Part shown: one piece after another, positions 1 through 64,000 of the stretch
Numbering within the stretch: position 1 is the first letter of the stretch
How the letters are laid out: every line of letters begins with the position of its first letter
Position numbers and translations under genes: made by a program
Notes under the pieces: model-generated
Told to the model about the DNA's origin: nothing
The model's input: only the letters and a program-made list of their open reading frames with translations
Databases searched by the model: none
Assembly (NCBI GenBank): GCA_020073705.1
Contig: JAIQES010000001.1
Location: forward strand, 62,001 to 126,000
Direction: 5' to 3'
From: Terriglobia bacterium
GTDB taxonomy: Bacteria > Acidobacteriota > Terriglobia > Acidiferrales > UBA7541
Length of the DNA stretch: 64,000 bases

Positions 1-996
1 CCCGTCAAACTGCAACTCGGCGGGAAACTCACTAAGGGGCTGGGGGCGGGCGCAAATCCCGAGGTTGGCCGCAAGGCGGCGCTCGAAGACACCGACAAGA
101 TCATCGAAGCCCTCGAAGGCTCGGACATGATTTTTCTCACCACTGGCCTCGGTGGCGGCACTGGCAGCGGAGGCGCTCCCGTCGTCGCTTCGCTGGCGAG
201 TGAGCTTGGCGCGCTGACCGTTGCCGTCGTGACCAAGCCGTTCGCGTTCGAAGGCAAGCGTCGAATGCTGCAGGCAGAGCAAGCGCTTTCCGAACTGGTC
301 GGCTGCGTGGACACTGTGATCGTAATCCCCAACGAACGGCTGATGGAGACGGTCGAAGCCGGAACCAGCTTCTTCGAAGCATTTCGCATCGCCGACGACA
401 TTCTCCGCCAGGCCGTGCAGGGCATCAGCGACATTATTACGATCCCTGGGATCATCAATCGCGACTTCGCCGACGTGAGGACCATCATGCAGGGGCAGGG
501 CTACGCCGTGATGGGCACCGCCGTCGCGTCCGGTTCGAATCGCGCCATTGATGCCGCCAACCGCGCCATCAACAGCCCGCTGCTCGAGGACAATTCGATC
601 CAGGGCGCGCAGGGCATCCTCATCAATATCTGCGGATCGTCAAGCCTCACGCTCCATGAAGTGCATGAGGCCTCTTCCGTCATTCAGAAAGCCGCGCACG
701 AAAATGCCAACATCATTTTCGGCGCCGTGATGGACGATGCCATGAAGGAACAGGTAAAGATTACCGTCATCGCCGCAGGATTCCGCGAGGCAGCACGCAA
801 GCAGGCCCACCAGAAGCCGGCGTATCTGCCGAAGACGTGGAAGGCTGGGCGCGAGGAACAGCTCGTTGAGGCGCAGGAAGTTGTGCAAGAAACTCCGCGT
901 CCCGCCGTCAGCGAAGTCATTCACCAGCAGGACACCGCAGCCGCGGATGACCTCGACGTGCCGACGTTCCTCCGGCGCGCGGCGCAAAAAGCGTAG
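1..996 (+). CDS. ftsZ: Cell division protein FtsZ (5' end outside window)
   Basis: Tubulin-like GTPase that polymerises into the cytokinetic Z ring. The frame is open from base 1, so the true start lies to the left; the visible part begins inside the GTPase domain. It carries the phosphate-binding glycine loop as GGGTGSG (the commoner form is GGGTGTG), the following GAPVVA segment, a variable linker, and the conserved C-terminal peptide [11 protein letters not shown] that docks partners such as FtsA. Around 332 codons are present. The stop is followed by a strong hairpin, so ftsZ is probably the last gene of its transcript. Confidence 0.97.
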
Positions 997-1026
997 CATT
1001 ATCCTCGGCCTTCCTTCGTACGCGAT

Positions 1027-1061
1027 CCTTCGCCGCGTTTCCCTACGGGGCGCGGCGAAGG
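1027..1061 (+). terminator. Hairpin after ftsZ, probable terminator
   Basis: An 11-bp perfect stem (CCTTCGCCGCG at 1027-1037 pairing with CGCGGCGAAGG at 1051-1061) encloses a loop that can itself form CCC/GGG pairs. It lies 30 bp after the ftsZ stop. There is no clear U tract behind it, so it is a stable 3'-end structure rather than a textbook intrinsic terminator. Confidence 0.6.
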
Positions 1062-1162
1062 TTGTCAGCATCTGGAGTTTCATCAATCGCCAAAATGGCG
1101 CGCGTACTGTTCTATCTTTTCGTTGGCCTCAATCGAAAATGAAGTGATGTACACTTGCGCAG

Positions 1163-1576
1163 ATGATCCCAGGAATCCGAGTGTGCGCGGGAATCGTTGA
1201 AGAAATGCTGCGGCATGCGCGGAACGAACCCCGCATCGAATGCTGCGGGCTGCTTGCCGGGCGCGATCATGCCATCACGGCAATTTTTCCCGCGAAGAAC
1301 GCGCTCGCGAGCGCAACGACTTACGAAATCGCCCCGCAAGAATTGTTTCAATTATTTCGGCGCATGCGCTCGGAAGGTCTCGATCACATGGGCATTTATC
1401 ACTCGCATCCTGCCGGAGAGAATGCGCCGTCGCCGCGCGATATTGAGCAAGCCTACTACCCGCACGAAGCTTACTTCATCATTTCGCCGGAGCCGAGCGC
1501 GCCGCGCGCAGTCCGCGCCTTCTCCATCCGTGATGGCCTCGTGGAAGAATTGGAAATCGAAATCGTCACGCAGTGA
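1163..1576 (+). CDS. JAMM/MPN (Mov34, M67-type) zinc metallopeptidase
   Basis: Stand-alone MPN domain of 137 residues. The JAMM zinc site is complete: upstream Glu26 in IECCGLLAG, then His80-x-His82 in IYHSHP and Ser90-x-x-Asp93 in SPRD. Bacterial relatives such as Mec+ remove small ubiquitin-like sulfur carriers (CysO, ThiS type) or cleave isopeptide-like bonds; the substrate here is unknown because no sulfur-carrier or E1-like gene is adjacent. The ATG at 1163 gives a compact protein beginning just before the domain. The next gene is convergent, so it appears monocistronic. Confidence 0.85.
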   Translation: MIPGIRVCAGIVEEMLRHARNEPRIECCGLLAGRDHAITAIFPAKNALASATTYEIAPQELFQLFRRMRSEGLDHMGIYHSHPAGENAPSPRDIEQAYYPHEAYFIISPEPSAPRAVRAFSIRDGLVEELEIEIVTQ

Positions 1577-1663
1577 TTCTTATTGCGCGGGTGTTCGCAG
1601 CGGGCCTTTACTGAGTTTGGCACGGTGTGCGCAAAGCCGGAGGGACAGGCAAGGGTACCTCTC

Positions 1664-2806
1664 CTACTTTCTTGCCGGGGGGCTGGCGAACACGGAGCGA
1701 TAGACCTCGCGGACCTGGCCGGCGGAATGTTCCCACGAATACTTTTGCACCAAGTCGTGCCCGCGGCGCACCAGGGCTTCGCGTGTCACGTCCTCTGTAA
1801 GAATCTGCCGAATACCGCGGGCAATTTCAAAAATGTTTTCTGGATTGACCAGCAAGGCCGCGTCCGCGAACACCTCCGGCAGCGATGACACGCTTGAGGT
1901 CAGCACCGGCGTGCCGTGCGCCATGGCCTCCAGCGGAGGCAGTCCAAAGCCTTCGTAGAGGGATGGAAATAGGAACGCCCGCGCGCGGGAGTAGAATACC
2001 CGCATCACCTCGTGCGGCACGAATCCCAGGAAGCGCACCTCACCCTCCAGTCGCGAGCGCAGGACGGCGCGGCGCAAATCCGAATGCTCCTCCGCGGAAT
2101 CGCCGATCAACAGTAACTTCAGCCGGGAGTATTCCGGATGATCACGCAGGTCCGCTTTCGCCACTGCGAAGGCTTCAATCAAACGTGGCAGGTTCTTCTG
2201 CGGCTTGATGTTGCCCGCGTAGAGCACGAAGGGATCGGTGACGGCGTGGCGCTCCAGAATACGGTCGGCATCGGCGGGCATCGGCTCGCGCAGGAAACGT
2301 TCATCGAGCGCGTTATAAATGACCTCAATTTTTTCTTCCGGGACGTCAAACGCGCGCGCGAGCTCGCGCTTGGACGAATGCGAAACGGCCAGGATGCGGT
2401 CCGCGCGGTTGAGCGCCCGCCGCGCAAAAAATATTCGCCCCGTTTGCACCAGCGGTGTGTCTCCGACCAGGGGAGCGAGCACGTCGGTCAAATCGTGCAC
2501 GGTGATGACCAGCCGCGAGAGCACAATGGCCGGCGCATAAAGCCACGGCACGTGAAGAATATCCACGTCGTGCTGGCGCAACAGAAACGGCAGGTACATG
2601 TGCGTGTGGAACGAGCCGGGCTCGGCCGTGCACTCGAGCAGTTTGAAATTATCGGGAAGCGGATCGAATTGCTGGAGGTGGTGCTGCTGTCCGATCAGCA
2701 GGTATTCCGTCCCGCTGTCGGTCCGTGCGAACTGGTTTACGATATTGCGAACATAGGTGCCGTACCCGAAATTGCCGGCGCGCCGGATATCAATTGCAAC
2801 ACGCAT
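1664..2806 (-). CDS. Glycosyltransferase family 4 (GT-B fold)
   Basis: A 380-residue retaining glycosyltransferase of the GT4 type, likely using a nucleotide sugar to build a cell-surface or exopolysaccharide glycan. The N-terminal Rossmann half begins MRVAIDIRR with a glycine-rich loop (GNFGYGTYVRN). The C-terminal half carries YAGNIKPQKN and the donor-site EX7E motif in LYEGFGLPPLEAMAHGTPV. The start lies 11 bp after the glyA stop on the same strand, so it is probably the last gene of rpiB-glyA-GT4. Acceptor and donor sugars cannot be read from the sequence. Confidence 0.88.
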   Translation of the reverse strand: MRVAIDIRRAGNFGYGTYVRNIVNQFARTDSGTEYLLIGQQHHLQQFDPLPDNFKLLECTAEPGSFHTHMYLPFLLRQHDVDILHVPWLYAPAIVLSRLVITVHDLTDVLAPLVGDTPLVQTGRIFFARRALNRADRILAVSHSSKRELARAFDVPEEKIEVIYNALDERFLREPMPADADRILERHAVTDPFVLYAGNIKPQKNLPRLIEAFAVAKADLRDHPEYSRLKLLLIGDSAEEHSDLRRAVLRSRLEGEVRFLGFVPHEVMRVFYSRARAFLFPSLYEGFGLPPLEAMAHGTPVLTSSVSSLPEVFADAALLVNPENIFEIARGIRQILTEDVTREALVRRGHDLVQKYSWEHSAGQVREVYRSVFASPPARK

Positions 2807-2817
2807 CGGCGCCGCGT

Positions 2818-4137
2818 TCAGCCTGTCCCGCCGCGGCTACCGGCGAGAGACGGTGCGATATCCCAGCGGCGAGTATAGAGGGGGAATTGCGTCGCGAACT
2901 CCGTAACCTCGGCGCGGATGCGGCGCTCCCGTTCAGCGTCACCCAGATGGGAGAGTACTTCGGCGATCCACGTGGCGATGCGTTCCATCTCGGGTTCGCG
3001 CATCCCGCGAGTTGTGACGGCAGGCGTGCCCAGGCGGATTCCACCCGCCGTCATCGGTGGCGTGGGATCAAACGGGATCGAATTCTTGTTGACGGTAATG
3101 CCTGCGCGGTCCAGCGCCGGCTGCGCATCCTTGCCGGTGATTCCGCGCGAATACAGGTCGATCAGGAAGAGGTGGTTGTCCGTGCCGCCGGTAACGATCC
3201 GGAACCCGGCTTTGGCAATTTCGGCGGCTAGTTTGCGCGCGTTCGCAACGATCTGTTGCGCATATTCCCGGAACCCCGGATCGGCTGCTTCCTTGAGGCA
3301 AACGGCCTTGGCCGCGATGGTGTGCATCAGCGGTCCACCCTGCGTGCCGGGAAAGGTGATGCGGTCAAGCTCCTTCGCGTACTGCTGTCTGCAGAGCACC
3401 AGCCCGCCGCGCGGCCCGCGCAGCGTTTTATGCGTCGTCGTGGAAACAAAATCGGCGTGCGGCACAGGGCTCGGGTGCACCCCCGCGGCCACGAGCCCCG
3501 CGATGTGCGCCATATCCACGAAGAAGAGCGCGCCCACTGCCCGCGCGGTTGCGGCCATGCGCGGGAAATCAATGATGCGTGAGTAGGCGCTCGCACCCGC
3601 GACGATCATTTTCGGTTTGTGCTCGCGCGCGAGCCTGTCGAGTTCGTCGTAGTCGATGGTCTCGGTGTCCTTGCTCACGCCGTAGGGAATGAACTTGTAC
3701 ATCTTGCCGGAAAAATTGAGCGGATGCCCGTGCGTGAGGTGCCCGCCGTGCGCCAGATTCATGCCGAGTACGGTGTCGCCCAGCTGCAGCGCCGCCATAT
3801 ACACGGAAACGTTCGCCTGCGTGCCCGAATGCGATTGCACGTTGACGTGCTCGGCGCCGAACAGCGCTTTCGCGCGGTCGATGGCAAGCTGCTCCGCGCG
3901 GTCCGCGAATTCGCAGCCGCCGTAATATCGTTTGCCCGGATAGCCCTCGGCGTACTTGTTGGTGAGGACCGAGCCCATCGCCTCGAGCACGGCCTCGGAA
4001 ACGAAGTTTTCCGAAGGAATCAATTCCAGGCCGGTGCCCTGGCGGCGTCCTTCCTCGCGGAGAACCTCCGCGATCTCCGGATCGACTTCCTGGAGAGGCC
4101 GGTTCATGCGATGTGAAATCGTTGTATCTTTGGTCAT
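2818..4137 (-). CDS. glyA: Serine hydroxymethyltransferase
   Basis: PLP enzyme that interconverts serine and glycine and produces 5,10-methylene-tetrahydrofolate; cytosolic. Of 439 residues, the N-terminal part has the family segment LIPSENFVS, then [14 protein letters not shown], the serine/folate region AHGGHLTHG, and the PLP lysine Lys237 in [15 protein letters not shown] chose the ATG at 4137 because it overlaps the rpiB stop as ATGA, which suggests translational coupling; a second ATG at 4107 would give a protein 10 residues shorter. Upstream extension of the frame reads into rpiB and looks non-coding. Confidence 0.97.
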
Positions 4138-4610
4138 GTTTTGTGTTCGCGTGTCTGGTCCATCTCCTTGATTTTGTCGATGCGGCGCTGGTGCCGTCCG
4201 CCGGAAAATTGCGCGCTCAGGAATTCCTGCACGATGGCAATCGCTTCGTCGTCGCCCACCACTTTCCCACCCAGCGCCAGCACGTTGGCGTCGTTGTGCT
4301 CCCGTGCGCGGCGCGCCGTGAGCGAATCGTGCGCCAGCGCCGCATAGACGCCTTCGACCTTGTTGGCCGCGATGGCAACGCCGATTCCCGTGCCGCACAT
4401 CACGATCCCCAGCGGATCTTTCCCGGAGGCAACTCGTTCCGCCACAGCGCGCGCGAAATCGGGATAGTCCACCGATTCCTCAGAGTGAGTGCCCACGTCA
4501 TCGACGCCGTAACCCGCGCCTTCGAGATATTTCTTGATCGTTTCCTTTACGCGGAACCCGGCGTGGTCAGCGCCCAGCGCAATGCGCGGTTTGGATGAGG
4601 AATCTGCCAA
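4134..4610 (-). CDS. rpiB: Ribose-5-phosphate isomerase B
   Basis: Interconverts ribose 5-phosphate and ribulose 5-phosphate (pentose phosphate pathway; some relatives act on other sugar phosphates). The 158-residue protein has the RpiB/LacAB hallmarks ALGADHAGF near the N-terminus, the active-site loop MCGTGIG with its cysteine, and [13 protein letters not shown]. It is the first gene of a leftward operon, with its stop overlapping the glyA start by 4 bp. Linking RpiB with GlyA is common in bacteria. Confidence 0.95.
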
Positions 4611-4666
4611 CGAAGTATCCGCTGCGATTCTATCGGAATCCGCCGGGGAATTCCAATCTTGGGGAG

Positions 4667-4698
4667 GTGACGAGTTATCGGGAAGCCGGCTTCGTCAC
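4667..4698 (-). terminator. Hairpin between lactate permease and rpiB
   Basis: GTGACGA (4667-4673) pairs with TCGTCAC (4692-4698), and the interior contains the 12-bp palindrome GAAGCCGGCTTC at 4682-4693, which offers an alternative fold. It lies downstream of the permease stop on the minus strand and upstream of rpiB, so it could end the permease transcript. No U tract is visible. Confidence 0.35.
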
Positions 4699-4731
4699 GG
4701 TCATCTAGATCCTCTCAATCGTCCCAGCGGC

Positions 4732-6345
4732 TCAAAGCGACATCCAATTCGGGAAGAAAAAGTAGAAGACAATCATGATTACGATGAGGTAGGCAAGCAC
4801 TATCAGGGTCCAGCCCATGTTGTGCCGAATCACCCGGCCCTCGCTGCGCACCAGCTTGCTGGTCGAGACGCCCACGCTCGCTGTCTGCGGTGCGATTGGT
4901 TTTCCCACTTCCGCTCCCACGGAGTTGAAGGAGGGCAACAGCAGGACCGGCAGATTCAAAAGCCTGCCGGTTACGGCCTGCACAGGTCCGAACATGGCAT
5001 TGGCCGCAGTGTTGCTGCCGGAAAGCGCAACGCCGATCCACCCAAGAATGGGCGCCAAGACCACGAAAAACACTCCGATCTTGGAGAAACCATAGGCCAG
5101 TGAATTGGCCATTCCCGTAAACACGAAAATATAAGCGAGGGCAAAAATAAAAAAACCAACCAGTAACGCGCCCCACATTTGCTTGAATGTCTTGGAAAAG
5201 ACCTGCTTGATGATCTGCACGCTCGGGTGCAGGATGGCCAGGATCACGAGCCAGGAGGCCAAAGTAGAGGTACCCCCGCCAAATGGGGTAAAGTTGAAAA
5301 TGGACAGGACTGGCTTCTGTGTGACCGAAGAGGTGGCTGCTACCGACAGTCTGAACCAGCTAATGAGCGGCAGATGGGACCACGGGCCGGTCCAAGAGAT
5401 TACCACGGCGATGAGGACGATGAAGGGAAGCCACACGAACAACGCCTCCCTCGGCGAATTTAGCTCTGATGAACTTAACGCCCGCGACGTTTTCCCGGAC
5501 GCCAGCACGGCGCCGCCAAACCCGCGAATCGTTTTCGGGCGCCAGATCTTCACAAACAAGAAAAGAACCCAGAAAGAAACCAAGGCGCCGCTCAGGTCGG
5601 GCAGATAAGGACCCAAGAAGTGAGCCACCGGCCATTGGCCGGCGATATAGGAAACAGACCCCATAATCGCCAGCGGCCAGGCTTCTATCATTCCTTCCCA
5701 GCCGCTCACCAGATAGATCAGAACCCAGGGCGGCAAGATCGCAAGAATGGCAACGATATTACCAATGGAAGCGGAAAGCGCCAGCAAAGGGAGACCAGTC
5801 ACAGCCGCCAGGCCCAGAATAGGGGCTCCCAGCGCGCCGTAGGAGACGGGCGCATTGTTCGCTAAGGCGGCAACGCGAATCGCATCCAGGTCCGCGATTC
5901 CCAAACCGACCAGAATCGGCACCACCACCGCCCACGGATAACCAAACCCCACCAATCCTTCCAAGAGGGCGCCGAAAGCCCATGCCAGCATAATGGTTTG
6001 GATCCGGATGTCGGTGGTGGCGTGGTGAACCATCCAATTCTTGAATCGTTCAAACACACCGGTTAATACTAGGGTGTTGAAAATGATCAGACCCCAGAAA
6101 GTGATCCAGTCAATCGCCCAGGCGCCGGTGAGACCACCGTAGAGGTAGGATTTCAGCGTTTCGCCGAGAGGCGCGTGCCATACCAGGACACCGAGGGGGA
6201 CAGTGATGAACCCTACGATTATGGTAGCGAGCCAAGCAGTCATCCGCAGGACAGCGAGCATGAAGAGCAAGACGATCAGCGGGACTAGAGCAATAAATAC
6301 CGTAAGCCACAAATTTCCCGCTGGATTGAGAGTTTGCTCGAACAT
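4732..6345 (-). CDS. L-lactate permease (LctP/LldP family)
   Basis: Polytopic inner-membrane protein of 537 residues that by family imports lactate (or glycolate) with protons. The protein is almost wholly hydrophobic helices. Family segments include GFGYPWAVVVPILVGLG, ALANNAPVSYGALGAPI, FNFTPFGGGTSTL, the SGSNTAANAMFGP loop and GKPIAPQTASVG. I chose the ATG at 6345 because it opens with MFEQTLNP as in relatives and follows a GGGAGCGGGAAG ribosome site; upstream residues look non-coding. No lactate dehydrogenase is adjacent, so the substrate is family-level inference. Confidence 0.92.
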   Translation of the reverse strand: MFEQTLNPAGNLWLTVFIALVPLIVLLFMLAVLRMTAWLATIIVGFITVPLGVLVWHAPLGETLKSYLYGGLTGAWAIDWITFWGLIIFNTLVLTGVFERFKNWMVHHATTDIRIQTIMLAWAFGALLEGLVGFGYPWAVVVPILVGLGIADLDAIRVAALANNAPVSYGALGAPILGLAAVTGLPLLALSASIGNIVAILAILPPWVLIYLVSGWEGMIEAWPLAIMGSVSYIAGQWPVAHFLGPYLPDLSGALVSFWVLFLFVKIWRPKTIRGFGGAVLASGKTSRALSSSELNSPREALFVWLPFIVLIAVVISWTGPWSHLPLISWFRLSVAATSSVTQKPVLSIFNFTPFGGGTSTLASWLVILAILHPSVQIIKQVFSKTFKQMWGALLVGFFIFALAYIFVFTGMANSLAYGFSKIGVFFVVLAPILGWIGVALSGSNTAANAMFGPVQAVTGRLLNLPVLLLPSFNSVGAEVGKPIAPQTASVGVSTSKLVRSEGRVIRHNMGWTLIVLAYLIVIMIVFYFFFPNWMSL

Positions 6346-6588
6346 CAACTTCCCGCTCCCTTCAAGTTCGAGATTTAGGCACGCTATACAAAAGGACGCC
6401 CGGATGCTCGGCCGTGGCGGCGACATATATAGCTGCATTGGGCATACAAAAGCAAGAACACGAATTCTTCACTATCCCGAATACGTGTTGACGCTAAACC
6501 CACGCCCGCTTGAATGCGGCGGCCAAACTGCGATACAGTACCGACCGTCACAAAATTGCAAGACAAATCTGGACTGTGGAGAGGATTC

Positions 6589-6882
6589 ATGCCCAAGGCA
6601 TATACGATCACTTTTTATCGATCGATCTCTGACCCCGCAGCGCTTGCCGAATACGCCAAGCTGGCAGGGCCGGCAATACAAGCGGCGGGCGGCCGTTTTC
6701 TAGCTCGTGGCGGGACTGCCAAGACTTACGAAGCGGGGATGAACCAGCGAGTGGTGGTCATCGAATTCGACAGTGTAGAGAAAGCCGTCGCCTGCTACGA
6801 AAGCGCCAGGTACCAGGCCGCCGCGCGCCTAGTTAAGGGCACGGTGGAGCGGGATGTGCGAATCGTGGAGGGGGTCACTTAA
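6589..6882 (+). CDS. DUF1330 family small protein
   Basis: A 97-residue protein beginning MPKAYTITFYRSI with a ferredoxin-like alpha/beta pattern typical of DUF1330 (dimeric alpha-beta barrel, biochemical role undefined). RVVVIEFDSVEKAVACYES is the family core. The ATG at 6589 follows GGAGAGGATTC, a good ribosome site. A possible promoter, TTGAAT (6510-6515) with 18 bp to TACAGT (6534-6539), precedes it. It is divergent from the lactate permease. Confidence 0.82.
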   Translation: MPKAYTITFYRSISDPAALAEYAKLAGPAIQAAGGRFLARGGTAKTYEAGMNQRVVVIEFDSVEKAVACYESARYQAAARLVKGTVERDVRIVEGVT

Positions 6883-7198
6883 GGGTAAATTTTAAAATCG
6901 TTTGGGAGGATCCTCCTTCCTTCCGCAAAACACGTTGTTCTTTGGAACCTGTTTTCTCAGCCGGAATTCCCGACTTCAACCCCGATCTCTGCGCGAAACC
7001 ATACGAATCTTCGCATTGGCAGTGAGTTAGTCTCCGACGTGCCTGTTTTTCCGGGCCTGGTCTTGGCCGTTTCACTTGCAAAGACAGTGCTTGCTTTTAC
7101 CCTATCGTTCTCAGATGATCTGCGAAACAGTCGCACGGGTGCGGGCTCCGCTTGGAGCGCCCTGGAATAAACGAGAAAGCTGGTTGGGGGAGGAAATC
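6883..7198. other. Intergenic stretch, no gene seen
   Basis: 316 bp between the DUF1330 gene and the next start. It holds a 12-bp perfect palindrome GGAGGATCCTCC at 6905-6916 and a bulged GC-rich hairpin at about 7142-7162, near the following gene's ribosome site. I see no convincing reading frame or RNA gene. Confidence 0.5.
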
Positions 7199-7987
7199 GT
7201 GAAAGTGAAAGCAACGAGAATAGGTACAATCGCGGCGATCACGCTGGTAGTGACTGCCGGATTTATTTTCCTGTTTGTCCAGAAAACTCCGGCGCAGGAC
7301 AGCGAACTCCTCGGTGTCGTCTCTAACGGCATAAAGCCGTCCATGGAGGAACTCGCACCGCAGATCGAGCACTCAATCGGACGTCGGCTCAAGATGCAGT
7401 TTAGTTCCTCGGTGACGTTAGAAGAGAAGATCCAATCCGGCGAGCCGTTCGATGTCGCGATTCTCTCGTCTGATGTCATTGATGATTTGATCGGGCAAGG
7501 AAAAATTGCGGCGGGCACACGCGCCGACATCGCCCGCACCGGAATAGGCGTCGGTGTTCGCGCCGGGGCTCCCAAGCCCGATGTCAGCACACCTGAAGCG
7601 CTGAAACGAGCCCTACTGAGCGCAAAATCCATCAGCTTCAATCCGAGTGGTGCGAGTGCGCCGCACATCCGCGAGATTTTTGAGCATTTGGGGATCGCCG
7701 AAAACGTCAAGTCCAAACTCATGCTTAATGCGGAGCCGGGACGCCCTCAAATGAACGTTGCCGATGGCAAGGCGGAACTCGTCATGACGCTGATTCCTGA
7801 GATCAAGTTTTTTAAGGGTGTGGAACTCGCCGGCCCGGTCCCCGCGGACTTGCAGAGCTATATAAGTTTCTCTGCCGGCGTCGCAACAAATTCACATAAT
7901 GCTGACGCAGCAAAAGCACTGATCAAGTTCATCGCCGGACCTGCGGCAGTGCCAATCCTGAAAGCGAAGGGAATGGAACCTCACTGA
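7199..7987 (+). CDS. ModA-like periplasmic solute-binding protein
   Basis: Type 2 periplasmic binding protein of 262 residues resembling molybdate-binding ModA and related family 1 binding proteins: LGVVSNGIKPSMEEL, SGEPFDVAILSSDVID, and a hinge region around SISFNPSGASAPHI. The GTG start at 7199 follows GGGGGAGG and is followed by a basic N-region and hydrophobic stretch (IAAITLVVTAGFIFLF), a signal peptide or anchor. No ABC permease or ATPase is next to it, so it may serve a distant transporter or act as a sensor; the ligand is unknown. Confidence 0.8.
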   Translation: MKVKATRIGTIAAITLVVTAGFIFLFVQKTPAQDSELLGVVSNGIKPSMEELAPQIEHSIGRRLKMQFSSSVTLEEKIQSGEPFDVAILSSDVIDDLIGQGKIAAGTRADIARTGIGVGVRAGAPKPDVSTPEALKRALLSAKSISFNPSGASAPHIREIFEHLGIAENVKSKLMLNAEPGRPQMNVADGKAELVMTLIPEIKFFKGVELAGPVPADLQSYISFSAGVATNSHNADAAKALIKFIAGPAAVPILKAKGMEPH

Positions 7988-8025
7988 ACGCGGGCGGCGG
8001 GATCGGGCAATCGGTCCGGGCATTT

Positions 8026-8131
8026 GGTTGACACTCGCGGGGGCGTCGGATACGCTTTTTTTTCTTGATTCTCACCGCTCTAGACGACAGCAGCGCAAAG
8101 GACCGGCGCGTATGGCGAATTTGAAGCTCCC
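8026..8131 (+). repeat. Diverged copy of the proS promoter/leader (copy 1)
   Basis: About 106 bp that align without net indels, at an offset of 1255 bp, to 9281-9386 in front of proS. The copy retains the TTGACA (8028-8033) and TACGCT (8051-8056) elements with 17-bp spacing, the pyrimidine-rich TTTTTTCTTGATTCTCACC tract, and the first coding bases of proS. Scattered substitutions show it is not recent. Confidence 0.85.
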
Positions 8132-8147
8132 CGGCCATGAGTTGTGA
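8112..8147 (+). pseudogene. Vestigial proS start (11-codon remnant)
   Basis: Within the leader copy, ATG at 8112 reads MANLKLPGHEL then stop; the functional gene at 9367 starts MVDLKLPTR. The similarity ends after LKLP. It is most simply the broken end of a partial duplication. A leader-peptide role cannot be excluded but nothing supports it. Confidence 0.6.
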
Positions 8148-8254
8148 TAAACGCCGTATCGGACCTCTATGCGCGGTTGAGCGCAGTTGTCAGACAAACC
8201 TCACCGGTTTAGAATCTGGCGTCCTTCCTGATCCCCCCTGGTAAGGAGATCATG

Positions 8255-9133
8255 ATGAAGCGAATCCTCACGAGTGTGATGTTTGTTGTCGCTCTGTTCC
8301 GCTTTGTCACTTTCGTGGATGTGGCGACCGCGCAAGCATCGCAGTCAGGAGATCCAATCATGACTGGTAACGACATTTCGAGGCTTCCGTTCAAGCCCGA
8401 CCATGACTTGGTGCAAGCGATTGCTCGAAAGGACATAGGGGCGGTTGGCCAGCTTCTCGATGTCGATTTCACCTGGACAGACTCGCAGGGGCGTACCCTG
8501 ACCAGAACCCAAGTCCTAGAGAAATTACCCGTGCCCGCACTCGGCGATGAGAGTCAAGTCAGCGAGCAAGAACGCGTAAACAGTCAGATCGTGACTCACA
8601 GGGCTGAGCGCGGCAAGATCTATGTCCTGCGCGTGTGGGTGAAGCGACCAGCAGGTTGGCGTGCGCTGGTCTATCAGGAGGTCAGTCAGCTCGGTGCGTC
8701 CCCTCAAAACGATCCCGGCACACCAGACTGCGACAATCCGTGCAAGACCGTGCCCTTCAAGCCGAAGACCGAACACGAACACGAAGTCATCCTGGCGTAC
8801 CAGCAGGTGGAGAGAGCGGTGGTGGCACACGACTCCGCGGCCTGGAGTGCCCACATCGCCGATGAGTTCTTCGCGGTCACGGACAATAGTGATCGTCCAC
8901 TGGACAAGGCGAGCCGCATGGCAGGCCTCGATCAGCAAAAGCAAGGCGGAATCCCGCCATTCCCGCTTGTTTCCGCGCGCATGTTTGAGTTCGGTGACAC
9001 TATGGTTATGGTGTCGCGCCAGCAGCCCGCTCACGGCAAGCCGCTCCACGTCACGCGCGTATGGATCAAGCAAAAGGGCACATGGCTGGAAGTTCTGAGC
9101 TATCAGACCACGATTCAAACTGCGGTTCCGTAA
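8255..9133 (+). CDS. Exported protein with two DUF4440/SnoaL-like domains
   Basis: About 292 residues: signal peptide (ILTSVMFVVALFRFVTFVDVATA), then two similar alpha/beta domains. Each has a helix with DLVQAIARKD or QQVERAVVAHDSAAW followed by strands ending in RVWVKRPAGWRALVYQEVS or VWIKQKGTWLEVLSYQ, the layout of NTF2-like/DUF4440 proteins. The second ATG of the ATGATG pair is chosen because its spacing from AAGGAG is better. The gene sits between the two copies of the proS leader, so it may have arrived with the event that duplicated the leader. Function unknown. Confidence 0.75.
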   Translation: MKRILTSVMFVVALFRFVTFVDVATAQASQSGDPIMTGNDISRLPFKPDHDLVQAIARKDIGAVGQLLDVDFTWTDSQGRTLTRTQVLEKLPVPALGDESQVSEQERVNSQIVTHRAERGKIYVLRVWVKRPAGWRALVYQEVSQLGASPQNDPGTPDCDNPCKTVPFKPKTEHEHEVILAYQQVERAVVAHDSAAWSAHIADEFFAVTDNSDRPLDKASRMAGLDQQKQGGIPPFPLVSARMFEFGDTMVMVSRQQPAHGKPLHVTRVWIKQKGTWLEVLSYQTTIQTAVP

Positions 9134-9241
9134 ACCTTAATGAAGCCGTTGGCGCATAGACCACTGGACATTGGTCATAGACCAGATAATGGAATGCCTC
9201 CTTGCCCCGCACACTCTATTCTTCTAGAGTTTCTGCGCTGA

Positions 9242-9274
9242 ACCATCCCATTAACTGATCCATTTTCGATTTCG
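9242..9274. repeat. Dispersed ~34-bp sequence, copy 1
   Basis: ACCATCCCATTAACTGATCC followed by CATTTTCGATTTCG. A near copy lies at 45670-45703. Both are intergenic; the first half is almost identical and the second half more variable. It could be a solo end of a mobile element or a short interspersed repeat. Confidence 0.5.
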
Positions 9275-9280
9275 GCCGTC

Positions 9281-9386
9281 GGTTGACACCTCCGGCAGCG
9301 TCGGATACGCTTCTTTTTCTTGATTCTCACCACTTCTCATCACAGCAGCACAAAGGACCAGCGCGCATGGTGGATTTGAAGCTCCC
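9281..9386 (+). repeat. proS promoter/leader (copy 2 of the direct repeat)
   Basis: The functional copy of the ~106-bp repeat seen at 8026-8131. It covers the promoter, the 5' untranslated region and the first seven codons of proS. The conserved pyrimidine-rich tract lies between the -10 element and the start codon. Confidence 0.85.
9283..9311 (+). promoter_or_regulatory. Probable sigma-70-type promoter of proS
   Basis: TTGACA at 9283-9288, 17 bp, then TACGCT at 9306-9311, about 55 bp before the proS start. Both hexamers and their spacing are identical in the diverged copy at 8028-8056, which supports functional importance or at least shared origin. Confidence 0.55.
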
Positions 9387-10806
9387 GACTCGTTCTGAAG
9401 ATTTCTCGGAATGGTACAACCAGCTCGTGCTGCGAGCCGAGCTGGCGGACTACGCACCGGTGCGCGGCTGCATGATCGTGCGTCCCTATGGCTGGGCGTT
9501 GTGGGAGAACATTACGGCGCAGCTCGACAGGCGATTCAAAGCGACCGGGCACGTGAACGCTGCGTTTCCGCTGTTGATTCCGCAGAGCTTCATCAGCAAG
9601 GAGCGGTCACACGTAGCCGGGTTTTCGCCGGAACTGGCCGTGGTGACGCACGGAGGCGGCGAAAAGCTCGAAGAGCCTCTGGTCATCCGGCCGACGTCGG
9701 AGACGATCATCGGCCACGCCTACGCGAAGTGGATTCAGTCTTACCGCGATTTGCCGGTCCTGATCAATCAGTGGAACAGCGTGGTGCGGTGGGAGCTGCG
9801 CACGAAGCTTTTCCTTCGCACACTCGAATTTTTCTGGCAGGAGGGCCACACGGCGCACGCGACCTATGAGGAAGCCGAAGCCGAAACGCGCCAGATGCTC
9901 GACATTTACACCGACTTCGCCATGAACGAGGCCGCGATTCCCGTGATCCCCGGCAAGAAGTCCCAATCCGAGCGTTTTGCCGGGGCCGATGCAACCTATT
10001 CGATCGAAGCCATGATGGGTGATCGCAAGGCGCTGCAAGCCGGCACATCGCACAATCTCGGCCAGAATTTTGCGAAGGCGTTCGAGATCCGCTATCTCGA
10101 TCAGGCAGGCGCCCTGCAATACTGCTGGACGACGTCATGGGGCCTTTCGACGCGATTTATCGGCGCCATCATCATGGTTCATGGCGACGATCAAGGATTG
10201 ATCCTGCCGCCGAGGCTCGCGCCGCACCAGGCGGTCATCGTGCCCATTTTCAAAACCGGCGAGGAGAAGGCGCTGGTCTTTGAGACCGCAAATAAGATCC
10301 GCGAACAGCTAGTAAAGGCGGACATTCGCGTCAAAATGGATGAGCGCGAAGGGCAAAGCCCCGGGTTCAAATTCAACGACTGGGAAATGCGTGGCGTTCC
10401 CCTGCGCATGGAGATCGGACCGAAGGACGTCGCCAAGGGCAGCGTGGTGCTGGCGCGCCGCGACAAGCCGGGCAAGGAAGGGAAGAGCTTCGTTTCACAG
10501 GACGGCATTGCCGGGTCCGTGCAGCAGTTGCTCGCGGAGATTCAGAAGGCGCTGTTTGACCGCGCGCTGGCGTTCCGTGAAGCGAACACGTTTGAGCCGA
10601 AAAGTTTTGACGAGTTCCGGGAAGCGGTGGAGAAAGGCTTCGCGCGGTCCTTCTGGTGCGGCAATGGCGCGTGTGAAGAGCAGATTAAGGAAGCCACCAA
10701 AGCCACTCTCCGCTGCATTCCCCTCAAACAGCCCGGCGGCACGGGGGCGTGCATCTTCTGCAGCCAGACGGCGAAAGAACTTGCCATTTTCGGGAAGGCC
10801 TACTAG
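9367..10806 (+). CDS. proS: Prolyl-tRNA synthetase, archaeal/eukaryote-like type
   Basis: Charges tRNA-Pro. The 479-residue protein has the class II motifs: RPTSETIIGHAY, the motif 2 loop region NQWNSVVRWELRTKLFLRT, and motif 3 near MVHGDDQGLILPPRLAP. There is no bacterial editing insertion between motifs 2 and 3. It ends with the anticodon-binding domain plus the zinc-binding C-terminal extension (Cys residues in FWCGNGACEEQ and GTGACIFCSQ) and a terminal Tyr, the signature of the archaeal/eukaryotic type also found in Thermus and other bacteria. The ATG at 9367 matches the normal N-terminus. Confidence 0.96.
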   Translation: MVDLKLPTRSEDFSEWYNQLVLRAELADYAPVRGCMIVRPYGWALWENITAQLDRRFKATGHVNAAFPLLIPQSFISKERSHVAGFSPELAVVTHGGGEKLEEPLVIRPTSETIIGHAYAKWIQSYRDLPVLINQWNSVVRWELRTKLFLRTLEFFWQEGHTAHATYEEAEAETRQMLDIYTDFAMNEAAIPVIPGKKSQSERFAGADATYSIEAMMGDRKALQAGTSHNLGQNFAKAFEIRYLDQAGALQYCWTTSWGLSTRFIGAIIMVHGDDQGLILPPRLAPHQAVIVPIFKTGEEKALVFETANKIREQLVKADIRVKMDEREGQSPGFKFNDWEMRGVPLRMEIGPKDVAKGSVVLARRDKPGKEGKSFVSQDGIAGSVQQLLAEIQKALFDRALAFREANTFEPKSFDEFREAVEKGFARSFWCGNGACEEQIKEATKATLRCIPLKQPGGTGACIFCSQTAKELAIFGKAY

Positions 10807-10978
10807 GGCTCCTCCTGCAAATCTGCTGAGATGCCTCGACGAGAGGTTGAACCGGTTTATTGCCGCTCATATTCTTTGTAAGACTCGTTGTACCAATGGT
10901 TTATGGAAAGTAACTGGGGGGCAACCCATAGCGGACTCTCACTCGACACCTTCCATGGTGAATGCTAGCATCGCAGTC

Positions 10979-11446
10979 ATGAAACAATCCCCGAGCGCAA
11001 TCTCGACTGAGAACGTTGCGCCCACTCCCGTGACTCGCTGGAGCAGGTCTTGCCGGCTTTCCACCATGGCGGGCTGGCCGAAGCGCGACGCGGAGAAGGG
11101 CGCTGGGAGACTCAAAGCAATTTTCTGGACGCTGCTGTTAGCTGCTTTTGTCTATGTGTCCGTTAAGGTGATTCCGGTTTTGATCAACGAGTACGAGTTT
11201 CAGGATGGCATTCAAACGCTTGCGCGGTTTGCCACGATAAACCGGCAGACTCCGGAACAAATCCGGGCGGCGGTTCTGAAGGAAGCGCAAAAGGACGATG
11301 TACCCATCGGCGCCGAGGACATCAAAGTTGAAGCAGTGAATGGAGATGTTAAAATCAGTGCGGATTATTCCGTAACGTTAGACCTAGGTGTTTATCAGTG
11401 GACATTGAATTTCCACCCCTCTGTCAGTAACACCGCGCTTTTCTAG
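10979..11446 (+). CDS. Single-pass membrane protein, DUF4845-like
   Basis: One N-terminal transmembrane helix (AIFWTLLLAAFVYVSVKVIPVLI) followed by a short soluble domain containing TPEQIRAAVLKEAQKDDVPIG and ending NFHPSVSNTALF, reminiscent of DUF4845 membrane proteins. Role unknown. The start is uncertain: ATGs at 10955, 10979 and 11066 are in frame and none has a clear ribosome site; the 11066 start (MAGWPKRDAEKG) would still include the membrane helix. Confidence 0.65.
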   Translation: MKQSPSAISTENVAPTPVTRWSRSCRLSTMAGWPKRDAEKGAGRLKAIFWTLLLAAFVYVSVKVIPVLINEYEFQDGIQTLARFATINRQTPEQIRAAVLKEAQKDDVPIGAEDIKVEAVNGDVKISADYSVTLDLGVYQWTLNFHPSVSNTALF

Positions 11447-11651
11447 CGCGAGCGAGACCGAGTGGGACAAATCGCCCGCAAAGGACCCTGGCCCCGGTCG
11501 TTCCGTGAATCGCCCACCCGCTGGCGATGGTTGTCCCCACCCCGATGAGGGCTGCGAAATCTGACGCCGAGCCGTGTACACTTGTTCCGGCGGCGCATCT
11601 TATACGTATTGGGCAATCCAGAGTTTTCTCGCGGCGGAACGGAGAATCATT

Positions 11652-14222
11652 TTGCGTATTCGGATCAGCCAGGGTTTCTGGGCATCCCGCTTTGGCCTGG
11701 TTTTGCTGGGGGCCGCGCTTTTTCTTCTGCTAACCGTCACCGGCATTGCAACGTATTACTGGATTTCCTATGGCCGGATGATTGACCTGCGGCTTTCGGG
11801 GCACATCCAGCAGACAACGGCGCGAATCTACGCCGCGCCCATGCGGATCTCGACCGGGCAGACACTCACCGCCGGGGAACTGGCAAACCACTTACAGCGT
11901 GCCGGCTACAATGAACTGGATGTGCCTGGCACGCCCGGGCGCTACATTCTACATGGCAACGAAGTCGAAATTCGCCCATCGAGTGAATCCTATTTTGGAG
12001 GCAAGAACAGGCTCATTGTTACTTTCAGCGGCAATGAGGTGCAGAAGATCCGCTTGCTGGACACAGGCGCGGCTCTGGATTCCGTCGAGGTCGAACCCGA
12101 GCTGCTGACCAGTCTGTTCGATAACTCGCGCGAGAAACGCCGGGCCATGCATTTCGAGGATATTCCGAAGGTGCTGCGCGATGCCGTGCTTTCGGTTGAG
12201 GACAAGCGTTTCTTCGAGCATCCCGGCTTTGATCCCGTGCGAATTCTGGGCGCCGCGTGGGCGGACCTGCGTCACGGGGCGCGTTCTCAGGGCGCCAGCA
12301 CGATCTCGATGCAAGTGGCGCGCAGTTTTTTCTTCTCCAGCGAACGCACCTGGCGGCGCAAGGTCGCGGAGACCATGGTGGCCCTCGAGCTCGAGCGCCG
12401 ATTCACGAAGGCGCAGATTTTCGAACTCTATGCCAATGAAATTTATCTCGGAAATCGCGGGAGCTTCGCCATTCACGGTTTCGGCGAAGCGTCTTTGGCC
12501 TATTTCAACAAAGATGTCCGTGAAGTGAGCCTGCCTGAGGCGGCTTTCCTGGCCGGGATCATCCACGCCCCGAACCGCTATTCCACCGCGGAGCGGCGTC
12601 CCGAGCGAGCCGTCGAGGCGCGCGATCGTGCTCTGACGGCGATGGTCGAAAACAAAGTGATTTCGCCTGGACAGTCGCAAGATGCCCGCAAAATCCCGCT
12701 GCACATCGTGGGAGGCGCGCTCGAAGGAAGCACGGCGCCGTACTTTGTGGACATGGTGAAGGAGCACCTGCTCGACCGTTTTTCCGAAGCGAACCTGCTC
12801 TCTCAGAGTTTCCGCATTTATACCACCCTCGATCCGGATCTGCAGCGGGCCGCCTCGGAGGCTATGGATATCGGGATCAAGAATGTGGATGCCCAGCTTG
12901 CGCGGCGTTATGCGCGATGGCGCAAGGAAGGCCAGCCGGTTCCCCAGGCCCAGGCAGCGATTGTCGTGCTCGATCCGCACACGGGAGAGATCAAGGCTTT
13001 GGTCGGCGGGCGCGATTACGGCCAGAGCCAGCTCAACCACGTCCTCGCGCGGCGGCAGCCGGGCTCCGCCTTCAAGCCGTTTGTGTATGCCGCGGCGTTT
13101 GAAGGTGCGGTGGACGGCGTGCAGCCCATTGTGACTCCGGCGACGACGATCATGGACGAGCCGACGACATTTGATTTCGACGGTAAGGAGTACACGCCGA
13201 ATAATTATGGCGAAAAATTCCGGGGCAAGGTCACGCTGCGCGAGGCACTGACGTATTCGCTCAACGTCGCCACGGTGAAAGTGGCCGAGTTGGTTGGTTA
13301 CACACGCATCACGGACATGGCGCGCCAATTCGGGCTCGATCCCTCGATCCAGCCGACGCCGTCAGTGGCGCTCGGCGCCTATGAAATGACGCCGCTCGAA
13401 GTCGCCGGTGGATACACGATTTTTGCCAATGAAGGCGTGCGCGCGGAGCCGATATTCATCCGTAGTGTGGTTAATTCCAGCGGCGAACCGCTCGAACATA
13501 ACGTGGCCCGCACGCGGCGGGCGCTGGACCCGCGCGTCACTTACCTGGTGACGAGCATGCTCGAGGATGTAATCGACCATGGCACCGGCGCGACCGTGCG
13601 CGCCCGCGGGTTCACCGCACCGGCGGCGGGCAAGACGGGCACTTCCCGCGACGGCTGGTTCGCCGGCTACACCTCGAACCTGCTGGCAATCGTCTGGGTG
13701 GGATTCGACGACAATCGTGACCTCGGGCTTTCCGGCGGGAGTGCTCCCGCACCCATCTGGGCGGAATTCATGAAGCGCGCGATTACACTGCCCGCTTACC
13801 GTGACGTTCGGCCATTTTCAATGCCGGAAGGCGTCATACGAGTCACCGTCGATCCCGACACCCTGCAACTGGCCACACCCGCGTGCCCGGTCACACGCGA
13901 GGAGGTCTACATTCACGGCACGGAACCTACGGAATTCTGCTCCGTGCACGGCGGACGCATGGCGAGCGATGCGCCACCGGCTTCGTGGCTCTCGCGAATT
14001 TTCGGCGGTGATAAATCAAAGGCGCCCGAGCCTGCGCTACCGTCTGCTGTGCCTGCAGGTTCGGACACCGCACCCGCAGCAAAGAAACATGCCGCGCAAG
14101 CTCCAACTGCGGCATCAGTGGAGAGCCAGTCGCCGCCCGAAGACAAGAACAAAAAAAGCCTGTTCAAGCGTATTTTTGGTATCTTTGGCGGAGGTAAGAA
14201 GGACGCCGACAAGACGAACTAG
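11652..14222 (+). CDS. Class A penicillin-binding protein (PBP1b-like transglycosylase/transpeptidase)
   Basis: Bifunctional peptidoglycan synthase anchored in the inner membrane, 856 residues from a TTG start placed after GGAGAA (an upstream GTG at 11574 is possible). Order: transmembrane helix (about 14-40), UB2H-like region (ARIYAAPMRISTGQTL), GT51 glycosyltransferase with EDKRFFEHPGFD (Glu183), GASTISMQ, RRKVAE and ELYANEIYLG, then the transpeptidase with nucleophile Ser472-x-x-Lys475 (GSAFK), Ser536-x-Asn538 (YSLN) and Lys661-Thr-Gly-Thr. The tail is Pro/Ala/Lys rich and ends with a basic patch. The UB2H-like region suggests control by an outer-membrane activator, but none is visible here. 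Confidence 0.94.
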   Translation: MRIRISQGFWASRFGLVLLGAALFLLLTVTGIATYYWISYGRMIDLRLSGHIQQTTARIYAAPMRISTGQTLTAGELANHLQRAGYNELDVPGTPGRYILHGNEVEIRPSSESYFGGKNRLIVTFSGNEVQKIRLLDTGAALDSVEVEPELLTSLFDNSREKRRAMHFEDIPKVLRDAVLSVEDKRFFEHPGFDPVRILGAAWADLRHGARSQGASTISMQVARSFFFSSERTWRRKVAETMVALELERRFTKAQIFELYANEIYLGNRGSFAIHGFGEASLAYFNKDVREVSLPEAAFLAGIIHAPNRYSTAERRPERAVEARDRALTAMVENKVISPGQSQDARKIPLHIVGGALEGSTAPYFVDMVKEHLLDRFSEANLLSQSFRIYTTLDPDLQRAASEAMDIGIKNVDAQLARRYARWRKEGQPVPQAQAAIVVLDPHTGEIKALVGGRDYGQSQLNHVLARRQPGSAFKPFVYAAAFEGAVDGVQPIVTPATTIMDEPTTFDFDGKEYTPNNYGEKFRGKVTLREALTYSLNVATVKVAELVGYTRITDMARQFGLDPSIQPTPSVALGAYEMTPLEVAGGYTIFANEGVRAEPIFIRSVVNSSGEPLEHNVARTRRALDPRVTYLVTSMLEDVIDHGTGATVRARGFTAPAAGKTGTSRDGWFAGYTSNLLAIVWVGFDDNRDLGLSGGSAPAPIWAEFMKRAITLPAYRDVRPFSMPEGVIRVTVDPDTLQLATPACPVTREEVYIHGTEPTEFCSVHGGRMASDAPPASWLSRIFGGDKSKAPEPALPSAVPAGSDTAPAAKKHAAQAPTAASVESQSPPEDKNKKSLFKRIFGIFGGGKKDADKTN

Positions 14223-14272
14223 GGCACGCAAGATCCCCAGCAGTGACGCGGCGTCGTCCGAGGGGGTTTGCC

Positions 14273-15112
14273 ATGAAACTGAAATTCCTGGCATTGGCCG
14301 CCTTTTTTCTGCTTATCTTCGCGGTTGCACTAAGTTTGAATGCGCAGCAGCCTGCTGCGCATTCTCCTGCACCGTCGTCTCAAGCGCAGTCCAGCCCTGA
14401 TGTTCGCCCCGCGCGCAGTTCGAAAGACGTGGCAGTGGAGCGCGCAAACATCTTGATGGCGGAGAAGCGGTATGAGGCCGGGATCCATGCCTATGAGGAA
14501 ATTTTGAAAACCGAGCCCAAGAATGCAGTTGTCTTGAACATGATCGGCATCGCTTACCTGAATATGGCCAACTTCAATCAAGCAAAGAAATACTTCGGGC
14601 GTTCCGCCAAAGCAGACAAGAAGAATCCCAGTCCCGTGAACAATCTCGGCATGGTGTGCTATCAGCAAAAAAACTATCGCCGCGCCATCCGGGAGTATCA
14701 GAGAGCAATAGCGATTGCCCCCGTTGAGCCCGGGACGCATGCGAACCTCGGCTATGCGTATTACAGGACCAGGAAATATCCCGAGGCAGCCGCCGAATTT
14801 CGCAAGGCGCTTCAACTCGATCCGCACGCTTTCGATCACAGTGAGCGGGCCGGTACGTTGATGCAAGATCGTTCCGTGGAAAACCACGGCATGTTTTTTT
14901 TCATGATGGCGCGGGAGTACGCTCAATTGGGAGACGCCGAACACTGCGCCGGCTATCTGCGCAAGTCCCTCGACGAGGGCTATAAGGATGTCGCGAAGGT
15001 CAAGACCGATCCGGCGTTCAAGAAAGTCCTCAACGATCCGGCTGTGCAAAGCGTTCTCTTGCTGCTGACGCCTGCAGATTCAAAGGCGGCTACGACTCAG
15101 CGGGGCACTTAG
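14273..15112 (+). CDS. Exported TPR-repeat protein
   Basis: 279 residues: signal peptide (LKFLALAAFFLLIFAVALSLNAQ) then about four tetratricopeptide repeats, e.g. AGIHAYEEILKTEPKNAVVL, AKKYFGRSAKADKKNP, AIREYQRAIAIAPVEP and AAAEFRKALQLDPHAF. The ATG at 14273 sits 6 bp after AGGGGG. TPRs mediate protein contacts; partner unknown. It follows the penicillin-binding protein by 50 bp and precedes another TPR gene, so the three may form a cell-envelope transcription unit. Confidence 0.85.
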   Translation: MKLKFLALAAFFLLIFAVALSLNAQQPAAHSPAPSSQAQSSPDVRPARSSKDVAVERANILMAEKRYEAGIHAYEEILKTEPKNAVVLNMIGIAYLNMANFNQAKKYFGRSAKADKKNPSPVNNLGMVCYQQKNYRRAIREYQRAIAIAPVEPGTHANLGYAYYRTRKYPEAAAEFRKALQLDPHAFDHSERAGTLMQDRSVENHGMFFFMMAREYAQLGDAEHCAGYLRKSLDEGYKDVAKVKTDPAFKKVLNDPAVQSVLLLLTPADSKAATTQRGT

Positions 15113-15170
15113 CAGGTTGCTGGCAGCAGTTCGTCAGCGTGCGTACTCGTTGCGCGTCCTCTGCTACAAT

Positions 15171-16577
15171 ATGTTCACGATGCCCCCGCGATTTTTCCGG
15201 ATTGGCCTCTTGGCCGCTTGCGCGGCGTTTTGTGCGACCGCTGCTGTGCGGCCGGCGATGTTCCGGCAGTCCGAAGGTGCTTCTCGCGCCACGCCGCCGG
15301 AAACCCATCCCGGAATGCTTCTCGTATTTCCATTCGAAAATGACGGCCGTATGGCCAGTCTGGACTGGCTCGGCGAAGGTTTGGCCGAGTTGACCGTCGA
15401 GCGCCTTCAGGACCGCGGGCTAAGCGTGCTTTCACGCCAGGAGCGCCTGGCGGCTCTTGAGAAGATCGGTTTGCCGGATTCCGCCCGTTTTTCTCACGCG
15501 ACGATGATGAAGATCGCAGCCGAGGCCGATGCCGATGAAGTCGTCTTTGGCCGGTTTGTCTCCGACGGGAAGGCTGTGACGCTCGAAGCGCGCGTGCTGC
15601 GCATCAGTCCGCCATGGCTCTCCCCGGCCTACACGCAAACGAGTTCGTCCGAGGATCTGCTTCGCGCGCATGCGCGTCTGTCGTGGCAGATCTTGTGTGC
15701 GCTTGAGCCAAAAAATTGTTCCCCACAGGGAGCGAATACGGACGAATCGAGTTTTGCAGACCCGCCCCCGTCGCTGCGTGTCGATGCGCTTGAGAATTTT
15801 GTTCGCGGGATCCTCGCGCCGGACGACGAATCACACATCCGCGCCTTGCGTGAGGCGGCGCGTGTGGAGCCTGACTGGGACCGTCCTCCCTTCGAACTTG
15901 GCCAGGTCTATTTTGCGCGGCGCGACTGCGAATCGGCTCTGCCATGGTTTTCGCGCGTGCCACCCAATCGCCCGGACGGCCCCGAGGCCAGCTTCAACAC
16001 CGGCGTGTGCCACCTGCTTCGCAATGACGCGGCGCGCGCCGAAGCGGCATTCTCCGGCCTGATCGAACGCACCCGCAGCGTGGACCGGGGAAACTGGCTC
16101 CCGGAATTGTCCGAAGTCCGCAACAACCTGGGGGTCGCGCGCCTGCGCCTGGGGAAATGGAGCGAGGCAGCCACGGAATTTGAACGCGCCGCGGCGCTTG
16201 ACGAGAAGGAACCAGATTACTGGGTAAACCTCGGCATCGCGAAGCTGGCTGCAAGACAGCTTGCCGGGGCTGTCGCGGCGTTCGAACACGCCAGCAAACT
16301 CGATCCAGACGATAAGGGCGCGCGAACCCTCTTGATTTCGACGCTCGAATCGCTCGGGCGCAGTTCCGATGCCGCTGCCGTTCGTGCTGAATCAGCCGAA
16401 AACGGCGGCCATGCCGCTTCGCCCGCGCCGCAGGATCCCGCTGCGCTTGCGCGCCTAGCGCGCGTCTCGATGAAGTTTGATCGCGCGCTGCTGCGTCCCG
16501 CAGACGATGCGCCTGCCGCACACCCTTCGAACGGGGTGGGTTCACAGAAGCGTAAAAACAACGGAGAGCATCGATGA
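15171..16577 (+). CDS. Exported TPR protein with FlgO/TolB-like N-terminal domain
   Basis: About 468 residues. After a signal peptide comes an alpha/beta domain (MLLVFPFENDGRMASLDWLGEGLAELTVERL) typical of proteins that open with a FlgO- or TolB-N-like fold and then TPRs. Repeats follow at FELGQVYFARRDCESALPWF, ASFNTGVCHLLRNDAARAEA, VRNNLGVARLRLGKWSEAA and VNLGIAKLAARQLAGAVAAF. ATGs at 15171 and 15180 are both plausible starts. The stop overlaps the nfeD start (ATGA at 16574-16577), so translation of the two is probably coupled. Confidence 0.8.
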   Translation: MFTMPPRFFRIGLLAACAAFCATAAVRPAMFRQSEGASRATPPETHPGMLLVFPFENDGRMASLDWLGEGLAELTVERLQDRGLSVLSRQERLAALEKIGLPDSARFSHATMMKIAAEADADEVVFGRFVSDGKAVTLEARVLRISPPWLSPAYTQTSSSEDLLRAHARLSWQILCALEPKNCSPQGANTDESSFADPPPSLRVDALENFVRGILAPDDESHIRALREAARVEPDWDRPPFELGQVYFARRDCESALPWFSRVPPNRPDGPEASFNTGVCHLLRNDAARAEAAFSGLIERTRSVDRGNWLPELSEVRNNLGVARLRLGKWSEAATEFERAAALDEKEPDYWVNLGIAKLAARQLAGAVAAFEHASKLDPDDKGARTLLISTLESLGRSSDAAAVRAESAENGGHAASPAPQDPAALARLARVSMKFDRALLRPADDAPAAHPSNGVGSQKRKNNGEHR

Positions 16578-17995
16578 GGCGCAACCGCATGGTCCGTGCA
16601 GCCCCTTGCCCTCTACAGCGCGCCTGTGTCTGGCTTGCGGCACTTGCGTTTGCGGGAATTCTGGCGGCGGCGCTGACGTTACGCGCGCAAGGGCAAGCCC
16701 CAGCGCTGTTTCCCGTCCCCTCGGCCGGCGTGGCGCAAGTCATCGAGTTGCGCATCGGCGATGAAATTGAGCCCATCATGGCCGAATATATTGACGGCGG
16801 AATCGACGAAGCCGCACGGCGCCATGCCAGCCTCGTCCTGATCACGATAGACACCCCGGGGGGCCTGTCGACCTCCATGGAGGAGATCATCCAACACATC
16901 CTCGATTCGCCGGTGCCGGTGGTCATCTATGTATCTCCCGTTGGCGCTCGCGCCGCCTCTGCGGGATTTTTTATTTTACTTTCCGCAGATGTCGCGGCGA
17001 TGGCGCCCGGAACGCACACGGGGGCGGCGTCGCCGCTGCTGGCCATTGGCGGAGTCCCGCTCCAGGTGGATGACACGCTGAAGAAGAAGATCCTGAACGA
17101 CGCGACCGCATTTTTGCGCAGCTATTCCGCAAGACGCGGCCGCAATGTGGATCTGGCGGAATTGGGCGTCACCGAAGGCAAGGCATGGACCGAGGCGGAG
17201 GCGTTCGACGGCAAGCTGGTGGATCTGACCGCGAATTCACCTGAAGATTTGCTGTCGCATCTGGATGGCCGCACGATCAAGAGATTCGACGGTTCGACCG
17301 TCCAGCTTGCGCTTCATAATCCCGAGCGAATACCGCTGCAAATGACGTTTCGCCAGCAATTTCTTTCGCGGATCGTGCAACCGGATGCATTTTTCATTCT
17401 GCTGATCGTGGGTGTGCTGGGTCTCTATACGGAGTTTACGCATCCCGGGATGATCGCGCCGGGAGTGATTGGCGGAATTTCGCTGGTGTTGGCGCTGTTC
17501 GCGATGCATATTCTTCCGGTGGAGCCTGCGGGCATCGTGCTGATCCTGCTGGCGCTGGGGCTGTTCATCCTGGAGGCGAAGTACACCAGCCACGGCGTAC
17601 TGGCGGTCGGCGGGATTGTGGCGATGTTCCTGGGCGCGCTGATGCTGGTGCGGTCGCCTCTGACCCACGCGGGAGTAAGCCTGGGCGTGGCCGCGGGCGT
17701 AACGCTGCCGTTTGCACTGATCACGATTTTGCTGATGCGGTTGGTGCTGCGCTCGCGCTCGTGGAAATTCTCGACCGGCCGCGAACAACTCGTTGGCGCC
17801 GCAGCCGAGGTCACCGCCCCCTTGGTACAGTTGGCGGGCAGCGAAATCTTCCAGGGAATGGTCTGGCTGCATGGCGAACTGTGGCGTGCCGTAGCCCACG
17901 AGGCGATTCCTGCAGGCGCTCATGTGCGTGTGACTCGCATTGAGGGATTGACCGTGCATGTTGTGCCGGCCGGACACCACGTAGCTGGCAAGTGA
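16574..17995 (+). CDS. NfeD-type membrane serine protease (ClpP-class)
   Basis: 473 residues. A signal/anchor segment is followed by a ClpP-like serine protease domain with the nucleophile region ARAASAGFFI (Ser129) and a lysine cluster KKKI (170-172) positioned like the Ser-Lys dyad of the PH1510 protease. Four to five transmembrane helices come next (about 275-400), then an OB-fold NfeD domain (GAAAEVTAPLVQLAGS to VRVTRIEGLTVHV). Family members are encoded beside a slipin and are thought to cleave it and organise membrane microdomains; the slipin follows 71 bp later. Confidence 0.92.
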   Translation: MRRNRMVRAAPCPLQRACVWLAALAFAGILAAALTLRAQGQAPALFPVPSAGVAQVIELRIGDEIEPIMAEYIDGGIDEAARRHASLVLITIDTPGGLSTSMEEIIQHILDSPVPVVIYVSPVGARAASAGFFILLSADVAAMAPGTHTGAASPLLAIGGVPLQVDDTLKKKILNDATAFLRSYSARRGRNVDLAELGVTEGKAWTEAEAFDGKLVDLTANSPEDLLSHLDGRTIKRFDGSTVQLALHNPERIPLQMTFRQQFLSRIVQPDAFFILLIVGVLGLYTEFTHPGMIAPGVIGGISLVLALFAMHILPVEPAGIVLILLALGLFILEAKYTSHGVLAVGGIVAMFLGALMLVRSPLTHAGVSLGVAAGVTLPFALITILLMRLVLRSRSWKFSTGREQLVGAAAEVTAPLVQLAGSEIFQGMVWLHGELWRAVAHEAIPAGAHVRVTRIEGLTVHVVPAGHHVAGK

Positions 17996-18066
17996 GAGGT
18001 TGTTGCGGGTAAAGTGCAAGTGCTGCGATGGGCCGGTTCAGACCGTCGCGCTTCTGAGGAGGAGAA

Positions 18067-18825
18067 ATGGATATTTCGTTTTACGGACTACTGATCGCGG
18101 TGTTGATCGTCGTGATCTGGTTCTGGAATTCGCTTTACGTCATCAAGGAATGGGAGCGCGGCGTGGTGCTGCGCCTCGGGCGCATGCAGCCGGATGCCAA
18201 AGGGGCCGGTCTGCGCGTCGTATTCTGGCCCATCGAGACGCTGTATCGGATCCCGCTGCGGATCGAGACGCTCGACGTGCCTTCGCAAGACATCATCACG
18301 CGCGACAACGTCTCGGTGAAGGTAAACGCGGTCGCGTATTTCCGCGTGGTCGATGCGAATCTTGCGCTTTCGCAGGTGCAGAACTATCTCTACGCGACGT
18401 CGCAGAAGGCGCAGACCACGCTGCGCAGCATCGTGGGACAGTTCGAGCTCGATCAGATTCTTGCCGAGCGCGAGAAGGTTAACAGCAAGCTACAAATCAT
18501 TCTTGATCAGGATACCGAACCTTGGGGTATTAAGGTAACGAAGGTCGAAGTCAAGCAGGTCGATATTCCGGAACAGATGCAGCGCGCCATCGCGCGCCAG
18601 GCGGAGGCCGAGCGAGAGCGGCGCGCCAAGATCATCCACGCAGACGGCGAAGCCCAGGCATCGGAGAAGTTGGCCGAGGCCGCAAAAGTGCTCCAAACGC
18701 AACCCGCCGCGATACAGCTCCGCTACCTGCAGACCTTGACCGAAATCGGCATCGAGAAAAACACGACCATCGTGTTCCCACTGCCGATTGACATCATCAA
18801 CAGATTTTTCAAATCCGGTACCTGA
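18067..18825 (+). CDS. Slipin (stomatin/SPFH band 7 protein)
   Basis: 252-residue membrane scaffold: an N-terminal hydrophobic hairpin (YGLLIAVLIVVIWFW), the SPFH domain (EWERGVVLRLGRM through LDVPSQDIITRDNVSVKVNAVAYFRV), and an alpha-helical coiled-coil tail rich in Ala/Glu (ARQAEAERERRAKIIHADGE). It follows nfeD, the usual pairing. A GAGGAGAA ribosome site precedes the ATG. The last codons and stop (FFKSGT) lie in a ~200-bp segment that is duplicated at 22384. Confidence 0.94.
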   Translation: MDISFYGLLIAVLIVVIWFWNSLYVIKEWERGVVLRLGRMQPDAKGAGLRVVFWPIETLYRIPLRIETLDVPSQDIITRDNVSVKVNAVAYFRVVDANLALSQVQNYLYATSQKAQTTLRSIVGQFELDQILAEREKVNSKLQIILDQDTEPWGIKVTKVEVKQVDIPEQMQRAIARQAEAERERRAKIIHADGEAQASEKLAEAAKVLQTQPAAIQLRYLQTLTEIGIEKNTTIVFPLPIDIINRFFKSGT

Positions 18826-19007
18826 AGGCGCCTTTTTAGGGGCCTCCCGGAAGAGGGTTGTGCTGAAAACAAGATGGAGGATTGCAAGCGGAGGAGTCAG
18901 TCGTATGCTTGTATGTTACCAGCCAGCCGGGGCAAGGCCCAGATAACATATTTGCCCACGTGAGGTCGAGATTTACCGCCACGTTGGCACACAAAACTTA
19001 GTGATGG
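18806..19007 (+). repeat. ~200-bp direct repeat, copy 1 (left boundary of electron-transfer module)
   Basis: It starts within the slipin 3' end (TTTTCAAATCCGGTA) and continues through a GGTTGTGCTGAAAAC segment, ATGTTACC, GGGGCAAGGCCCAGATAACA and ATTTACCGCCA. Copy 2 at 22384-22578 matches along its length with scattered substitutions and one ~8-bp indel. Because copy 1 contains the genuine end of the slipin gene, it is the original and copy 2 the duplicate. Confidence 0.88.
18826..18845 (+). terminator. Hairpin directly after slipin stop
   Basis: AGGCGCCT (18826-18833) pairs with AGGGGCCT (18838-18845) through an 8-bp stem with one central G-G mismatch; the loop is TTTT. It abuts the slipin stop codon and may form the mRNA 3' end, although no U tract follows. 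A weaker version is kept in the downstream repeat copy. Confidence 0.4.
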
Positions 19008-19028
19008 GCCAAAGTCGCAGACTACTAG

Positions 19029-19091
19029 CAAAGAAACTGCGGCGCAGGTTTTTCACCAGAAGTTGCCGGCCCGCTCGGTCGCGGCCACCAA
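19029..19091 (+). pseudogene. Fragment of the 4Fe-4S protein gene (5' part)
   Basis: 63 bp matching 19935-19997 at a constant offset of 906 bp with about five differences; it corresponds to residues KETAAQ through VAPT near the N-terminus of the iron-sulfur protein. There is no start codon or continuation, so it is a non-functional remnant lying between the left direct repeat and the promoter of the intact operon. Confidence 0.75.
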
Positions 19092-19119
19092 ATTAGGACG
19101 CTACCTGTAAGCGCTTAAC

Positions 19120-19149
19120 TTGAAAATTATAAGTCCTTTAACTTATAAT
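19120..19149 (+). promoter_or_regulatory. Promoter and overlapping inverted-repeat operator of the CuA operon
   Basis: TTGAAA at 19120-19125 and TATAAT at 19144-19149 are separated by 18 bp, close to the sigma-70 consensus. A perfect 9-bp inverted repeat, ATTATAAGT (19126-19134) and ACTTATAAT (19141-19149) with a 6-bp centre, covers the spacer and the -10 element, the position expected for a repressor operator. The sequence is much more AT-rich than its surroundings. The operon's first gene starts 123 bp downstream. Confidence 0.65.
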
Positions 19150-19162
19150 GCCGTTAGGCGTG

Positions 19163-19178
19163 TGTGATGTCCATCACA
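19163..19178 (+). promoter_or_regulatory. CRP/FNR-superfamily binding-site candidate
   Basis: TGTGATGTCCATCACA is an exact match to TGTGA-N6-TCACA, the consensus of Crp-type regulators. Its centre lies about 15 bp downstream of the expected start from the TATAAT box, which suits repression there or activation of a second, downstream promoter. Dnr/Crp-like regulators commonly control respiratory operons, but no such regulator gene is in the window. Confidence 0.5.
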
Positions 19179-19271
19179 AAGGATTGTGACATTGGCCGCA
19201 GCGCCAGATTGCCTAATGAATGGATATGTTGGCATGGTGCGAATTAACTAAATTACACAGGGAGGAATGCG

Positions 19272-19754
19272 GTGGTGGAAACCAAGAAAACTCAAACCGA
19301 AAGATGCACAACAAAAATCGTTTCGCTCGCGCGGCTCAGGAGGCAACATCGGCTCATTCCTTGGATTTCGCTGCTCTTGCTGGTCGCGATGATCGTTCCG
19401 GCGCTATATACATTCGCACAGGGGCCTCGCGTGATCCAGCTCACCGCCGACCATGATAACAAGTACAAGGTTCCCGGGCAGAAGGTGCCCGTCATCACGG
19501 TGAAAGCGAAGGAGGTAATTAAGTTTAACATCACCGGGCATAAAGGAACCGAGTCGGACCCGAAGTACCCCGGCTGCGTTCACACCTTCACCATCAAGGA
19601 ACTGAAGGATCAGGGTTGGGACGTATGCCTGAAGGAAGGGATGAATGAATTTGTCCTGGTCGCGCCTAGCAAGCCGGGCGAATACAAGATCGAATGTATG
19701 GATAAATGTGGCAAAGGCCACGATGACATGAATACGAAAATGATCGTCCAATGA
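19272..19754 (+). CDS. Membrane-anchored CuA-type cupredoxin
   Basis: 160 residues: a basic N-terminus, one transmembrane helix or signal anchor (IPWISLLLLVAMIVPALYTF, about 29-48), then a single cupredoxin domain outside the membrane. The metal ligands match a binuclear CuA centre as in cytochrome oxidase subunit II and N2O reductase: His104 (CVHTF), then Cys142-x3-Cys146-x3-His150-x2-Met153 in CMDKCGKGHDDM. GTG at 19272 or 19275 follows GGGAGGAA. It is the first gene of an operon with an iron-sulfur and an NrfD subunit, so it probably carries electrons at the outer face of that complex. No oxidase subunit I is adjacent. Confidence 0.85.
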   Translation: MVETKKTQTERCTTKIVSLARLRRQHRLIPWISLLLLVAMIVPALYTFAQGPRVIQLTADHDNKYKVPGQKVPVITVKAKEVIKFNITGHKGTESDPKYPGCVHTFTIKELKDQGWDVCLKEGMNEFVLVAPSKPGEYKIECMDKCGKGHDDMNTKMIVQ

Positions 19755-19879
19755 AAATGATCGTCACAGGGTGAGGAGACTATGTGTCGATATCACCCTG
19801 TGACGATGACATGAATATGAAAATGATCGTCCAATGAAAATAGTCGTCACAGGGTGAGGAGGCTGTATGTCGATATCAC
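19721..19879 (+). repeat. 83-bp tandem duplication between cupredoxin and iron-sulfur genes
   Basis: The unit starting CGATGACATGAAT at 19721 recurs at 19804, a shift of 83 bp; the matched parts run 19721-19796 and 19804-19879 with few differences. Each copy carries the 3' end of the cupredoxin gene, a GGGTGAGGAG ribosome site and a start-like ATG. Copy 1's ATG (19782) reads only MCRYHPV before a stop; copy 2's ATG (19867) opens the iron-sulfur gene. Confidence 0.9.
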
Positions 19880-20685
19880 GCCGAGGTTTCATGCAGGGAA
19901 CCGGAGGCGCCTTAGTTGCTTCCTTAGCTGCTGCCAAAGAAACTGCAGCGCAGATTTTTCACCACGAGTTGCCGGCCCGCTCGGTCGCGCCCACCAATCA
20001 GAAGTGGGTGATGGTAATCGACCTGACAAAATGCGACGGCTGCGAGGACTGCACGAGAGCTTGCATTGCCATGCATTTTGCACCCCCGATGCAGGAATGG
20101 ATCAGGGTCTATGAGGTGGAGGACAACCCGGCTGCCGGGCCCTATTTCCTGGCTCGGCCCTGCATGCAGTGCGACAACCCTCCTTGCGTGCGTGGATGCC
20201 CGGTGGGAGCCACCTTCAAACGCACCGACGGAATTGTCATAATGGATCAGGATCGCTGTATCGGTTGCCGGAACTGCATGGCCCAGTGTCCCTACTCAGC
20301 GCGTTCCTTCAACTGGGCCGAACCGCCCCACACGCGGGAAGAGCTTTCGGTACCATACTCGACGGATTATAACTATCCCCATCGCAAAGGTGTGGTCGAG
20401 AAGTGCATCTTCTGCCCGCACCTGTTGCGCGCGGGAAAACTGCCGGCCTGCGCCGCGAAGTGCACCATGGGCGCCATTTATTTTGGCAACGAATATGAGG
20501 ACGCAGTCACAAACAGCAAGGGGGAAACCATCCAGTTCTCCAAGGTCACCGAACGGGGCGCAAGCTTCCGGCTGCTTGAGGAACTGGGCACGAGCCCTCG
20601 TGTTTACTACCTACCTTCCGCCAATCGCAAGTATCCCGGGCCGAATGAACTTAAAGAAAAAGAGGCTGCGGAGAAGAAGTTGTGA
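19867..20685 (+). CDS. Tat-exported ferredoxin subunit with four [4Fe-4S] clusters (DmsB/NrfC/PsrB type)
   Basis: 272 residues. The N-terminus has a twin-arginine signal (SRRGFMQ) with a short Ala-rich hydrophobic region, so the folded protein is exported with its clusters. Four cysteine quartets are seen: C56/59/62/66, C99/102/107/111, C131/134/137/141 and C180/183/195/199, the pattern of the electron-wire subunits of DMSO, polysulfide and nitrite reductases. The stop overlaps the NrfD start (GTGA at 20682-20685). It should link the NrfD quinone site with the CuA protein. A fragment of its 5' part lies at 19029-19091. Confidence 0.93.
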   Translation: MSISRRGFMQGTGGALVASLAAAKETAAQIFHHELPARSVAPTNQKWVMVIDLTKCDGCEDCTRACIAMHFAPPMQEWIRVYEVEDNPAAGPYFLARPCMQCDNPPCVRGCPVGATFKRTDGIVIMDQDRCIGCRNCMAQCPYSARSFNWAEPPHTREELSVPYSTDYNYPHRKGVVEKCIFCPHLLRAGKLPACAAKCTMGAIYFGNEYEDAVTNSKGETIQFSKVTERGASFRLLEELGTSPRVYYLPSANRKYPGPNELKEKEAAEKKL

Positions 20686-22064
20686 TTTCGAAACGAGAAG
20701 CCAACTTGCTGCGTTCCGTCACCGAGACGTCGTTGGCATTCTATCTGTGGATCGGGGCCTTATCCTGCGTCGCACTTTGGGGGCTCTACGCCTACATCCA
20801 TCAGATTCGCACTGGACTGATCGTCACCGGAATGCGCGACCAAAATTCCTGGGGCATGTACATCACGGACTTTGTCTTCTTCATCGGGATTAGTCACGCC
20901 GGAACGCTGATCTCAGCCGTTCTTCGGGTCACCAATGCGGGGTGGCGGCGTCCGATCACCCGGTTGGCCGAAGGTATCACGGTGTTCGCCTTGTGCATCG
21001 GCGGGCCCATGGTGATCATCGATATGGGCCGTCCGGACAGGATGTTTTATTTATTCTACCACGGACGCATCCAATCCCCGATCTTCTGGGACGTTCTCGG
21101 GGTGAGCACGTATCTGACCGGCTGCATTATTTATCTCTACGTTCCCATGATTCCGGATCTCGCTTTCCTGGCGCAGCGGGAGGAGTTCGGACAGCGGCGC
21201 CGGAGATTTTACCGCGCACTTTCGCTCGGATGGACGGGCAGCGTTGAGGAACAGCACCTGCTGGAAAAATGCATTTCGGTATTGGCGATTTTCATCATCC
21301 CGCTGGCGATTTCGGTGCATACCGTTGTTTCATGGATCTTCGCAATGACGCTGCGGCCCGGCTGGAATAGTAGCATCTATGGCCCCTACTTTGTCGTGGG
21401 CGCAATCTATTCCGGGGCGGCGGGCGTCGTGCTTTCGATGTACATCCTTTGGCGGGTGTTTCACCTGGAAGACTATCTCGAGCCCATCCACTTCCGGAAT
21501 CTGGGATTGCTGCTGCTCGCATTCTGCTTGATATATCTTTACTTTAACATCAACGAATACTTGACCACGGGATACAAGGTCCAGGGGCCGGAGAAGCTCT
21601 TGGTGCACGGGCTGTTCTTCGGTAGTTTCTCTACGTTGTTCTGGACAGTCCAGAGCATGGTCATCATTGTCCCGTTCATCTTGATGACAGCTGTCCTTGC
21701 CCTGAAACCCTTGCGGAGGTTCACCCCCTCCGTACTCGCGGTGGCATCTTTCTTGATTGTCGTTGGGGCTTGGGCCAAGCGCTATCTCATTATCATCCCC
21801 ACGCTTGCCACTCCATATTTGCCGAATCCAAAGCTCCCATATGATTGGCTTCACTATCGTCCCACCTGGGTGGAATGGTCCATCACTGCTGCTGCCACGG
21901 CTGTATTCCTGCTTATCTATTCGCTGTTCGCCAGCATATTCCCGATGGTTTCTATCTGGGAGACACGCGAAGATGACGCGGCGCGGGAAGCGGCACACGC
22001 CATGGCGGCTCCTCCTCAGCCTGCTCCTCAAGGGTTAGGCACAATCCGGCCGTGGTCTAAATGA
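20682..22064 (+). CDS. NrfD/PsrC-family integral membrane quinone-interacting subunit
   Basis: 460 residues with about ten transmembrane helices. NrfD-like features include the N-terminal AFYLWIGALSCVALWGLYAY, FVFFIGISHAGTLISAVLRV, DMGRPDRMFYLFYHGRIQSP and SVHTVVSWIFAMTLRPGWNS. Family members oxidise or reduce menaquinol at the periplasmic side and exchange electrons with a four-cluster ferredoxin; long versions resemble ActC of alternative complex III. GTG start overlaps the preceding stop by 4 bp. With no molybdopterin subunit nearby, the direction and terminal partner of electron flow are unknown. Confidence 0.92.
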   Translation: MISKREANLLRSVTETSLAFYLWIGALSCVALWGLYAYIHQIRTGLIVTGMRDQNSWGMYITDFVFFIGISHAGTLISAVLRVTNAGWRRPITRLAEGITVFALCIGGPMVIIDMGRPDRMFYLFYHGRIQSPIFWDVLGVSTYLTGCIIYLYVPMIPDLAFLAQREEFGQRRRRFYRALSLGWTGSVEEQHLLEKCISVLAIFIIPLAISVHTVVSWIFAMTLRPGWNSSIYGPYFVVGAIYSGAAGVVLSMYILWRVFHLEDYLEPIHFRNLGLLLLAFCLIYLYFNINEYLTTGYKVQGPEKLLVHGLFFGSFSTLFWTVQSMVIIVPFILMTAVLALKPLRRFTPSVLAVASFLIVVGAWAKRYLIIIPTLATPYLPNPKLPYDWLHYRPTWVEWSITAAATAVFLLIYSLFASIFPMVSIWETREDDAAREAAHAMAAPPQPAPQGLGTIRPWSK

Positions 22065-22186
22065 ATATTGCTAGCCCCTCAGTTCCTCAATTGTGGACTA
22101 AGCTACGGGTGCGGCTGGCGGGTGTTTGGCAGGGCATAGGACGTTTGGGTGTATTTTCCAATCCAGTAGCCTGCACTTCTCAATAA
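22061..22186 (+). CDS. Small ORF coupled to NrfD, possibly a truncated gene
   Basis: 41 codons starting at an ATG that overlaps the NrfD stop as ATGA (22061-22064), beginning MNIASPSVPQLWTKL and ending NPVACTSQ. It continues the operon's overlapping-start pattern but resembles nothing I recognise, and it ends about 200 bp before the right-hand direct repeat. It may be a small subunit or the leftover start of a longer fourth gene lost when the region was rearranged. Confidence 0.35.
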   Translation: MNIASPSVPQLWTKLRVRLAGVWQGIGRLGVFSNPVACTSQ

Positions 22187-22383
22187 AACGAACAGAAAAA
22201 GTCTGTTGTTTCCGGCATAAGTTTTTTCGGTTGCGGCACGTTTGGAGCCAAGTTTCGAAAAACTTGCGGGGTATATCATTCCAGAAGTCCGCTGCAGCGG
22301 ACAGCGTAGCTTGGCGTGGCAACCAGCCGGGCCTCGGCGAACGTCCCTTCCACATCAATCAGGTTTTCGCGAGATCCTAATGA
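22187..22383. other. Non-coding stretch with a 16-bp perfect palindrome
   Basis: Sequence between the small ORF and the right-hand direct repeat (together with the repeat this is a gene-free stretch of over 400 bp). GTCCGCTGCAGCGGAC at 22287-22302 is perfectly self-complementary and could bind a dimeric regulator or form a small hairpin. Nothing else is recognisable. Confidence 0.5.
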
Positions 22384-22578
22384 TTTTCAAATCCGGTATC
22401 TGAATGCCCCTTTTTAGCGGCCTCCTAGAAGAGGGTTGTGCTGAAAACGAGATGGAGGATTGCATGCGAAGGCAGTCAGTTGTATGTTACCGGCCGGCCG
22501 GGGCAAGGCCCAGATAACATATTTGCCCACGTGAGGTCGGGATTTACCGCCATGTTGGCATACAAGACTTGGTCATGG
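22384..22578 (+). repeat. ~200-bp direct repeat, copy 2 (right boundary of electron-transfer module)
   Basis: A copy of 18806-19007, including a vestige of the slipin 3' end (TTTTCAAATCCGGTATCTGA) that has no slipin gene in front of it. It ends just before the inverted repeat and start of the first permease gene. Confidence 0.88.
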
Positions 22579-22579
22579 A

Positions 22580-22606
22580 CTAATTTTTGAATACGTTGAA
22601 AATTAG
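22580..22606 (+). promoter_or_regulatory. Inverted repeat upstream of the first AAHS permease
   Basis: CTAATTTT (22580-22587) and AAAATTAG (22599-22606) form perfect 8-bp arms around an 11-bp centre, starting exactly where the long direct repeat stops and ending 18 bp before the permease start. The location fits an operator or a 5' leader hairpin. Confidence 0.45.
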
Positions 22607-22624
22607 GAACGGATTGAGGAACGC

Positions 22625-23968
22625 ATGGCTCAGACCAATCAGAACATCGATGTAGCAGACCTGATCGAAAACCAGAAGTTCAACTGGTTTCGAATCTCCA
22701 TTCTCGTTTGGGCGTGCGCAGTCATGTTCATCGAAGGCTATGACATGCAGGTGGTCTCCTACGCGGCGCCCTCGATTATCAAGACGTGGCATGTCAGCAA
22801 AGCTTATTTTGGACCGGTTTTTGGTTTCGGCTTGTTCGGATACATGCTGGGTGCCACGATGCTCAGCAACCTGGCTGACCGGTTTGGGCGAAAGAAACTA
22901 ATTGTTGGAGGGGGCCTGCTGTTCGGCGCATTTACGTTTGCAGCCGCATACTCCTCGTCGGTTACGGAATTGCTCTCTCTTCGATTTATCGCCGGACTTG
23001 GCCTTGGCTGTTCTATCCCAAGCGCCATCGCACTAACTGCAGAATACGCGCCCTCCCGAATACGTGCGACGACAATCAGTGTGATATTCGTTGGGTATAA
23101 TATTGGCTCCGCCGTGGGCGGATTTATTGCCGCAAAGTTCATTCCGGCGTTTGGCTGGCCATCTATATTTTATCTTGGAGGGATCGCACCGATCGTTCTC
23201 AGCCTCATTTTGGTTTTCACGTTGCCGGAATCGGTCCGCTTCCTCGCATTGAAGCAAGGCCGCCCCGATCGTGTCGCTGCGATCCTTGCCAAGCTCACAG
23301 GGCAAACTTTCGCACCCGGCGCGCAATTCATCCTTCGGGAGGAAAATCAACCGGGCCTTCCCGTCAAGCATCTGTTCACCGAAGGCCGGGCTATGATGAC
23401 TTCCCTGCTTTGGCTGGCTTTTGTGGCGAGCCTCTTCGGGCATGTTTTCTTGACGAGCTGGCTGCCCACGGTTCTCGAAAGCTCTGGGCTATCGCTCGCG
23501 AACGCCGTCATGGCGGGCGCTTTGCTTCAGGCCGGCGGCGGAGTCGGATGTTTGTTCATTGGCTGGCTTCTGGACAAGCGTGGCATTATCGCCATTGCCC
23601 TTGCCTTCGCCATTGCCACTCCACTGACCGTAATGATTGGTTTCTTGGGTGCGTCCGCCGCGCTGATTATGACATTGGTGTTCGTCCTGGGGATCTGCAT
23701 TCTGGGAGGACAGGTAGGGTTGAACACCGTTTCCGGAACCATTTATCCGACATATATTCGCTCGACCGGCGCCGGCTGGGCGTTCGGAGTGGGCCGGATC
23801 GGATCGATTCTGGGACCTGTCATCGGCGGCTTGTTGATCACCGTGCTGCCGACGACGACGGTCTTCCTGTGCGCTGCAATTCCCGTGCTCTGCTGCGCTG
23901 GCGCTACGTATTTTCTCGCGCGTGTGCCCTTGGCCCAGCCGGCCCGCGAGGCTCCGGCAGTTTCTTAG
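22625..23968 (+). CDS. Major facilitator permease, aromatic acid:H+ symporter (AAHS) type
   Basis: 447 residues, 12 predicted transmembrane helices. AAHS/PcaK-like signatures are the charged helix-1 motif FIEGYDMQVVSYAAPSI, the loop motif LADRFGRKKLIVGGG, LTAEYAPSRIRAT and RSTGAGWAFGVGRIGSILGP. AAHS members import aromatic carboxylates such as 4-hydroxybenzoate or protocatechuate; the actual substrate here is inferred only. It precedes a class II aldolase on the same strand and is paralogous to the permease at 28583. Confidence 0.9.
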   Translation: MAQTNQNIDVADLIENQKFNWFRISILVWACAVMFIEGYDMQVVSYAAPSIIKTWHVSKAYFGPVFGFGLFGYMLGATMLSNLADRFGRKKLIVGGGLLFGAFTFAAAYSSSVTELLSLRFIAGLGLGCSIPSAIALTAEYAPSRIRATTISVIFVGYNIGSAVGGFIAAKFIPAFGWPSIFYLGGIAPIVLSLILVFTLPESVRFLALKQGRPDRVAAILAKLTGQTFAPGAQFILREENQPGLPVKHLFTEGRAMMTSLLWLAFVASLFGHVFLTSWLPTVLESSGLSLANAVMAGALLQAGGGVGCLFIGWLLDKRGIIAIALAFAIATPLTVMIGFLGASAALIMTLVFVLGICILGGQVGLNTVSGTIYPTYIRSTGAGWAFGVGRIGSILGPVIGGLLITVLPTTTVFLCAAIPVLCCAGATYFLARVPLAQPAREAPAVS

Positions 23969-24063
23969 ACTGCGCGGCTACGCAGCCGTGTGGCGTCAGA
24001 CCCGAACACGTTTCCGCACTTGCGACGGGAACTATTCCTCGGGATTGCAAATTGGGGGTGTAT

Positions 24064-24858
24064 GTGAAAAAGGCGAATGTTAATAAATCCGGGAAGAGCA
24101 CCCGCGCCCGCAAGGTGACGGAGAGAGCGCGTCTTATTAGTGGCGCCTCTCCCAATGTGGCAACTGTTGAGGAACTAGTCACAGCCAATCGCATCCTCTA
24201 TGCGCAGTCGGTACTTGATGGCTACGGCCACGTCAGTGCGCGTCATGACACAAAGGCACATCGATTTTGGATGTCACGTAGCATGGCGCCTGGTCTTGTT
24301 ACCCCCGGCGACATCATGGAGTTCGATCTAGACGGGGAACCTGTCGATGCTCGCGGACGCGGAACGTACGCTGAGCGTTTTATTCATAGCGAAATTTACC
24401 GGCGCCGTCCGGACGTGAATGCAATTGTTCACAGCCATTCTCCCGCCGTTATTCCTTTCGGTGTGACGAATGTTCCTCTGAGGCCCATCTTTCATATGAG
24501 CGGCTTTCTAGGGACCGGCGTTCCTGTCTTTGAAATCCGGGAAGTCGCGGGGGATACAGACATGCTGGTTCGAAATCCCGCACTTGGTGCCGCACTCGCC
24601 CTTCGTCTGGATGACAAACCCGCGGCGCTGATGCGCGGTCACGGATCGGTAACTGTAGGTATTTCCTTGCCGCAGGCTGTTTTTCGCGCGGTCTACCTCG
24701 AGGTAAATGCCCGGCTGCAGTCAGAGGCCATGAAGCTTGGGAGCATCAATTTTCTGACGTCCGAGGAAGCAAGGTTGGCGAGCGCCATGAGCGATATGCA
24801 CTTGTCACGGCCGTGGACGCTTTGGAAGTATGAGGTTACGCGAAGGAATCCAGCATAA
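24064..24858 (+). CDS. Class II aldolase/adducin family protein (possible dihydroxyphthalate-type decarboxylase)
   Basis: 264 residues from GTG 24064, five bases after GGGGG (GTG 24058 is also in frame). The metal site of the fold is present: Glu110 region (RFIHSEIYRRRPD), His123-x-His125 in VHSHSPAVIPF, and His193 in MRGHGSVTVG. The family includes sugar-phosphate aldolases/epimerases and also 3,4-dihydroxyphthalate decarboxylases. The AAHS permease upstream and the dihydroxyphthalate-decarboxylase-like gene downstream make a decarboxylase or retro-aldol role on an aromatic or oxo-acid the better guess. Confidence 0.82.
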   Translation: MKKANVNKSGKSTRARKVTERARLISGASPNVATVEELVTANRILYAQSVLDGYGHVSARHDTKAHRFWMSRSMAPGLVTPGDIMEFDLDGEPVDARGRGTYAERFIHSEIYRRRPDVNAIVHSHSPAVIPFGVTNVPLRPIFHMSGFLGTGVPVFEIREVAGDTDMLVRNPALGAALALRLDDKPAALMRGHGSVTVGISLPQAVFRAVYLEVNARLQSEAMKLGSINFLTSEEARLASAMSDMHLSRPWTLWKYEVTRRNPA

Positions 24859-24891
24859 CTTTAGAAAAGGTTCTCTTGCAGAATCTGGAAT

Positions 24892-25881
24892 TCACGTCTT
24901 GAAGAATTTGCCGAGTTCCCGCGGAAAGAGTTCCTCGATCCGCACTTCGCGATTTGTGACGCCTTGTTCATAGCAGTACTGCAGAAACGCCTCGAGTGTG
25001 CGCCGATTGGGTTCGATCCCATAAGGCCAGCAGTCGTCCCCAAATACTTTCTGCGCTTCGAGCGCCGCATGGTGGGACCACGCGATCGGGATCCGCGAGG
25101 TCGCCGATCTCAAGATATTCCTCAGGCTGTTCGTCTTGGCTTCTTCGAAGGCCTTGAACAGATTCATCGCAATCCAAGGATGGCGGTCGAGCGTCTCCGC
25201 CTTAATGACGATTGCGTGCATGATAGGAAAGACGCCCGTTTCACGATAGTACGCCTCCTCAAGGACACGATAGCCGGGCCATAAGCGGACGATGCGTGGA
25301 TCGTGGGTCACAAAAGCGTTCGGCTCGCGGGCTGAAATGATGGCGTCGAGATCACCGGCCAGCAACATGTCGTTGAGCGATCGGTCTGAGACGCGCTCGA
25401 TGGCCACGCCGCTCGGCAGCGACAATTTCACTTTCTCAATCCGTCCGGGCTCGTTGACGCCGGCCTGCACCCAGCGAATGTCGCGGAGTAAAACGCCACA
25501 CTGATGCTGGAGATAGGCGCGGGCATAGATGCCGGCGGTCTGCGCCCACTCTGGGATGCCGACGCGCCGTCCCGCAAGGTCACTCGGGCCAGCGATGCCA
25601 GCGCGCGGTGCAACATAAAAAGAAGATTGACGAAAGACACGCGATGGAAATACCGGGATGGCGCGAAACGGCGGCGCACCCGTTCCGACAAGTGAGACGT
25701 ACTTTCCCATGGAGAACTCTGCGATGTCCCATTCGGTGAACGACACCATCCGAAAGAAAATCTCTTCAACGGGGAGCTCGTTAGTGATGAGAGTAATGCC
25801 CTCGGCGCGAACGCGCCCTCGCACGAGATCGCTCACATGATCGTAATAGCTCATGGCCAACGAGAGTCTAATGTCCGACAT
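24892..25881 (-). CDS. 4,5-dihydroxyphthalate decarboxylase-like protein
   Basis: 329 residues with a periplasmic-binding-protein type II fold but no signal peptide, so cytosolic. Segments typical of the 4,5-dihydroxyphthalate decarboxylase (Pht5) family are SYYDHVSDLVRGRVRAEGI, PVEEIFFRMV, FPSRVFRQSSFYV, GRRVGIPEWAQTAGIYAR, TGVFPIMHAIVIK and DCWPYGIEPNRRTLEAFLQY. Members decarboxylate aromatic dicarboxylates, but many are annotated only by similarity to solute-binding proteins. It is convergent with the aldolase gene and lies downstream of the ThDP enzyme and cytochrome on the same strand. Confidence 0.82.
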   Translation of the reverse strand: MSDIRLSLAMSYYDHVSDLVRGRVRAEGITLITNELPVEEIFFRMVSFTEWDIAEFSMGKYVSLVGTGAPPFRAIPVFPSRVFRQSSFYVAPRAGIAGPSDLAGRRVGIPEWAQTAGIYARAYLQHQCGVLLRDIRWVQAGVNEPGRIEKVKLSLPSGVAIERVSDRSLNDMLLAGDLDAIISAREPNAFVTHDPRIVRLWPGYRVLEEAYYRETGVFPIMHAIVIKAETLDRHPWIAMNLFKAFEEAKTNSLRNILRSATSRIPIAWSHHAALEAQKVFGDDCWPYGIEPNRRTLEAFLQYCYEQGVTNREVRIEELFPRELGKFFKT

Positions 25882-25934
25882 AACGCGGATCTCCCTAGCA
25901 GGCGCGCCGCCGCACTTCGCGATGCCCTGGCCGT

Positions 25935-26342
25935 CTACTTCAGCGCTGGAATGCTGTCTGCCTTAGGTGGCTGAGGCAGCGATTGCAGGAAAGCATAGAT
26001 ATCCGCCAGGTCCGCGTCTGAGGCGACTTTGCTGGTGTAGGGCGGCATCTGTCCCGTCGGCTGGCGGATGTACTTGACCAGCTCCCGGAACGAAATCGGG
26101 TTTGGGCCGAGGCGCGTTTTGCCTTCAGGCGTGCCCTCAGCCTGATGTCCATGGCATTCAAAACAGCCGTAGCTGGTAAACAGCTTCTTGCCGTTTTGGC
26201 TGTTGCCCGCGGGGGAATCGTCAGCTTTCGGAGCCGGACTCACCCTTTGGGCTCTAGCATGGGAGGGCGCGAGGACCATCAGGGCCGCAACGGTCATCAG
26301 GCCCAGAAAGCGCACGATGTGGTTGTCCATGTTCGCACTCAT
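25935..26342 (-). CDS. Exported mono-haem cytochrome c
   Basis: 135 residues: signal peptide (LGLMTVAALMVLAPSHARA), then a class I cytochrome c domain with the haem-binding CFECH (Cys60, Cys63, His64) and axial Met99 in TGQMPPY. The ATG at 26342 shares one base with the upstream stop (TGATG), so it is translationally coupled to the Tat-exported ThDP enzyme. The pairing suggests it is that enzyme's periplasmic electron acceptor. Confidence 0.9.
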   Translation of the reverse strand: MSANMDNHIVRFLGLMTVAALMVLAPSHARAQRVSPAPKADDSPAGNSQNGKKLFTSYGCFECHGHQAEGTPEGKTRLGPNPISFRELVKYIRQPTGQMPPYTSKVASDADLADIYAFLQSLPQPPKADSIPALK

Positions 26343-28261
26343 CAACGGGGCTCCGTGACTGCATCTATCAGTGCCGGCTCACCGCGCTTGACTACTTCGA
26401 TCGCTCGCCGGAGGGCTGGCCCAAGATCCTTAGGATCGGTAATCGGCCCCTGAGCGTAAACGCCCATGCCCTGTGCAACTCTTGCAAAGTCGATATTGGG
26501 ATCCTGGATCGTGGTTCCAATACCGGCGCGAGTGATGCCGCGGTTGTGCCGGTTGGCCATGCGTTGAATGTGCATGACTTCCTGGTGATACGCACGATTG
26601 TTGTGCATGACCGACAGAAGCGGAATATGGTGGTGGGCCATAGTCCACAAAATGCCTGGGGCATACATCAGGTCCCCATCAGTCTGGATACTGACGGATA
26701 GTCTGCCGTGCTTCTTGTTGGCAAGCGCGGCCCCCGCTGAAGCTGGCGCGCCGTATCCCACGCCCGCTCCGCCTGAGCCGCCGATGAACTGGTAGTGCTT
26801 ATCAAAGGACCACATCCGGAGAGGCCAGCGGCTCGCATGCCCTACGTCCGACACTAATGACCAATCCTCGTTCTTGATCTGCGCCCACATCTCCGCCGAT
26901 AGACGGGGAATGGTGATCGGGCTAGTGTCCCAGCCGTAAGTCGCCTGGCTGCGCGTCTGCACCAGAGCTTTCTGGTATGCATCAGCCAGCTTGCTACCTC
27001 GGTCTTGCAATGTCCTCTTGCGATCGTTGGTGATTGAGCGCTTCACGGCCTCAAGCAGCGAAGGGAGGGTCGTTTCCGCATCGCCTGCGATGGCCAGATC
27101 AACTTCCGGATAGCGCTGGATATCCTGATGATTGCCTTTGACATCCAGGTCGGTGGCGCTGATGCTGATCAGCTTCGCACCGTCTCGGGTTGTTGGCTTC
27201 GATGTGCGGTGCAACTGATCTCGCATCGAGTGGACAGTGCCCCAAAAGTCAGTCAACTCGAGCCCCAAAATCACATCTGCATCTGCCATAAGTGCGCGGC
27301 TGCGCTGCGTATGATTCAGGGGATGACGCGTCGGGAAGTTCAGCCGTCCCTCCTGATCGATGACCGGCGCCTGCAGCGCTTCAGCAAGTCCGATCAGGTG
27401 CATCATGCCGGCTGGGGTGCGCGCCGCGCGGTCGGCGATGATGACCGGATTTTCCGCTGCAACGAGAAGTCGCGCCGCCTCAGCTACCGAGCCCGACTCA
27501 CCTTGTGGCGGTGTCGCCAGCGCCAGCTTGGGTATGTGGAATTTGGCGTCTGGTGCGATCGGACCTTCTTGCAATTCGGAATCCGCCACCAAAAGCACCG
27601 GCATCGTCGGCGTGGTCATCGCAATCTTATAGGCCCGCACAGCGGACTCGGCAAAATGAGGAAGCGAAATCGGGAGATCATCCCATTTCAAGAAGTCGCG
27701 GACCATCGCCGCCAAATCCTGGGCGCTGTGATCCCATTCCACTCCGGGACGGCGCACCGTGGCGTCAATCGTGTTACCGGCGATGAGGTAGACCGGCACC
27801 CGGTCGCAATAGGCATTGAAGATCGCCATCGATCCATGCTGTAACCCGACATTGCTATGCACGAATACGCACATCGGCTTGCCTTCGATCTTTGCATAGC
27901 CATGGGCCATGCCGATCGCCGATTCCTCATGGCAGCAGGTAATGAACTCCGGGGCCTGATTGCCGCCGTAGTTGATCACCGATTCGTGCAAACCCCGAAA
28001 ACTCGAACCCGGATTGGAGGCAATATATTCGAAGCCCAGAGACTTGAGCACATCGACCATGAAATCGGACCCCGAGCGATCCGTTGTCAACACATCGACG
28101 TTCGAGGGATCGACCTCCTTAGGCATCAGCGGGGCGGAAGCGGATTGAACCGGCGTGGGTTCCTTCGCCCTGATTGCCGTGGTGCTCGCCACAAGCCCCG
28201 CCACACCTCCGGCAGCACCCTTCAAGAATTTTCGACGATCAACGGTCAGTTTTCTTGCCAT
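26342..28261 (-). CDS. Tat-exported thiamine-diphosphate enzyme (acetolactate synthase/benzoylformate decarboxylase family)
   Basis: 639 residues. Unusually for this normally cytosolic superfamily, the N-terminus is a twin-arginine signal: DRRKFLKGAAGG followed by VAGLVAST. The three-domain POX/ALS/BFD architecture follows: Pyr domain with ThDP-activating Glu in CCHEES (112-113) and AHGYAKIEGKP; a central domain with AARLLVAAENPVIIAD and ILGLELTDFWG; PP domain with QTDGDLMYAPG (529-531) and VMHNN (554-555), the GDG...N metal/diphosphate motif. Relatives decarboxylate 2-oxo acids or oxidise pyruvate. Coupling to a cytochrome c gene suggests oxidative decarboxylation in the periplasm (inference). 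Confidence 0.9.
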   Translation of the reverse strand: MARKLTVDRRKFLKGAAGGVAGLVASTTAIRAKEPTPVQSASAPLMPKEVDPSNVDVLTTDRSGSDFMVDVLKSLGFEYIASNPGSSFRGLHESVINYGGNQAPEFITCCHEESAIGMAHGYAKIEGKPMCVFVHSNVGLQHGSMAIFNAYCDRVPVYLIAGNTIDATVRRPGVEWDHSAQDLAAMVRDFLKWDDLPISLPHFAESAVRAYKIAMTTPTMPVLLVADSELQEGPIAPDAKFHIPKLALATPPQGESGSVAEAARLLVAAENPVIIADRAARTPAGMMHLIGLAEALQAPVIDQEGRLNFPTRHPLNHTQRSRALMADADVILGLELTDFWGTVHSMRDQLHRTSKPTTRDGAKLISISATDLDVKGNHQDIQRYPEVDLAIAGDAETTLPSLLEAVKRSITNDRKRTLQDRGSKLADAYQKALVQTRSQATYGWDTSPITIPRLSAEMWAQIKNEDWSLVSDVGHASRWPLRMWSFDKHYQFIGGSGGAGVGYGAPASAGAALANKKHGRLSVSIQTDGDLMYAPGILWTMAHHHIPLLSVMHNNRAYHQEVMHIQRMANRHNRGITRAGIGTTIQDPNIDFARVAQGMGVYAQGPITDPKDLGPALRRAIEVVKRGEPALIDAVTEPR

Positions 28262-28582
28262 CGCCCAGGTCCCCTTTGAGGAGATTTCTGCATCGCCTCG
28301 CGGCTCTTATCCCACAGACGTATACCACAAATCAATGGTTACCGGGAGCCGAATCACGTCCGGGTAGTGAGCCACCAACCTTTCCATCAACAAATCTGAA
28401 AATGTGCCCCGAGGAAGGCAGTTGCCAAATGGATGAAGAATCCGCGCTCCTTTGGGGTTTGCTGTAGCCAGGGGGATCGCAAGCCGAAAAGCACGATGCC
28501 AAAAAGAGTCCTTGTCGTATACTTTCACAGCTAACCGGAACTGGAAGGGAATTGCCAGCATCATCCGGATGGAGAGGCCCTC
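28262..28582. other. Divergent promoter region between ThDP enzyme and second permease
   Basis: 321 bp with starts facing away at both ends, so it should hold promoters for both. A TATACT hexamer at 28518-28523 could be a -10 for the permease, but no good -35 matches it. No reading frame, clear operator or RNA structure is convincing. Confidence 0.45.
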
Positions 28583-29953
28583 GTGATTAGCGAACCGCGC
28601 GCCCTCACTGTAACCGACCTGATCGACCGGCGGCCTCTGAGCCGCTTTCAAATCACTACAATCGCGTTATGCGGCTTGGTGATGGTTCTAGATGGCTTCG
28701 ACGCCCAGTCGATCGGATTCCTTGCGCCTTCCATGGCTGAGACATTGGGAGTTCCTCTAAAGGCGTTCGGGCCGGTTTTTGCTGGCAGCTTGATCGGATT
28801 GATGGCCGCTTCGATGGCGATGGGACCTGTCGCTGACCGTTGGGGGCGCAAATGGTCGGTCGTGTTCTCCACGCTCACGTTTGCGATCTTCGCGATGCTT
28901 ACAGGTCGGGCGAACACCTTCCACGAAGTCGTGATTTTCCGCTTCTTGACCGGGCTCGGGCTTGGCGGGTCAATGCCCAACGTGGTCGCTCTCACGTCCG
29001 AATACGCTCCTAAGCGTCTGCAGCACGTTCTTGTTACAACGCTCTTTTGCGGGATGCCGCTTGGCGCGTTGATCGGCGGACTGGCAAGCTCGGTGATGAT
29101 CCCAATATGGGGATGGCGATCGGTTTTCTACCTCGGCGGAATATTGCCGTTGGTGGTTTCGCTCGTGTTAATCAAAGCGCTTCCTGAGTCGGTCCGTTTT
29201 CTGGCTGTACGTGGCGGTGACCCACAAAAGATTGCGAAGATCATGGCGCACGTTGCGCCCGAGCTTGCAAATGCGCCTGTCACCAGCCTTGTTTCTCCCG
29301 ACCGGCGGCACGAGGGCCTGCCGGTCAAGCACCTTTTTACCGAAGGGCGCGCGTTTGGGACGATCTTGCTGTGGGTCCCGTACTTTATGAATCTCCTGAT
29401 TATATATTTCATCGTGAGCTGGTTGCCCGCACTGCTCCGGCAAGCTGCAATGCCCATCTCAGCAGGAGTCGCGGCAATTTCCATGTTCAGTTCCGGCGGG
29501 ATCATCGGATCTGTTGTGCAGGGACGGCTGATGAATGGATTTGGCGCCTATGCGGTTCTCCTAACAGAGTTCGTGTTGTCTACCCTGTTTATCGGCTCAC
29601 TGGCTTTCCTAACCGTTTCGTTTCCGCTCATGATGACGGTGACGTTCATTTTGGGTTGCTCGGTCCAAGCTTCGCAGTCAGGCCTCAGCGCGCTTGCCGC
29701 AAGTTTCTATCCGACGGCGATACGGTCCACGGGTGTTGGCTGGGCGTTGGGAGTTGGCCGAATCGGTTCCATCGTTGGCCCTGTGCTCGGCGGCGTCATG
29801 TTGTCACTCGATTGGAACGTGCAGCAGATATTCCTTGCGGGAGCGATCCCCGCGTTGTGTGCCGGGGCTGCGGTTCTTTTGAGCAGCCGCCTTCGCGGCA
29901 ATGCGACTGCCTATCGTCCGGAACCTGATCCGGACCGGTCAGAAGCTGTGTAG
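28583..29953 (+). CDS. Major facilitator permease, AAHS type (second paralogue)
   Basis: 456 residues, 12 predicted transmembrane helices; GTG start after GGAGAGG. It has the same motifs as the permease at 22625: VLDGFDAQSIGFLAPSM in helix 1, VADRWGRKWSVVFS, LTSEYAPKRLQH and RSTGVGWALGVGRIGSIVGP. Both share the cytoplasmic-loop segment LPVKHLFTEGRA. The paralogues flank the decarboxylase/ThDP/cytochrome genes and may import two related acids or substrate and product. Confidence 0.9.
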   Translation: MISEPRALTVTDLIDRRPLSRFQITTIALCGLVMVLDGFDAQSIGFLAPSMAETLGVPLKAFGPVFAGSLIGLMAASMAMGPVADRWGRKWSVVFSTLTFAIFAMLTGRANTFHEVVIFRFLTGLGLGGSMPNVVALTSEYAPKRLQHVLVTTLFCGMPLGALIGGLASSVMIPIWGWRSVFYLGGILPLVVSLVLIKALPESVRFLAVRGGDPQKIAKIMAHVAPELANAPVTSLVSPDRRHEGLPVKHLFTEGRAFGTILLWVPYFMNLLIIYFIVSWLPALLRQAAMPISAGVAAISMFSSGGIIGSVVQGRLMNGFGAYAVLLTEFVLSTLFIGSLAFLTVSFPLMMTVTFILGCSVQASQSGLSALAASFYPTAIRSTGVGWALGVGRIGSIVGPVLGGVMLSLDWNVQQIFLAGAIPALCAGAAVLLSSRLRGNATAYRPEPDPDRSEAV

Positions 29954-30071
29954 CAACTTACTCGCTTGTGTGGTGAAACCTCTCCCGCGCTGGAGCGGCG
30001 CCCGCGACGATGGTATTCATCAGCAGGGAGGCGCCGCAGCCACAGCACATGCTCGGTTTGCGATCCACCAA

Positions 30072-30452
30072 TTAACTCGTCTTCGACCTCGCCATCTTTT
30101 GAGCCATGAAAAACAGCAATTGCCGATCGTTCTCGCTCGCATGACCCAACAGACGGCAGAACTTCGCCAGCACTCGAGCGCTCTGGCCTGAACTGCCCCA
30201 CCCGATGTCCTTAGCGTTCTTGCGCTTCGGAAGATCCGGAAGTTTTGGAGGTTCTTCACCATCGTAAAAGAGTTGGTAAACGGGGACTTCAAGAGCGCGG
30301 GCAAACTTCTCCAGCGTCTCCACGGCAGGCACGGTGTGCCCGTTTTCGACGCGAGAAATGTAGCAACGGAGGAGTCCCGTCCTCTTTTCAATTTCGCCCT
30401 GTGACAACTTTTTCTGTTCACGCAATGCACGCAAGCGGTCGCCAATAATCAT
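30072..30452 (-). CDS. XRE-family helix-turn-helix regulator
   Basis: 126 residues. An N-terminal Cro/CI-type HTH (RLRALREQKKLSQGEIEKRT to ISRVENGHTVPAVETLEKFA) is followed by a short linker and a C-terminal helical segment (ENDRQLLFFMAQKMA). ATG 30452 is chosen because GGAGG lies about 11 bases upstream; a TTG at 30461 is too close to it. It converges on the second permease and could regulate this cluster, although no operator is identified. Confidence 0.88.
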   Translation of the reverse strand: MIIGDRLRALREQKKLSQGEIEKRTGLLRCYISRVENGHTVPAVETLEKFARALEVPVYQLFYDGEEPPKLPDLPKRKNAKDIGWGSSGQSARVLAKFCRLLGHASENDRQLLFFMAQKMARSKTS

Positions 30453-30743
30453 ATCCGTCAAAACCTCCGTCTTATATCAAAGAGTTGATTTGAATAACCA
30501 ATACGTCTAAGAGGATTAGAGCCACAACAGTATATCTTAGACTTTGATAAAGTCGCAGATATTCTTGCAGCTCTCAGCGAAGGATCCAGTGGCGCAACGC
30601 CCTCTGACGGCACATCCGACGATCGACACGGCCATCGCGATCACTCGTGCGACCAGCCGGTAGCGCCGCGACATCCAAGCGATGGGCATGGACTTGAATC
30701 GGGCCCGGGTGTTTTTCGGCCACCGCAGAAGAAACTAGTTGGC

Positions 30744-31487
30744 TCAACCCTCCGGTTTTTTTTCTGACCGCATCTTCCAGACGATTTGTCGCAGGATGCC
30801 GAGCCAGACTTCGGCGTCGCGGGCCGGCAGGTTAAGGCGTCGGACCAGGCGGCGAATCCTGTCCTCTACGTCACTAATTCGGCGCCGGTTCAGGTAGCCG
30901 CTGGCGCGCATCGCGTCGAGTAGAATCCTCGTGATCCGTTCGACCTCGCCTGCCGTTGCGGTCTTCGGCTTTTCCGGTTGCGCCGCGAACTTCGCATCGC
31001 GCACAACCTCGTAGAGGCAAACCGCCACCGCCTGTCCCAGGTTCATCGAGATATTCTCTTCGCATGTCGGAATGCGCATCAGCCAGTGGCAGTGACTGAG
31101 GTCTTCGTTCGAAAGACCGAACTTTTCCGACCCGAACAAAAGGGCGACGCGGCTCGATCCTAGATGCTTGCGAATCAGGCGCGCGCCGTATTCCAGCCGC
31201 CTGAGCGGGTGTTGCAATTCCCGGTGACGGACCGCCGTCGTTCCAACCACGAGCGTGCAATCGGCCACGGCTTCCGCCACGTTCTTGTATTCTTCCGCGT
31301 TCGCGAGCAGCGCCGAAGCGCCGACGGCGGAACGCGCCTCACGAAATGCCACCTCGTACGGGTTTACGATTCGCAGGCGTGCGAAGCCGAAGTTGCTCAT
31401 GGCGCGAGCGGCCGCGCCGATGTTGAGAGGATTGCGCGTGGCCACCAGGACCACACGCAGACGGTCGAATTGAGTCGGAGCAGCCAA
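30744..31487 (-). CDS. tRNA/rRNA 2'-O-methyltransferase, TrmJ-like (SPOUT)
   Basis: 247 residues. SpoU-type SPOUT methyltransferase that methylates ribose 2'-OH with SAM; the closest type is TrmJ, which modifies position 32 of tRNA anticodon loops. Seen are VLVATRNPLNIGAAARAMSNFG at the N-terminus, ALLFGSEKFGLSNEDL, and the knot motif PTCEENISMNLGQAVAVCLYE. The C-terminal extension (ITRILLDAMRASGYLNRR) also matches TrmJ. Divergent from the PQQ gene. Confidence 0.9.
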   Translation of the reverse strand: MAAPTQFDRLRVVLVATRNPLNIGAAARAMSNFGFARLRIVNPYEVAFREARSAVGASALLANAEEYKNVAEAVADCTLVVGTTAVRHRELQHPLRRLEYGARLIRKHLGSSRVALLFGSEKFGLSNEDLSHCHWLMRIPTCEENISMNLGQAVAVCLYEVVRDAKFAAQPEKPKTATAGEVERITRILLDAMRASGYLNRRRISDVEDRIRRLVRRLNLPARDAEVWLGILRQIVWKMRSEKKPEG

Positions 31488-31682
31488 GGATGCTTATTCT
31501 AAGGCACGGACAGCACAGTTGTTCCTTTGAATAGTTGCTTTATCACGACTTCGTGTTCGCGAGAGTGCCATGCAGACGCGCGGCAAACTGGGCTGCCACA
31601 TTGTATGCCAAGGCCAGCAGAGGTATATTGGGCGTCAGCCGGAAGTGAACTTGGAAATCTCGGATTAGGAGGCATTCCTGTG

Positions 31683-33500
31683 ATGAAGCGATGTTTGCTG
31701 ATTTTGGCCGCTCTGATCGTAATACTTTTGCCCGCAGCTGATTCCGCGTTTGCGCAGACCACGGTAGGTGTCCGGGCGTTCGAGCAATACTGCGCGACCT
31801 GCCATGGGAATCCCAGTAGCAAAGTGGCGGCGCCTGATGAGTCGCAGCTCCGGAGATTGACGTCGGAAGAAATTGAAGCGGCGTTTGGGAAGGCGCCGCA
31901 CACGAACTTTCAGGGGCTGACGGACGAACAGAAGCTTCGAATCACGCAGCGGCTTGGCGGCCGGACGCCTGGCATCGCCCAGATCGCGGACGCAAGACGG
32001 ATGTCGAACCACTGTTCGAGCAATCCTCCGATCAGCGGTCTGTCCGCTAAGCCCTCATGGAACGGCTGGGGGAATGACGCCACGACGAACGCGCGCTTTC
32101 AACCGGCGAAAGCCGCTGGCTTATCGGCCGATCAGGTGCCCCGATTAACGCTGAAATGGGCCTTTGGCTTCCCGGGCGCCGAGGAAGTCTACGGCCAGCC
32201 GACCATCGCGGCGGGACGCGTCTTCATCGGCGTGGATACCGGCGCTGTGTATTCGCTGGACGCGGCTACCGGATGCGTCTATTGGTCGTTCCAAGCGGAC
32301 GCAGGAGTGCGCAACGCCATCAGCATCGGTCCGGTGAAAGGACAAGGCTCCGCGAAGTACGGAATCTACTTTGGCGACATAAGAGCAAATGTTTACATGC
32401 TCGATGCAACTACCGGCAAACTTCTCTGGAAAGTCAAAGTGGAGGACCATCCCGTTGCGCGCGTCACCGGCGCACCGACGCTCTATCAGGGCCGACTTTA
32501 TGTTCCGGTCGCGTCCTCGGAGGAGAGCACAGCAGGCTTAAGTACGGTTTATCCCTGCTGCACGTTTCGCGGCAGCGTAGTAGCGCTGGACGCCAACACG
32601 GGCCGCAAGATCTGGAAGACTTACACAGTTCAAGAGGCGCCCAAACCCACCAGAAAGACCTCCAAGGGCATACAGCTCTGGACGCCAAACGGCGCTGCCG
32701 TGTGGAATTCGCCGACAGTTGACACCAAGCGCCATGCTCTCTATATCGGGACAGGAGATGCCTACCTCGAACCAGCGGCGAAGACAACCGATGCCATCGT
32801 GGCTTTGGATATGACCACCGGCAAGATTCTTTGGGCGCATCAAGACACGGAGAATGACGCGTGGCTGGTCGGTTGCGGATCTCAATATTCCTCAGAAAAC
32901 TGCCCGAAGGATTTAGGTCCCGATTATGACTTTGGTTCCTCACCCATTTTGCGGGCTCTGCCGGACGGGCACAGGATCTTGGTAGCCGGACAGAAAAGCG
33001 GAATGGTCTGGGGTCATGATCCCGATCAAGAGGGAACCGTACTCTGGAAAGCTCAGCTCGTCCAAGACCTGGCACTCGGTATCATTACCTTCGGCGGGGC
33101 GGCGGACGAGCAGAACGCATATTTCGGATTGAAGACAGGCGGTGTGGCTGCGGTGCAATTGACAACGGGCGATAAACGATGGTTCACACCTGTGGAAGCG
33201 CCGCCAGGCGCACCCGTAGGCGGTCAGAATGCCGCGCTAACCGTCATTCCGGGCGTCGTCTTTTCGAGCGGGTGGGATGGCGTCGTGCGCGCGTTTGCGA
33301 GCAACGATGGTCACCTTCTCTGGCAATACAACACGATCCGCGATTTCCAGACGGTGAACGGAGTTACAGCGAAAGGCGGCTCAATGGGAGCTCCGGGCCC
33401 GACGGTCGCTGATGGCGTGCTCTTCGTAGGGTCAGGATACCTCTTCGGCGCGTGGGGAGGAACCCCTGGCAACGTGCTGCTTGCATTCTCCGTCCAGTAG
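31683..33500 (+). CDS. PQQ-dependent dehydrogenase with N-terminal cytochrome c domain
   Basis: 605 residues, exported (signal LLILAALIVILLPAADSAFA). Cytochrome c domain first, with CATCH (Cys37, Cys40, His41), then a PQQ beta-propeller with repeated blade motifs such as VYSLDAATGCVYWSF, VYMLDATTGKLLWKV and VVALDANTGRKIW. The adjacent cysteines Cys291-Cys292 (VYPCCTF) recall the vicinal disulfide of quinoprotein alcohol dehydrogenases. The layout resembles polyvinyl-alcohol dehydrogenases, so oxidation of an alcohol with haem as acceptor is likely; substrate unknown. ATG 31683 or GTG 31680 follows AGGAGG. No PQQ biosynthesis genes are in the window. Confidence 0.88.
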   Translation: MKRCLLILAALIVILLPAADSAFAQTTVGVRAFEQYCATCHGNPSSKVAAPDESQLRRLTSEEIEAAFGKAPHTNFQGLTDEQKLRITQRLGGRTPGIAQIADARRMSNHCSSNPPISGLSAKPSWNGWGNDATTNARFQPAKAAGLSADQVPRLTLKWAFGFPGAEEVYGQPTIAAGRVFIGVDTGAVYSLDAATGCVYWSFQADAGVRNAISIGPVKGQGSAKYGIYFGDIRANVYMLDATTGKLLWKVKVEDHPVARVTGAPTLYQGRLYVPVASSEESTAGLSTVYPCCTFRGSVVALDANTGRKIWKTYTVQEAPKPTRKTSKGIQLWTPNGAAVWNSPTVDTKRHALYIGTGDAYLEPAAKTTDAIVALDMTTGKILWAHQDTENDAWLVGCGSQYSSENCPKDLGPDYDFGSSPILRALPDGHRILVAGQKSGMVWGHDPDQEGTVLWKAQLVQDLALGIITFGGAADEQNAYFGLKTGGVAAVQLTTGDKRWFTPVEAPPGAPVGGQNAALTVIPGVVFSSGWDGVVRAFASNDGHLLWQYNTIRDFQTVNGVTAKGGSMGAPGPTVADGVLFVGSGYLFGAWGGTPGNVLLAFSVQ

Positions 33501-33825
33501 TAGTGTCGGACATGGACTCGACTGTCGTCGAGACGTCACGTCGAAATCCCCGGGATGTATGGACCCTCGGCGGACGAGATGAAGCTCTGGCAAGCGCAGA
33601 GCGCGTGAATTCTTTTGTAGCGCAGACTGTGCTACTTGTCCGCTCGGCAAGCTCTGGTTAAGCCGATAGCCGCTTCAGAAAACTCTTGCGGGCTAAAGGG
33701 ACGGGGTGTATATCTCGTCTGCGGGAATTTCCAAACGGGAGATTCCTGGTTTCCGTGGCGGCGAAATTCGCAAGGATTCCCGCCGTTCACTTCCTTCCAA
33801 AATCTGACCATCTAAGGAGGTTCCC
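33501..33825. other. Intergenic stretch with a hairpin at 33617-33635
   Basis: 325 bp between the PQQ dehydrogenase and the GYD gene. GTAGCGCA and TGTGCTAC (33617-33635) can form an 8-bp stem with one G-U pair and a 3-base loop, about 117 bp after the dehydrogenase stop; no U tract follows. The stretch ends with the strong ribosome site TAAGGAGG. No gene is seen. Confidence 0.45.
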
Positions 33826-34170
33826 ATGCCGCATTTTCTGACCCAAGTTGCCTACACCGAACAGGCTTGGCAGTCGCTTCTTGCGAATCCCCAAAACCGG
33901 TTTGAAGCACTTCGGCCGGTGTTCGAAAAATTGGGCGGGCGGATCGTCAATGCGTGGTTTGCGTTCGGCGATTACGACGTCGTTCTCATTTCGGAACTCC
34001 CCGACAACGTAAGCGCCGCGGCCCTCTCGATTGCTGCTTCCGCAGGAGGGGCGTGCAAGTCGATCAAGACGACTCCGCTGATGGATGCAACTGAAGGCGT
34101 CGAGGCCCTGAGGAGGGCAGCGGCGTCTGGCTACCAGGCTCCGACAAGCAGACGAACCGCGACAGCGTAA
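33826..34170 (+). CDS. GYD-domain protein
   Basis: 114 residues beginning MPHFLTQVAYTEQAWQSLL, with the central ferredoxin-like core containing the family-naming FGDYDVVLISELPD. GYD proteins are small alpha/beta proteins of undefined function. The ATG follows TAAGGAGGTTCCC, one of the strongest ribosome sites in the window, and a textbook terminator follows the stop, so it is a well-expressed single-gene unit. Confidence 0.85.
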   Translation: MPHFLTQVAYTEQAWQSLLANPQNRFEALRPVFEKLGGRIVNAWFAFGDYDVVLISELPDNVSAAALSIAASAGGACKSIKTTPLMDATEGVEALRRAAASGYQAPTSRRTATA

Positions 34171-34210
34171 TTTCAGCAAATTGACGCCGCCGAATGCTGA
34201 CGGCATCCAG

Positions 34211-34246
34211 AGGGCATCCCAGCAACAGCGGGATGCCCTTTTGTTT
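34211..34246 (+). terminator. Intrinsic terminator after the GYD gene
   Basis: AGGGCATCCC (34211-34220) pairs perfectly with GGGATGCCCT (34230-34239) around a 9-base loop and is followed by TTTTGTTT. This is the clearest rho-independent terminator in the window. Confidence 0.88.
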
Positions 34247-34298
34247 CAATATGTTATGGAAGAACAGAACGCCAATCCCGTCGTTTGGACTATCTACC

Positions 34299-34327
34299 TT
34301 GCGGGTGTACGGTGGTTTTTGTATAGT
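34299..34327 (+). promoter_or_regulatory. Probable promoter of the DUF47-PiT-ribBA operon
   Basis: TTGCGG at 34299-34304, 17 bp, TATAGT at 34322-34327, between the upstream terminator and the start at 34382. No typical PHO-box repeats are visible. Confidence 0.5.
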
Positions 34328-34381
34328 CAGGGACGCCGTCCATACGTTACGCGCGCCTATATATAGGGGAGCTCCGAAAAT

Positions 34382-35008
34382 ATGCCAGGGTTGTTGAGGA
34401 AAATACTGCCGCGAGAAGACTCGTTCTTTGCCCTTTTTACCGAGCTGGCGGAAAACGTTCACGCGGCGTCAGGAGCGCTGGTAGATCTCCTGACGAATTT
34501 TACGGATGTGCCGGCAAAAGTCGAGCGCATCAAGGCGTACGAGCACAAGGCCGACGACTTGACGCACGCTCTGATCACGCGTTTGAATCAGTCGTTCATC
34601 ACTCCGTTTGACCGCGAAGACATCCACGACCTTTCCACCGCCATCGACGATGTATTGGACCTAATTGATGCCGCAGCGAGCCGCATGCTGATGTACCACG
34701 TGGACCGCGTTCGACCGGGCGTGGCCGAGCTCGCATCGACCCTGCTGGCCGCCACGGAGCAAGTCGCCGCAGCCGTAAGAATGCTCGAGAAACGCGATCA
34801 CATTCTGAATTATTGCATTGAGATCAACCGTCTGGAAAATGAAAGCGACCGGTTGTGCCGTACCCTGATCGCCCAGCTCTTCGATGAGGAAAAAGACCCG
34901 GTACAGATCATCAAGTGGAAGGAAATTATCGAAGTGATTGAGACGGCTGCGGACAAGTGCGAAGATGTTGCCAACGTGATCGAGTCCGTTACCCTGAAAA
35001 GTTCGTGA
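34382..35008 (+). CDS. DUF47/PhoU-like phosphate transport accessory protein
   Basis: 208 residues, all-helical. Begins LRKILPREDSFFALFTELAE and includes the DUF47 signatures YEHKADDLTHALITRLNQSFITPFDREDI and ETAADKCEDVANVIESV near the end. DUF47 (Pit accessory) proteins are distant PhoU relatives encoded next to low-affinity PiT transporters and thought to control them. The PiT gene starts 84 bp downstream. Confidence 0.92.
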   Translation: MPGLLRKILPREDSFFALFTELAENVHAASGALVDLLTNFTDVPAKVERIKAYEHKADDLTHALITRLNQSFITPFDREDIHDLSTAIDDVLDLIDAAASRMLMYHVDRVRPGVAELASTLLAATEQVAAAVRMLEKRDHILNYCIEINRLENESDRLCRTLIAQLFDEEKDPVQIIKWKEIIEVIETAADKCEDVANVIESVTLKSS

Positions 35009-35092
35009 GCCAGACAGATTCCAGCTGCTTCTTTCATTCGCACCGGTTTGTCCGGCCGGTGGCGTCGCGTATTGCATGGCGAGGGCTGCCCT

Positions 35093-36088
35093 GTGAATAG
35101 CTTTCCCCTGCTCATTGCCATCGTGTTCATCACGCTGGCCTTCGATTTTTCGAACGGCTGGCACGATGCCGCCAATTCGATCGCGACGATCGTTTCCACG
35201 CGCGTCCTGAAGCCGCTTTGGGCAGTTCTGTGGGCCGCATTCTGGAATTTCGTTGCGGCGTTTATCTTTGGCACAGCCGTTGCCAAGACCATTGGCGGCG
35301 GCTTGGTCCGCATCGAGATGGTCAGCGAATACGTCCTGATCGCCGGTCTGCTGGGAGCGATTTCCTGGAATTTGTTCACGCTGATCCTGGGCCTGCCGAC
35401 CAGCTCGTCGCACGCGTTGATGGGGGGGTATGGCGGCGCGGCCCTGTCGAGCGCAGGCACTGCCGCGATCATCGGCAAGGGCTGGGTCAATCCCATTCTG
35501 TTCATTTTCCTGGCGCCGTTTATCGGCTTGATTATAGCGGTGATCGTCACGGTGATCACGAGCTGGGCCGTGCATGAGCATCCACCGCAGCGGGTGGACA
35601 AATGGTTCCGGCGCCTGCAACTGGTCTCCGCCGCGGGATACAGCCTGGGACACGGCAGCAATGACGCGCAGAAGAGCATGGGCATCATTACCGCGGCGCT
35701 GATGGCCAGCGGTCTGATCAGCAAGGATGTTGTCCCCTATTGGGTTATCGTTATATGTTACCTGGCCATGGCTGGTGGTACGATGGCAGGTGGATGGCGC
35801 GTCGTTCGAACTATGGGCCAGCGCATTACGAAGCTCAATCCGTTCGGTGGATTTTCAGCGGAAACCAGCGCGGCGATAACGCTACTGGGCACAGCGCACT
35901 TCGGAATTCCGGTTAGCACGACGCACACCATCACTGGTGCGATAGTCGGAGTCGGAGCGTCCAGGCGTATGACGGCCGTCCGGTGGGGAGTGACCCGCCG
36001 CATCGTCTGGGCCTGGGTGCTCACAATCCCCGGTGCGGGATTGATGGGCGTGCTGCTGGAGCACGTACTGCGCTTCTGGAGTCACTAG
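35093..36088 (+). CDS. Low-affinity inorganic phosphate transporter, PiT family
   Basis: 331 residues, about ten transmembrane helices, H+ or Na+ coupled phosphate (or metal-phosphate) uptake. Both inverted-repeat signatures are present: [14 protein letters not shown] near the N-terminus and [16 protein letters not shown] in the second half, each followed by a PTSSSH- or PVSTTH-type loop. The GTG at 35093 follows GAGGG with good spacing and removes 15 non-conserved upstream residues. ribBA begins 2 bp after its stop. Confidence 0.93.
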
Positions 36089-36089
36089 G

Positions 36090-37271
36090 ATGTCTGCGGA
36101 ACAAATTCTCTTTGCCACCGTCGAGGAAGCCCTCGAAGAAATCCGCCAGGGCCGGCAAATCGTCCTGGTCGATGACGAAGACCGCGAAAACGAAGGCGAC
36201 CTAACGATGGCAGCGGAAAAGGTTACGCCCGAAGCCATCAACTTCATGACCAAGCACGGCCGAGGGCTGGTCTGCCTGGCGCTGACCGAGGAACGCTGCG
36301 ATGACCTTGGCCTTCCTCTAATGACCCCGCTCAACACGTCAAACTACGGCACAGCCTTCTGCGAATCGATCGACGCGCGGCGCGGCACGACCACGGGAAT
36401 CAGCGCTTCTGACCGCGCCACGACAATCCTCACGGCAATCGATGCCAGGACACGTCCGGCCGACTTGGCGCGTCCAGGCCACGTTTTCCCGCTGCGCGCG
36501 CGGCTTGGCGGCGTGCTCGTGCGGGCCGGCCAGACTGAGGCGTCGGTGGACCTGGCGCGCATCGCGGGACTCACGCCCGCGGGCGTGATCTGCGAAATCA
36601 TGAACGACGACGGCACGATGGCGCGCGTGCCGCAACTGGCGGAATTCTGCCGCACACATGGCTTGAAGCTGCTGACTGTCGCGGAAGTGATCCGTTACCG
36701 GATGCGGAACGAACGGTACGTCCGGCGCGTCGCCGAGGCCGCTCTGCCGACGCGCTACGGCGAGTTCCGCATGATCGCGTACGCCTCCGACGTGGATCGC
36801 GAGCAGCACATCGCGCTGGTTCGTGGAGACTTGGCCGGCGCACCGCCGCTGGTGCGCCTGCACTCGCATTGCCTGACCGGCGACGTCTTCGCATCCACCG
36901 AATGCGACTGTCATGAGATCATCGAACGCTCACTCCAGGCCATCGCGGCCGAGAATCGCGGCGTGTTCGTCTATCTCCACCACAGGGGGCGGGGCTTCGC
37001 GATTGATTCCGCCGCGTCCGCGCCGGACGCGCTGCCGCATATCCTGTACCACTCCCGCGGCCAGCTCGACCAGGACCTCGCGCGGCAGCGGTTGGTACAG
37101 CACGAGAGCGGCATCGGCGCGCAAATCTTGATCGATCTCGGCCTCAAGAGCCTGCGCGTGCTCACCAATCACCCGCGAAAAGTGGTGGCGCTCGAAGGCT
37201 ATGGCCTGACAATCGCCGCGCAAGTACCAGTCCTGTCTAGTTCGAAAAAGCCAACCCACCAAACATTTTAG
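36090..37271 (+). CDS. ribBA: RibBA: DHBP synthase fused to a divergent GTP cyclohydrolase II domain
   Basis: 393 residues. Residues 1-205 form a complete 3,4-dihydroxy-2-butanone-4-phosphate synthase ([40 protein letters not shown]). From about 215 a GTP cyclohydrolase II-like domain keeps the zinc cysteines ([14 protein letters not shown]) and [15 protein letters not shown], but the usual RQEGRGIGL becomes HHRGRGFAI, the DTVEAN...LG segment is not recognisable, and the C-terminus stops early. The first domain should supply riboflavin precursor; the second may be weak or inactive. Starts 2 bp after the PiT stop. Confidence 0.9.
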
Positions 37272-37277
37272 CTTCGT

Positions 37278-37637
37278 CTAATTCTTGTGAGTCTGCGATG
37301 CAGGAGAGGGTTTCTTCGCCGTCGATTGCGGAGGAGGAGGAGAAACGGTGACGTATGGCCGCAGCGCTTGGAGTTTCTTCTGGCTGATTCCACGGATGGC
37401 GAGCAAGTCCTCCACGCGGCGGAACCGGCCGCTTTTCTGGCGCATGTCGATGATCCGCTGTGCTGTAACCGCCCCCACGCCGGGCAATTGCTGAAGTTCC
37501 TTCGCGTTTGCGACATTGAGATCAATTGGTTTCGCAGGAGGATGCTTCTGGGCGCGCGCACTCGCAAACGAAATAAGGAGGACAAGGGGCAGGATCAAGC
37601 CTCTGGCGCGGCACAAGATGGATAAGAACGGCATCAT
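37278..37637 (-). CDS. Exported ComEA-like helix-hairpin-helix protein
   Basis: 119 residues: signal peptide (LSILCRARGLILPLVLLISFASARA), one ComEA-type HhH DNA-binding domain (IDLNVANAKELQQLPGVG to FRRVEDLLAIRGISQKKL), and a Pro/Lys-rich tail. ComEA proteins bind DNA outside the inner membrane in natural transformation, but single-domain forms are common in non-competent bacteria. Its start overlaps the upstream small membrane protein stop by 4 bp. It converges with ribBA. Confidence 0.87.
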   Translation of the reverse strand: MMPFLSILCRARGLILPLVLLISFASARAQKHPPAKPIDLNVANAKELQQLPGVGAVTAQRIIDMRQKSGRFRRVEDLLAIRGISQKKLQALRPYVTVSPPPPQSTAKKPSPASQTHKN

Positions 37638-37807
37638 GACCTTCGATGACGGTTAAGAATCACCAGACCCAAAGCGCACAGCGAGATACCGGTGAGGAAG
37701 GAAAAAACGTTGATCCCTCCGCCCAGGTGAAGACTGATAAACACACGCCAAACCGCGAGTGAGACGAGTCCCCCAAAAAGAAGGGCCAAACCTGTATTTC
37801 TCGACAT
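37634..37807 (-). CDS. Small two-helix membrane protein
   Basis: 57 residues beginning MSRNTGLALLFGGLVSLAVW, with two hydrophobic helices and a short basic end (NRHRRS). The ATG at 37807 follows GGGGGG and lies 19 bp after the M16 protease stop; its stop overlaps the ComEA-like start (ATGA). Function unknown, but the spacing supports a real gene in the protease operon. Confidence 0.65.
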   Translation of the reverse strand: MSRNTGLALLFGGLVSLAVWRVFISLHLGGGINVFSFLTGISLCALGLVILNRHRRS

Positions 37808-37826
37808 CCCGGCCCCCCAAGAAATA

Positions 37827-39203
37827 CTAGATTCCATTCCCTTGAGCGTCATATACCTCTGGCTTGCCGAACAAGGCAGCTTGAGCCTCAATCTGCGCGC
37901 GATCGCCAACGATTATAATCTGCGCGTTGGCGGAGTCGAAGTATTTTTGCGCGGCGTCGAGAACATCGGCAGCTGTAAGCTTTAGGATACATTCGCGATA
38001 GGTTTCGAGGTAATCCTCCGGCAACCGTTCGAGCGTGGACGTGGCGAGCTGCCCGGCCAGTCCATCCTGGGTTGCTAGGCCCAGCGAGAAAATTCCGCTC
38101 ATGTAATTGCGCGCGTCAGCCAGTTCGTCTTCGCCGACCGGGGTCGAGCGCATCCGGTCAATCTCATAAAACATCTCGGTCAGCGTGGCGGCCACCACGT
38201 CGTTCCGCACGGCCGCCTGGACGCTGAAATAGCCGTGCTGGCGCAGGGGATGGGCCCCGCTGCGCGGGCTATAGGTATAGCCCTTCTGCTCGCGGATATT
38301 CATCACCAGCCGCGAATTGAACGCCCCGCCATAGATGGAGTTCGCCAGTGTCAGGCGCAACCAGTCTGGATGCTTGCGGGTGATAGCCCGATTGCCGACC
38401 AGGACCTGTGCCTGCACGGCTCCGGGCAGGTGGACCAGATAGACGCGGCGGCCTTGCAATTCCGGAAGCGCGGGGTTCGGAGCCTCTTCTACCTTACCTG
38501 CCGCCCAGGAACTGAATGCCTTCTCGATCTGCGCAAGCATGGCCTGCGGCGAAAAATCTCCAACCATCACCAACAGCGCATTGTTGGGGCGATAGTACTG
38601 CCAGTAGAAATCCTTGAGTTGCTCAAGACGGTAGCTTTCGACCTGTGCCTCCGTAGGCGAAACCGTGCCATACGGATGCGCACCGAATAGGACCCTGCGA
38701 AACCGCTCGCCGGCCAGAAAGCCCGGCGTGGTGCGCTCGATCCGCAGGCCCTCGACCAACTGCCGCCGCTCGCGTTCGAATTCGTCAGCGGGAAACGAAG
38801 CCTGCTGTGTCAGCTCGGAAACAAGACGAAGGAGGCCGCTCGAAAAATCCACCAGCCCCGTAAAGGAAATCCCACTGGTGTCAGCGCCGGCCCCGGAAGA
38901 AAGATCCGCGCCCATGCGGCGCAGGTCTTCTTCAATCTGTCGGCTGGTACACGCGATGGTGCCGGTGCGCACGACTGTGGCAGTGATATCCGCCAGACCC
39001 GGCACGGTGGCGGCCGTGACGGCGTTCCCGCTCCGGAAGAAAAGCTGACCTGTGAATTTAGGAATCGTGTGCGATTCCACCAGCACGACTTCGAGGCCGT
39101 TCGGAAGCGTCTTGTGCGTGCGCGGCGGCCAGATCACAGGCCGCTCGGGGGAAAGTGCCGGGATTGCCGTGTGTGTTTCCGAGCGCGGCGCGGAAGCCAT
39201 CAT
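37827..39203 (-). CDS. M16 family peptidase-like protein, non-catalytic partner
   Basis: 458 residues with the two-domain M16 fold (LPNGLEVVLVESHTIPKFTGQLFF, RPNNALLVMVGDFSP, LANSIYGGAFNSRLVMNIREQKGYTYS). The zinc motif HxxEH is missing: the equivalent stretch reads GLADITATVVRTGT. The R...Y pair typical of the substrate-binding partner (NIREQKGYTYS) is retained. It overlaps the catalytic M16 gene by 4 bp, consistent with an obligate heterodimer. No clear signal peptide is visible. Confidence 0.92.
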   Translation of the reverse strand: MMASAPRSETHTAIPALSPERPVIWPPRTHKTLPNGLEVVLVESHTIPKFTGQLFFRSGNAVTAATVPGLADITATVVRTGTIACTSRQIEEDLRRMGADLSSGAGADTSGISFTGLVDFSSGLLRLVSELTQQASFPADEFERERRQLVEGLRIERTTPGFLAGERFRRVLFGAHPYGTVSPTEAQVESYRLEQLKDFYWQYYRPNNALLVMVGDFSPQAMLAQIEKAFSSWAAGKVEEAPNPALPELQGRRVYLVHLPGAVQAQVLVGNRAITRKHPDWLRLTLANSIYGGAFNSRLVMNIREQKGYTYSPRSGAHPLRQHGYFSVQAAVRNDVVAATLTEMFYEIDRMRSTPVGEDELADARNYMSGIFSLGLATQDGLAGQLATSTLERLPEDYLETYRECILKLTAADVLDAAQKYFDSANAQIIIVGDRAQIEAQAALFGKPEVYDAQGNGI

Positions 39204-40516
39204 GCCACCGCTTTCTTCGCCGGCTGGCGAATGACGATGGAACGATTGGGGGGCGTTAGAAGTTTGTGCGCAACAGACTGCACAGCGTCAGGGCTGACTT
39301 CCATGAAACCGCCGAGGATCGTGTTCACCAGATGCGCGTCGTTGTCAAAGAGCGTGAAACACGCGAGGAGATGCATCAATCCGTAACGCGGGATATAGGC
39401 GCCGTGGCCGCCTTCGAGCATGGAGAAGTAATTCGACCGGAATTTTACTTTGATGGGCTCCAGCTCTTCGGGGGTGACTCCCTTCTCTTTCATTTCGTCG
39501 AGAATCTGATCATAGGCTGCGATCGTCTGATCGGCGGAATATTCAGGCTTGTGCAGAAGGCGCGTAACCATCAGCGTCGGCCCGTTGTAATCGAATAGAT
39601 CGCCAACCGGATAATGGATGCCGCCTTCGGCGTCCACCGCGATCTGCTGTTCGAGCACCAGGCGCCGATACACTCGCCCGGCGCGTCCGCCATGCAACGC
39701 CTGGTCCAGCATTGCCGCAGCGTACCACTCCGGCGTGAGCCGGCGCGGCGCCTGGTAACCGATGGCCATACCGGGCAGCGTGCCGAATTTTTCCTCCACG
39801 ACGCCGCGGCGCTCCTCGATCTGCGGCGGTTCGTCAATGTCCGCGGGCTCAGGCTGCGGCCCCGACGGGATGCCGGCGAAATAGCGCTCCGCCAGTTGGA
39901 ACCCCTCATCGGTGTCCACATCTCCAAGGATCAGGAGGACGGCGTTCGAGGGCGCGTAGTACGTCTTGAAAAACTTTTGTACGTCATCGAGGGTCGCGGC
40001 GTCGAGATCGGCAAAATCCCCGTAAAAATTATGCGCGTTAGACCAATTGCGGTAGGCGATGGGAGGAAGATCGAGCCAGGGAAAACCGCCGTAGGGCTGG
40101 TTGAGGACGTTGACGCGCACTTCTTCTTTGACGACGTCGCGCTGGTTGCGCAGATTCTCGTTGTCCACCTTGAGGGCGCGCATGCGGTCGGCTTCGAGCC
40201 ACAGCACGCGCTCCAGCGCGTTCGAAGGCACGGATTCGTAATAGTTCGTGACGTCATAGTGCGTCGAGCCATTCAGGACGCCGCCGGAAGAATTGATCAG
40301 CTTGATGTGCACCATCTTTCCGGCGTTGGCCGATCCTTGAAACATCATGTGCTCGAACAGATGTGCGAAACCGCTCCGGCCGCGCGGCTCGATGCGAAAA
40401 CCAATGTTGTAATAGACCCCCACCGTGGCCACTGGCGCGGCACGGTCCGGCGAAACGACAACGCGCAAGCCGTTGGGGAATGTCGTGCTCTCGATCGGAA
40501 TGTTCAGTTGTGTCAA
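39200..40516 (-). CDS. M16 family zinc metallopeptidase, catalytic subunit
   Basis: 438 residues. Zinc motif HLFEH (His52, Glu55, His56) plus the distal Glu131/132 in VVKEEVRVN, as in pitrilysin/processing-peptidase relatives. TTG start is supported by GAGGG about six bases upstream and by the N-terminus LNIPIESTTFPNGLRVVVS; there is no earlier ATG. Together with the downstream inactive paralogue it should form a peptide-degrading chamber. The substrate and cell location are uncertain because no classical signal peptide is present. Confidence 0.93.
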   Translation of the reverse strand: MTQLNIPIESTTFPNGLRVVVSPDRAAPVATVGVYYNIGFRIEPRGRSGFAHLFEHMMFQGSANAGKMVHIKLINSSGGVLNGSTHYDVTNYYESVPSNALERVLWLEADRMRALKVDNENLRNQRDVVKEEVRVNVLNQPYGGFPWLDLPPIAYRNWSNAHNFYGDFADLDAATLDDVQKFFKTYYAPSNAVLLILGDVDTDEGFQLAERYFAGIPSGPQPEPADIDEPPQIEERRGVVEEKFGTLPGMAIGYQAPRRLTPEWYAAAMLDQALHGGRAGRVYRRLVLEQQIAVDAEGGIHYPVGDLFDYNGPTLMVTRLLHKPEYSADQTIAAYDQILDEMKEKGVTPEELEPIKVKFRSNYFSMLEGGHGAYIPRYGLMHLLACFTLFDNDAHLVNTILGGFMEVSPDAVQSVAHKLLTPPNRSIVIRQPAKKAVA

Positions 40517-40582
40517 GAAGTCCCTCGCAGTTAGGAATGCGTTACTGAAAAAAGTTCTTTGCAGCGAATGTCTTCCGGGCCC

Positions 40583-41479
40583 TTATTTCTTCCGCCCTTG
40601 TTGCCGCGGGCCGAAGATGCGGTCGAGCTTCTGGAGCGCCGCGCTGGAATTGCCCGAAAGTACGACAGCGGTCAGCCTCGAAAGCGCCTTATAGGCATCG
40701 AGATACTCGCGCGGAAAATCCGCAAGGGCGTCCGAATGACGTTGCAGTGTCGAAAAATCGCCTCGCGTCATTGGCCCCGTCCAGGCCGCGCGCGGCCCGA
40801 TCCGCTCGAAATTATCCAGCGTCTGGCGCGTCAGCGGCAACAGCGCACGAACGGCTTGCCGGCGGGTGAACCCCTGAGCCATCAGCAGGCGGGTCGCTGC
40901 CTCCATCAAGGTCAGGACATGCGAGCACGCAAACGATCCAGCCGCATGATACGCCGCCTTGTTTGTTCCGGACAAGCGCACCGCCACTCCACCCATTTGG
41001 CGGCTCATTTTTCGCGCAACCTTTAACGCTGCCGGACTGCCATCGATCCCGAACACGCGTCCCGCGAGTTCCGGCGGACCCTGGCTGCCGAACGTCTGCA
41101 TCGGGTGGATCGACCCGGTTGCCGCCCCCACGCTGGCTAGCGGCGCGAGCACGGAGGAGTCGAGCGCGCCGCTGGTGTGCAGCACAACCTTCCCTCGCCA
41201 CTCATGGCCGCCGAAATCCGCAAGATTTGCTGCCACGTCTCCGATGGCTCTATCCGGCGTAGCGATCAGCACGACTTCGGAAGCCAGCACCCGGCGCGTA
41301 AGCCGGTCCGCGGGATGTCCCGCACCGATGGCGCGCACGGCAGCGCGGGCCGTCGTGATGGAACGCGTCGTGACGGCGCCCACGCGCCACCCGAGTTCGT
41401 GCAAACGGCGTCCCAGCGCCCGCCCCACGCGCCCCGCGCCCACGATGGACAATGTCTCCGGCATTCGCTGTGTTAGCAT
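40583..41479 (-). CDS. Rossmann-fold DUF2520 oxidoreductase-like protein
   Basis: About 298 residues. N-terminal dinucleotide-binding domain (LSIVGAGRVGRALGRRLHELG) with VVLIATPDRAIGDVA and HTSGALDSSVLAPL, then the all-helical DUF2520 domain (NKAAYHAAGSFACSHVLTLMEAAT). It resembles ketopantoate reductase and pyrroline-5-carboxylate reductase relatives, but its reaction is not established. ATG 41479 or ATG 41464 may be the start; neither has a good ribosome site. It is divergent from the next gene with only 3 bp between starts, so their promoters must overlap coding DNA. Confidence 0.85.
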   Translation of the reverse strand: MLTQRMPETLSIVGAGRVGRALGRRLHELGWRVGAVTTRSITTARAAVRAIGAGHPADRLTRRVLASEVVLIATPDRAIGDVAANLADFGGHEWRGKVVLHTSGALDSSVLAPLASVGAATGSIHPMQTFGSQGPPELAGRVFGIDGSPAALKVARKMSRQMGGVAVRLSGTNKAAYHAAGSFACSHVLTLMEAATRLLMAQGFTRRQAVRALLPLTRQTLDNFERIGPRAAWTGPMTRGDFSTLQRHSDALADFPREYLDAYKALSRLTAVVLSGNSSAALQKLDRIFGPRQQGRKK

Positions 41480-41482
41480 ATC

Positions 41483-42673
41483 GTGTTCGGCCAGCTTCTC
41501 CTTACGGAAAATTCGACTTTGCACATCTTCTGGACTGCGCTGTTCGGCCTGATTGCGTCCCTTTGGATCGTCCAGGGAATCCGAGCCGGGATTGGTATGG
41601 CGCGGCTGCCATGGCTTTCCGATGCTTCTCCGTTGTTTTCCGGCAGCGCGCCGCTGATTTCGGTGATTTTTGCCGCCCGGGACGAAGCGGAAAAGCTCCC
41701 CGGAGCCATCCAGACGCTCCTCGCGCAGGATTATCCCCGGTTCGAAATCGTGGCGGTCAACGACCGTTCCCAGGACCGGACCCCGGCGATCCTTCACGAA
41801 TTCGAACGCGCCAACCAGAATCTAAAGGTCATCGATATCGCCAACTTGCCGCCCGGTTGGCTCGGGAAGCCGCACGCGCTGGTCGCCGGTTTCGAACAAT
41901 CGCAAGGTGAATGGCTTGTCTTCACCGACGCGGACGTGCATTTTGCGCCCGACGTGCTGAGCCGCGCCGTCGCTCTCGCCAACCAGCGGCAGTGGGATCA
42001 TTTGAGCCTTCTCGCTTCCATCGAGATGCGCGGGTTCTGGGAGATTACGGCCATCTCCTACTTCGGACTAGGGTTCGTCTTCGGCAACGAACCGTGGCTG
42101 GCTTCGAACCCCCGCTCCGGACGCTATGTAGGAATTGGGGCTTTTCAGCTCGTGCGCCGGGCCGCCTACGAAGCCAGTGGCGGACACCGCCGGTTGCGCA
42201 TGGACGTCATCGAAGACATGAAACTCGGCAAACTGATGAAGGTCAGCGGATTCCGGTCAGGCGTTGCCGTCGCACAAAGCATGGTCCGCGTTCGGTGGCA
42301 GAGCGGCGTGCGGAACGTGATTCGCGGTGTCACGAAAAACATGTTCGCCGCGTGTCATTACAATCTCCTGTTGGCAATCGCCGCGATCGTGCTGGCTGTA
42401 ACGATGAGCGTCCTGCCATTTTTCGGCCTGGCCTTCGCATCGGGCTGGGCGCGCGCGTTCGCAGGGATCGCGGCAGGCGCCGCGGTCCTGACTCACGCGG
42501 CGATGATCTGGGCGACGGACGCTCCCCCGCTCTATGGTCTCACGCATCCGCTGGGCGCCCTGCTGTTTTGCTGGATGCTGGCGCGCTCTGCCGTCGCGAC
42601 ACTCTGGCGCGGCGGCGTCGTTTGGCGCGATACGTTCTATCCCATCGACGAATTACGCAAAGGGCTGGTGTAA
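41483..42673 (+). CDS. Membrane glycosyltransferase family 2
   Basis: 396 residues from a GTG. An N-terminal membrane helix is followed by a GT2 catalytic domain (SVIFAARDEAEKLPGAIQTL, VAVNDRSQDRTP, the metal-binding VFTDADVHF) with the late EDMKLGK acid and a QxxRW-like MVRVRWQSGV. Three C-terminal helices end the protein. Similar proteins work in hopanoid, carotenoid or glycolipid glycosylation; the acceptor here is unknown. Confidence 0.86.
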   Translation: MFGQLLLTENSTLHIFWTALFGLIASLWIVQGIRAGIGMARLPWLSDASPLFSGSAPLISVIFAARDEAEKLPGAIQTLLAQDYPRFEIVAVNDRSQDRTPAILHEFERANQNLKVIDIANLPPGWLGKPHALVAGFEQSQGEWLVFTDADVHFAPDVLSRAVALANQRQWDHLSLLASIEMRGFWEITAISYFGLGFVFGNEPWLASNPRSGRYVGIGAFQLVRRAAYEASGGHRRLRMDVIEDMKLGKLMKVSGFRSGVAVAQSMVRVRWQSGVRNVIRGVTKNMFAACHYNLLLAIAAIVLAVTMSVLPFFGLAFASGWARAFAGIAAGAAVLTHAAMIWATDAPPLYGLTHPLGALLFCWMLARSAVATLWRGGVVWRDTFYPIDELRKGLV

Positions 42674-42681
42674 AAAGGAGC

Positions 42682-42699
42682 GCCGCCCTTCAGGGCGGC
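42682..42699 (+). terminator. GC-rich hairpin after the glycosyltransferase
   Basis: GCCGCCC (42682-42688) pairs with GGGCGGC (42693-42699) around TTCA, 8 bp after the stop. The stem is strong but lacks a U tract; it may be an RNA 3'-end stabiliser or a short interspersed repeat. Confidence 0.45.
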
Positions 42700-42865
42700 A
42701 CAGAGCGCGGTCGACTGGGCACCCCTTGCCTCAAGCTCGGCGCACGTGAAGCTGTCGCCGAAGGGTAGCAAAAGAGAAGACCCACAATTTTTATTCGCGA
42801 TTCAGCGATTGCACCTTGGGTATAGCTGTGTTGCAATGACTCCGTAGAATCCTCCGAGGAACCGT

Positions 42866-43423
42866 ATGAATCATCGCGTTTGCCCCTGGTGGATAGGATA
42901 CTCGCTGATATGCCCACTGCGCCGCTGGGGGCAGAATCCTGCCAAGATTCTGGCTCCGCATGTTCACGAAGGTATGACCGCGCTGGAACCGGGTCCCGGA
43001 ATGGGCTTCTTTACGCTGGATCTGGCTCGTCTGGTTGGGCCCTCAGGCCGCGTAGTTGTTGTGGACATCCAGGCCAAGATGCTTGACCGCCTGAAACGCC
43101 GTGCTGCCAAGGCAGGCCTGCTTGACCGCATCGACGCCCGTCTTGCTTCCCCAGCTTCAATGGGAATTACCGACTCACATATGTCAATTGACTTCACTCT
43201 TGCATTCGCCATGGTACATGAACTGCCGGATGTGGCCCGCTTTTTTGCCGAAGTTGGCGCAGCCTCCAAACCCGGCGCTGTGCTGCTGCTCGCCGAACCC
43301 AAGGGCCACGTGAATGCGTCTCAGTTCGATTCCGAGCTGCAAACCGCCCGTGAGGCCGGATTTAACCTCGTAGATCGCCCTTCCATCCGCCGCAGCCATG
43401 CCGCACTGCTAAAGAAGGGCTGA
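42866..43423 (+). CDS. SAM-dependent methyltransferase (class I)
   Basis: 185 residues. Motif I ALEPGPGMGFFTLDLARL and the strand-2 acid VVVVDIQAKML, then a conserved FTLAFAMVHELPDVARFF region, as in Methyltransf_11-type enzymes. Short for the family but seemingly complete. A GAGGAA ribosome site precedes the ATG. Substrate unknown. Confidence 0.85.
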   Translation: MNHRVCPWWIGYSLICPLRRWGQNPAKILAPHVHEGMTALEPGPGMGFFTLDLARLVGPSGRVVVVDIQAKMLDRLKRRAAKAGLLDRIDARLASPASMGITDSHMSIDFTLAFAMVHELPDVARFFAEVGAASKPGAVLLLAEPKGHVNASQFDSELQTAREAGFNLVDRPSIRRSHAALLKKG

Positions 43424-43523
43424 AAAGAGGCAGAGAGATTCCTCGCTCCGCTCGGAATGATGTCGCAAAGACACTTTCTAACTTTTGGCGCGCTCTCGGT
43501 GTCAGCGACAAAGTGGGTGCCGC

Positions 43524-45569
<2,046 letters not shown>

Positions 45570-45669
45570 CGGTGAAGGGCCGCACAGCGCGGCGGGCGAG
45601 CTGCGCAGAACCCCTCATTATAGCGCAGAGGGCTGAAGACCGAGGAAGGCGGCTGATTTCGGGCGGCGG

Positions 45670-45703
45670 ACCATCCCATTAATTGATCCACTACCCGATT
45701 TCG
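45670..45703. repeat. Dispersed ~34-bp sequence, copy 2
   Basis: ACCATCCCATTAATTGATCC followed by ACTACCCGATTTCG, matching 9242-9274 at most positions. It lies between uvrB and the exported protein gene. See copy 1. Confidence 0.5.
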
Positions 45704-45708
45704 ACGAA

Positions 45709-46746
45709 TTATTTCCCGTGCGCATCGTCCGCGACCAGGGCAACCTGGGAGCGCGAGAGAATCGTGCCGGCATAGCGCAGAGACTCGTGCTGCGCGGTCG
45801 TGAGAGTCACGTCCATCACCTCGGTTCCGGTTTGTGTGACGCTCACGACGAGCCCTGTGCGCAACGAGATGTAACTTAGGCTCTGAGCTGAACCGTTCCA
45901 GTTTCCCGCGGTTTGCACTCCATTCTTTCGGTATTCCTCGGGAGTTGGGTCGTGAACGGGTTTTGGCCGGACCAAATTCAAATGAGTGAGGATCACGGCG
46001 CAGGTCTCCCCAGATTCCGAGCTCCCTGACGATTCGGCGTTAGGTGGGGCCGGCGCTCCCTCGGGATTCGGCGGATGGCAAGCCTCGTTGCGGAGGTATT
46101 CGGATTCGGTGCGCCAGACCATCCCGGAAACCGGCAGCGATGCCGCTGGCTGTTCGGAAGACCATTTCTGCCCCACATTGACGCCGCCCGGGGGCGCTCC
46201 CGAGCTTGCATCGAGTTGAGCGATCCATTCCCGGGCCGCCTGCACGGCCTTTTCCCCATCGACGATCTCTGCAAGGCCCGAAACCGAGATCACCTTTCCG
46301 CTCGCGTCGAGCGTGAACTCCACGACCTTCCCTTCGAGCTTTTGGTACTGCTCCTGCGTCGCGGCGGCCGTTGGGTCGAATGTATCGCTGCGGACATCGG
46401 CCGTGGACTTCTCATAGGTTGTGCGAAGGCGAACGCTGCCCGGCGCACTGGCGTCCGCGGGGAGAACTTCCAGCCGGATCGTGGCGTCCCAACTGATCAC
46501 CAGTGTGGAAGGGCCTTCTCGATCTGTGACAAGGCCGGATCGGGAAGTAGCGGTCGTCGTCTCAAATTGCATTTCATAGCGGAATACCTGCCCCGGAGAA
46601 AATCGTGGCGAAAGGGAAACGCGCGGCGGCGTTATCTTGACGCTTCGCTTTGTCTTTACAGGGGGATTCTCCGGCGCCTTCTGCTGCGCGCCAGCGCCGA
46701 GTGACAATGCGAACAGCGCCACGTATACGGCTGCGCCGAACCTCAT
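45709..46746 (-). CDS. Exported protein of unknown function
   Basis: 345 residues from ATG 46746 (MRFGAAVYVALFALSLGAGA signal peptide). The mature part is beta-rich with repeated Thr/Ser strands (FRYEMQFETTTATSRSG, FTLDASGKVISVSGLAEI) and a Pro/Ser/Glu-rich loop near the middle. I recognise no named domain; the strand pattern is reminiscent of exported DUF6263-like proteins, not strongly. It lies 97 bp after the AsmA-like gene and may share its transcript. Confidence 0.7.
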   Translation of the reverse strand: MRFGAAVYVALFALSLGAGAQQKAPENPPVKTKRSVKITPPRVSLSPRFSPGQVFRYEMQFETTTATSRSGLVTDREGPSTLVISWDATIRLEVLPADASAPGSVRLRTTYEKSTADVRSDTFDPTAAATQEQYQKLEGKVVEFTLDASGKVISVSGLAEIVDGEKAVQAAREWIAQLDASSGAPPGGVNVGQKWSSEQPAASLPVSGMVWRTESEYLRNEACHPPNPEGAPAPPNAESSGSSESGETCAVILTHLNLVRPKPVHDPTPEEYRKNGVQTAGNWNGSAQSLSYISLRTGLVVSVTQTGTEVMDVTLTTAQHESLRYAGTILSRSQVALVADDAHGK

Positions 46747-46843
46747 CGGCTTTCTTCGACTTGAGCGGGAACCGTCACGTATTGGCACGCTTCGATACTA
46801 AGCCGCCACATCGGCTGTTGCAACGCGAGGCAACCGGGGCTCC

Positions 46844-49507
46844 CTATCTCCCGCGAAAGCCGGACCTGGCTGCCGCTTTGGGTGCCGGAGATGAAAGGAC
46901 CAGCTTCGGGGCTTCCACGGTTCCGCTCAGCAAGAAACTTGGCAGCGATGTGTTTGCCGGCGATGTTGTTGCGTGGAACATCGAAGAACGAATGCGAAAG
47001 TTCAGCGTGCGTGAAAAGTCGATGCGGCCTTCCGCTTGGAAGCGGCCCTGCGAATTGTCCAAAACGAAACCTGTGGTTTCGATCCTGCCCCTGCCGATGT
47101 GGAAACTTCCTTTCGCGGACGCAAACCGGCCCGGCGGGGAATCCCGATTGCCCCCTGGAAGCAAGCTCGCAAGATCCAGCCCACGCAGGTCCGCGTTCCG
47201 CGCGTCCATTGTCCCATCGCCTTCCATGGAACGAACCAGGTTCTCGCGGCCGACACCGTGAGCGGCGAGGGTAACAGTAGCCGACGCCGTGCCGGAGATG
47301 CGATTGTTCAGCGAAGGCACGGCATGTCCCAGCCGTGCAAGATCCACTCGATCGAAACTCCCTTGGAAGCGGTAAGAGGGATCGGCGAGGAGTTGGGCGT
47401 CGAATCCGCCTGCCACCTGGCCCCCGAAGAAATCCGCCCGTGCGTTGCGAATCATGATAGTTCGGCCCGCAAGCTCCGCCTCGCCGTCGAACCTCTCCAA
47501 ACGTAACGGCGCAAGCACGATTTCCGCTACGCGAAGACGCCCACGAGCAGCCATTCTTGCAATGGCAGCGTCGCGTCCGGAAGTATCCGCAGCGGGTTTT
47601 CCGAGGCCTCTGAACCGTGCCAGCAGACCGGGCCGGGCCCGGGGCCCCAGCCAGCGGTCGAGTTCCGAAGCGTCCAAATGATCTGCGGACAGATCGAAGG
47701 TCCATTGACCTTCGGCGTCCTTGCGCACCACGGTACCTTGCCACGTTGCGCCGAAGGCTCTCGCGGCAAACAGTGTGATCGTTCGCTGCGATTGCGCAAA
47801 TTCAATGTGCGCTCTGGGGAAGCGCAGCGCCTGGTTTACAAATGGCGGAGTTGCCGTGAGTCCGCGAAAATCCACCGTTCCGAGCCAAAGTGTTGCGGGC
47901 GATCCCGTTCGGTGAACTCCGCGCATGTTCATGGCGAAGCCGCCGGCAGCGGTCCATCCGCTGGTAAGCGGCTGCGCAAGTGTCTGCGAAAGGGCCATCC
48001 AATGCTCAATGCGGGATGTCCCACCTTCGATCGAGAAACTCCAATTCGGCGGCCAACGGAGTGCGCCGGGTCTGTCCGGGAAGATCGTCCCGCGCATCAC
48101 GAATGTATTTGGGGACGCATCGACCGCTGAAATCGTTCCGGTTGTCCCCTCCGAAGCGGCCGCCGGGAATGAAATCTCGGTCGGGGCAAAATCGAGTCCG
48201 CCGCGAGACACGCTGGCGTTAATCGCGCCGATACGCAACGGCAACGGCAGGGACGCTGCTGTGAATCTCCCGCCAACGCTGGCTAGAGCGCCCTGTTCGA
48301 GTTGAAGAGGCCATCCGCTGAGCGTCGCATCCACGCCGAGCGTCCCTTCGAGACTAAGATTTTCCGCAACGCCCGGGCGAAACGCGCGATACCAGGCTAA
48401 CAGGTCCCCAAGGCCAAGACTCGACGACTCGATGTGCAGTTGCGGGTGGAATCCGTGCCCCCAATCCAAATTGCCCGAGCCCTGCAGACGCGAACTCGGC
48501 ATTTCAACGAGAAGTTTCCCAATTTCTGCGCGGACTCCTCCTAAACGCCATGCAGCCTCCAATGAAAGATTCACTGCCGGGTCGGTGGCACGTCCGGGAA
48601 GCTGCCATCCATGAATTCCCGTCAGGCGGGCCACACCGGAAATCGACCAACGTGCTCCACGTGGTCCAGCAGCGTCATTTGAAGCGGGATTGGGGGGAGC
48701 AACTCGCGCGCTGAGGTCCACGGCAAGTTCTCCCCGGACTCCATAGTCAAACTGGCTTGAGAGCCGCAGGGCATCGGCCAGAGAAACGCCGCGCCAAGTC
48801 AACCTCAGTTCGGCGGGTTGGAGCCGCGCCGAGGTACCTGCAATGTTGCCGCGTAAACGGAGCGTGCCAATTTCCTGCAACTCCACACCGGCACGCATGG
48901 GCCGGGCTTCGAGGTCCAGTTCCCACCGCCCCACACTATCCTGTTCGAGCCGGCCCGAAACGTCAAGCAACGCGAAGGGGCTCTTATCATCTCCCTGCTT
49001 GAAATTGATGCGCCCGCCGTCCACGTCAATACGGTAGAGCCGGGCCGCCAAGACGCCGCGCGGTGCGGCCGGAGGACCCACAAAGCCGGGAGGAGACGTG
49101 CCTGGCGAGGTAGGCGGCAGCCAGTGCTCGATGTTCCAGCGGCCCTGGGCATCGCGTACCAGGTTCAAACTCGGCCTCGAAAGAGAGAGTGTGCCGAATT
49201 CGAAATGCCCGGAAAGCAAGGCAGGCCAGCGCAGCCCTGCCGTCAAGGTTTCTGCACGAAGGAAATATTCTTGGCCGAAGCGAGAGTCCTCCGAGACGGT
49301 AATAGAGTGCGCTTCGAGCCGTGCCCCATCGAGCAAACTGAAATCGAATCGGCCGACCTCCACGGGGCGGCCAAAGCTTGCTTCGAGATGTGCGGTCAGG
49401 TAACGGCGCGCGGGGCTGGTTCGCAATGCGCGCGAGAGCCCGGCGCTAGCGGCAAACAGCGCGATGGCAAGGGTAAGAATCCAACGCAGCCATTTTCGTT
49501 TGCGCAT
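46844..49507 (-). CDS. AsmA-like outer-membrane biogenesis/lipid-transport protein
   Basis: 887 residues. One N-terminal membrane helix (WLRWILTLAIALFAASAGL) then a very long periplasmic beta-groove region. AsmA-like features are YLTAHLEASFGRPVEVGRFDFSLLDG at the N-terminal chorein-like end and LRFRIRSSMF... type strands plus FLLSGTVEAPKL at the C-terminus. AsmA-superfamily proteins bridge the envelope and move phospholipids to the outer membrane. ATG 49507 is chosen because the membrane helix follows directly. It follows lepB by 50 bp. Confidence 0.82.
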   Translation of the reverse strand: MRKRKWLRWILTLAIALFAASAGLSRALRTSPARRYLTAHLEASFGRPVEVGRFDFSLLDGARLEAHSITVSEDSRFGQEYFLRAETLTAGLRWPALLSGHFEFGTLSLSRPSLNLVRDAQGRWNIEHWLPPTSPGTSPPGFVGPPAAPRGVLAARLYRIDVDGGRINFKQGDDKSPFALLDVSGRLEQDSVGRWELDLEARPMRAGVELQEIGTLRLRGNIAGTSARLQPAELRLTWRGVSLADALRLSSQFDYGVRGELAVDLSARVAPPNPASNDAAGPRGARWSISGVARLTGIHGWQLPGRATDPAVNLSLEAAWRLGGVRAEIGKLLVEMPSSRLQGSGNLDWGHGFHPQLHIESSSLGLGDLLAWYRAFRPGVAENLSLEGTLGVDATLSGWPLQLEQGALASVGGRFTAASLPLPLRIGAINASVSRGGLDFAPTEISFPAAASEGTTGTISAVDASPNTFVMRGTIFPDRPGALRWPPNWSFSIEGGTSRIEHWMALSQTLAQPLTSGWTAAGGFAMNMRGVHRTGSPATLWLGTVDFRGLTATPPFVNQALRFPRAHIEFAQSQRTITLFAARAFGATWQGTVVRKDAEGQWTFDLSADHLDASELDRWLGPRARPGLLARFRGLGKPAADTSGRDAAIARMAARGRLRVAEIVLAPLRLERFDGEAELAGRTIMIRNARADFFGGQVAGGFDAQLLADPSYRFQGSFDRVDLARLGHAVPSLNNRISGTASATVTLAAHGVGRENLVRSMEGDGTMDARNADLRGLDLASLLPGGNRDSPPGRFASAKGSFHIGRGRIETTGFVLDNSQGRFQAEGRIDFSRTLNFRIRSSMFHATTSPANTSLPSFLLSGTVEAPKLVLSSPAPKAAARSGFRGR

Positions 49508-49557
49508 CGTGAGGTCAAGAATTGTGGCAAAAGACGGACAAGAAGAAAAGCGCCGTG

Positions 49558-50355
49558 TCAGTGAACCTGGTGGAACATGCGGGACCATCGCGTCCGCGAG
49601 GGCAGATGGAGAACCGTATCCAGAAAGCTCAACAGCCACCCATTAAGGTTCTGGTCCGCTTCGTCCTCATGGGGGCCTTGAACCGACCAGTAGATGACCA
49701 CAGGGCGGCCCATGATTGCATCACGGTCCACAAACCCCCAGAACCGGCTGTCCCAACTGTGATCGCGATTATCGCCCATCGCGAAGTATTTGCCGGGAGG
49801 AACTACAATCTCCCCGTTATAAACGTTTGCAAGGATTTGATCGGCCCACTCCGGCTGCATGTTGGACTGCAGGTATTGTGCGCCGCGCGGCGGGAAATTA
49901 TCTTCGAACGGTTCATAAGGCGCGGTCGGGTCACGCACGACATACGGTTCGTTGAGACGCTTTCCGTTCACATATACCTGCTGATCCACAATCTTGATGC
50001 GGTCCCCGGGAATGCCGATCACGCGCTTGACGTAGTGCGGGTGGTTTTGATACGGAAACTTGAATACGATGATGTCACCCCGGCGAACGTCCCGGTACGG
50101 CAGCAAGCGGTCATACCAATGGCCACGCCCGCCGAATATGAACTTGTTCACGAGAAGATGGTCCCCAACCAGAAGGGTCGGCTCCATCGATTGTGACGGA
50201 ATCTTGAAGGCCTGGACGACAAAGGTCGTGCCGAACAGTGCCAGGATGACCGTAACCAGAAGTGACTCTATATATTCGCGCAGCGTCGCGGGATGCGTTT
50301 CTTCGCGTTTCGCTGCGGCGCTCTGCGTCTCCACGACCTGTGCGGTTTGTGCCAT
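49558..50355 (-). CDS. lepB: Signal peptidase I
   Basis: 265 residues; removes signal peptides of secreted proteins at the outer face of the inner membrane. One transmembrane helix (about 30-48), the catalytic Ser56 in KIPSQSMEPTLL, general base Lys110 in HYVKRVIGIPGDRI, and GDNRDHSWDSRFWG (box E). The ATG at 50355 follows AAGGAACCGGGG. It starts 11 bp after the rnc stop; rnc-lepB pairing is a well-known arrangement. Confidence 0.96.
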   Translation of the reverse strand: MAQTAQVVETQSAAAKREETHPATLREYIESLLVTVILALFGTTFVVQAFKIPSQSMEPTLLVGDHLLVNKFIFGGRGHWYDRLLPYRDVRRGDIIVFKFPYQNHPHYVKRVIGIPGDRIKIVDQQVYVNGKRLNEPYVVRDPTAPYEPFEDNFPPRGAQYLQSNMQPEWADQILANVYNGEIVVPPGKYFAMGDNRDHSWDSRFWGFVDRDAIMGRPVVIYWSVQGPHEDEADQNLNGWLLSFLDTVLHLPSRTRWSRMFHQVH

Positions 50356-50366
50356 CCCCGGTTCCT

Positions 50367-51077
50367 TCAATCTCCCGTGATGCCCAATTGCTGGAGGGCG
50401 GCCACGGCTGCTGACTGTTCGGCTTCCTTCTTGGTCTTGCCTGTCCCGACCGCCCTAATTCCATCGGTGACACGGACCTCGACGCGGAACGTTTTCTCGT
50501 GGTCCGGGCCGGTTTCCTCAACCAGGTGATAACTGCCCGGCGCCATGCCCCGCGATTGCAGAAGCTCCTGAAGCGCGGACTTGTGGTCGGGACGCCCCAG
50601 ACGCCCGGCCTCGGCGGCAATTGCGCTTCCTACGAGTGACCTCTGCACGAACTCACGCGCGGCGTCCAAACCGGCATCCAGATAAATCGCTGCCACAACG
50701 GCTTCGTATGCGTCCGCCAGCAATGCCGGTTTCGATCGCCCGCCCGTTTTTTCTTCGCCCCGGCCGAGTCGCAAATGATTCCCCAAGCCGAGCCGCTGTG
50801 CCGCATCGCAGAGCGAGGCGGCGTTCACCAGACGGGCCCGGCTTTTCGAAAGCTGGCCTTCGCTCCAGTCCGGAAATGTCCGGACCAGTTCCTCACTCAC
50901 TAACAACTCAAGGACAGCGTCCCCCAGGAATTCGAGCTTCTCGTTGTCCTCCGGGGGATCATCCGCCGTGCGTTCTGGGATGCGCGAGCTGTGCATCAGG
51001 GCCTGCAAGAGCCAGCGCGGGTCGCGGAAGGGATGTCCGAGAACCAACTCCAATTCCGCAATCCCGCTCACAGGCAT
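50367..51077 (-). CDS. rnc: Ribonuclease III
   Basis: 236 residues; cleaves double-stranded RNA in rRNA and mRNA processing. The catalytic domain has the signature NEKLEFLGDAVLEL (47-60) with the metal-binding acids, and DAYEAVVAAIYLD later. A double-stranded-RNA-binding domain follows from about 165 (DHKSALQELLQSRGM to GKTKKEAEQSAAVAAL). ATG 51077 fits the family N-terminus; a GTG at 51092 that overlaps the upstream TAG would add five residues. Confidence 0.96.
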   Translation of the reverse strand: MPVSGIAELELVLGHPFRDPRWLLQALMHSSRIPERTADDPPEDNEKLEFLGDAVLELLVSEELVRTFPDWSEGQLSKSRARLVNAASLCDAAQRLGLGNHLRLGRGEEKTGGRSKPALLADAYEAVVAAIYLDAGLDAAREFVQRSLVGSAIAAEAGRLGRPDHKSALQELLQSRGMAPGSYHLVEETGPDHEKTFRVEVRVTDGIRAVGTGKTKKEAEQSAAVAALQQLGITGD

Positions 51078-51091
51078 CGGTGTGAGTCCCA

Positions 51092-51934
51092 CTACCTTCC
51101 TAGCTTCGTAGCAGCATCTTTCTTGGCAAGCTCTGCGCCAGCCTTGCATTGCGCGACCAGGGGGCCCGCTTCCGCGCATTTCTCGTAGGCTGCGACCGCG
51201 TCGTTATAGTAACTGCCCTGCACGTCCGCATTGCCGAGGAGGTAGTAGTCGACAGGGTCCGGGTTCGATGCCAGTTGCACGGCCTGGGTAAGCTCGTTCC
51301 GCGCGTCTTCGTACTTTTGATGCCGAAAAGCGATCAGTCCCAGGCCGCTATGAGCCATCGAAAGCTCGTCATTCTTCGCCTTTTCGAAATTGGCTTCGTC
51401 AATCTCAGCGGGTTTCGGGAGATTCGGGATCAGCTCGATCGCATGCCGGGCATAAGCTTCTGCTTTCTGATATTGCTGCGCGGCATCGGGGGTGCTCGCG
51501 TTCACATGGCGAGGCATTGCCATAGCAAACAATGCCAGAACGTCCACGTTATCCGGATTGAGCTCGAGAGCCTTGTTGCCGGCCTCGAACATTTTGTCTT
51601 TCTGGCCTTCCTTAAAATAGGCAGTGGTCAATTGCGAATAAACTCCGGCCAGGTAGTGGCTTTTCGGGAATTTTTTCGCGAAGTCCTCCCCGAGCTGAAT
51701 TTGAGTTTCTGAACTGCCGCCGCGCGCCGCGTAGACAACCTTGTAGGCAGCCTCTTCTTTCTTATTAACCGCCGCCGGTGCATCCTTGGTTGGCGGCGCT
51801 TGCTGCGGCACTTGCTGTGGCACTTGCTCCGGTTGCGGTTGATGGTACTGTGCTCTCGAAACGTCTGCCCCAATGGAAACCGCCACAGCGAAAACCAGCA
51901 GTGGGGCCAACCACCTGAGAACCTTCGCCTTCAT
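51092..51934 (-). CDS. Exported TPR-repeat protein
   Basis: 280 residues: signal peptide (LRWLAPLLVFAVAVSIGADVSRA), a Gln/Pro-rich low-complexity linker (QPQPEQVPQQVPQQAPP), then three to four TPR units (HYLAGVYSQLTTAYFKEGQK, MFEAGNKALELNPDNVDVL, KYEDARNELTQAVQLASNP, YNDAVAAYEKCAEAG). Function unknown. It abuts rnc (shared base of TAG/GTG) and so may be first in the rnc-lepB transcript. Confidence 0.83.
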   Translation of the reverse strand: MKAKVLRWLAPLLVFAVAVSIGADVSRAQYHQPQPEQVPQQVPQQAPPTKDAPAAVNKKEEAAYKVVYAARGGSSETQIQLGEDFAKKFPKSHYLAGVYSQLTTAYFKEGQKDKMFEAGNKALELNPDNVDVLALFAMAMPRHVNASTPDAAQQYQKAEAYARHAIELIPNLPKPAEIDEANFEKAKNDELSMAHSGLGLIAFRHQKYEDARNELTQAVQLASNPDPVDYYLLGNADVQGSYYNDAVAAYEKCAEAGPLVAQCKAGAELAKKDAATKLGR

Positions 51935-52060
51935 ATATGAATCTCCTGTGTGAAAATAATTCTCGGAGATAAAATCAATGCTCCGAGTGGATTGCTTCCT
52001 GCTCTATACCCTCTGCCGTCTACTTTACTTTATTCATTTCAGAGACGCAGAGAAAAACAT

Positions 52061-53707
52061 TCACGACTTGCCATCGGGCTTTTTTTCACGCGGCGGTGTC
52101 TGATAGCCTGTTTCTACCCCGCGTTGCGCAGCAGCACGTGCCGACTCCGGCGCCCCACCCACAGCCAGCGCTGCCTGATACTCGGCGACCGCGAAGTCGC
52201 GCCGGCCCTCTATATCGTACATTCTCCCGAGATAAATGTGCGACCAGGAAAGATTTGCAGGATCCGGTTGTGCACCGCCTTCCGCGCTTGAATTCTGCGA
52301 GGCTGCCGCGATCACCTTGGAAAAGAGTTCGCGCGCCCGATCCGCATTGCCCAGAAGTGCCGAGGCCACGGCCAGGCCATACGTCGCGCGCAAGTCGTTC
52401 GGATGAGCCGCAAGAACCCGTTCGAATGATGCTGCCGCCGCCGCGCCGTTCCGTGCTGAAATTTGGCGCTGCCCTTCGGCGAAATCCTTTTCCTCGGGCG
52501 CTGCGGATTTCGAAGCAGCCACGGGCGCGCTTCCCGACGCGTGAATCCCATCACCGGCCGCCGCCGCATCCGAGAATTTCACGCCGCGCAGCCGCCTCGC
52601 CTCGGCAGTTACATTGATGCTCTTAATCAGATCAGGAAAATAGTAGCTCATCGCAGGTTCCGATTTCTCAAACCCGGGAAGTCCCGCATAGATCGGCCGG
52701 ACCAAAACGTAGCCGGCGCTTTCAGCCTGGTCGATTGCAGAGGCCAAATCTTCCGGCGCGAAATGGCGAAGCCGCAGCTCGACAGCGCGAACCAGGCACT
52801 CGCTAAAGAAGGCAGAATAATCGTCGTGAAATTCAACCGGGAGGCGCGGTGCGCGAGCAGCGTACTCCAGCAGCGGCGAGGCCCTGGCTGCTTCGGCCCG
52901 GTATCGGATCGCCATCGGATCAAGGAGAAAGTGGAGGAATGCGTGGCGAATGGCATCCCTCGGTGGATCGGAGCCGGGACTGACTACCAGATCGTAATGG
53001 TCGCCGTAATTACGGAAATAGATCTTCCCACCGGCGAGCGGCTCGACATACACCGAAAAAGTCCGGGGACTATTCGACTTTATGATTTCACGAAGGTAAC
53101 TCATGACCGTGATGGCAATCTCCGAGACAGGAGCGCGATAGATTTTCACACCGCGCTCGTAGTCCGGTTGATAGCGCTGCCAGAGCTGATCGAGCTGCGC
53201 CTCGCGATAGAAGTTGGACAGAACCTCGTTGAAGCCTTCCAGTGCGAGCGCGTCCGGCGGCAATTCGTCGCGGCGTAGTTCAAACTCAAATTTTGGCGGT
53301 GGACCCGCCGCCAATGCAAAGGAGACAAACCGCGAAAACGTCGCCCCGGAGTCCGCGAGAGCGTGCTCCCGGTAATATTTGCGCAGAGCGTCGACGGCTG
53401 GGCCCTGCAATGCAAGCATCCTCTCGCGCAGTTGGACACGCCCGGCGCTCTGATTGGATGGGTTCACGCCGGTGTCAAATCCAGCAGCATCGAGGGCGCA
53501 AAGCGTCGCGAACAGCTGCGGCCGTGTCTCAACGGAAACCGCGTGCCGTGTTTCCTCTCTGAGGGGGGGCGCGGACTTCTTATCCTGCGGCTCCTTCGCA
53601 TGGACGATTGCCAGGGCGCCAAAAAACACACCGAAGGCAATCATTGCGAGCCGTACGAACGAATTCGTCCTGGCGAATGGGTGCAAGAAATAGTTGCGTC
53701 TAAACAT
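52061..53707 (-). CDS. Exported protein with C-terminal TPRs
   Basis: 548 residues. Signal peptide (about 18-37, LAMIAFGVFFGALAIVHA), a 300-residue alpha-helical region of unknown fold with HAFLHFLLDPMAIRYRAE and FFSECLVRAVELRLRH, an Ala/Ser-rich linker, then TPRs (AAAASFERVLAAHPNDL, ARELFSKVIAAASQ, FAVAEYQAALAVGG). The HAFLHFLL helix resembles a degenerate gluzincin-like helix but lacks HExxH, so I do not call a protease. Confidence 0.78.
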   Translation of the reverse strand: MFRRNYFLHPFARTNSFVRLAMIAFGVFFGALAIVHAKEPQDKKSAPPLREETRHAVSVETRPQLFATLCALDAAGFDTGVNPSNQSAGRVQLRERMLALQGPAVDALRKYYREHALADSGATFSRFVSFALAAGPPPKFEFELRRDELPPDALALEGFNEVLSNFYREAQLDQLWQRYQPDYERGVKIYRAPVSEIAITVMSYLREIIKSNSPRTFSVYVEPLAGGKIYFRNYGDHYDLVVSPGSDPPRDAIRHAFLHFLLDPMAIRYRAEAARASPLLEYAARAPRLPVEFHDDYSAFFSECLVRAVELRLRHFAPEDLASAIDQAESAGYVLVRPIYAGLPGFEKSEPAMSYYFPDLIKSINVTAEARRLRGVKFSDAAAAGDGIHASGSAPVAASKSAAPEEKDFAEGQRQISARNGAAAAASFERVLAAHPNDLRATYGLAVASALLGNADRARELFSKVIAAASQNSSAEGGAQPDPANLSWSHIYLGRMYDIEGRRDFAVAEYQAALAVGGAPESARAAAQRGVETGYQTPPREKKPDGKS

Positions 53708-53947
53708 GTACTTCCAAATTTACAGGGCCGTTCGAGCCCAGTCAAGAATCGTATCGCGTGGCACTGTCCAGCATTTCTGTTGCAAAAGCCGTGCGACCTG
53801 ATGCGCTCTTTGGTTTGAATCGCCCGGGAGTTTCCTGAGACGTTTCAAGTACCAATTATGGCAGGATTCGAGCCAACATCTAAGGATGCCAAAATCAACA
53901 TGAGTCACTGGCAACGAAGCGCAGCTTGGAGCCTGGGTTATCGGCAG

Positions 53948-55009
53948 CTAATTGCCGACACTGGACTTTGGCGCAATATAGCCCTGGCGCGCGTACACCT
54001 GGAATTTCACCTTTTTGCCTTTCTGATCAGTCACGGTCAGAGGACCGCCGTCGGGCGCCACAAGTTCCACCTTGATCTTACGGTATTTGCCGTCGAGCGT
54101 CGCGTTGGAGGGTGTGTACGCCAGGCTGTATTGGTAGCGCAAACTAGCAGCCACCTCCTGCATGATGCTGGGAATTTCGCCGTCGAATCGCGGTAGCCAC
54201 GCGCGTCCTCCCGTCATCGCCGCAAATGCTTTCAGCTGGTTTTGCGCCTGCAGGTAATTTAACTCTGCAATGGGGCCCATGCTTCCCGATGCGTCCGCTT
54301 GTATGAAAAGCCGCTCGCCAACGCCGACGCTGAAAATGGTCGCGTCGGATTCACGAATCCGTCTTAGGACTTGGTCGAAATTCATCCTACTGAACGTGTC
54401 CATTCCGGAAGCCAGCAGCAAAACGGCCTTTCTGCCCTTGACGTCCTGCATGCGGTCCAGAACATCTGAGACCGCGTCAAAGAGATTCGACTCGTGGAAT
54501 GGAGGAAACATGAGCGTCCTAAGATCTTGCATGATCTGATTACGGTCATGAGTGAAATCCACTTCGATGTTGGGACGCATGTTGAATGTTTCAAGCGCGA
54601 CCCAATCATTCGGTTTGAGATTGTTCAAGAATGCGGCTGACCAATTGCGCGCATTGTAGGAAAACACTTGATAGCCCAACTTACTGAATTCCAACAACAG
54701 CACGATCGTAATCGGAGCATCGGTAAGCGCGAAGTTCGTGATCGCCTGCGGCGCGCCGTCTTCAGTGATGCGAAAATTCTCTTTCTTCAGCGCCGTCAAA
54801 TAATTCCCATTGTTGTCGGTGACTACGGCGTTCACGTTTACCAGCGGGACCATCACTGAAATGGAGAATCCGTCTGGCGTCTGTTGCGGCTGTGTTTGAG
54901 GTTGCTGTTTGTCCTTCGCCTGTGCCAGGGCGCGTATTTCTCCCGCCGGAAACATCAGCGCGAAAATGAGCGCTCCCAGGCCTAACCCGCGAAACAGATT
55001 GGTTCGCAT
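53948..55009 (-). CDS. Exported VWFA-related domain protein
   Basis: 353 residues of the acidobacterial VWFA-related type. Signal peptide (LGLGALIFALMFPAGEIRALA), a Gln/Pro linker, a small beta domain (VPLVNVNAVVTDNNGNYLTALKKENF), then a von Willebrand A-like domain in which the usual DxSxS metal motif is weak: ITIVLLLEFSKLG has Glu-Phe-Ser. A late GRAWLPRF and YSLAYTPSNATLDGKYRKIKV complete the family pattern. These abundant exported proteins probably mediate adhesion or envelope contacts. Divergent from the M20 peptidase. Confidence 0.85.
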   Translation of the reverse strand: MRTNLFRGLGLGALIFALMFPAGEIRALAQAKDKQQPQTQPQQTPDGFSISVMVPLVNVNAVVTDNNGNYLTALKKENFRITEDGAPQAITNFALTDAPITIVLLLEFSKLGYQVFSYNARNWSAAFLNNLKPNDWVALETFNMRPNIEVDFTHDRNQIMQDLRTLMFPPFHESNLFDAVSDVLDRMQDVKGRKAVLLLASGMDTFSRMNFDQVLRRIRESDATIFSVGVGERLFIQADASGSMGPIAELNYLQAQNQLKAFAAMTGGRAWLPRFDGEIPSIMQEVAASLRYQYSLAYTPSNATLDGKYRKIKVELVAPDGGPLTVTDQKGKKVKFQVYARQGYIAPKSSVGN

Positions 55010-55257
55010 GGCTTCGTACACCTCTCGGAATCGCAACGTACCACCGGCTGCGTGAGACCCGATCGATGGGTCTCCAAGAGCGGGCAACACCCGCACTTTA
55101 CCTTCTTTGATGCTGCCACGAAGCGCCGGGATGTTCAAATCTAGTTTTTGTTCACGGCACACCAATCGATGTGCCAGGTTTTCATGTTACGCGCACATGG
55201 TACGATGGATGAATTGCGGGTGCTTTTGGATGACCCATTGCGGGGGAGGAAAATTTG

Positions 55258-56685
55258 ATGTTTCGTCGCTCGTTTCCCATGATCCTGGCCTTTGTATGCG
55301 CCATTTTGCCGGCCGGGAATGCCCGCGCGCAGGCCCCAGCCGCTCAGCCGGATCTTACGATGCTTGCCGGGGAAGCCCAAGGCTGGCTGGCCGACCTGAT
55401 TCGGATCAACACGACGAATCCTCCCGGCAATGAATTGGCAGCAGCGAAATACGTGGCCGGAATTCTTCAAAAGGAAGGCATTCCAAACGAAGTGCTTGAA
55501 GTCGCGCCCGGAAGAGGTGTTGTCGTCGGGCGTTTGCAGGCTGGGCCTCTACCGGATGCTGCGAATGCACTCCTGCTGGATGCGCATCTGGACGTTGTGG
55601 GTGTGGACGCAAGCAAATGGACTGTGGATCCTTTCGCCGCGGTCGTTCGCGATGGATTCCTTTACGGCCGTGGCTCGATTGACGACAAGGGGATGCTTGC
55701 CGCCAATCTAGCCACGATTGTCGCTCTGAAGCGCAGCGCGGCGCGGCTAGGCCGTGACGTCATCTTCCTTGCGACAGCCGACGAGGAACAGATCGGCGCG
55801 GCTAGCATCAAATTCGTAATTGAAAAGTACTGGGATAAGATCGCGTGCGCCTACGCCATCAATGAGGGGGGACGCGTCCTGGTGAAAGACGGCAAGGTGC
55901 AATACATTGGCATCCAGGCAAGTGAGAAAGTGCCGTACAACATCACCGTCACCGCCACAGGCGCATCGGGGCACGCCTCGGTTCCCCGTCCAGATAATCC
56001 TGTCGTGCATTTGGCCGCGGCCATAGCCAAACTCGGGACCTATCAGGCGCCGGCCCAGCCTAACACGGTCACGCGCCGGTTCTTTGAACAGCTTGCTAAG
56101 GTCGAAGATGATGAGATCGGGAAATGGATGCGCGCGCTTGAACAGCCCGAACGATCGGACCTGGCGGCGAAGCATCTCTCTGAGCAGAGCCCCGTATGGA
56201 ACTCGATGCTGCGCGACACGATTGCACCAACGATGCTTCTAGCTGGCGTTCGCCAGAATGTTGTGCCCTCCGAAGCCACGGCCAACTTGAATATTCGTCT
56301 GCTTCCCGGCCATTCGATCGATGAATTGATTTTGCAGTTCGGCAAGATCGTCAATGACCCTCAGATCCGTTTTCAGCTCGCGCCCGATTCCGGCGAAAAT
56401 GCGCCGCCCTCAAACCTGGACAGTGCCTTCTACAAATCCATTGAACGGGTTTCGGCGCAAGAGTTTCCAGGCGCCATCACTCTGCCGCTCTTGGGAACCG
56501 GCGCCACAGATTCGGCGCAACTCCGCCTGCACAAGGTCCAAGCCTATGGCCTGGTCCCATTTCCTCTTACCGAGGCTGATGATTTGCGATGGCACGGTGA
56601 CGATGAGCGCATCCCTCTCGACAGTTTTCGCAAAGGGGTGGCATTCCTTTATCATATCGTGAGCGACTTCGCCTCGGCGAAGTAG
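55258..56685 (+). CDS. Exported M20/M25/M40 family zinc peptidase
   Basis: 475 residues with signal peptide (FPMILAFVCAILPAGNARA). Di-zinc site: DAHLDVVGV (His/Asp), YGRGSIDDKGM (bridging Asp), and TADEEQIG (catalytic Glu-Glu). The dimerisation/lid domain includes ITVTATGASGHASVPRPDNPV. The C-terminal metal ligand expected in the last 40 residues is probably in DDLRWHGDDERI. Members hydrolyse dipeptides or N-acyl amino acids. ATG at 55258 follows GGGGGAGG. Confidence 0.92.
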   Translation: MFRRSFPMILAFVCAILPAGNARAQAPAAQPDLTMLAGEAQGWLADLIRINTTNPPGNELAAAKYVAGILQKEGIPNEVLEVAPGRGVVVGRLQAGPLPDAANALLLDAHLDVVGVDASKWTVDPFAAVVRDGFLYGRGSIDDKGMLAANLATIVALKRSAARLGRDVIFLATADEEQIGAASIKFVIEKYWDKIACAYAINEGGRVLVKDGKVQYIGIQASEKVPYNITVTATGASGHASVPRPDNPVVHLAAAIAKLGTYQAPAQPNTVTRRFFEQLAKVEDDEIGKWMRALEQPERSDLAAKHLSEQSPVWNSMLRDTIAPTMLLAGVRQNVVPSEATANLNIRLLPGHSIDELILQFGKIVNDPQIRFQLAPDSGENAPPSNLDSAFYKSIERVSAQEFPGAITLPLLGTGATDSAQLRLHKVQAYGLVPFPLTEADDLRWHGDDERIPLDSFRKGVAFLYHIVSDFASAK

Positions 56686-56735
56686 GACGAAGAGACCTCA
56701 TACCCCTTCTCTATAGAGCGGGTTTGGTTAAAACC

Positions 56736-58181
56736 ATGAATTTTCGAAGCGCAAAGATTGTATGCACGCTTGGACCCGCCAGCGATTCGGCGGACATGAT
56801 CGAGCGGCTGATGCGCGCCGGGATGGATGTCGCGCGGCTCAACTTCTCGCACGGAACCCATGCGGGGCATGCGCGGACGATTAAGAGGTTAAGGGAGGCT
56901 TCTGCCCGCCTTTCGAAACCCATCGGTATCCTCGCTGATCTGCAGGGCCCGAAGATCCGCACGGGCGCGCTCGTGGAGGGCCACCCTGTCCAGTTGCGGG
57001 CCGGACAGCGCTTCACGATTTCCACTCTCCGGCGCCCTGGCAGCAGTTCCGGCGTAAGCACGACCTACAAACGCCTGCCGCGCGATGTCTCCCGCGGTTA
57101 CCGCATCCTGTTGGGTGACGGCCTCATCGAGCTTCGTGTGCTCTCCACGACGTCAGACTCGGTCCTGTGTACGGTCGTCAACGGCGGAGAACTTGGTGAA
57201 CACAAGGGCATCAATCTGCCCGGCGTCAAGCTGCGGATTCCGGCTCTCACTGCAAAAGACCGCGACGACCTTATGTTTGCGTTGCGCCACGGCGCAAATT
57301 TCATCGCGGTTAGCTTCGTCCGCCGCGCCGAGGATGTGCTTCTGGCAAAGGCCGCTGTATCGCGCGCCCGGAAGGACGTTCCGGTCATCGCCAAGCTCGA
57401 AAAGCCAGAGGCCATTGAGAATCTCGACGCCATTCTCCGCGTTGCAGATGGCGTGATGGTCGCACGCGGCGATCTGGGGGTGGAGATGAGTCCCGAAAAA
57501 GTGCCTGTTGTGCAGAAGCAGATCATCGCGAAGGCGTGCGAGGCGCGCCTGCCGGTCATCACCGCAACCCAGATGCTCGAATCCATGACGCAGAACCCGC
57601 GCCCCACGCGCGCCGAGGCCTCCGACGTCGCCAACGCCGTCTTCGACGGCAGCGATGCGCTGATGCTCTCCGCCGAAACCGCTACCGGGGCGTACCCGCT
57701 CGAAGCGGTCCAAATGATGGACCGCATCATCCGCGAAGCGGAGTCGAGCGGTTCGCAGGTCCTGCGGCCGCGCCCAGCGCAATTCAACATCGCGGAGACT
57801 GCCGCCGAACTGATTTGTCATGCTTCGGAAGAGTTGCAGATGAAAGTCATTGCCGTCTTCACGGAGACCGGGTCGACGGGGCGCCTGATTTCAAAGCATC
57901 GGCCGAGCCGGCCGATTATTGCGTTTTCGACCATACAGGAAACACGACGGCGTCTCTCGCTTTACTGGGGTGTGGTGCCGCGAACGATCCGTGAGGTGCA
58001 GAATATCGAGGAACTTGTCCGGGCCGCCGAAAAGCGGCTACTCGAAGAACATCTGGTCCGGCGGGGGGATGTCGTCGGGATCGTGGCGGGGACACCTTTG
58101 TTCGTCGGCGGCACGACGAACTTCATGAAATTTCACGTGATTGGCAGCATGGACAAGAAAAGACGCCGAGCCGGACGGTAA
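56736..58181 (+). CDS. pyk: Pyruvate kinase
   Basis: 481 residues; last ATP-yielding step of glycolysis (PEP to pyruvate). KIVCTLGPASDSADMIERLMRAGMDVARLNFSHG at the N-terminus (quoted here in part: KIVCTLGPAS, ARLNFSHG), DLQGPKIRTG, the active-site lysine region VIAKLEKPEAIEN, VMVARGDLGVE, ATQMLESM and the MSAETATGAYP-type loop LSAETATGAYP. A C-terminal regulatory domain is present. ATG 56736 gives the normal N-terminus. No PEP-utiliser extension is present. Confidence 0.97.
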   Translation: MNFRSAKIVCTLGPASDSADMIERLMRAGMDVARLNFSHGTHAGHARTIKRLREASARLSKPIGILADLQGPKIRTGALVEGHPVQLRAGQRFTISTLRRPGSSSGVSTTYKRLPRDVSRGYRILLGDGLIELRVLSTTSDSVLCTVVNGGELGEHKGINLPGVKLRIPALTAKDRDDLMFALRHGANFIAVSFVRRAEDVLLAKAAVSRARKDVPVIAKLEKPEAIENLDAILRVADGVMVARGDLGVEMSPEKVPVVQKQIIAKACEARLPVITATQMLESMTQNPRPTRAEASDVANAVFDGSDALMLSAETATGAYPLEAVQMMDRIIREAESSGSQVLRPRPAQFNIAETAAELICHASEELQMKVIAVFTETGSTGRLISKHRPSRPIIAFSTIQETRRRLSLYWGVVPRTIREVQNIEELVRAAEKRLLEEHLVRRGDVVGIVAGTPLFVGGTTNFMKFHVIGSMDKKRRRAGR

Positions 58182-58220
58182 AGGGCGGTCGCACGCCCCC
58201 CGGCTTCCTGCATTTCATTC

Positions 58221-59018
58221 CTAGTTCACCCAGCGGTCATCAGGGTTGTGAGGCGGCTCGTCTTTGTGATCGCGCACATAGACGTCAAACTTGCGCCGGG
58301 TGCGGCGGCGCTTCCAGTCAAGATAGTCGTTGCGGGCGCGGTAGAGGAACAGCCCTCGGCGAAGATAGATGTACCCTACCAGCGCGCCGCCGAGGTGCGT
58401 GACGTGGCTCACGTTGTCGCCGCCGGTGCCTAGGGTCGCAAAGAATTCGATGGCAATCGCTCCCGCCACGTAAATCTTCATCGGGATGGTCACCGGGAAC
58501 GGGATCAACCAGACCTGCCGGTCGGGAAACACAATCGCTGCGGCAAGCAACACGCCATAGATCGCGCCGGACGCGCCGATCGTTGGAATTGTCACCGATG
58601 CGCCCGTGCCGTGCGGATCGAGCAGCGTCTTCACCAGGACGTTGGTGCAGCCCGCCCCAATTCCCGTCAGGAAATAATAGACGTAAAAGCGATGCGTGCC
58701 CCACGCGCGCTCCAGGTCCGCACCGAACATCCAGAGGAACAGCATGTTGAACAATAGGTGCCAGATGCCTCCATGAAGAAACAGGTAGGTCACCGGCTGC
58801 CAGAGACGCAGTCCATGCGTCACCAGCAGGGGCACGAGGCCGAGTTCTTGATTCACTCTCACGCTGACGATCGGAGGAAAGAACAGCAGAAGCAGCGTCT
58901 GCACCAGGAAAGCGCCCGTGCAAGCGATGATAATGTTCCGGATGGCGGGCGTCAGCATCCGGCCCCAATGGAGGCGGGAGCCTGGAGAGCGCGGGTAGCG
59001 TGGGAACGAACTCATCAT
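58221..59018 (-). CDS. Rhomboid-family intramembrane serine protease
   Basis: 265 residues with six or seven transmembrane helices. The catalytic dyad is Ser150 in GASGAIYG and His208 in HVTHLGG, and the first-helix/loop hallmark HGGIWHLLFNMLFLWMFG is intact. The C-terminal tail is highly basic and cytosolic (DWKRRRTRRKFDVYVRDHK). Start ATG 59018 or 59015; no good ribosome site. Rhomboids cleave transmembrane segments of membrane proteins; the substrate is unknown. Confidence 0.92.
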   Translation of the reverse strand: MMSSFPRYPRSPGSRLHWGRMLTPAIRNIIIACTGAFLVQTLLLLFFPPIVSVRVNQELGLVPLLVTHGLRLWQPVTYLFLHGGIWHLLFNMLFLWMFGADLERAWGTHRFYVYYFLTGIGAGCTNVLVKTLLDPHGTGASVTIPTIGASGAIYGVLLAAAIVFPDRQVWLIPFPVTIPMKIYVAGAIAIEFFATLGTGGDNVSHVTHLGGALVGYIYLRRGLFLYRARNDYLDWKRRRTRRKFDVYVRDHKDEPPHNPDDRWVN

Positions 59019-59204
59019 TGCGAGTGTAAGCGCGCACGGACCGGGAGTCAAAGTGTCTGGGGGGTAGAACACGAAGGGAACGATTCGGCGACACCTTGGT
59101 TTCGGCGCGGGATGAGCACCCTTCCGTGCGGCGAGGGTCGAGGCCGCGATAAGAGTAATTAGCTTCCTTGACTTATCCAGTGCAGGAGTTCTACGATCTT
59201 CGCT

Positions 59205-59948
59205 ATGTCTTCGCCAAAAAAGGCCGCTACTCCAAGCCGTTTTCTTCGCGAAGTTGTAACAAGCTGGATCGGCGCACTTGGCGGTATTCTATCGATTGTG
59301 TTTACCGTTTCTGCGTTTTATGTGTCGAACCGAACTCAGAGGGCACTCTACGTGGTGCTTGCGTTCGCTGCTGTCTTATGGGCTGCGTATTCAGCTTGGT
59401 CCAGAACATTTGACGAATTAGAGGCAGAACTGGCCAAGCACACGAACCCAATCTTGAGAGGCGAAATCGAAGAGCTTTATATATCCGTGTATTCGCCCGA
59501 ACAGCTACAGGGCAGTGATATATGCGATATCGTGGTTCTTCTTAAAGTGGTGTTGTACAACGATTCCGAATGCTCGACTACGACTCGCGCGTACGGCCTT
59601 ACGGTCAAGGATGCTGACGGCACCCACAATGCAAACTACCTGGGCGAAGCCGAAAATTGTCTGATCGAACTCGGGCGTCCCTATCAAGACAGTTCCGGAG
59701 AATTGATCGGAAGCAAGACTGAACGCCCCAACGATCTGCTTACAGATACGGCTATCCGTCCCATTGTGCGGGGCGTGCATCGTGTTGGTTGGCTCCGCTT
59801 CAAAGTTTTGGGCATGAATCCTGCATCAGCCGAGACCGGCCTATACTGTCTGACGGCAATCGATTCGTTCGGCATCAATCACGATGTTGTGTGTAAAGAC
59901 AGACCACCGCTTGGTAAGGGGACTTCCGTCCACAATCTTAATGCGTGA
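59205..59948 (+). CDS. Unrecognised two-helix membrane protein
   Basis: 247 residues. Two transmembrane helices (about 18-40, VTSWIGALGGILSIVFTVSAFYV, in part; and 47-66, ALYVVLAFAAVLWAAYSAW) are followed by an acidic soluble domain of about 170 residues with several Cys (DICDIVVLLKVVLYNDSECS, AENCLIEL, LYCLTAID). The soluble part looks beta-rich. The gene has visibly lower G+C and more AT-ending codons than its neighbours, and its ribosome site is poorly placed, hinting at acquisition. I recognise no family. Confidence 0.7.
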   Translation: MSSPKKAATPSRFLREVVTSWIGALGGILSIVFTVSAFYVSNRTQRALYVVLAFAAVLWAAYSAWSRTFDELEAELAKHTNPILRGEIEELYISVYSPEQLQGSDICDIVVLLKVVLYNDSECSTTTRAYGLTVKDADGTHNANYLGEAENCLIELGRPYQDSSGELIGSKTERPNDLLTDTAIRPIVRGVHRVGWLRFKVLGMNPASAETGLYCLTAIDSFGINHDVVCKDRPPLGKGTSVHNLNA

Positions 59949-59994
59949 ATGGCGGGTGGGCCACGCTTTGAGGGAATTTGAAGTTTCGGGTGCC

Positions 59995-60043
59995 GCATCC
60001 CTTATGTTTTTCAAGGGTGCGATTTCCGTGATTTATTTTTTTT
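59995..60043 (+). terminator. Possible terminator after the unrecognised membrane protein
   Basis: GCATCCCTT (59995-60003) pairs with AAGGGTGC (60013-60020) with one bulge, and a T-rich run (60034-60043) follows after a gap of about 14 bases. The spacing is longer than in a classical terminator. Confidence 0.35.
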
Positions 60044-60186
60044 CCGTACTTCCCCGCAGCAAGTCGCCCGGCTTGCATCGCCCGGCACACTCTGTCCAAA
60101 ACGTCCGAGCTGGATAGATTACTGTGGTCCGCTGAAGGTCCCAATCCTGACGAACGAGTGGCGGCGTGTAGTTGAGGAGAAGTCCA

Positions 60187-60218
60187 CCGGAGGGTTGAAA
60201 GATGATTCAGCCCTCCGG
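60187..60218 (-). terminator. Hairpin after the DEAD-box helicase
   Basis: A 13-bp stem, CCGGAGGGTTGAA (60187-60199) with TTCAGCCCTCCGG (60206-60218), one G-U pair and a 6-base loop, 17 bp beyond the helicase stop on the minus strand. No clear U tract, but it is stable enough to mark the mRNA end. Confidence 0.55.
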
Positions 60219-60234
60219 CAAACTGAGAATCAGG

Positions 60235-61458
60235 TTAACTCGGTAGATGTGCTTGCAGGATTTCGCCCGGAAGCCGGGACATCCTCCCGGGAGGCGCTAC
60301 GATGCCATCCATATTGATTTTCGGTCGTTCCGGTCTTGCAGGAGGAAGATCTTTATCCGCCATCCTCTCCATCCGGATGCCCAGCGTGCGCTCCAATTGG
60401 AGTAGCTCCGTCCGCTGGTCCCGCCCGAAGAGTGTTGAAGCAAGGCCGCTCTTGCCGGCGCGGCCGGTACGGCCAACACGGTGGATGAAGTTCTCCGCAA
60501 TCTCAGGGAGATCGTAGTTGATAACGTGCGCGATGTCCTGAACATGGATGCCGCGAGAAGCAAGGTCCGTGGCGACCAGGACGCGATAGCGGCCCTGCTG
60601 GAATCCTGTCAGCGCCGCCGTCCGCTGGGATTGCGAACGGTCGCCGTGGATCATGGCGGCAGCGAATCCTTCGCGATTCAGGTTGTTGGCAAGCTTCTCG
60701 GTTCCGCGCTTGGTGCGCGTGAACACCAGACACCGGCCTGTCTCTTTAATGAGCAAACGTTGCAGCACTTCCAGTTTGCGATCCCCGGAAACTTCAAACG
60801 CCTGGATTCGCACACTCTCCACGGGCTTGAGCGTGGACCCGAGCGCGAGACGCACCGGGTTTCTCATGTAGTCATGCACGAGATGGGCCACGGAAGCTTC
60901 CAGCGTTGCGGAAAAGCACATCGTCTGGCGTTCCTTCGGCAGGACCGCCGCGATCCTGCGAATCGACGGAAGGAATCCCATGTCCAACATGCGGTCAGCC
61001 TCGTCGAGGACGAGCACGCGCAGCGCGCGGAAATTGATGAGTTTGCGGCCGAGGTAGTCTTCCAGGCGTCCTGGAGTGGCAACGACCAGGCGTGCTCCGT
61101 CGCGAATGGCGTTGAGCTGTTTGGCTTCGGGCAAGCCGCCCACCACCAGTGCTGCGGGTGACAGTTGCTTCCCCCTCAACGCGTTATACTGATCCACCAC
61201 CTGCATGGCGAGTTCGCGCGTGGGCACGAGCACCAGTGCCGCAATTCCCGGCGTAACCTTCTGAAGCATCTGTTCCATAATAGGGATCAGGAACGCCAGG
61301 GTCTTGCCGGTTCCCGTCTGTGCGGTTGCCAGCACATCTTTGCCTGCCAGCGCTTGCGGGATCGCCGCGGCTTGCACCGGAGTCGGCGTCGAAAAACGGG
61401 CAGATGCTAGCCGCTCCTTCGTGTAATTGGAAATCTGTAGTTCTGAAAAATTCTGCAT
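60235..61458 (-). CDS. DEAD-box ATP-dependent RNA helicase (RhlE-like)
   Basis: 407 residues. Q motif region (STPTPVQAAAIPQAL), Walker A ATAQTGTGKT (44-53), PTRELA, TPGRL, DEAD at 152-155 (VLDEADRMLDMGF), SAT, VFTRTKRG, VATDLASRGIHVQDI and HRVGRTGRAG are all present. The short C-terminal tail makes it RhlE-like, a class active in ribosome maturation, RNA decay or cold adaptation. ATG 61458 begins MQNFSELQIS as expected; upstream residues look non-coding. A long 5' region (61459-61757, about 300 bp) without a gene precedes it and contains the palindrome GGTAAGGTTACC at 61705-61716. Confidence 0.95.
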   Translation of the reverse strand: MQNFSELQISNYTKERLASARFSTPTPVQAAAIPQALAGKDVLATAQTGTGKTLAFLIPIMEQMLQKVTPGIAALVLVPTRELAMQVVDQYNALRGKQLSPAALVVGGLPEAKQLNAIRDGARLVVATPGRLEDYLGRKLINFRALRVLVLDEADRMLDMGFLPSIRRIAAVLPKERQTMCFSATLEASVAHLVHDYMRNPVRLALGSTLKPVESVRIQAFEVSGDRKLEVLQRLLIKETGRCLVFTRTKRGTEKLANNLNREGFAAAMIHGDRSQSQRTAALTGFQQGRYRVLVATDLASRGIHVQDIAHVINYDLPEIAENFIHRVGRTGRAGKSGLASTLFGRDQRTELLQLERTLGIRMERMADKDLPPARPERPKINMDGIVAPPGRMSRLPGEILQAHLPS

Positions 61459-61757
61459 TGGTCTTTTCTTGTCTTTTCTGCTGGCAGGAGCCGTTGCGGC
61501 GCGCACACGAATTCTCGTGACGGCACGCAACTGGCATGGCCAGTCCTAGTTTGAATTACGCTGAAAACCTACGGAGGAAATCAAAGGCGGGGTTTTCTCG
61601 AATCGGATTACGTAACCTGAGCAACCACACCAAACAACCGATGTATTAAGCGCAAATGCAGTATACCACATACCGCAGCAGAACGGTTACTCCAAAAATC
61701 GGATGGTAAGGTTACCATTAGTCCGCATCACCCGAGAGCCGAAAACGGAACAACCGC

Positions 61758-62441
61758 TTACTTCCCTCTGATCTCGAGAGGCTCTTTCAACTGGAAGTGG
61801 AGCTTCGTCTCGGCTGAGATCGTGATATCCCGGTTGCCGGTAAACGCAGCGCCCGCGGTCCCCGCGCCAGCGCCGGCACCGGCGCCAATGGCCGCGCCCT
61901 TACCGCCTCCCGCAAGCGCGCCGATGATCGCCCCGACGGCTGCGCCGCCTCCAGCGCCGACAGCGGTTCTCTTACCACGTCCTTTACCGGATTCGGTGAT
62001 GGCCGTCGTCTTCACTGGATACGCTTGGCCGTTCACCGTAATGGAATCGAGGGTTACGCCAAGCGCGGCGTTCCCTTTGAACTTGCCTGCGGACTTGGCA
62101 ACCGTCACGGTTCCAGAGGCTCTTGCGCCAGACGGAATCACCTGCTCATTGCCGACCATCACGGGCGCCGCGAGTGAAGCGTCGAAATGATCTCCCGGAT
62201 TGCTGGTTTTCGAACTGATCGTCTGATCGACCGTGACCGCTATCGTCGTTCCGGGTTCCACGACAATCGGTGGTTTAGGCGCAGGGACTGGTTCACCAGC
62301 TTTCTGGTTCCGTCCGGCGGATGCGGTGGAATTTGCCCCCGTAGAAGTCGCGGACTCTGGTGTGGAGGACGATTTGCCGCAACCGAACAGACCTAGCAGA
62401 CTCACGAGCATGAGAAATCGGGTGATCGCATTGTGTCTCAT
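61758..62441 (-). CDS. Glycine-zipper lipoprotein
   Basis: 227 residues. Lipoprotein signal with lipobox LFGC (LLGLFGCGKSS), a Ser/Thr/Pro-rich linker, a beta domain (IAVTVDQTISSKTSNPGDHF, in part; VIPSGARASGTV), then a strongly repeated glycine-zipper segment (VGAGGGAAVGAIIGALAGGG, AAIGAGAGAGAGTAGAAF) able to pack helices in membranes, and a final strand (LHFQLKEPLEI). Probably an envelope-associated lipoprotein; function unknown. GGAG lies nine bases before the ATG. Confidence 0.82.
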   Translation of the reverse strand: MRHNAITRFLMLVSLLGLFGCGKSSSTPESATSTGANSTASAGRNQKAGEPVPAPKPPIVVEPGTTIAVTVDQTISSKTSNPGDHFDASLAAPVMVGNEQVIPSGARASGTVTVAKSAGKFKGNAALGVTLDSITVNGQAYPVKTTAITESGKGRGKRTAVGAGGGAAVGAIIGALAGGGKGAAIGAGAGAGAGTAGAAFTGNRDITISAETKLHFQLKEPLEIRGK

Positions 62442-62703
62442 CTTGAATTCTCCTGTTCAGCGAGAGGCTGTGAATCGAATCATAACAGGGTCTGGGCGGA
62501 CCAAGCACTCAATTTTCATGAGCAATGTAATCACGATTGATCTGTGTGCCGGTGGAAGAAGCAGTGGAACGCTATGTCGCGCCTGGCAAGCTAAGAGATT
62601 TTTCGACAGTTTTCCTGCGCCTTAACGATCGGTGGGACGATTGAACAACTCTACGCTGAATGGCAAGACAAATCAGGCCGCATTCTCAACTACTCTTAGG
62701 CTG

Positions 62704-64000
62704 TCACGAAGGCCGCAGGTAGGGGAGCCGTCGCGGCTCGGCCCAGCGGGCGTGTAGCGGACTCAATAGCAAATCACCCAAATCGCGTCTGTGCAATCTG
62801 CTCGTGAGGAATTTTCGCCCGGTACGGCGCAGCCAATCCTTCCCGTAGCACAAGTCGAATCCTTGCTTCAACAGTGCCTCCAGAGTTCCAGGCTGACATT
62901 CCGGGTGGTTCCAGACCAGATGCTTGGTGTCGTACTTCGACAGATCTTTCTCGAAGATTCCGTAATTGGAGTTCAGCTCATTCCACAATTGCGTGCGCGG
63001 ATGGGGCGTCACAATTGTGATCTGCGTGACGTCCAATTCCATGGCGGCCAAAGTCTTCAGATCCTCGTGTATCGATTCCGGCGTTTCGGATGGAAACCCG
63101 ATGATGTAGTACCCATGCGCATATTTTCCCGCTCTGTTCAGCCGCTGCGCCAGTTCCATCACGGCTCCCACCTTTTCTCCCTTATGGATCTGCTTGAGCA
63201 CGTCTTGGTGAAAGCTTTCGATCCCGAACAGTGCGCCTTCCATCCCTTTGCCGAGCCATTCATCGAAGTTGCGCAACAATAAATCGACGCGGGTTTGCAC
63301 CAGCCAGTTGACCTTATACCGCGCCATCAACTCGATCACCGCTTCCGCGTGCTGCGGGATGTTCCCGAAATTCTCGTCGAGAATGAGCACGTAGTTTATC
63401 CCGTGCGCGACGTAAAAGCGGAGCGCCTCTTCGATGGACTCGAGAGGAAGCGCCTTCGGTTGAGACGCAAAGACAGTTGTTTGGCAGAACGTGCACTGAA
63501 AACTGCAGCCTCGGGTCGTGAACAGGATTCCAACGGGCATCGGCCAGCCCCCCGGAAGCACGAACTTCGTTACCAAAGGTGGATGCCTGACCGTTTCAAT
63601 CTTCTTACCTAGACTCTGTGCCACGGCATCTTCGCCATATCCATGGAAAACATCGTCGAAGCTGGCCTGCACCGAAGGAGTTAGCGCGCCATAGTTGCCA
63701 GCCCACAGCCGGCTTATACCCGCCTTATGCGCTTCTTCAGCCATCTCCAGAATGCGATTGCTCTCCTCCAGGTAGAAGGAAAAGCCCACAACATCCCAGC
63801 CCTTCTTCAGAGCATTCCGGTACTCGGCTCGCGTCGGGTATTCGAGAATTTCTATCTCCGGGACATTCTGGCGGAGGAACCGCAAGCCGAAGGAAATGCG
63901 GCGCGGCATTTGAAAGCGCCAGCGGAATCGTTCGGGAGCATTCTCACCATAGTAATCATAGAGGCCAAGGTCCCGGTCGACCGTGGTCAACAGAACGCGG
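62704..64000 (-). CDS. B12-binding-type radical SAM protein (5' end outside window)
   Basis: At least 431 codons; the frame stays open through base 64000, so the start is beyond the window (the TTG at 63990 is not convincing). A Rossmann-like N-terminal region (GWDVVGFSFYLEESNRILEMA, WAGNYGALTPSV) looks like a cobalamin-binding domain, followed by the radical SAM cluster motif RGCSFQCTFC (Cys-x3-Cys-x2-Cys) and ALRFYVAHGINYVLILDENFG. The family performs difficult methylations or rearrangements in secondary, lipid or hopanoid-type metabolism; the reaction cannot be assigned. Confidence 0.9.
   Translation of the reverse strand, partial: RVLLTTVDRDLGLYDYYGENAPERFRWRFQMPRRISFGLRFLRQNVPEIEILEYPTRAEYRNALKKGWDVVGFSFYLEESNRILEMAEEAHKAGISRLWAGNYGALTPSVQASFDDVFHGYGEDAVAQSLGKKIETVRHPPLVTKFVLPGGWPMPVGILFTTRGCSFQCTFCQTTVFASQPKALPLESIEEALRFYVAHGINYVLILDENFGNIPQHAEAVIELMARYKVNWLVQTRVDLLLRNFDEWLGKGMEGALFGIESFHQDVLKQIHKGEKVGAVMELAQRLNRAGKYAHGYYIIGFPSETPESIHEDLKTLAAMELDVTQITIVTPHPRTQLWNELNSNYGIFEKDLSKYDTKHLVWNHPECQPGTLEALLKQGFDLCYGKDWLRRTGRKFLTSRLHRRDLGDLLLSPLHARWAEPRRLPYLRPS

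Follow-up and report, generated by a model that had tools for sequence, protein, structure and literature searches.

A Tat-leader ThDP-dependent enzyme and an adjoining cytochrome c as a possible periplasmic oxidase system in Acidobacteriota and Proteobacteria

The window, a stretch of 64,000 nucleotides, belongs to the 3.79 Mb genome of a Terriglobia bacterium. It encodes a ThDP-dependent enzyme with a twin-arginine (Tat) leader, directly followed by a cytochrome c. The two genes and their neighbours were as follows:

22625-23968, forward strand: aromatic-acid/H+ symporter-like MFS transporter (TIGR00895 and PcaK as top matches, below the cut-offs)
24100-24858, forward strand: class II aldolase / dihydroxyphthalate-decarboxylase-like protein (PF00596)
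24892-25881, reverse strand: 4,5-dihydroxyphthalate decarboxylase homologue, the next gene on the same strand (PDB 9jp7, E 3.8e-69)
25935-26342, reverse strand: exported monohaem cytochrome c, 135 aa (PF13442/PF00034, leader, CxxCH)
26342-28261, reverse strand: Tat-leader ThDP-dependent enzyme, benzoylformate-decarboxylase-like, 639 aa (Pfam, sequence and fold relatives)
28160-28261, reverse strand: twin-arginine signal peptide of the ThDP enzyme, residues ~1-34 (sequence)
28583-29953, forward strand: a further MFS transporter of the aromatic-acid/H+ symporter-like kind, transcribed divergently from the ThDP gene (profile matches)

The N-terminus of the ThDP enzyme reads MARKLTVDRRKFLKGAAGGVAGLVAS. 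An n-region, MARKLTVD, is followed by RRKFLK and then by the hydrophobic h-region GAAGGVAGLVAS, matching the (S/T)-x-x-R-R-x-F-L-K-like motif of Tat substrates. Relatives with 59-80% identity also carried a Tat leader. Among 109 scored leaders (homologues with at least 40% identity and a scorable leader), RR and F were present in all 109, L in 104 and K in 79, while the leader outside the motif positions was variable. Since these leaders had been preselected with the loose pattern RRx[FLMIV], the invariance of F is a finding, whereas that of RR follows partly from the selection. The pattern was missed by only two of the 108 clade members with at least 50% identity, and both seem truncated, L029 by the end of its contig and L068 by a break in the reading frame. 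An earlier note on this DNA had proposed a Tat signal, to be refuted by close homologues without the RR; the leader is a textbook one, RRxF was invariant across Acidobacteriota and several proteobacterial groups, and no close homologue truly lacked the RR. Export of the enzyme via Tat is strongly supported by these comparisons. The genome encodes TatC (G000:C38, E 6.5e-65), a cytochrome-c-assembly protein and COX1 of a haem-copper oxidase.

The ThDP enzyme matched the Pfam families TPP_enzyme_N, TPP_enzyme_M and TPP_enzyme_C (PF02776/PF00205/PF02775), each above the gathering cut-off, and its PYR, central and PP domains follow the order of benzoylformate decarboxylase (BFD). BFDs were its nearest solved relatives both by sequence and by fold (4k9q: Z 37.9 over 515 residues, rmsd 2.5). 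The earlier note had assigned it to the POX/ALS/BFD type: the superfamily stands, on the Pfam matches, but the likeness to pyruvate oxidase gave way to the BFD branch. Pyruvate-oxidase identity was rejected, as sequence, profile and fold all favoured BFD. The top NCBIfam match was the PRK08327 thiamine pyrophosphate-requiring protein (NF006203; 250.9 bits, below its cut-off of 456); the BFD model (NF005485) scored 147 bits against a cut-off of 493, and the pyruvate oxidase model (NF006377) 83 bits against 742. The best fold matches were FAD-free BFDs; absence from the match list is uninformative about an FAD-binding central domain as in pyruvate oxidase. Three active-site features could be placed on the DNA:

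27926-27928, reverse strand: catalytic Glu112 of the H-E-E motif, aligned with the BFD active-site Glu
27857-27859, reverse strand: His135, aligned with BFD His70
26597-26680, reverse strand: ThDP/Mg binding motif DGD...NN (D528, G529, N554, N555), from conservation

E112 was kept in all exported (81/81) and all cytosolic (32/32) relatives, H135 in 80/81 and 32/32, and S86, aligned with BFD Ser26, in 75/81 exported relatives. The ThDP/Mg motif did not vary in the exported clade and varied hardly at all in the cytosolic relatives. BFD His281 was not kept: the aligned residue was Thr342, in a region of loose alignment. Shortly after the ThDP site come several residues specific to the exported clade, e.g., His559, Glu561 and Met563, and the substrate or acceptor may therefore not be the one used by BFD and the cytosolic sisters. 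The enzyme has the fold of BFD (P. putida 1bfd and the 4-hydroxybenzoylformate decarboxylases 6qsi and 7orx; Z ~37, 22% identity), with the catalytic Glu, the Ser26 and His70 equivalents and the ThDP motif, but differs in its Tat leader, its cytochrome c in place of an aldehyde dehydrogenase, the Thr for His281 and the clade-specific YHQE stretch at residues 558-561. On this sequence evidence it probably works like a BFD-type decarboxylase, which is not to say that it is a BFD.

The cytochrome gene encodes a hydrophobic (Sec) leader and a single CxxCH (CFECH), and matched Cytochrome_CBB3 and Cytochrom_C in Pfam. The product has a class I cytochrome c fold, with haem residues Cys60, Cys63 and His64 and Met99 as the putative distal axial ligand, all four of which were invariant across 49 partner cytochromes. 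Its ATG shares one A with the TGA stop of the ThDP gene (TGATG; CGTTGATGAGTGCG), just as the earlier note had described. The start is probably this ATG at 26342 rather than the TTG at 26345 chosen by the ORF finder. In homologous loci (L numbers), an exported CxxCH ORF lay 3' of the ThDP gene, on the same strand and within 200 nt, in 80/101 exported relatives versus 1/30 cytosolic ones (Fisher p 1.6e-14, a guide only, as the sequences are related and the sampling unequal) and in 12/579 other genes of the same loci. The spacing was mostly -4 to +16 nt. All three ThDP paralogues of the source genome (L001, L002/L119, L003/L120) had a cytochrome. The counts against the cytosolic clade and the background genes exclude chance adjacency and an annotation artefact. 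Close homologues without the cytochrome neighbour were a further refutation named in the earlier note; most kept it, and the partnership that the note had surmised is, at the level of gene pairing, strongly supported. Among the ORFs read, no enzyme-cytochrome gene fusions (Rosetta-stone evidence) were noticed; where an open frame was long, it seemed to reflect an extension upstream. The 3' same-strand cytochrome was absent in 21 of the 101 exported members. At two loci (L038:9952-11412 and L039:9804-11285), an alpha/beta-hydrolase (Abhydrolase_10, PF20091) takes the cytochrome's place, and a DUF6152 gene lies further upstream of the ThDP gene.

In a tree built by a quick method, the 81 exported sequences, all with a Tat leader, formed a single clade (SH-aLRT 99), with the 33 nearest leaderless sequences outside it. 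The leaderless homologues (rhizobia, Cupriavidus, Novosphingobium pCAR3 and others; 33-43% identity) form a sister clade that shares the core residues and some neighbours, for example class II aldolase and dihydroxyphthalate-decarboxylase-like proteins. They almost never have the cytochrome; TTT/ABC transporters or an NAD aldehyde dehydrogenase lie nearby in its stead. Within 1.3 kb, 6/21 cytosolic versus 1/86 exported relatives had such a dehydrogenase (p 1.8e-4). NAD aldehyde dehydrogenases adjoin the leaderless genes of Thioclava, Cupriavidus, Terrarubrum, Novosphingobium KA1, Acidovorax and S. mexicanum. Enzymes oxidising 2-hydroxy acids also occur beside leaderless genes, and in the cytosolic clade L144 has an FMN hydroxy-acid oxidase and L139 a 2-hydroxyacid dehydrogenase. 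This is the layout of a route from 2-hydroxy acid through 2-oxo acid and aldehyde to acid. In Acidovorax carolinensis (L146:3929-5736), the leaderless enzyme is annotated as two overlapping genes for its N- and C-terminal halves. A second clade of Tat-leader ThDP enzymes (L133, L134, L136, L137, L034), with 25-29% identity to the query, was placed near the tree base, its exact place being unsure owing to long branches. Several of its genes adjoin an exported cytochrome of their own, of another type and usually with two CxxCH. L138 was also listed with this distant family.

The pair was present in Acidobacteriota, Gammaproteobacteria (L101), Rhodospirillales (L102, L104), Caulobacteraceae (L107), Rhodobacteraceae (L111), Hyphomicrobiales (L113), Caballeronia (L115) and Novosphingobium (L116), the last two being the cultured isolates Caballeronia zhejiangensis and Novosphingobium KACC 22771, a spread over Acidobacteriota and Gamma-, Alpha- and Betaproteobacteria that rules out a single-lineage curiosity or contamination. 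The nearest named relatives were Acidobacteriota (Candidatus Acidiferrum). The module occurred in 30/101 sampled genomes of near relatives and in 16/396 across the phylum; its distribution was patchy, often with several copies per genome. The genome collection held at least 560 related stretches, in part of which leader and cytochrome were checked.

The neighbouring genes support aromatic acids as a substrate theme, though no single compound. The 4,5-dihydroxyphthalate decarboxylase homologue was again beside the ThDP gene in L007/L200, L036 and L040, and class II aldolase relatives occurred near exported (L088, L093) and cytosolic (L140) ThDP genes. The aldolases near exported genes in L093 (14512-15318) and L088 (7185-7724) have a Sec-like leader; those of the window and of Cupriavidus (L140) do not. 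L006/L035 carry an orthologue, 75% identical, of the second MFS transporter beside an 80% identical ThDP gene. L040 encodes a protein with fused abhydrolase and carboxymuconolactone decarboxylase domains, L109 tannase-family proteins and L115 Rieske dioxygenases. Assigning a substrate from operon content was abandoned, the neighbours being too diverse for one substrate. In the Caulobacteraceae operon (L107), the gene order is FMN 2-hydroxy-acid dehydrogenase (PF01070, E 4e-108), ThDP enzyme, cytochrome c; the first two have Tat leaders, and 8 nt separate the end of the dehydrogenase gene from the ThDP start. By its gene content, this operon reads as a mandelate-type route with export signals, and the likeness to the mandelate pathway lies in this 2-hydroxy-acid dehydrogenase preceding the ThDP gene in one lineage.

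From the leader, the catalytic residues, the pairing and the presence of Tat, cytochrome c maturation and haem-copper oxidase genes, all seen in the sequence, we infer a periplasmic two-component oxidase system of ThDP enzyme and cytochrome c. It is the best explanation, and one we consider somewhat probable. The ThDP enzyme would fold and take up ThDP and Mg in the cytoplasm, with active sites at the subunit interfaces as in its relatives, and would be exported by Tat already folded; the cytochrome would travel separately through Sec. In the periplasm, the enzyme would attack a 2-oxo acid, probably an aromatic one, releasing CO2 and leaving a ThDP-bound enamine. The cytochrome would accept two electrons, one by one, from the ThDP-bound intermediate and pass them on to a cytochrome-c-accepting terminal oxidase, hydrolysis of the acyl-ThDP would yield a carboxylic acid, and the adjacent aromatic-acid transporters could import it. 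Indirect evidence favours a 2-oxo acid: the BFD-like fold and residues, the FMN 2-hydroxy-acid dehydrogenase of L107, and the 2-hydroxy-acid and aldehyde dehydrogenases near the cytosolic sisters. NAD is not available in the periplasm; an aldehyde dehydrogenase that is near cytosolic genes and rare near exported ones is what one would expect of a cytochrome standing in for aldehyde dehydrogenase and NAD. One-electron acceptors such as ferricyanide oxidise ThDP enamines in standard assay chemistry, which makes electron transfer to ferric cytochrome c plausible. We know of no natural case in which a haem protein directly takes single electrons from a ThDP intermediate, and this counts against the proposal, as do the members lacking the 3' cytochrome, the replacement of His281 by Thr342 and the diverse neighbourhoods.

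The enzyme might instead oxidise aldehydes, with ThDP adding to an (aromatic) aldehyde, the cytochrome oxidising the enamine and the acid being released without decarboxylation, as the second step after PQQ alcohol dehydrogenases. PQQ-dehydrogenase genes were found in 15 of ~100 loci, L077, L097 and L110 share the run ThDP enzyme, cytochrome, second cytochrome, PQQ dehydrogenase, and a PQQ-type CxxCH protein is encoded about 3.4 kb from the ThDP gene in the window. We consider this route unlikely, since most loci have no PQQ gene, the partner in the L107 operon is a 2-hydroxy-acid rather than an alcohol dehydrogenase, and the closest fold relatives are 2-oxo-acid decarboxylases. Equally, a non-redox periplasmic decarboxylase or lyase could form an aldehyde, or cleave an acyloin or diketone, with the cytochrome serving another dehydrogenase that oxidises substrate or product. 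The nearest folds (BFD, benzaldehyde lyase, glyoxylate carboligase) are all non-redox, the FMN dehydrogenase of L107 could itself feed the cytochrome, and some exported members lack one; yet in most loci the cytochrome directly adjoins the ThDP gene with no other dehydrogenase adjoining, and the leaderless sister clade has no cytochrome, which makes this reading, too, rather improbable. Finally, the leader might not work in export, or might tether a protein facing the cytoplasm, with the cytochrome adjacent as a by-product of shared regulation. This would suit the general knowledge that BFD/ALS/POX-type enzymes are cytosolic but is very improbable, given a constant RR and F in an otherwise variable leader whose presence tracks that of the exported cytochrome.

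To our knowledge, all characterised members of the BFD/ALS/POX superfamily are cytosolic, and the acceptors in oxidative ThDP chemistry are flavin, Fe-S or lipoate. Known pyruvate oxidases are cytosolic flavoenzymes using quinone or O2; those of E. coli (PoxB) and lactobacteria share with the present enzyme the ThDP superfamily and the oxidative decarboxylation proposed here. p-Cresol methylhydroxylase, a flavocytochrome that oxidises an aromatic compound with the help of a small cytochrome c of its own, offers a works-like analogy, and its cytochrome subunit (1diq chain C) was among the fold neighbours of the partner cytochrome (Z 9.6, 71 residues). It differs in being an FAD enzyme with an unrelated catalytic subunit, and we claim no membership. 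In open-access full texts, neither a ThDP enzyme exported by Tat nor a pairing of ThDP enzyme and cytochrome was found described. A new class of respiratory dehydrogenase, in which a c-type cytochrome would directly oxidise the Breslow intermediate of a periplasmic ThDP enzyme free of flavin and Fe-S, is a tentative proposal that we hold to be possible but somewhat doubtful.

The results suggest that a widespread two-gene module would break down keto acids or similar compounds outside the cytoplasm and deliver the electrons straight to respiration. If so, the family, found on hundreds of genome contigs, would be an added entry point of carbon oxidation into respiration and would account for a gene pair, so far unassigned, that recurs in soil bacteria that are abundant but poorly cultivated. 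The system makes direct electron donation from a ThDP intermediate to haem testable, and Tat's task here would be the export of an enzyme with its active site between subunits. The ThDP-cytochrome system may also be part of larger extracytoplasmic aromatic routes in Acidobacteriota and relatives, in which hydroxy-acid dehydrogenases, amidohydrolases and aldolases exported by Tat or Sec may stand beside it.

Amidohydrolase_2 proteins with a Tat leader were encoded near exported ThDP genes in L036 (1722-3239), L088 (3014-4111), L093 (10355-11437) and L104 (16612-17619), and glyoxalase/dioxygenase-fold proteins with a Tat leader in L089 and L103; both are a hint of a wider extracytoplasmic aromatic catabolism. 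At 19272-22064, the window encodes in a row a cupredoxin-like protein, a Tat-leader 4Fe-4S protein and an NrfD membrane protein, with no evident catalytic subunit. A fuller complex in L201, which likewise adjoins a ThDP-cytochrome pair, comprises a five-haem protein, a molybdopterin-type Tat protein, an FeS protein and an NrfD that is 43% identical. The PQQ-dehydrogenase-type protein of the window (31671-33500) is a beta-propeller protein with its CxxCH at the N-terminus; the source genome has about three PQQ genes, this one included.
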